Source of the DNA: an uncultured Oscillospiraceae bacterium
GTDB taxonomy: Bacteria > Bacillota > Clostridia > Oscillospirales > Oscillospiraceae
DNA: 18,219 bases
Assembly: GCA_934515035.1 (NCBI GenBank)
Contig: CAKSXP010000008.1
Location: 1-18,219, forward strand
Reading direction: 5' to 3'
The position numbers were made by a program, and so were the translations under genes. Below, one piece after another: positions 1-18,219 of this stretch; position 1 is the first letter of the stretch, and the number at the start of each line of letters is the position of its first letter. The notes below the pieces were generated by a model. That model did not search any database. It was not told the origin of the DNA and was given only the letters and a program-made list of their open reading frames with translations.

Positions 1-1032
1 ACCAAATCCTACGGTACCTCCCGTTATGTCATAACCCAGACAGCCGCGCTTATGATAGGCATCGTGCTGTTCATCCTGCTGACGGTCATCGACCTCGACA
101 TCATCGCCGACAAATGGCCGATCCTGTTTGTCTTCAACGTCGTATTTCTTCTGCTGCTGATACCCTTCGGCGTCGGCAACGAGGAGGTCGGCAACAACGG
201 CTGGATCCGTTTTCTCGGCTTTGGCATACAGCCGTCGGAGGTCGTCAAGATCGTCTATATCGTCCTCATGGCAAAGCAGATCACATACCTGAAGGAATAT
301 AAAAACCTGAACTCTCCCCTGTCGATAATCCAGCTGGGGATGCACTTCATTCTAATGTTCGGGCTTATAATCGTCGTCTCCGACGACCTTGGCAGCGCGC
401 TTGTCTTTCTCTTCATCTTCGCGACGATGCTGTTCGTCGCCGGCGTAAAGATCTACTGGTTCCTGATCGCCTTTGCCGCCGTTGCGGCCGTAACGCCGTT
501 TATCTGGGAAAACTTTCTCAGTCAGAACCAGAAGGACCGCATCATCGCGCCGTATGACCCCAGCGTCGATGCAACAGGCTTCGGCATAACCTGGCAGCCC
601 CGTCAGAGCAAGATCGCTCTTGCAAGCGGCCGCCTTACCGGCACCGGGCTCTATAACGGCACGCAGGCACAGTCAAACGCGCTTTCGGAAAAACAGTCCG
701 ACTTCATCTTCGCCGTCGCCGGAGAGGAGCTGGGACTTATCGGCTGCCTTATAATCATCACGCTGCTGCTGTGCATCATCATCCGCTGTGTATACATCGG
801 CCTCAAGTGCAACAGCACGATGGGCATGCTTGTCTGTTTCGGCGTCGCTTCGACCATCTTCTTCCAGACCTTTGAAAACATCGGAATGTGCGTCGGCCTG
901 ACGCCCGTTGTCGGCCTGACGCTGCCCTTCTTCAGCTACGGCGGCTCATCCCTGTTCTCTCTGTTCGCCGCAATGGGTCTGGTATCCGGCATAAAATACA
1001 GGCCGAAACCCACAAGATTCCGGCGAATATAG
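1..1032 (+). CDS. SEDS-family peptidoglycan glycosyltransferase (FtsW/RodA/SpoVE), 5' truncated by the window
   Basis: The reading frame is open from base 1, so the gene begins upstream; 343 residues are visible and the first ATG at 52 is internal. SEDS proteins are polytopic membrane glycosyltransferases that polymerise lipid II into glycan strands, working with a class B penicillin-binding protein in division, elongation or sporulation. Seen here: several hydrophobic segments, the IQPSE motif (bases about 226-240), SDDLGSAL (about 379-402), the long extracellular loop ending in KQSDFIFAVAGEELG, and a C-terminal block with LPFFSYGGSS, all family signatures. The Asp of DFIFA (bases 700-702) corresponds to the residue essential for polymerase activity in characterised RodA/FtsW. 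The stop codon TAG is embedded in the ribosome site of birA. FtsW, RodA and SpoVE cannot be separated from this fragment, because the N-terminus and the upstream neighbour are missing. Confidence 0.93.
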   Translation, partial: TKSYGTSRYVITQTAALMIGIVLFILLTVIDLDIIADKWPILFVFNVVFLLLLIPFGVGNEEVGNNGWIRFLGFGIQPSEVVKIVYIVLMAKQITYLKEYKNLNSPLSIIQLGMHFILMFGLIIVVSDDLGSALVFLFIFATMLFVAGVKIYWFLIAFAAVAAVTPFIWENFLSQNQKDRIIAPYDPSVDATGFGITWQPRQSKIALASGRLTGTGLYNGTQAQSNALSEKQSDFIFAVAGEELGLIGCLIIITLLLCIIIRCVYIGLKCNSTMGMLVCFGVASTIFFQTFENIGMCVGLTPVVGLTLPFFSYGGSSLFSLFAAMGLVSGIKYRPKPTRFRRI

Positions 1033-1045
1033 GAGGCTGTGCAAT

Positions 1046-2002
1046 ATGTCTCTCAAACATGATGTTTTTCTCCGCCTGTGTCAAACAGGCGGAGGCTTTA
1101 TCTCCGGGCAGGAGCTGGCGGACTCGCTGGGCGTCTCCCGTGCAGCGGTGTGGAAGGCCATCACCGCGCTTCGAAACGACGGCGCCGTCATCGAATCCGT
1201 CACTAACCGCGGCTACCGTCTTTCAGAGGGCTGTGACCTGCTCTCCGAAGAGCTCATAACCGCCTTCCTCCGTCACAGGGACATCCGCGTCTCCGTCTTT
1301 GACTGCATCGACTCCACAAACAACGAGGCGAAGCGCCGTCTCGCCGGAGGGGAGCCGGGCGCCGAGCTCATCGTCGCCTCACAACAGACTGCGGGCCGCG
1401 GACGCATGGGCCGTTCGTTCTATTCTCCGGCGGAGACCGGGCTTTACATGAGCCTCGCCCTCTCCTGCCCCGGCGGATTTGAAAGCGCGGTAAGCTCCAC
1501 CACCGCAGCAGCAGTGGCTGTTGTTCGGGCGATCGAACGGCTCACGCCCCTGCGTCCGCTGATAAAATGGGTCAACGACATTTATCTGGACGGCCGCAAG
1601 GTCTGCGGCATACTGACCGAGGGCGTAACGGATTTCGAGACCGGAGCGCTGACCGGCATAGTCGTCGGGATCGGCATCAACCTCCATACGGAGGAGTTTC
1701 CCTCGGATATCGGCGCTGTCGCCGCGTCGCTCGGTTCCTCGTCCCCCGGACGATGCGTCCTTGCCGCCGCCGTCGCCGACGAACTTGCGGACATCATCGA
1801 GGCTTATCCGGACAGGAGCTATCTGGATTTCTATCGCAGCAGGAGCCTCGTCATCGGCCGCCGCATAACCTACACCGCCGCCGGCGTTTCAGCCGATGCG
1901 GAGGCTGTCGGCATCGATGATCTCGGCGGACTTATCGTCAGAAAGGACAATGGTAAAACGCTTACTCTCTCTTCCGGAGAGATATCTCTGCGTCTGCAAT
2001 GA
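1046..2002 (+). CDS. birA: Bifunctional biotin protein ligase / biotin operon repressor BirA
   Basis: 318 residues, the usual length of two-function BirA. It activates biotin to biotinyl-AMP, transfers it to a lysine of biotin-dependent carboxylase carrier domains, and as the biotinyl-AMP complex represses biotin genes. An N-terminal winged helix-turn-helix occupies roughly residues 5-60 (GQELADSLGVSRAAVWKAI), so this is the regulatory form, not a ligase-only protein. The catalytic domain has the biotinyl-AMP loop GRGRMGR (117-123) and KWVND (174-178), which contains the lysine and Asn-Asp of the active site, then GILTEG; a small SH3-like C-terminal domain follows. The start at 1046 is set by AGGAGG at 1031-1036, which overlaps the stop codon of the SEDS gene, so the two are probably co-transcribed. 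A BirA-type operator stands before the convergent bioY gene, giving this repressor an obvious local target. Confidence 0.96.
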   Translation: MSLKHDVFLRLCQTGGGFISGQELADSLGVSRAAVWKAITALRNDGAVIESVTNRGYRLSEGCDLLSEELITAFLRHRDIRVSVFDCIDSTNNEAKRRLAGGEPGAELIVASQQTAGRGRMGRSFYSPAETGLYMSLALSCPGGFESAVSSTTAAAVAVVRAIERLTPLRPLIKWVNDIYLDGRKVCGILTEGVTDFETGALTGIVVGIGINLHTEEFPSDIGAVAASLGSSSPGRCVLAAAVADELADIIEAYPDRSYLDFYRSRSLVIGRRITYTAAGVSADAEAVGIDDLGGLIVRKDNGKTLTLSSGEISLRLQ

Positions 2003-2016
2003 CCGTAAAAGAATTT

Positions 2017-2071
2017 ACGCCCTCTCCCGAATCTTGCTTTCGCCTGCATTCGGGAGAGGGCGTCATTTTTT
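2017..2071 (+). terminator. Rho-independent terminator after birA
   Basis: A perfect 16-bp stem pairs ACGCCCTCTCCCGAAT (2017-2032) with its complement at 2048-2063 around a 15-nt loop. It is followed by TTTTTT at 2066-2071. It begins 14 nt after the birA stop. Read from the minus strand, the stem is followed by a weaker T-rich stretch, so it may also stop bioY transcripts arriving from the right. Confidence 0.92.
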
Positions 2072-2111
2072 ATATCCGTGTCTGCGGCACGGGAGAGCTT
2101 TGGTTCAAGTA

Positions 2112-2642
2112 TTATAGGTTAACATAATTTTTAATTTTGTTGGATATGTAAACTGCAAGCAGCAGCTTTACAATGTCGGGAATGACAAACGGCACGACGC
2201 ATTTCACAAGCGCCGCGGCAAAGCCGATCCCGCTCCGGCCGCTGGCATAAACGAGCGTGTACCACAGCGTGCCAAAGGCATAGCATACGATCAGCCCGAG
2301 AAAAACAGAGAGCAGCATGATAATTTTTCCGCTCCCAAAGCAGCGCGTCATTAGCCAGTAAACAAGGCCGCTGAGCAAAAAGCTGACGATATATCCGCCC
2401 GTCGCGCCGAGCAGGACGCCGATGCTGCCGCGAAAACCGGCGAACACCGGAAGCCCGACTGCTCCGAGCAGAATATACAGCAGTATCGCCAGTGTTCCGC
2501 GTTTTCCACCCAGCGTGCACAGAGCCGCGAAAACGGCAAAGGTCTGGAGCGTGAACGGAACATCCGCCGGTATGCTCAGCCACGAGCAGAGCGTAATAAG
2601 CACCGCGAACAGAGCTATATATGTCATTTCCTTTACTTTCAT
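2112..2642 (-). CDS. bioY: BioY, substrate-binding (S) component of the ECF biotin transporter
   Basis: 176 residues from the chosen start, typical of BioY, a six-helix membrane protein that binds biotin and takes it up, alone or with the shared ECF module (EcfA, EcfA', EcfT). Seen: a nearly continuous series of hydrophobic helices; the family block VPFTLQTFAVFAALCTLGGKRG close to the N-terminus; LLGAVGLPVFAGFRGSIGVLLGATGGYI in the middle; and a C-terminal segment with FVIPDIVKLLLAV, all characteristic of BioY. The frame is open a further 16 codons upstream, but ATG at 2642 is preferred because GGGGAGG lies eight bases before it and MKVKEM is a typical BioY N-terminus. No ECF energy-coupling genes are in the window. 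Regulation is probably by BirA through the operator at 2683-2716. Confidence 0.95.
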   Translation of the reverse strand: MKVKEMTYIALFAVLITLCSWLSIPADVPFTLQTFAVFAALCTLGGKRGTLAILLYILLGAVGLPVFAGFRGSIGVLLGATGGYIVSFLLSGLVYWLMTRCFGSGKIIMLLSVFLGLIVCYAFGTLWYTLVYASGRSGIGFAAALVKCVVPFVIPDIVKLLLAVYISNKIKNYVNL

Positions 2643-2661
2643 ATTCTCAGCCTCCCCGCGA

Positions 2662-2690
2662 AGGATAACATGCAGAGTGCGGATTGTCAA
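2662..2690 (-). promoter_or_regulatory. Candidate bioY promoter overlapping the BirA operator
   Basis: On the minus strand TTGACA (2690-2685, inside the operator) is followed after 17 nt by TATCCT (2667-2662). The -35 is perfect but the -10 is weak. The implied start near 2655 would leave a leader of only about a dozen bases that cuts into the ribosome site, so the real promoter may lie slightly further upstream, still within or beside the operator. Confidence 0.35.
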
Positions 2691-2716
2691 CCTCTAATTA
2701 ATTATCGGTTTACAAT
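2683..2716. promoter_or_regulatory. BirA (biotin repressor) operator upstream of bioY
   Basis: The left half ATTGTCAACC (2683-2692) and right half GGTTTACAAT (2707-2716) form a 10-bp inverted repeat with one mismatch and a 14-nt AT-rich spacer. This matches the known BirA operator pattern of TTGTAAACC and GGTTTACAA half sites with a 14-16 nt gap. It sits 41 bp upstream of the bioY start codon. On the minus strand the left half contains TTGACA (2690-2685), a possible -35 element, so bound BirA would block polymerase. That this BirA binds here is inferred from motif match and gene context. Confidence 0.88.
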
Positions 2717-2744
2717 TCTCAAATAAGCTCCGCCGTGTTTGCCC

Positions 2745-2772
2745 TTGTCAACCGATGGTATCATATGATAAT
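2745..2772 (+). promoter_or_regulatory. Candidate promoter of the GNAT acetyltransferase gene
   Basis: TTGTCA at 2745-2750 and GATAAT at 2767-2772 are separated by 16 nt and lie 43 bp upstream of the start codon at 2816. The surrounding sequence is AT-rich. This is a reasonable vegetative sigma-factor promoter. Confidence 0.55.
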
Positions 2773-2815
2773 ATACCGGCAGTCCGATAAACTCAGCTTC
2801 GGGGAGGCGGGAACA

Positions 2816-3322
2816 ATGTATATTGAAACCGGCAGAATGGTCATTCGTGATTTCATCATGGACGATCTGAGCGATATGCACGCCATTCTGGGCGATGACG
2901 AAACAATGAAAAATTGCGAACCTGCATATACCCTTGAGAAAACGGCTGAATTTCTGCGGAAGTTCTGCATAGAAAAAAGAGGCGCCGCTGCGGCTGTGCA
3001 CAGGGAGACCGGCAGAGTTATCGGCTATATTCTCTTTAACGAGTGTCTCGAAGAGGTGTATGAGATCGGCTGGTTTTTCAACAGGAATTTCTGGAGAAAA
3101 GGTTTTGCTTTTGAAGCCTGCAAAGCGGTCATCGACTATGCTTTTGACAAAATGAACGTACACAAAATATTCGCCGAGACGATAGACGGGCTCGTATCCG
3201 TTGGATTAATGAAAAAGCTCGGAATGAAACCTGAGGGAATACAGAGAAGTCAGACAAAGGATACGTCCGGTAATTGGGCAGACCTGTACCTTTACGGTAT
3301 TCTTGCGGAGGACAGACGCTGA
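2816..3322 (+). CDS. GNAT-family N-acetyltransferase, RimJ/RimL-like
   Basis: 168 residues, a single GNAT domain. These enzymes move an acetyl group from acetyl-CoA to an amine, in this branch often the N-terminus of a ribosomal protein, a small metabolite or an antibiotic; the substrate here is unknown. Seen: the N-terminal strand TGRMVIRDFIMDD common to RimJ/RimL proteins, the strand TGRVIGYILFN, then YEIGWFFNRNFWRKGFAFEACKAV. The WRKGFA stretch is the acetyl-CoA pyrophosphate-binding loop, slightly off the usual Q/R-x-x-G-x-G/A. The segment VHKIFAETI...SVGLMKKLGM is the typical C-terminal motif, although the usual Asn before the S-x-x-L-x-x-K-L-G-F pattern is replaced (DGLVSVGLMKKLGM). The frame is open upstream to 2735, but ATG at 2816 has GGGGAGG a few bases ahead and gives the standard family N-terminus. 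Confidence 0.88.
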   Translation: MYIETGRMVIRDFIMDDLSDMHAILGDDETMKNCEPAYTLEKTAEFLRKFCIEKRGAAAAVHRETGRVIGYILFNECLEEVYEIGWFFNRNFWRKGFAFEACKAVIDYAFDKMNVHKIFAETIDGLVSVGLMKKLGMKPEGIQRSQTKDTSGNWADLYLYGILAEDRR

Positions 3323-3339
3323 TGCGCGCATGATGACAA

Positions 3340-3379
3340 AAGCCCGGCTGCATAATTACAGCCGGGCTTGAACCTTTTT
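3340..3379. terminator. Terminator hairpin between the convergent GNAT and DUF975 genes
   Basis: An 11-bp perfect stem pairs AAGCCCGGCTG (3340-3350) with CAGCCGGGCTT (3359-3369) around an 8-nt loop. On the plus strand TTTTT follows at 3375-3379 after a short gap; on the minus strand the stem runs into TTTTG. A second, smaller hairpin (CCGGTC 3387-3392 with GACCGG 3398-3403) lies nearer the DUF975 stop. Together they probably separate the two converging transcripts. Confidence 0.75.
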
Positions 3380-3432
3380 ATGAACACCGGTCAGCCGGAC
3401 CGGACTTCATACTATAAAATTATAAATTCGTT

Positions 3433-4191
3433 TTACGACTCCCAGGGCGGCTTGCCGTCCGTTCCGGAACCGCCGTTATTGCGGAAATCCGCGTCGTAAC
3501 CGGGACCGGCTGACGCGCCGTCTGCAAGCGAGACATAGAACCAGACGTTTGTAAGCTCCATATACGGGCTGACCCAGAGCGTTACAAAGGGGATAATGCA
3601 GAGGATAGACCAGCCGATAAAGCTCAGGTCGAGGACAAAAAGCTCGGCCTTGTGCCCCTGCATCAGAAGCTTGCTTTCTCTTATGCACTCAAGAGCGGAG
3701 CACTCCGGATGGTCAAGCAGGATATATACCGCCATTCTGTACCGGTACGCCGCGATGATACCGGGGATGAAAAACAGCATCGACCAGAGCGCAACGAATA
3801 TGCTCATCAGAATATTGAGCCACAGCACTCTGAAAAACATTCCGAACGGGTCAAACAGATTGCCGTAGGCCGGTGCGCGGTGACGCACCGCGTTGAGACA
3901 GAACAGGCTGTAGCCAACGCCGAGGATCGTGGACATTATGCCCAGCGCCAGCACGATTATCGAGGCAGCCGGCGTGATCTCTATCTGCGGCAGAATAAAC
4001 GACGTCTCGCCGTTATATGCAGCTGTCAGCAGCATCTTCAGCTGAAGGATCTCTCCGCTGAGCTTTGCGCTGAGCAGATCCAGCACATATATTATCAGAA
4101 CATATACAAGTGTGACAAGAATGACGTTCGGCTTTGTCTGTTTTATATCGATTTTTGCATTCGCTTTCAGCGCCGCGCGATTAAGCGTCAT
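3433..4191 (-). CDS. DUF975 family integral membrane protein
   Basis: 252 residues. The function of DUF975 proteins is unknown; they are common polytopic membrane proteins of Clostridia and Bacilli. Hydrophobic segments are visible at about residues 22-41, 74-98, 115-145 and 185-210. The family signature is FFIPGIIAAYRYRMAVYILLDHP followed by SALECIRESKLLMQGHKAELFVLDLSFIGW, where the helical E-S-K-x-L-M-x-G segment precedes the last membrane helices. The last 25 or so residues are polar and rich in Gly, Asp and Pro, ending GKPPWES, a flexible tail. ATG at 4191 is supported by GGAGGG seven bases upstream. It stands alone on its strand with its own promoter (4234-4262). Confidence 0.87.
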   Translation of the reverse strand: MTLNRAALKANAKIDIKQTKPNVILVTLVYVLIIYVLDLLSAKLSGEILQLKMLLTAAYNGETSFILPQIEITPAASIIVLALGIMSTILGVGYSLFCLNAVRHRAPAYGNLFDPFGMFFRVLWLNILMSIFVALWSMLFFIPGIIAAYRYRMAVYILLDHPECSALECIRESKLLMQGHKAELFVLDLSFIGWSILCIIPFVTLWVSPYMELTNVWFYVSLADGASAGPGYDADFRNNGGSGTDGKPPWES

Positions 4192-4233
4192 ACATGTTCC
4201 CTCCGTTTCTGGATAGTTTATGTATTTTTCTGT

Positions 4234-4262
4234 ATTATATCAGTCTGCCGTGCAAAAATCAA
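4234..4262 (-). promoter_or_regulatory. Promoter of the DUF975 gene
   Basis: On the minus strand TTGATT (4262-4257) and a perfect TATAAT (4239-4234) are separated by 17 nt, ending 43 bp before the start codon at 4191. Spacing and sequence fit a standard vegetative promoter. Confidence 0.75.
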
Positions 4263-4318
4263 TGCCATCAGGTGCACGTCAACGGTTTTTTCGGGGCTTT
4301 AGCCTGCTTTTTTTGCAC

Positions 4319-4347
4319 TTGACATAACGCACACCTGAGTGTACTAT
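4319..4347 (+). promoter_or_regulatory. Promoter of nrdD
   Basis: A perfect -35 TTGACA (4319-4324), a 17-nt spacer and TACTAT (4342-4347) as -10 predict a start near 4354 and a leader of about 70 nt. The -10 lies inside the first NrdR-like box and the second box lies just downstream of the predicted start, a layout suited to repression. Confidence 0.82.
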
Positions 4348-4388
4348 ATATGTGCTAATCAACTTTACATAATCACAACATCTTGTGT
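4341..4388 (+). promoter_or_regulatory. Tandem NrdR-like boxes controlling nrdD
   Basis: Box 2, TCACAACATCTTGTGT (4373-4388), matches 13 of 16 positions of the NrdR consensus ACACWATATATWGTGT. Box 1, GTACTATATATGTGCT (4341-4356), is weaker at 10 of 16 but keeps the CTATATAT core. They start exactly 32 nt apart. Known NrdR sites come in pairs about 31-32 bp centre to centre, placing both on the same face of the helix. The nrdR gene itself is not in the window. Confidence 0.75.
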
Positions 4389-4424
4389 TTTGCGTCAGTA
4401 TACAGAAATATAGGAGGAACAGGG

Positions 4425-6758
4425 ATGACACTTACAAGTATTGTCAAAAGAGACGGGCGCACCGTTCCTTTCGATAAGCAGAAAATAGCAAATGCTATCG
4501 TAAAGGCCTTTGACGCGACCTATAAGCCCGGTCAGGAGGACGTTGCCGGGCGTCTCGCGGACGAGGTTTGCTCCACTCTTGAGGTCGAGGGCATCGAGAC
4601 GCCCGAGGTCGAGCATATACAAGATATAGTGGAGAAGGTCCTTATGGACAACGGATATGTCGCCACGGCCAAGGCATACATCCTCTACCGTTCCGAACGC
4701 AGCAAGGTGCGCGAAATGAACACCCGGCTCATGCATACCTATGAGGAGATCACCTTTTCCGACGCAAAGGATTCCGATGTCAAGCGCGAAAACGCCAACA
4801 TCGACGGCGACACCGCGATGGGCACCATGCTCAAATACGGCTCCGAGGGTGCAAAGCAGTTCTACAACATGTTTGTCCTCAAGCCCGAGCACGCCAAGGC
4901 GCACAGCGAGGGCGACATCCACATTCACGATCTCGACTTCTATACGCTCACAACGACCTGCACCCAGATCGATATAGTAAAGCTCTTCAAGGACGGCTTC
5001 TCCACCGGTCACGGCCATCTGCGCGAGCCGAACGACATCGCCTCCTATTCCGCGCTGTGCTGCATAGCGATACAGTCCAACCAGAACGACCAGCACGGCG
5101 GACAGAGCATCGTGAACTTCGACTACGGCATGGGCGACGGCGTTAAAAAGACCTTCAAGCGCCTGTACCGCCAGAATATCGCCAAGGCGCTCATGCTCTG
5201 GCACGATATCGACGATCCCGAGGATCAGGTAAAGGATATCATCGCGGAGGTCGAAAAGGAGACCGGGCTTTATCCCTGCATCGAGGGCATCGAGCCCTAT
5301 CAGGAGGCCGAACTGCCCAAGCTCATCACCGCTTTCGGCGACGAGGAGGGCATGAAAAAAGCTCAGAAAGCCGCCTATCACTATGCGTATAAGGAGACCG
5401 ACCGCGCCACCTATCAGGCAATGGAGGCCTTTATCCACAACCTCAACACGATGCATTCGCGCGCCGGTGCACAGACTCCCTTCTCCTCCATCAACTACGG
5501 CATGGACACCTCCCCCGAGGGCCGCATGGTCATGAAAAACGTAATGCTCGCCACGGAGGCCGGCCTTGGAAACGGTGAGACCGCCATATTCCCCATACAG
5601 ATCTTCCGCGTCAAAAAGGGCGTTTCCTGCGACCCCGGCGACCCGAACTACGACCTGTTCAAGCTTGCCTGCCGCGTCAGCGCCAAGCGCCTGTTCCCGA
5701 ACTTCTCGTTCGTCGACGCCCCGTTCAACCTTCAGTACTACAAGCCCGGCCATCCCGAGACCGAGATCGCATACATGGGCTGCCGTACCCGCGTTATAGG
5801 CAATGTCTATGATCCCACACGCGAGATATGCAACGGCCGCGGCAACCTCTCCTTCACCACCATCAACCTTCCCCGTCTTGCCATCAAGGCAAAGGGCGAC
5901 CTCAACGCCTTTTTCGAAGATCTCGACTCCAAGATGGAGCTTGTCATCGACCAACTCATGGAGCGCTTCGCCATCCAGGCCAAAAAGAAGGTCAAGAACT
6001 ATCCCTTCCTCATGGGCCAGGGCGTCTGGATAGACAGCGAAAAGCTCGGCTGGAACGACGAAGTGGGCGAAGTTCTCAAGCACGGCACGCTCACCTGCGG
6101 CTTCATCGGCCTTGCCGAATGCCTCAAGGCGCTCATCGGCGTCCACCACGGCGAGAGCGAAAAGGCACAGGCTCTCGGCCTTGACATCATCGCCCACATG
6201 CGCAAGCGCATGGACGACGAATGCAAAAAGACCGGTCTCAACTTCTCCCTGATAGCAACTCCCGCGGAGGGACTTTCCGGCCGCTTCGTTAAAATAGACA
6301 AGCAGCGCTACGGCATCATTGAGGGCGTAACAGACAGGGATTACTACACCAACAGCTTCCATATCCCCGTCTATTATCCCATCACCGCCTTTGAGAAGAT
6401 CCGCAAGGAAGCGCCGTACCACGCCCTGACAAATGCCGGTCACATCAGCTATATCGAGATGGACGGAGATCCGACCGACAACCTCGAGGCTTTTGAGAAG
6501 ATCGTACACTACATGGGTGAATGCGGCATCGGCTACGGCTCGATCAACCACCCCGTTGACCGCGACCCAATCTGCGGCTTCAACGGCATAATCAAGGACC
6601 AGTGCCCCGGCTGCGGACGCACGGAGGACGACGGCGTTCCCTTTGAGCGCATCCGCCGCATCACCGGATACCTTGTCGGCACGCTCGACCGCTTCAATAA
6701 TGCAAAGCGCGCCGAGGAGCATGACCGCGTTAAGCACGGCATCAGCGACATAAAATAA
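4425..6758 (+). CDS. nrdD: Anaerobic (class III) ribonucleoside-triphosphate reductase NrdD
   Basis: 777 residues, normal for NrdD. It reduces ribonucleoside triphosphates to deoxyribonucleotides by glycyl-radical chemistry, using formate or a thioredoxin-like reductant, and works only without oxygen. Residues about 3-95 form an ATP-cone (VKRDGRTVPFDKQKIANAI), the domain through which dATP/ATP sets overall activity. The barrel contains HDLDFY, NTMHSRAGAQTPFSSINYG and AYMGCRTRVIGN, whose Cys (residue 453) is probably the thiyl-radical cysteine. Near the C-terminus HPVDRDPICG and CPGCGR give the zinc-site cysteines C717, C727 and C730. RRITGYLVGTLDRFN then carries the radical glycine at about residue 748, in the usual place about 30 residues from the end. 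ATG at 4425 is chosen over the longer open frame because AGGAGG (4412-4417) is seven bases upstream. Its activase nrdG follows after one intervening gene. Confidence 0.97.
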   Translation: MTLTSIVKRDGRTVPFDKQKIANAIVKAFDATYKPGQEDVAGRLADEVCSTLEVEGIETPEVEHIQDIVEKVLMDNGYVATAKAYILYRSERSKVREMNTRLMHTYEEITFSDAKDSDVKRENANIDGDTAMGTMLKYGSEGAKQFYNMFVLKPEHAKAHSEGDIHIHDLDFYTLTTTCTQIDIVKLFKDGFSTGHGHLREPNDIASYSALCCIAIQSNQNDQHGGQSIVNFDYGMGDGVKKTFKRLYRQNIAKALMLWHDIDDPEDQVKDIIAEVEKETGLYPCIEGIEPYQEAELPKLITAFGDEEGMKKAQKAAYHYAYKETDRATYQAMEAFIHNLNTMHSRAGAQTPFSSINYGMDTSPEGRMVMKNVMLATEAGLGNGETAIFPIQIFRVKKGVSCDPGDPNYDLFKLACRVSAKRLFPNFSFVDAPFNLQYYKPGHPETEIAYMGCRTRVIGNVYDPTREICNGRGNLSFTTINLPRLAIKAKGDLNAFFEDLDSKMELVIDQLMERFAIQAKKKVKNYPFLMGQGVWIDSEKLGWNDEVGEVLKHGTLTCGFIGLAECLKALIGVHHGESEKAQALGLDIIAHMRKRMDDECKKTGLNFSLIATPAEGLSGRFVKIDKQRYGIIEGVTDRDYYTNSFHIPVYYPITAFEKIRKEAPYHALTNAGHISYIEMDGDPTDNLEAFEKIVHYMGECGIGYGSINHPVDRDPICGFNGIIKDQCPGCGRTEDDGVPFERIRRITGYLVGTLDRFNNAKRAEEHDRVKHGISDIK

Positions 6759-6775
6759 ACGCGCGTGTCAATTTT

Positions 6776-6810
6776 ACCGCGGCATCTTGAAATACGGATG
6801 CCGCGGTTTT
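6776..6810 (+). terminator. Rho-independent terminator after nrdD
   Basis: An 11-bp perfect stem pairs ACCGCGGCATC (6776-6786) with GATGCCGCGGT (6797-6807) around a 10-nt loop and leads into a short T-run, then more T-rich sequence to 6820. It begins 18 nt after the nrdD stop. It would reduce read-through into the SH3b gene and nrdG. Confidence 0.82.
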
Positions 6811-6855
6811 ATACTGTTTTCACGGCAACACTAAAATAACTGGAAGGTCATCACC

Positions 6856-7701
6856 ATGAAAAAAAGAGCTCTCTCCTTTTTCCTTGCGCTGCTGCTCATC
6901 GCATTGCTGACCACTGCCGCCTTTGCCGACGCTATCATCTTTCCGGACAACTCCTGGGACGTGGATTACTATGTCTATGTAACGACGCCCGACGGCGGCC
7001 TGAACATGCGGGAAGGCCCCGGAGTTGACTATGCGCTGATAACAACGATACCGGACTATGAACGTCTGCATGTCCTTGTTGAGAATTCAGCCAGCTGGGG
7101 ATACGTCCAATACGGATATAACTACGGCTGGGTATATCTCGGTCAGACATCAAGCGATCTTTTCAGCCTTGGCACCACCTCTGATTACTATACCTATGTT
7201 GTCTCGCCCGACGGCCATCTGAATATGCGCATCGGTCCAAGCTCAAGCTGTGACCTTATTCTGGGCATACCGACCGGGACACAGATACGCATAACCCGCG
7301 AGTGCTCCGGCTGGGGACTGACCGGCTACGATAACTTCAGCGGCTGGGTATATCTCGGCGAGACCTCGACAGCGGCCCCGACGACGTCCCCGGCCGCATC
7401 TCCGACGCCTTCTCCGACGGACGGATCCGGCGTGGCTGCGCCGAAGCCGGTCGGCTCTCCGGCTCCCGCTACACCCGCTCCGGAGGCTCCGGCTGTATCC
7501 GGCAGAGACGATACCGTCAAGGAAACCGCTCCCGCTTCCGCTGTCAAATCCCCGTTCTCCGCAGACAGCCAGAGATCCGAAAGCGAAAACCCAAAAACCA
7601 GCTCATCCATATCCAGTACGACGATGCTTGTCTCCATACTCGGCGGGCTTATAATCATTCTCGCGGCGCTGATCATCTTCATCGTGCTGCGCCATAAATA
7701 G
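6856..7701 (+). CDS. Exported, membrane-anchored protein with two bacterial SH3 (SH3b) domains
   Basis: 281 residues. A signal peptide is clear (KKR, hydrophobic core to about residue 20, AFADA near 22-26). Two SH3_3-type repeats follow at about 40-97 and 112-170. Each has the family pattern of LNMR and G-P (GGLNMREGPG; HLNMRIGPSS) and ends in GWVYLGQT or GWVYLGET. Residues 171-252 are a Thr/Pro/Ser/Ala-rich linker, and residues about 257-278 form one membrane helix ending in RHK. SH3b domains usually bind peptidoglycan or peptides, so the expected topology is SH3b pair outside, spacer through the wall, C-terminal anchor. No enzymatic domain is present. GGAAGG at 6842-6847 supports this start. 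It sits between nrdD and nrdG, with nrdG only 20 nt downstream, so it is co-transcribed with nrdG; a role in nucleotide reduction is not implied. Confidence 0.88.
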   Translation: MKKRALSFFLALLLIALLTTAAFADAIIFPDNSWDVDYYVYVTTPDGGLNMREGPGVDYALITTIPDYERLHVLVENSASWGYVQYGYNYGWVYLGQTSSDLFSLGTTSDYYTYVVSPDGHLNMRIGPSSSCDLILGIPTGTQIRITRECSGWGLTGYDNFSGWVYLGETSTAAPTTSPAASPTPSPTDGSGVAAPKPVGSPAPATPAPEAPAVSGRDDTVKETAPASAVKSPFSADSQRSESENPKTSSSISSTTMLVSILGGLIIILAALIIFIVLRHK

Positions 7702-7721
7702 AAACGGAAGTGAATCGCATA

Positions 7722-8222
7722 ATGAGAATCGCAGACTTTGTCCATGACTCCATCGTCGACGGTCCCGGATTCCGCTTTACCCTGTTCACGCAGGGCTGCC
7801 CCCACCACTGCGAGGGCTGTCATAATCCCCAGACGCACGATCCCGACGGCGGAAAAGAGGTGTCCGTCGATGAGATCATCAGGATCATGCTCTCCAACCC
7901 GCTCACCGACGGACTCACGCTTTCCGGAGGAGACCCGTTCTTCCAGCCGGAGGATTGCGCAGCTGTCGCAAGGGCCGCAAAAGCCCACGGGCTCAATGTA
8001 TGGACATACAGCGGCTGGACATTCGAGCAGCTTCTGCGTGACGGACGCCCCGGTGTGCGCGAGCTGCTCGAGCTTACGGATGTGCTGGTGGACGGGCCGT
8101 TTGTTCTGTCTCAGCGCAGCCTTTCGCTCAAATGGCGCGGCAGCCGCAATCAGCGCCTTATCGACGTTCCGAAAAGTCTCCAGCTGGGCGAGCCCGTACT
8201 CTGGGAAAAAACCGGCGACTGA
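7722..8222 (+). CDS. nrdG: Anaerobic ribonucleotide reductase-activating protein NrdG (radical SAM)
   Basis: 166 residues, usual for NrdG. It binds a 4Fe-4S cluster and S-adenosylmethionine, cleaves the latter reductively and generates the glycyl radical on NrdD. Seen: DSIVDGPGFRFTLFTQGCPHHCEGC, with the C-x3-C-x2-C cluster motif at C26, C30 and C33; then HNPQTHDP; the SAM-binding SGGDPFFQP; and VLVDGPF with the C-terminal RGSRNQRLIDV, all NrdG signatures. The frame also allows a GTG at 7710, but ATG at 7722 gives the standard N-terminus and uses GGAAG (7706-7710) as a modest ribosome site. No separate promoter or NrdR box is visible before it. Its expression therefore depends on the SH3b transcript or on read-through of the nrdD terminator. 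Confidence 0.95.
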   Translation: MRIADFVHDSIVDGPGFRFTLFTQGCPHHCEGCHNPQTHDPDGGKEVSVDEIIRIMLSNPLTDGLTLSGGDPFFQPEDCAAVARAAKAHGLNVWTYSGWTFEQLLRDGRPGVRELLELTDVLVDGPFVLSQRSLSLKWRGSRNQRLIDVPKSLQLGEPVLWEKTGD

Positions 8223-8284
8223 TATTATGTCAACCTGTGCGCTATGACCGCCGTCATAGGCTTGCAGAACCTTTTTACAACGCG

Positions 8285-8319
8285 AGACACCGTATGCGAT
8301 AAAATCGCATACGGTGTCT
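8285..8319. terminator. Perfect 16-bp hairpin between convergent nrdG and icd
   Basis: AGACACCGTATGCGAT (8285-8300) pairs fully with 8304-8319, leaving only three unpaired bases (AAA). On the plus strand TTTG and then T-rich sequence follow; on the minus strand no T-run follows. It begins 63 nt after the nrdG stop and ends 7 nt from the icd stop. It is probably the shared end of both transcripts, intrinsic for nrdG and perhaps only a 3' stabilising hairpin for icd. Confidence 0.72.
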
Positions 8320-8325
8320 TTGTAT

Positions 8326-9525
8326 TCATATTCTGCTTTTTATGGAGGCGATAAACTCTTCGCTGTCGGCGATCCTGCTGACCTCCCCGATATATATCGG
8401 CGCGAGATCCTTTGTCACGACACCGGAGCCTATTGTATCGAGACAGGCCTTCTCCAGCCTTCCGGCGAAATTCTCAAGTTTGGTGATACCGTCGAGCTCT
8501 CCGCGCTTTTTCAGCGCGCCTGTCCATGCAAAGATCGTCGCGACGGGATTCGTCGAGGTTTTTTCACCGTTTCTGTATCTGTACCAGTGCTGTGTCACAG
8601 TCCCGTGCGCCGCCTCATACTCATAGTTTCCGTCCGGCGAGACCAGAACGCTCGTCATCATCGCAAGACTGCCGAAGGCCGTTGAGATCATGTCGCTCAT
8701 AACATCTCCGTCATAATTCTTGAGCGCCCACACAACTCCGCCCTTCGAGCGCACAAGCCGCGCCACCGCATCGTCTATAAGCGTGTAGAAATAGGTTATT
8801 CCCGCCTCTGCGAATCTTTCCGCATATTCCTCGTCATACAGCCGCTGAAAAACCGACTTGAAGACACCGTCGTATTTCTTCATTATGGTGTCCTTGGCCG
8901 AGAACCAGAGGTCCTCTTTCTTTCCAAGCGCGAACTCAAAACAGGCTCGGGCAAAGTTCTCTATCGAATCGTCCTTGTTATAGCATCCCTGGAGCACACC
9001 GGGACCTTCAAAATTGAAAACAGTCTGCCTCTGCTCCGTACCGTCAGCCGCGGTAAACACAAGCTCGGCCTTTCCCGGTCCCTCAATGCGCATCTCCGTG
9101 TCCTTATACAGATCGCCATAGCTGTGACGCGCGACGGTGATCGGCTTTTCCCACGTCGGAATATACGGTCTGAGCCATTTGCAGGGTATCGGCGTGCGGA
9201 ATGTTGTGCCGTCAAGTATCGCGCGGATGGTGCCGTTCGGGCTCTTCCACATCTCATGGAGGCCATATTCCTCCACTCGCTGTGCGTTCGGCGTTATTGT
9301 CGCGCACTTGACGCCAACATGGTGCCGCTTGATGGCCTCCGCCGCCTCCGTTGTTACCGCGTCGCGCGTCGCGTCGCGGTTTTCAAGACCGAGGTCATAA
9401 TACTCGGTCCTGAGCTCGACAAACGGCTCTATCAGCTCCTGCTTTATCATGCGCCACAGAACGCGGGTCATCTCGTCTCCGTCCAGTTCGACGATGGGAT
9501 TTGTCATTTTGATCTTTTCCATCAT
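8326..9525 (-). CDS. icd: NADP-dependent isocitrate dehydrogenase, eukaryotic-like subfamily II
   Basis: 399 residues. It oxidatively decarboxylates isocitrate to 2-oxoglutarate, making NADPH. The sequence resembles homodimeric eukaryotic cytosolic/mitochondrial IDH rather than E. coli Icd. It shows GDEMTRVLW near the N-terminus, YDLGLENRDATRD, VGVKCATITP and KSPNGTIR with the isocitrate-binding Ser, Asn and Arg (S95, N97, R101). ARHSYGD follows, whose Arg133 is equivalent to human IDH1 Arg132. Also present are KYDGVFKSVFQ, LIDDAVAR, KNYDGDVMSD (metal-binding Asp residues), MMTSVLV and EAAHGTVTQHW...TSTNPVATIFAW. It starts at the ATG whose ATGA overlaps the aconitase stop, with GAGAGG just upstream; a second ATG follows immediately. 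It is translationally coupled to aconitase and catalyses the next step. Confidence 0.95.
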   Translation of the reverse strand: MMEKIKMTNPIVELDGDEMTRVLWRMIKQELIEPFVELRTEYYDLGLENRDATRDAVTTEAAEAIKRHHVGVKCATITPNAQRVEEYGLHEMWKSPNGTIRAILDGTTFRTPIPCKWLRPYIPTWEKPITVARHSYGDLYKDTEMRIEGPGKAELVFTAADGTEQRQTVFNFEGPGVLQGCYNKDDSIENFARACFEFALGKKEDLWFSAKDTIMKKYDGVFKSVFQRLYDEEYAERFAEAGITYFYTLIDDAVARLVRSKGGVVWALKNYDGDVMSDMISTAFGSLAMMTSVLVSPDGNYEYEAAHGTVTQHWYRYRNGEKTSTNPVATIFAWTGALKKRGELDGITKLENFAGRLEKACLDTIGSGVVTKDLAPIYIGEVSRIADSEEFIASIKSRI

Positions 9526-11732
9526 TTTTTCCTCTCTGCATACCAGTTCATCAGGCAGCCTGCAAGCAGTATTTCCCGTTCCTGCCCGGTGAGTTCCGGA
9601 AGACGGAAGGTTATGCTTTTGACCCCAAACGCGGTAATGACAAGCGCGGGCACAGTCTCTCCGCCGCTTTCAACAATGCTTCTGATGCCGGGGATATAAA
9701 CGAAGTCTCCGGCCGTATAGTCGAACTCCTCTTCTGTCATCAGCGGGAGCATGCCCCAGTTGATGCAGTTGGAGCGATAGCGCTTTGTGGCGAACTCCCG
9801 GCAGATATTGGCGCTGCCTCCGAGCACGCGCTGGCAGGACGCCGCCTGCTCACGCGCGCTGCCGTCGCCGGGCATCGTTGCGTATATGACGGAGCCGATG
9901 TGCGTTTTGTCGAGAACGTCCGCGCCTAGCTCCGCGCGCTCCAGCGCCGAGAGTATCTCCTCATCGGGAACCCCGTTCCGGCGCGACGACTCCAGTTCCG
10001 CCGTTCTTTCCGTACGTCCGACATATTCCGGGTCCCGGCGCGAAAGAGTGAACCGGGCAAGCTTTATCGGATTGGAACGGTAGCTCGAGGTCTCTCCGGA
10101 GGGTATCAGTTCGTCCGTCGTTGTCACGGGGTCGTGGATGACGCTGTCCAGACGCATGAGCAGATTTTCGGACAGCGCCGGTATTTCGGGCCACGCGGTT
10201 ATATTGGGGCCGTAACGCAGTTCCGCGCCCTCCTCCGGCTTTCCGAAGCCGAAGTAAACGCGCCTGCGGTATACGCCGCCGTCAAAGGCACTGCCTGACG
10301 GTGCGGGAGGCGTGTAATCGATGTCCGCGGCGGAGGTCAGTATCCCGCCGTTTGCCGCAGTTGCGGCGATGCTTCGCGTATCCATGAGGATGACGGACGC
10401 TATCTGGCTGTCAGACGGCTTGCTGCGCGTCGTGTGGCGGATGGAGACTGCATCGTTGGCAGGCACATCTCCCGCGCCGAAGCAGGGGCCGCAGAAGCAG
10501 GGCTTGAACGCTGCTCCGCTTTCCATCAGCGACTGCTGAACACCGTTTCTGATAAGCTCAAGGTTGACCGGTATACTGGACGGGTATACAGACAACGAGA
10601 AATATCCGTTTCCGGCACTTTTCCCCTCGAGTATCGCAGCGGCCTCCGCTATGTTGTCATACATTCCGCCAGCGCAGCCCGCGATGATTCCCTGGTCAAC
10701 GACCAGCTTTCCGTTGCGCAGCTTGTCGCACAGATGCAGCGAAACGCCGCCGGAGAGGCTCTTTTCCGCCTCCTGCTCGCACCGGCGCAGGATATCTCCC
10801 GCGTTTGCGGAGAGCTCCCGTATCGTGAAAGCCTTCGACGGGTGGAACGGGAGCGCCGCCATCGGCTCCACCGCCGAAAGGTCTATCTCTATCATGCGGT
10901 CATAAACAGCACCGTCAGTCGCGCGCAGGGACTTATAATCCTCCGCTCTGCCGTGTGCTGCAAAGTATTCCTCGGTCTTTTCGTCCGTTTCCCAGATGGA
11001 GCTGAGACAGGCCGTTTCCGTCGTCATGACGTCGATGCCTATCCTGTAATCCATCGGCAGGCCGCCGAGCCCCGGCCCGGCAAATTCCAGGACTCTGTTC
11101 TTGACAAAGCCGTTGTCATACACCGCGCCGCAGAGGGCTATCGCAACATCGTGCGGGCCGACGCCGCGGTTCGGTGTGCCCGTCAGCCAGACGAGCACGA
11201 CCTCGGGCGCGGCAACATCATAAGTATTCTCAAGCAGCTGACGCACGATCTCGGGGCCGCCCTCGCCGATGCCCATCGTGCCAAGCGCGCCATAGCGCGT
11301 GTGGCTGTCGCTGCCGAGTATCATACGGCCGACGCCGGACATCATCTCGCGCGCATACTGGTGGATGACGGCGACATTGGCGGGAACATATATGCCGCCG
11401 TATTTTCTTGCGGCGGAAAGCCCGAACACATGGTCGTCTTCGTTTATTGTTCCGCCGACGGCGCAGAGGCTGTTGTGGCAGTTCGTCATGACATACGGCA
11501 CCGGAAAACGCTCCAGTCCGCTGGCTTTGGCCGTCTGTATGATCCCGACATAGGTTATATCGTGCGAGATAAGGCTGTCAAAGCGTATCTCCATGCGTGC
11601 CGGATCGGCGGAAGCGTCATGCGCCCGCATTATCTGATATGCCATCGTTTTCTCACGTCCGCCAGCGTCCGGCCCGCATGGCACCGGGCAGCCGTTTTTC
11701 AGCATGACCGTCTGGCTGTTAAGCTTTATCAT
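9522..11732 (-). CDS. Aconitate hydratase (compact clostridial/Aquifex-type aconitase)
   Basis: 736 residues, shorter than AcnA (about 890). It should isomerise citrate to isocitrate. The three 4Fe-4S ligands are recognisable: C353 in IIAGCAGGMYDN, which replaces the usual SCTNSS-type motif, and C414 and C417 in CFCGPCFGAGD. GSDSHTRYG (140-148) matches the GTDSHT active-site motif. The C-terminal swivel domain has PGDGSAREQAA (R628, usually SSRE) and CREFATKRYRSNCINWGMLPL, as in aconitases. ATG at 11732 follows an AGAGG ribosome site by seven bases. Position upstream of and overlapping isocitrate dehydrogenase, and divergent from citrate synthase, makes citrate the expected substrate. Because the motifs diverge, some uncertainty remains against other aconitase-family hydrolyases such as homoaconitase. 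Confidence 0.9.
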   Translation of the reverse strand: MIKLNSQTVMLKNGCPVPCGPDAGGREKTMAYQIMRAHDASADPARMEIRFDSLISHDITYVGIIQTAKASGLERFPVPYVMTNCHNSLCAVGGTINEDDHVFGLSAARKYGGIYVPANVAVIHQYAREMMSGVGRMILGSDSHTRYGALGTMGIGEGGPEIVRQLLENTYDVAAPEVVLVWLTGTPNRGVGPHDVAIALCGAVYDNGFVKNRVLEFAGPGLGGLPMDYRIGIDVMTTETACLSSIWETDEKTEEYFAAHGRAEDYKSLRATDGAVYDRMIEIDLSAVEPMAALPFHPSKAFTIRELSANAGDILRRCEQEAEKSLSGGVSLHLCDKLRNGKLVVDQGIIAGCAGGMYDNIAEAAAILEGKSAGNGYFSLSVYPSSIPVNLELIRNGVQQSLMESGAAFKPCFCGPCFGAGDVPANDAVSIRHTTRSKPSDSQIASVILMDTRSIAATAANGGILTSAADIDYTPPAPSGSAFDGGVYRRRVYFGFGKPEEGAELRYGPNITAWPEIPALSENLLMRLDSVIHDPVTTTDELIPSGETSSYRSNPIKLARFTLSRRDPEYVGRTERTAELESSRRNGVPDEEILSALERAELGADVLDKTHIGSVIYATMPGDGSAREQAASCQRVLGGSANICREFATKRYRSNCINWGMLPLMTEEEFDYTAGDFVYIPGIRSIVESGGETVPALVITAFGVKSITFRLPELTGQEREILLAGCLMNWYAERKK

Positions 11733-11780
11733 ATGTGCACCTCTCCGATCGGCAGCGCATGCTGCCTTTAGTTTCTCTGA

Positions 11781-11808
11781 ATTATAACATATAAATATCG
11801 TTTCGCAA
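11781..11808 (-). promoter_or_regulatory. Promoter of the aconitase-isocitrate dehydrogenase operon
   Basis: On the minus strand TTGCGA (11808-11803), a 16-nt spacer and perfect TATAAT (11786-11781) lie 48 bp before the aconitase start codon. The region is strongly AT-rich compared with the flanking genes. Confidence 0.72.
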
Positions 11809-11832
11809 CACTAAATGCAGGAATATTAATAA

Positions 11833-11917
11833 ATATTGCAAAAATCGATAATTTTCGACCTCTGTTTTGCCGGTATGCCGTCATATTTGCATAATGTTAA
11901 AATTAAACTTGCAATAT
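11833..11917. repeat. Separated inverted repeat ATATTGCAA / TTGCAATAT in the divergent control region
   Basis: ATATTGCAA (11833-11841) recurs inverted as TTGCAATAT (11909-11917), with centres 76 nt apart. A related ATATTTGCAT lies between them (about 11883-11892). The right copy covers the -35 of the citrate synthase promoter; the left copy is 24 bp upstream of the aconitase -35. These could be sites of a shared regulator. CcpC-type control of citrate genes is known in Bacillus, but these are not clear CcpC boxes. Confidence 0.4.
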
Positions 11918-11937
11918 CTGTTCTTCTCCTCTATAAT
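11909..11937 (+). promoter_or_regulatory. Promoter of citrate synthase
   Basis: TTGCAA (11909-11914), a 17-nt spacer and perfect TATAAT (11932-11937) end 32 bp before the start codon. The leader is only about 26 nt and contains the ribosome site AAGGAG. Confidence 0.8.
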
Positions 11938-11969
11938 GAAGCTAATCATTTTCCAAGGAGCGCTGATCA

Positions 11970-13334
11970 ATGGATATTTCCAATGAAGTTTTAAGAGATT
12001 ACGTCAGTTCGCTGAGCGCCGATCTGCAAAATGAATACACCATAGACTACAACGCATACAGGCGTCAGGACATAAAGCGCGGTCTGCGCAACAGCGACGG
12101 CACCGGCGTTATCATCGGCGTGACCAAGATAGGCAGCGTTCAGGGCTACCTTGTCGAGGACGGCGCGCGTCTGCCTCAGCCCGGCCATCTTTACTACCGT
12201 GGCTATGACATCATCGATGTCATCGAGCAGCATGTCGGCGACGGCACATTCGGCTATGAAGAGGTGGCCTACCTTCTGCTCATGGGCAAGCTGCCTACAA
12301 GAGAGCAGTTCAGGCGCTTTGACACCGTGCTTTCCGCCGCGCGCCAGCTGCCGAAGGATTTTACCGAGGACATGATAATCAAGGCTCCCAGCCAGAACAT
12401 CATGAACAAGCTCGCCCGAAGCGTCCTCGCTCTGTACTCCTATGACGACAATCCGGACGACACCTCGATAGAAAACATGCTCCGGCAGTCGATCGAGCTT
12501 ATCGGGCGCTTCCCCGTCATCGTGGCCAACGCCTATGCCGTCAAGCGCCATCATTATGACGGAAAGTCTCTTTATTTACATATCCCGAAAGAAAATCTAT
12601 CCGTTTCGGAGAACTTTCTGCGCATGCTGCGCAAGGACAAGAGCTATACCCGCGAGGAAGCGCGTCTGCTTGACATGATGCTGATGCTCCACGCCGAGCA
12701 CGGCGGCGGCAACAACTCCGCTTTTGCCTGTCGCGTTCTCTCCTCCTCCGGCACGGACACATACAGCGCCATTGCCGCGGCCGTAGGTTCGCTGAAGGGG
12801 CCGCTTCACGGCGGCGCGAACAAAAAGGTAATGGATATGTTCGACGATATCAAAGCTCATGTCAGCGATGTGAAGGATGACGACGAGATCCGCGCCTATC
12901 TCGGCAAAATACTCGACGGCGAGGCAAACGACCGTTCCGGCAAGATATACGGCCTCGGCCACGCGGTTTATACTCTGTCCGATCCACGCGCCGAAATGCT
13001 CAAAAAATATGCCGGAGGCATGGCCGTTATCAAGGACAGGGAGGACGATTTTGCCCTGCTCGAGAGCATCGAGCGCGTCGGCATCCCCCTGGTCATGGAG
13101 CGCAAGGGACTCACCATCCCGATGTGTTCCAACGTCGATCTGTATTCCGGCCTTGTTTATTCCATGCTCGGCATCCCCGAGGATCTCTATACTCCGCTGT
13201 TTGCCATCGCGCGCATAGCCGGCTGGTGCGCACACCGCATCGAGGAAGTCGTCTCCGGCGGCCGCATCATGCGTCCCGCGTTCCGTTCCGCGATCACCAA
13301 GACAAAATATGTACCCATCAGCGAGAGAGGCTGA
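11970..13334 (+). CDS. Citrate synthase (Si type)
   Basis: 454 residues. It condenses acetyl-CoA and oxaloacetate to citrate. The catalytic triad of Si-citrate synthases is visible: H280 in GPLHGGANKKV, H331 in YGLGHAVYTLSDPRA, and D390 in CSNVDLYSGLVYSMLGIP. HAEHGGGNNSAFACRVLSSSGTD precedes the first His, as in the family, and RIMRPAFRS near the C-terminus contains substrate-binding Arg residues. An N-terminal extension of about 45 residues precedes the core, as in the longer clostridial forms. This is not a Re-citrate synthase, which belongs to the unrelated isopropylmalate synthase family used by some clostridia. The start is set by AAGGAG (11955-11960). It diverges from the aconitase operon, giving all three steps from acetyl-CoA to 2-oxoglutarate at one locus. 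The symbol citZ or gltA would depend on the genome's convention. Confidence 0.95.
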   Translation: MDISNEVLRDYVSSLSADLQNEYTIDYNAYRRQDIKRGLRNSDGTGVIIGVTKIGSVQGYLVEDGARLPQPGHLYYRGYDIIDVIEQHVGDGTFGYEEVAYLLLMGKLPTREQFRRFDTVLSAARQLPKDFTEDMIIKAPSQNIMNKLARSVLALYSYDDNPDDTSIENMLRQSIELIGRFPVIVANAYAVKRHHYDGKSLYLHIPKENLSVSENFLRMLRKDKSYTREEARLLDMMLMLHAEHGGGNNSAFACRVLSSSGTDTYSAIAAAVGSLKGPLHGGANKKVMDMFDDIKAHVSDVKDDDEIRAYLGKILDGEANDRSGKIYGLGHAVYTLSDPRAEMLKKYAGGMAVIKDREDDFALLESIERVGIPLVMERKGLTIPMCSNVDLYSGLVYSMLGIPEDLYTPLFAIARIAGWCAHRIEEVVSGGRIMRPAFRSAITKTKYVPISERG

Positions 13335-13358
13335 CGGCAGTTTCTCCTGTTATACCGG

Positions 13359-13400
13359 CAAAACCCGTCCGCACAGTCATAACTGTGCGGACGGGTTTTG
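13359..13400. terminator. Bidirectional terminator between citrate synthase and the NTF2-like gene
   Basis: A perfect 19-bp stem at 13359-13377 (core ACCCGTCCGCACAGT) pairs with 13382-13400 around the tetraloop CATA. The outer part is an A-run on the left and a T-run on the right, so a U-tract is produced in both directions. It ends seven bases before the convergent gene's stop codon at 13408. Confidence 0.92.
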
Positions 13401-13407
13401 TCGTCTT

Positions 13408-13740
13408 TTATGCGGGCCTTATTACCAGCTCCTGTATCAGGCCGTTCTGGGGATCATAATTCAGTATCGTAGCAACGGCATGGATTATGATTCCGCCGTA
13501 GCTTATATAGAGGTTCACATTCCGCTCATCCTGGATCACGGGATCCATAGCATAAAGATTCTGGATGATGAACTTGTTGTGATAGAACATCTCTATCGCG
13601 CGCCGGCCGTAAACATGATAGTTTTCCTTCCCGGCATAGCCCGGGCAGTAGTCAAAGCAGCGGCTCTCATCCGCAAAGCACTTTGACAGCCCGATATAGT
13701 CCCTTTTTACCATTGCGTTTGCAAAATCGGATATAAGCAT
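13408..13740 (-). CDS. Small NTF2-like (SnoaL/ketosteroid-isomerase fold) protein
   Basis: 110 residues. The pattern of an N-terminal helix (ISDFANAMVKRDYIGLSKCFADES), an aromatic strand with YGRRAIEMFYHNKF, and long beta strands towards the end (VNLYISYGGIIIHAVATI) suggests the NTF2-like cone fold. That fold is used by small isomerases, dehydratases and binding proteins. This is a fold-level guess from sequence pattern; no catalytic residue can be assigned. The protein is Cys- and Tyr-rich near FDYCPGYAG. AGGAGG, seven bases before the ATG, overlaps the stop region of the upstream short-chain dehydrogenase 12 nt away, so the two are one operon and may act on the same substrate. Confidence 0.68.
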   Translation of the reverse strand: MLISDFANAMVKRDYIGLSKCFADESRCFDYCPGYAGKENYHVYGRRAIEMFYHNKFIIQNLYAMDPVIQDERNVNLYISYGGIIIHAVATILNYDPQNGLIQELVIRPA

Positions 13741-13752
13741 ACCGGTGCCTCC

Positions 13753-14532
13753 TTAATATACCTTTTCGGAATTGAGCAGCGCATCGGTACCGCCGTCCAC
13801 AAACAGGATTATCCCGTTGATGCCGTGCGCCTCGGGCGAGACAAGAAACGCTATCGCATTCGCAATGTCAAGCGGATCCATCAGATTGCCCGTATCATAG
13901 TTTATGGGAACGGGGATAGCATCCACCGCCGCGCGGTATTCAGGCTTGAGCGCATCGACCATCGCGGTGTGAACATTGCCGGGAGCAACGGCGTTTACTC
14001 TCACGCCGCGCGCGCCCCAGTCGGCGGATATGCGCCTTGCCCAGCGGGCGAGAGCATATTTCGTCGCCGCATAAAAAGCATGCGCGTCCGCGGGGTCCAC
14101 ATCCTTGACGAGCTTGAGTATTCTCTCCTCGCTGGCCTGGTTATTCAGCAGGCCGACAACGTCCATACGGGCGGAGCCCTGTGCTATCGTGTTCGACGAG
14201 GTCACAACGCAGCAGCCGCGGCGCTCCTCCAGAAGGTCAAACACCTCTTCGGCCATTATCATGGCGCCGAAATAGTTCAGCGATATGATGAGCGGGATGT
14301 TGCCGCACTGCGCGGAAACGCCTGCATTGCATACCATTCCGTCCAGTCCGTCGGGGCACATTTCGTGAAGCTCCCTGGACGCCTGAAGCCGGCCCTCCAT
14401 TGTCGCAAGATTTGCGCAGATGTCGCCGTCTTTCATATCTATATTTATAACCTTATGGCCGCGCTCGGCAAGAAGCTGACGGGTCCTGAGCCCGATGCCG
14501 CTTGAAGCGCCGGTGATCGCATATATTCCCAT
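13753..14532 (-). CDS. Short-chain dehydrogenase/reductase, 3-alpha-hydroxysteroid dehydrogenase/carbonyl reductase-like
   Basis: 259 residues, a classical SDR that moves hydride between NAD(P)H and a carbonyl or alcohol. Seen: the dinucleotide motif TGASSGIG (7-14), an acidic residue at the end of the second strand ([10 protein letters not shown], favouring NAD), CNAGVSAQ (68-75), Ser at 112/113 and the Y154-x3-K158 catalytic pair (YAATK). [14 protein letters not shown] and [12 protein letters not shown] complete the fold. The NYFGA block, the short second half and the C-terminal pattern resemble the 3-alpha-hydroxysteroid dehydrogenase/carbonyl reductase branch, but the substrate is unknown. 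GGAGG stands seven bases before the start. It is first of a two-gene operon with the NTF2-like protein. Confidence 0.9.
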
Positions 14533-14875
14533 CTCGTTTCCTCCTTTGTCTGTTTTATATAGTTTACTCTGCGGAAGATAAGATGTAAATTAGACAAAAA
14601 CACAAATCTTCTTTTCCGAAAAATCTATTATTGTCTAAATTAAAGTTTAAACTTTCACTATCGGCTTTTTCAGAATTGCTTGCCAATTAACTATCAAAAA
14701 ATCCAGTTATATTGCGTTATTCTGGCCGAAACAGTACAACTTATCCAAAATTCGCGCTTTTATAAAATTCTTCCGTAAAATGACGGGAGCCGAACATATG
14801 CCGGACGGTTGTTATTGTCTGACGGTCAGCCTTATGATATAATGACGATCTATAATATGAAAAAGGAGCTGCAAT
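14533..14875. other. AT-rich 343-bp divergent intergenic region
   Basis: No gene or RNA was recognised here. It holds a perfect 14-nt palindrome AAAGTTTAAACTTT (14642-14655); an 8-bp inverted repeat TTAGACAA (14590-14597) and TTGTCTAA (14631-14638); CTGACGGTCAG (14819-14829), a near palindrome beside the -35 of the rightward promoter; and that promoter at 14815-14843. Minus-strand TATATA about 30 bp upstream of the SDR start is a possible -10, but it lacks a convincing -35. Confidence 0.6.
14815..14843 (+). promoter_or_regulatory. Promoter of the DUF308 / HD-GYP-like / SLH operon
   Basis: TTGTCT (14815-14820), a 17-nt spacer and a perfect TATAAT (14838-14843) lie 32 bp before the start codon at 14876. 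CTGACGGTCAG overlaps the edge of the -35 and could be an operator. A second TATAAT at 14851-14856 has no good -35. Confidence 0.75.
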
Positions 14876-15484
14876 ATGAAACACATGAAAGAATTCGTAA
14901 AGGGCGCTCTGACCGATTACGTTCTGCTTGCCATACTCTTTATCGCGCTCGGAATAATCTTTCTCGTATTCCCGGAGACCTCCGGTAAGCTTGTATGCTA
15001 TCTTCTTGCCTCGGCGCTCTGTCTGCTCGGTCTGGTCCGTACCGTGAAGTATTTCCGCCGGCGTGTTGCATACAGCGAATACCGGCTGGATCTTGTCAGC
15101 GGCATAATCCTGCTCGGAGTCGGCGTTTTTGTTTTTGCAAAGCCGGAGCTCATCATGTCCATACTGCCGACGGTCATCGGCATCGCCGTCCTTATCGACA
15201 GTCTGGTAAAGCTCCAGAGCACGGTTGATATGCTCCGCCTGCGCGTTTCAAGCTGGTGGCTCTCTCTCATCATCACAGCCGTGACCGCCGTCCTCGGTAT
15301 CGTCATGGTGACCGACCCCTTCGGTACCGCCGCCATGCTCCTGCGCTTCATCGGCGTCTCGCTCATAATCGCGGGCGGACTGGACGTCTGGTCCGTCGCC
15401 TCGCTCTCGCACCAGATCAAAAAGTCCCAGCGTTCCTCCGCACAGGACGGAGATTATATCGACGTGGACTGCACGGATGTCTGA
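14876..15484 (+). CDS. DUF308 / HdeD-family membrane protein
   Basis: 202 residues. It contains about six hydrophobic helices arranged as repeated pairs: about 16-33, 37-54, 73-88, 93-110, 127-144 and 153-170. The short loop motif KPELIMSILPTVIGIAVLIDSLVKL is typical of DUF308, the family of E. coli HdeD, linked to acid stress but without a known biochemical activity. The last 30 residues are polar and acidic (DGDYIDVDCTDV), a cytoplasmic tail. AAGGAG at 14863-14868 supports the start. It is the first gene of a three-gene operon; the next begins 22 nt after its stop. Confidence 0.85.
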   Translation: MKHMKEFVKGALTDYVLLAILFIALGIIFLVFPETSGKLVCYLLASALCLLGLVRTVKYFRRRVAYSEYRLDLVSGIILLGVGVFVFAKPELIMSILPTVIGIAVLIDSLVKLQSTVDMLRLRVSSWWLSLIITAVTAVLGIVMVTDPFGTAAMLLRFIGVSLIIAGGLDVWSVASLSHQIKKSQRSSAQDGDYIDVDCTDV

Positions 15485-15506
15485 TAAATGATAGGAGTTG
15501 AGGATA

Positions 15507-16895
15507 ATGCCTGATTTTTATGAAGCTGTCTGGATCTTTCTGATCTATTCTTTCCTTGGCTGGTGCACCGAGGTCGTGTTCCAGGCGGCATGCCACGGAA
15601 AATTTATCAACCGCGGCTTTCTCAACGGTCCGGTCTGCCCGATTTACGGCTTCGGCGTTCTCAGCGTCGTCATCTGCCTGACGCCGCTCAAGCACAGCTT
15701 TATTCTGCTGTTCGTCGGTTCCGTGATACTGACCTCCGCATTGGAGTTTGTGACCGGCTTTGTGCTGGAAAAGTTCTTCCACGACAAATGGTGGGACTAT
15801 TCCAACGAGCCTTTCAACCTGATGGGCTATATCTGCCTGCTCTTTTCCCTTCTCTGGGGCATCGCCTGCGTTATTGTCATTGATGTTATCCATCCCATAA
15901 TCATGCGTGCCGTCGACTGGATACCGCACACGCTGGGCATCGTCCTCATCTGCGTTTTTCTCGCCGCAATGATAGCCGACGCCGTTGTCTCCATCTCCGC
16001 CGCCGTCAAGATGAAGCATCGCCTCATCCGCAGGCAAGAGCTTGCGGAAAAGCTTCATGACGTATCCGACCACATCGGCGAATCCCTTGCTGAAAACGCG
16101 ATCGATGTGCGCGAAAAGCTGGAAAGCGGAAAGAGCGAGCTTGAACAGCTGCGCGAAAAATACCGCGAGCTTGCGGAAAACCACACCCCCGTCCAGAAGC
16201 GTCTGCTCGAATCATTCCCTGACCTGAAAAAAGGCCGCTACCGCCGGAGCATCGAACGCATAGACCTGTTCTGGCGCGCCGAAAAAGCCGCCGCATCAAG
16301 AAAAAAGCCTTCTCGCATCGCGGCCTTCCGTGCCGAGCGCGAGCCCGTTTCCCTCTTCGGTTACCGCAGCATCCTTGGGCCTGTGGCCGACGCCGCGGAG
16401 CGCCGGAGTCCGGAGACGGACGGCCATTCCGAAAACACCGCGAAACTCGTGTCCGCTCTCTGCGGCGCCGTGCGCATCAACGCATATGACGCCGCCTGCA
16501 CCGAGACCGCCGCGGCGCTCTGGGGCGTCAGCCTTATCTCCGGCAGCGAGGCGGAGGGCGCGGAACTCCTGAGCGCGGCCGGATGTCCGGACAGGGTCTG
16601 TCTTACTCTCCGCTCCTGCTCCGAGCATTGGGACGGAAGCGGCCCGCGGGCGCTTGCCGGCGAAACCATCCCGCTCACTTCAAGGATACTGCTGCTCTGC
16701 GGCGATGTGGAAAAGCTCCTTCGCAGCGGCCGCGGCAAAGACGAATGCCGCAGCGTGCTCCTCGACCGGCGCGAAAAGCAGTACGACCCGGCACTGGTTG
16801 ACATAATGTTGGACAATTGGGACAGCATCGTATCGTCGTCCCTTGTTGAAAATTCGGAAAAAGGAGATGTACACAATGACCTCAGGAAAGCTTAA
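15507..16895 (+). CDS. Membrane protein: ABC_trans_CmpB-like N-terminus fused to a degenerate HD-GYP-like domain
   Basis: 462 residues. Residues about 5-168 hold about five membrane segments and match the putative ABC-transporter type IV family (PF06541): IYSFLGWCTEV, INRGFLNGPVCPIYGFG, WWDYSNEPFNLMGYICL. Residues about 172-228 are charged and probably a helical or coiled-coil linker, followed by a basic stretch to about 280. Residues about 303-445 resemble an HD-GYP domain: GHSENTAKL, then SEHWDGSGPRALAGETIPLTSRILLLCGDVEKLL, then YDPALVDIML. The metal site is lost: the usual LHDIGK position reads LWGVSL, HHE reads CSE, and GYP reads GPR. Cyclic di-GMP hydrolysis is therefore not expected; binding or protein interaction is possible. 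The ATG at 15507 is preferred to TTG at 15498, with AGGAG at 15493-15497. It overlaps the next gene by 20 nt, so translation is probably coupled. The HD-GYP call is by eye. Confidence 0.8.
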   Translation: MPDFYEAVWIFLIYSFLGWCTEVVFQAACHGKFINRGFLNGPVCPIYGFGVLSVVICLTPLKHSFILLFVGSVILTSALEFVTGFVLEKFFHDKWWDYSNEPFNLMGYICLLFSLLWGIACVIVIDVIHPIIMRAVDWIPHTLGIVLICVFLAAMIADAVVSISAAVKMKHRLIRRQELAEKLHDVSDHIGESLAENAIDVREKLESGKSELEQLREKYRELAENHTPVQKRLLESFPDLKKGRYRRSIERIDLFWRAEKAAASRKKPSRIAAFRAEREPVSLFGYRSILGPVADAAERRSPETDGHSENTAKLVSALCGAVRINAYDAACTETAAALWGVSLISGSEAEGAELLSAAGCPDRVCLTLRSCSEHWDGSGPRALAGETIPLTSRILLLCGDVEKLLRSGRGKDECRSVLLDRREKQYDPALVDIMLDNWDSIVSSSLVENSEKGDVHNDLRKA

Positions 16896-18198
16896 AAAAT
16901 CGCTCAGCCTGATCCTTGCGCTTGTGCTCACAATAAGCGTTATGGCCGCGCCGGCCTTCGCCGCAGGTTCTCTCGGCAGCTTTGTCGGCAAGCGCAGCTA
17001 CCGCTGGGGACAGTACAGCGACGTAAACGAAAGCAAATGGTACGGAGCAAATCAGCAGGCCGTGATAAAGTCCGCATATCAGTTCGGGCTCATGGAAGGC
17101 AATGCCGACGGCACTTTTGCCCCCGAGAGCATCTTTCTCATCTGCCAGATCATAACCATGGCTGCACGTATCCACAACATATACAACGGCGGCACCGGGA
17201 TATTCCCGAGCGGCAGCCCGTGGTATCAGCCTTATGTTGACTACGCGACAGCAAACTCCATCGTTTCTGCCGACTACGGTTTCGATCTTACCGAACCCGC
17301 GCCCCGCTGGCTCGTTGCCGACATATTCGCAAGCTGCCTTCCGGAGAGCGAACTTCCGTCCCTCACGACCATAACGAGCCTTCCCGACGTCGATGTGAAC
17401 TCTTATTACAATCACAGCATAGTTCTGCTCTATGAGGCGGGCGTACTGCGCGGCAGCGACGAATACGGCACCTTCCATCCCTATGACTACATCACGCGCG
17501 CCGAGACGGCTGCCATCGCTTGCCGTCTGGTCTCTCCCTCGCTCCGCAAGGCTCTGGATCCTCCTGATTATCTTATCAGAGGCTACACCGACCAGCAGAT
17601 CGCGGATTACTTCGTCGAGATCGCCTTCGGCGGCGAATACGGCGGCGACAACACGCGGCTCTGCAAATGGAGCGACAGGATCGTAGCCGACATACAGGGC
17701 TATACGACCGACGAGGACTGGGAAAAGATCGACGCGCTTTTTGCAAAGCTCAATTCCATCGAGGGCTTCCCCGGCATCGTTCCGGCGGACTATTACTCCC
17801 TTATCCCGAATCTCACGGCGTATGTCGTGCCTCCCAAAGACTTTGGTGAATACATCTACGGACTTCCCGACGACGACCTCTGGGGCTTCGCGGAGTACTA
17901 TTATAATACCACTACCAGTATTATCTATCAGGGAACGGTCCTTCTCCCCTCCGAGGAGGCAAACCAGTGGTACCGCAATTCCATCATCTGTGAAGAGCTT
18001 ATCCAGGTCCTCGGCCTGGCACAGGATTCCTGGCTGTATCCGGACAGCATCTTCTATCAGGACTCCAACGACACGCAGTGGCCCACCGAGCTTGACTGGA
18101 CCGTTGTGCGGCTGCTTTATAACCCCAGAATGAAAGCCGGTATGACGAAGGCTCAGGCCCGCGCGACAGCGCTCCAGCTTATAGATTCCTGGAAATAA
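16876..18198 (+). CDS. Exported S-layer-homology protein with a C-terminal DUF2927-like domain
   Basis: 440 residues. The signal peptide is clear (GKLKKSL, hydrophobic core, APAFAA near 25-30). SLH-type repeats, which bind pyruvylated secondary cell-wall polymer, follow. The first is at about 46-103 (YSDVNESKWY, GLMEGNADGTFAP). A weaker one is at about 115-155 (WYQPYVDYATANSIV). The third, at about 168-220, is the best preserved (LPDVDVNSYYNHSIVLLYEAGVLRGSD, ITRAETAAI). Residues about 240-440 resemble DUF2927: ICEELIQVLGLAQDSWLYPDSIF and LDWTVVRLLYNPRMKAGMTKAQA. The first pattern recalls a metalloprotease helix without the HExxH histidines, so no protease activity is claimed. ATG at 16876 is chosen over upstream in-frame ATGs because AAGGAG (16861-16866) fits it and the signal peptide starts there. 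It overlaps the preceding gene by 20 nt. Confidence 0.88.
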   Translation: MTSGKLKKSLSLILALVLTISVMAAPAFAAGSLGSFVGKRSYRWGQYSDVNESKWYGANQQAVIKSAYQFGLMEGNADGTFAPESIFLICQIITMAARIHNIYNGGTGIFPSGSPWYQPYVDYATANSIVSADYGFDLTEPAPRWLVADIFASCLPESELPSLTTITSLPDVDVNSYYNHSIVLLYEAGVLRGSDEYGTFHPYDYITRAETAAIACRLVSPSLRKALDPPDYLIRGYTDQQIADYFVEIAFGGEYGGDNTRLCKWSDRIVADIQGYTTDEDWEKIDALFAKLNSIEGFPGIVPADYYSLIPNLTAYVVPPKDFGEYIYGLPDDDLWGFAEYYYNTTTSIIYQGTVLLPSEEANQWYRNSIICEELIQVLGLAQDSWLYPDSIFYQDSNDTQWPTELDWTVVRLLYNPRMKAGMTKAQARATALQLIDSWK

Positions 18199-18219
18199 TT
18201 TTCTGAACATACGCAAAAA

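Follow-up and report, generated by a model that had tools for sequence, protein, structure and literature searches.

An uncultured Oscillospiraceae bacterium encodes, in the 18,219-nucleotide stretch of DNA analysed here (the window), a protein in which a CmpB membrane domain is followed by a helical linker and a degenerate HD-GYP domain (Table 1), and the reading that we favour, with moderate confidence, is that this protein is a membrane-anchored HD-GYP pseudo-enzyme, docking or dimerising on the CmpB membrane protein. It would descend from CmpB-HD-GYP fusions, most of which, among those compared, keep the HD-GYP catalytic site, and in its own lineage the catalytic residues would have been lost in graded steps, followed by most of the substrate pocket, two steps that the sequences support. 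The residual HD fold would no longer cut or bind a cyclic dinucleotide; sitting where the cytoplasmic helices end, it may act as a folded module for docking or dimerisation, and the CmpB membrane domain may have come under the control of the linker and a protein partner.

Table 1. Coordinates of the fusion gene, its parts and its neighbours in the window
Feature	Position	Strand	Remarks
Promoter-like site, TG before the second hexamer	14815..14843	+	upstream of the DUF308 gene; consensus scan, 10/12 matches
DUF308/HdeD-like membrane protein gene	14876..15484	+	22 bases upstream of the fusion gene; PF03729, E 1.5e-19
Fusion gene (target)	15507..16895	+	462 aa: CmpB membrane domain, helical linker, degenerate HD-GYP domain
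PF06541 (CmpB) membrane domain	15531..15995	+	residues 9-163; profile match
Helical linker	15996..16361	+	residues 164-285; cytoplasmic by inference; unusually conserved in the dead clade
Basic linker motif WRAEKxxAxRxxPSR	16272..16316	+	residues 256-270; in 6 of 215 proteins (P0001-P0006)
Degenerate HD-GYP domain	16362..16844	+	residues 286-446; profile, fold and alignment
H307	16425..16427	+	the only one of eight PmGH metal-ligand positions common to all five dead-clade members
21-residue deletion site	16556..16557	+	most of loop 7/8 and metal His H250; placed by alignment
Retained loop CSEHWDGSG-P...IPL	16617..16676	+	residues 371-390; lacks both His and the GYP Tyr, remainder kept
5-residue deletion site	16721..16722	+	loop 10/11, PmGH R314 and Y316 equivalents; placed by alignment
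Gene with SLH domains and DUF2927	16876..18198	+	downstream; ATG inside the last 20 bases of the fusion gene

Domain architecture

The two halves of the protein are those proposed in the preliminary description, a PF06541-type membrane domain fused to a C-terminus of HD-GYP origin. The first scores 187.3 bits against PF06541 (cut-off 25.9), and the structure model has five long helices over residues 4-168. The second matches PF13487 at 34.1 bits (cut-off 27.2), over profile positions 82-170 of 170 only, and has PDB sequence matches as well as the HD-GYP fold, with DvhD among the top fold matches; a model built from the dead clade only has a mean pLDDT of 40.9 and serves just as a weak control. 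NCBIfam returned sub-threshold matches only, the best being to the NosR family (46.4 bits, cut-off 400). Chance coding of the HD-like domain was considered and rejected: its third-position GC is 0.78, as against 0.70-0.73 in three neighbouring genes, and GC is lower at its codon positions 1 and 2 than at the third.

PF06541 is a widespread clostridial membrane family, with at least 579 relatives confirmed; it is an ABC transporter by name, and no functional study of it was found in the literature searched. Much of the matches listed are CmpB-only proteins of about 260-320 aa. In nine long proteins (P0025, P0034, P0036, P0041, P0056, P0063, P0065, P0097 and P0104) a helical linker of similar kind connects two CmpB-like membrane parts and contains an RRxLKAFPDL-type stretch that the CmpB-HD-GYP fusions also have. 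Because double-CmpB proteins carry such a linker, it seems to be part of the CmpB family rather than of the HD-GYP domain.

Loss of the catalytic site and of the pocket

Sites are numbered after PmGH, whose ligand, catalytic and contact positions (PMC4159591) were placed on an alignment of 31 fusions (P0001, 25 from 120 of 5458 matches listed and 5 more from 120 matches listed). According to the accessible sections of that report, the PmGH metal ligands are E185, H189, H221, D222, H250, H276, H277 and D305 and the catalytic pair is D183 and K225; alanine at either member of the pair abolishes activity, alanine at D305 or E185 reduces it and alanine at GYP or at R314/K317 causes no substantial drop (PMC4159591).

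All 24 intact fusions, among the 31 compared from the matches listed, retain D183, H189, H221, D222, K225, H250, H276, H277, GYP, D305, D308 and R314; they have Y at the E185 position, as in DvhD, and R at the K317 position (H in P0016). These intact proteins (P0008, P0009, P0013 and 21 others; loci L001-L004 and L012) have the same domain order and membrane domain as the window protein, and in the HD-domain tree their HD domains group with those of its clade. Five fusions (P0001-P0005, the dead clade of the window protein) share H189 and no other ligand. In the window protein H189 corresponds to H307 by alignment, and E303 stands at the E185 position, which is occupied by E, D, N or G in the rest of the clade. 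The catalytic pair is replaced by S301 and L343; the Y of GYP and R314 are deleted, and R406 occupies the K317 position. Loss of GYP and R314/K317 would not by itself mean an inactive protein, because PmGH alanines there barely affect activity in the published sections referred to above. In-frame deletions of 21, 1 and 5 residues in P0001-P0005 take out most of the substrate pocket. The preliminary description, which had listed the HD dyad, the second His pair and the YP of GYP as missing, holds for the dyad, the pair and the tyrosine, but GYP retains its P and the first metal His is still present. The ligand losses that it had noted are common to all four close orthologues among the matches listed.

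Two further fusions are intermediate. D305 alone is missing from P0007. In P0006, D183, K225 and D305 are all missing, the Y of the E185 position is replaced by G, and M stands at K317. At the D305 position S occurs in P0005 and G in P0001-P0004, P0006 and P0007, in agreement with the order of the CmpB tree. By analogy with the PmGH alanine replacements, this lineage probably lost its activity earlier than its pocket.

Origin of the dead clade

A tree of CmpB and linker was built from the 31 fusions and 28 CmpB-only proteins, selected out of longer listings, by a quick method with SH-aLRT support only. It unites the five dead members (97) and places P0006 next to them and P0007 after that (91 and 91). 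The fusions are not one group on this tree and CmpB-only proteins fall between fusion groups, which fits either a single fusion event with later losses of the HD domain or repeated fusion. In an HD-domain tree of 23 of the 31 fusions and nine of the 26 outgroup HD-GYP rows, without tandem proteins, the 23 fusions form one group (95) and P0006 joins the dead clade (98). A first HD tree with all 26 outgroup rows, several of them long-branched, gave no single fusion group and joined P0006 and the dead clade to outgroup rows at 90, with a long-branch warning. Because 24 of the 31 fusions compared from the matches listed keep the catalytic site, the dead form is best seen as a derived side branch. 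A search of 400 genomes from the family of G003 (314 matching) yielded no new close relative among the matches listed, where only G001-G004 had long matches, with open frames of 485-495 aa, and most others matched the CmpB part alone.

The preliminary description had held that a sensor-like protein of this kind, tied to a membrane protein, is not known as a described architecture. No description of the CmpB-HD-GYP architecture was found in the literature searched, but the fusion recurs and, among the fusions compared, mostly keeps its site. As far as that literature shows, three things are new: the architecture itself, the series of stepwise losses, and the shift in constraint described below.

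A shift of constraint to the linker

Conservation in the intact fusions is about equal in CmpB and the HD domain, and low in the linker. HD identity equals or exceeds linker identity (computed over residues 169-285) in all 276 pairs among the 24 intact proteins and in none of the six pairs among four distinct dead members. In pairs with a CmpB identity of 0.77-0.91, 23 intact pairs average 0.65 in the linker and 0.82 in the HD domain, and the 6 dead pairs 0.85 and 0.69, respectively. Pairs share sequences (the six dead pairs come from four), which makes these counts descriptive rather than independent tests, and the main two pair counts left out P0002 (a 98% copy), P0006 and P0007. For the intermediates, linker and HD identities against the four dead sequences are 0.55 and 0.40 for P0006 and 0.38 and 0.33 for P0007, and between P0006 and P0007 they are 0.35 and 0.39. 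Measured in this way, constraint in the dead clade has moved from the HD domain onto the linker. The basic linker motif, which was defined after the sequences were seen, is confined to exactly those six fusions, of the 31, in which D183 and K225 are both missing.

Gene neighbourhood

The DUF308, fusion and SLH/DUF2927 genes are all on the forward strand and tightly packed. A consensus scan of both strands found 11 promoter-like sites where 2.4 are expected, which is no evidence of function. In all five genome loci of intact fusions (L001-L004 and L012) a DAGK/YegS-type lipid kinase gene lies directly upstream of the fusion; the order of the kinase, the fusion and two further genes, an opposite-strand E1-E2 ATPase-like gene and a class II fructose-bisphosphate aldolase gene (read by eye), is shared by all five (for example L001 5019-10390 and L012 647-6037). 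L012 has the order DUF308, DAGK, fusion, its DUF308 homologue being 46% identical to that of the window and two genes upstream of the fusion. DAGK has no match anywhere in the window, whose DUF308 gene is kept. In L100, L107 and L108, too, a CmpB gene is immediately preceded on its own strand by a DUF308-like gene (27-29% identity to that of the window), with no HD-GYP match nearby in the short stretches examined. The five genomes with intact fusions have 10-23 GGDEF matches each (E up to 0.001) and three of them have a PilZ domain, which supports, as an association only, the view that the intact fusion is a cyclic-dinucleotide enzyme.

Relation to other HD-GYP proteins

Non-catalytic HD-GYP proteins, including a membrane receptor, have already been published, as the available parts of two reports make clear (PMC4159591, PMC13090378). 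Bd1817 (PDB 3tm8) retains a binuclear iron centre, according to the accessible sections of its description (PMC4159591), whereas the window domain has lost all but one or two ligands. A closer likeness than that of DvhD, discussed below, is found in the N-terminal half of V-cGAP3 (PDB 5z7c), which has lost the HH pair, has Arg for the GYP Tyr and has loop 10/11 shortened by 6. P0122, one of four tandem HD proteins with a LuxR-type domain (with P0133, P0140 and P0147), has lost the same parts in its N-terminal HD half, which reads WDGSGP...GETIPLTSRI without the Tyr and has the same short following loop as the window domain; the corresponding half of P0133 keeps the GYP motif. In V-cGAP3 and P0122, however, the dead half is followed by a second HD-GYP within one chain, whereas that of the window stands alone on a membrane domain. 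Because the dead clade groups with the CmpB fusions, in a tree without tandem proteins, the likeness to both N-terminal halves is probably a parallel loss. P0122 had also suggested that the dead domain came from tandem HD-[HD-GYP] proteins, an origin set aside on the same HD tree lacking tandem proteins.

What the residual domain may do

A functionless HD domain in the course of being lost, with only CmpB and the linker mattering as in CmpB-only proteins, is a doubtful explanation, if the most serious competitor of a folded module. The HD-like part is the fastest changing and most variable segment of the dead clade, which slow decay would also produce, and CmpB-only proteins are common among the matches listed, P0011 and P0020 (262 and 267 aa) ending near the linker-HD junction of the window protein. 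Against such a relic, the frame is open in all five members and P0001 aligns with P0002-P0005 with zero gaps over residues 286-445 (two extra residues follow 445 in P0005), and 81 of 161 HD-domain positions are invariant among four dead sequences, the WDG.GP...IP loop included. Selection was gauged by a protein-level neutral simulation (400 runs, two settings) that left out P0002, with its 3 replacements. Stop-free runs numbered 26 and 69 of 400 for P0005, 87 and 145 for P0004 and 107 and 162 for P0003; because many neutral runs also stay stop-free, open frames alone are not decisive. In neither setting did any of the 400 neutral runs have replacements as conservative, by mean BLOSUM score, as those of P0004 and P0005; the share of positive scores observed in these two was reached in 27 and 16 (P0004) and 16 and 2 (P0005) of 400. 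P0003 is indistinguishable from neutrality (49 and 62 of 400 by mean score, 336 and 320 by positive-score share), as a relic would be. Overall, the HD-like domain is probably not free to drift.

Ligand binding offers two other explanations, both of which we hold to be improbable. The preliminary description had suggested that the domain may bind cyclic di-GMP without hydrolysing it, and DvhD provides a precedent. The portion of its report at hand describes a membrane receptor in which a helical stalk carries an HD-GYP domain devoid of metal, with SQ in place of HD and MN in place of HH; it binds cyclic di-GMP without metal and does not hydrolyse it (PMC13090378). On that model, binding would splay the helical stalk and signal to the membrane domain. 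The two are alike in being membrane proteins with a helical stalk and a non-catalytic HD-GYP fold that lacks the HD dyad and the HH pair (PDB 9rbz, 9rc0), and the fold match to DvhD and the GGDEF matches of the intact-fusion genomes are in accord with such a receptor. DvhD, however, carries dCache and PAS domains where the window protein has CmpB, and it has both nucleotide-holding loops, the GYP Tyr and R650/Y652, which the window protein has lost wholly or partly. When the DvhD contacts were mapped by hand through alignments, five of the eight canonical ones (L577, K582, Y621, R650 and Y652) fell in the three deletions, two are changed (Y523 to E303 and E668 to R422) and one, M646, is conserved in kind as L404; at the bridging site P567 is S347, R569 is A349 and K520 is R300. 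Because most of the nucleotide pocket is absent, a cyclic di-GMP receptor appears unlikely, and with parts of both nucleotide-holding loops and the GYP tyrosine deleted, the earlier suggestion is disfavoured. A remodelled pocket could instead hold some other small ligand (a further nucleotide or a lipid product): 21 positions that do not vary among four dead sequences carry another residue in at least 80% of the 24 intact fusions, and the intact relatives adjoin a DAGK/YegS lipid kinase. This seems no more probable, much of the pocket being deleted and none of the homologues found pointing to a ligand.

Implications for the CmpB family

Returning to the favoured pseudo-enzyme, we tentatively propose a wider scenario, which is less probable, in which a membrane-tethered cyclic-dinucleotide phosphodiesterase became, by traceable steps, a nucleotide-blind regulator and, as first catalysis and later the pocket disappeared, control of the CmpB membrane protein moved to the newly fixed basic linker motif, leaving a natural series that runs from enzyme-controlled to partner-controlled proteins. 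The intact HD-GYP fusion ties PF06541 to cyclic-dinucleotide signalling, and gene order ties it to a DAGK/YegS lipid kinase. The dead clade is a case in which the HD-GYP pocket was removed while the fold stays, in likeness to the N-terminal half of V-cGAP3-type proteins, and the graded loss series makes it possible to test directly where in the protein the signal is carried.
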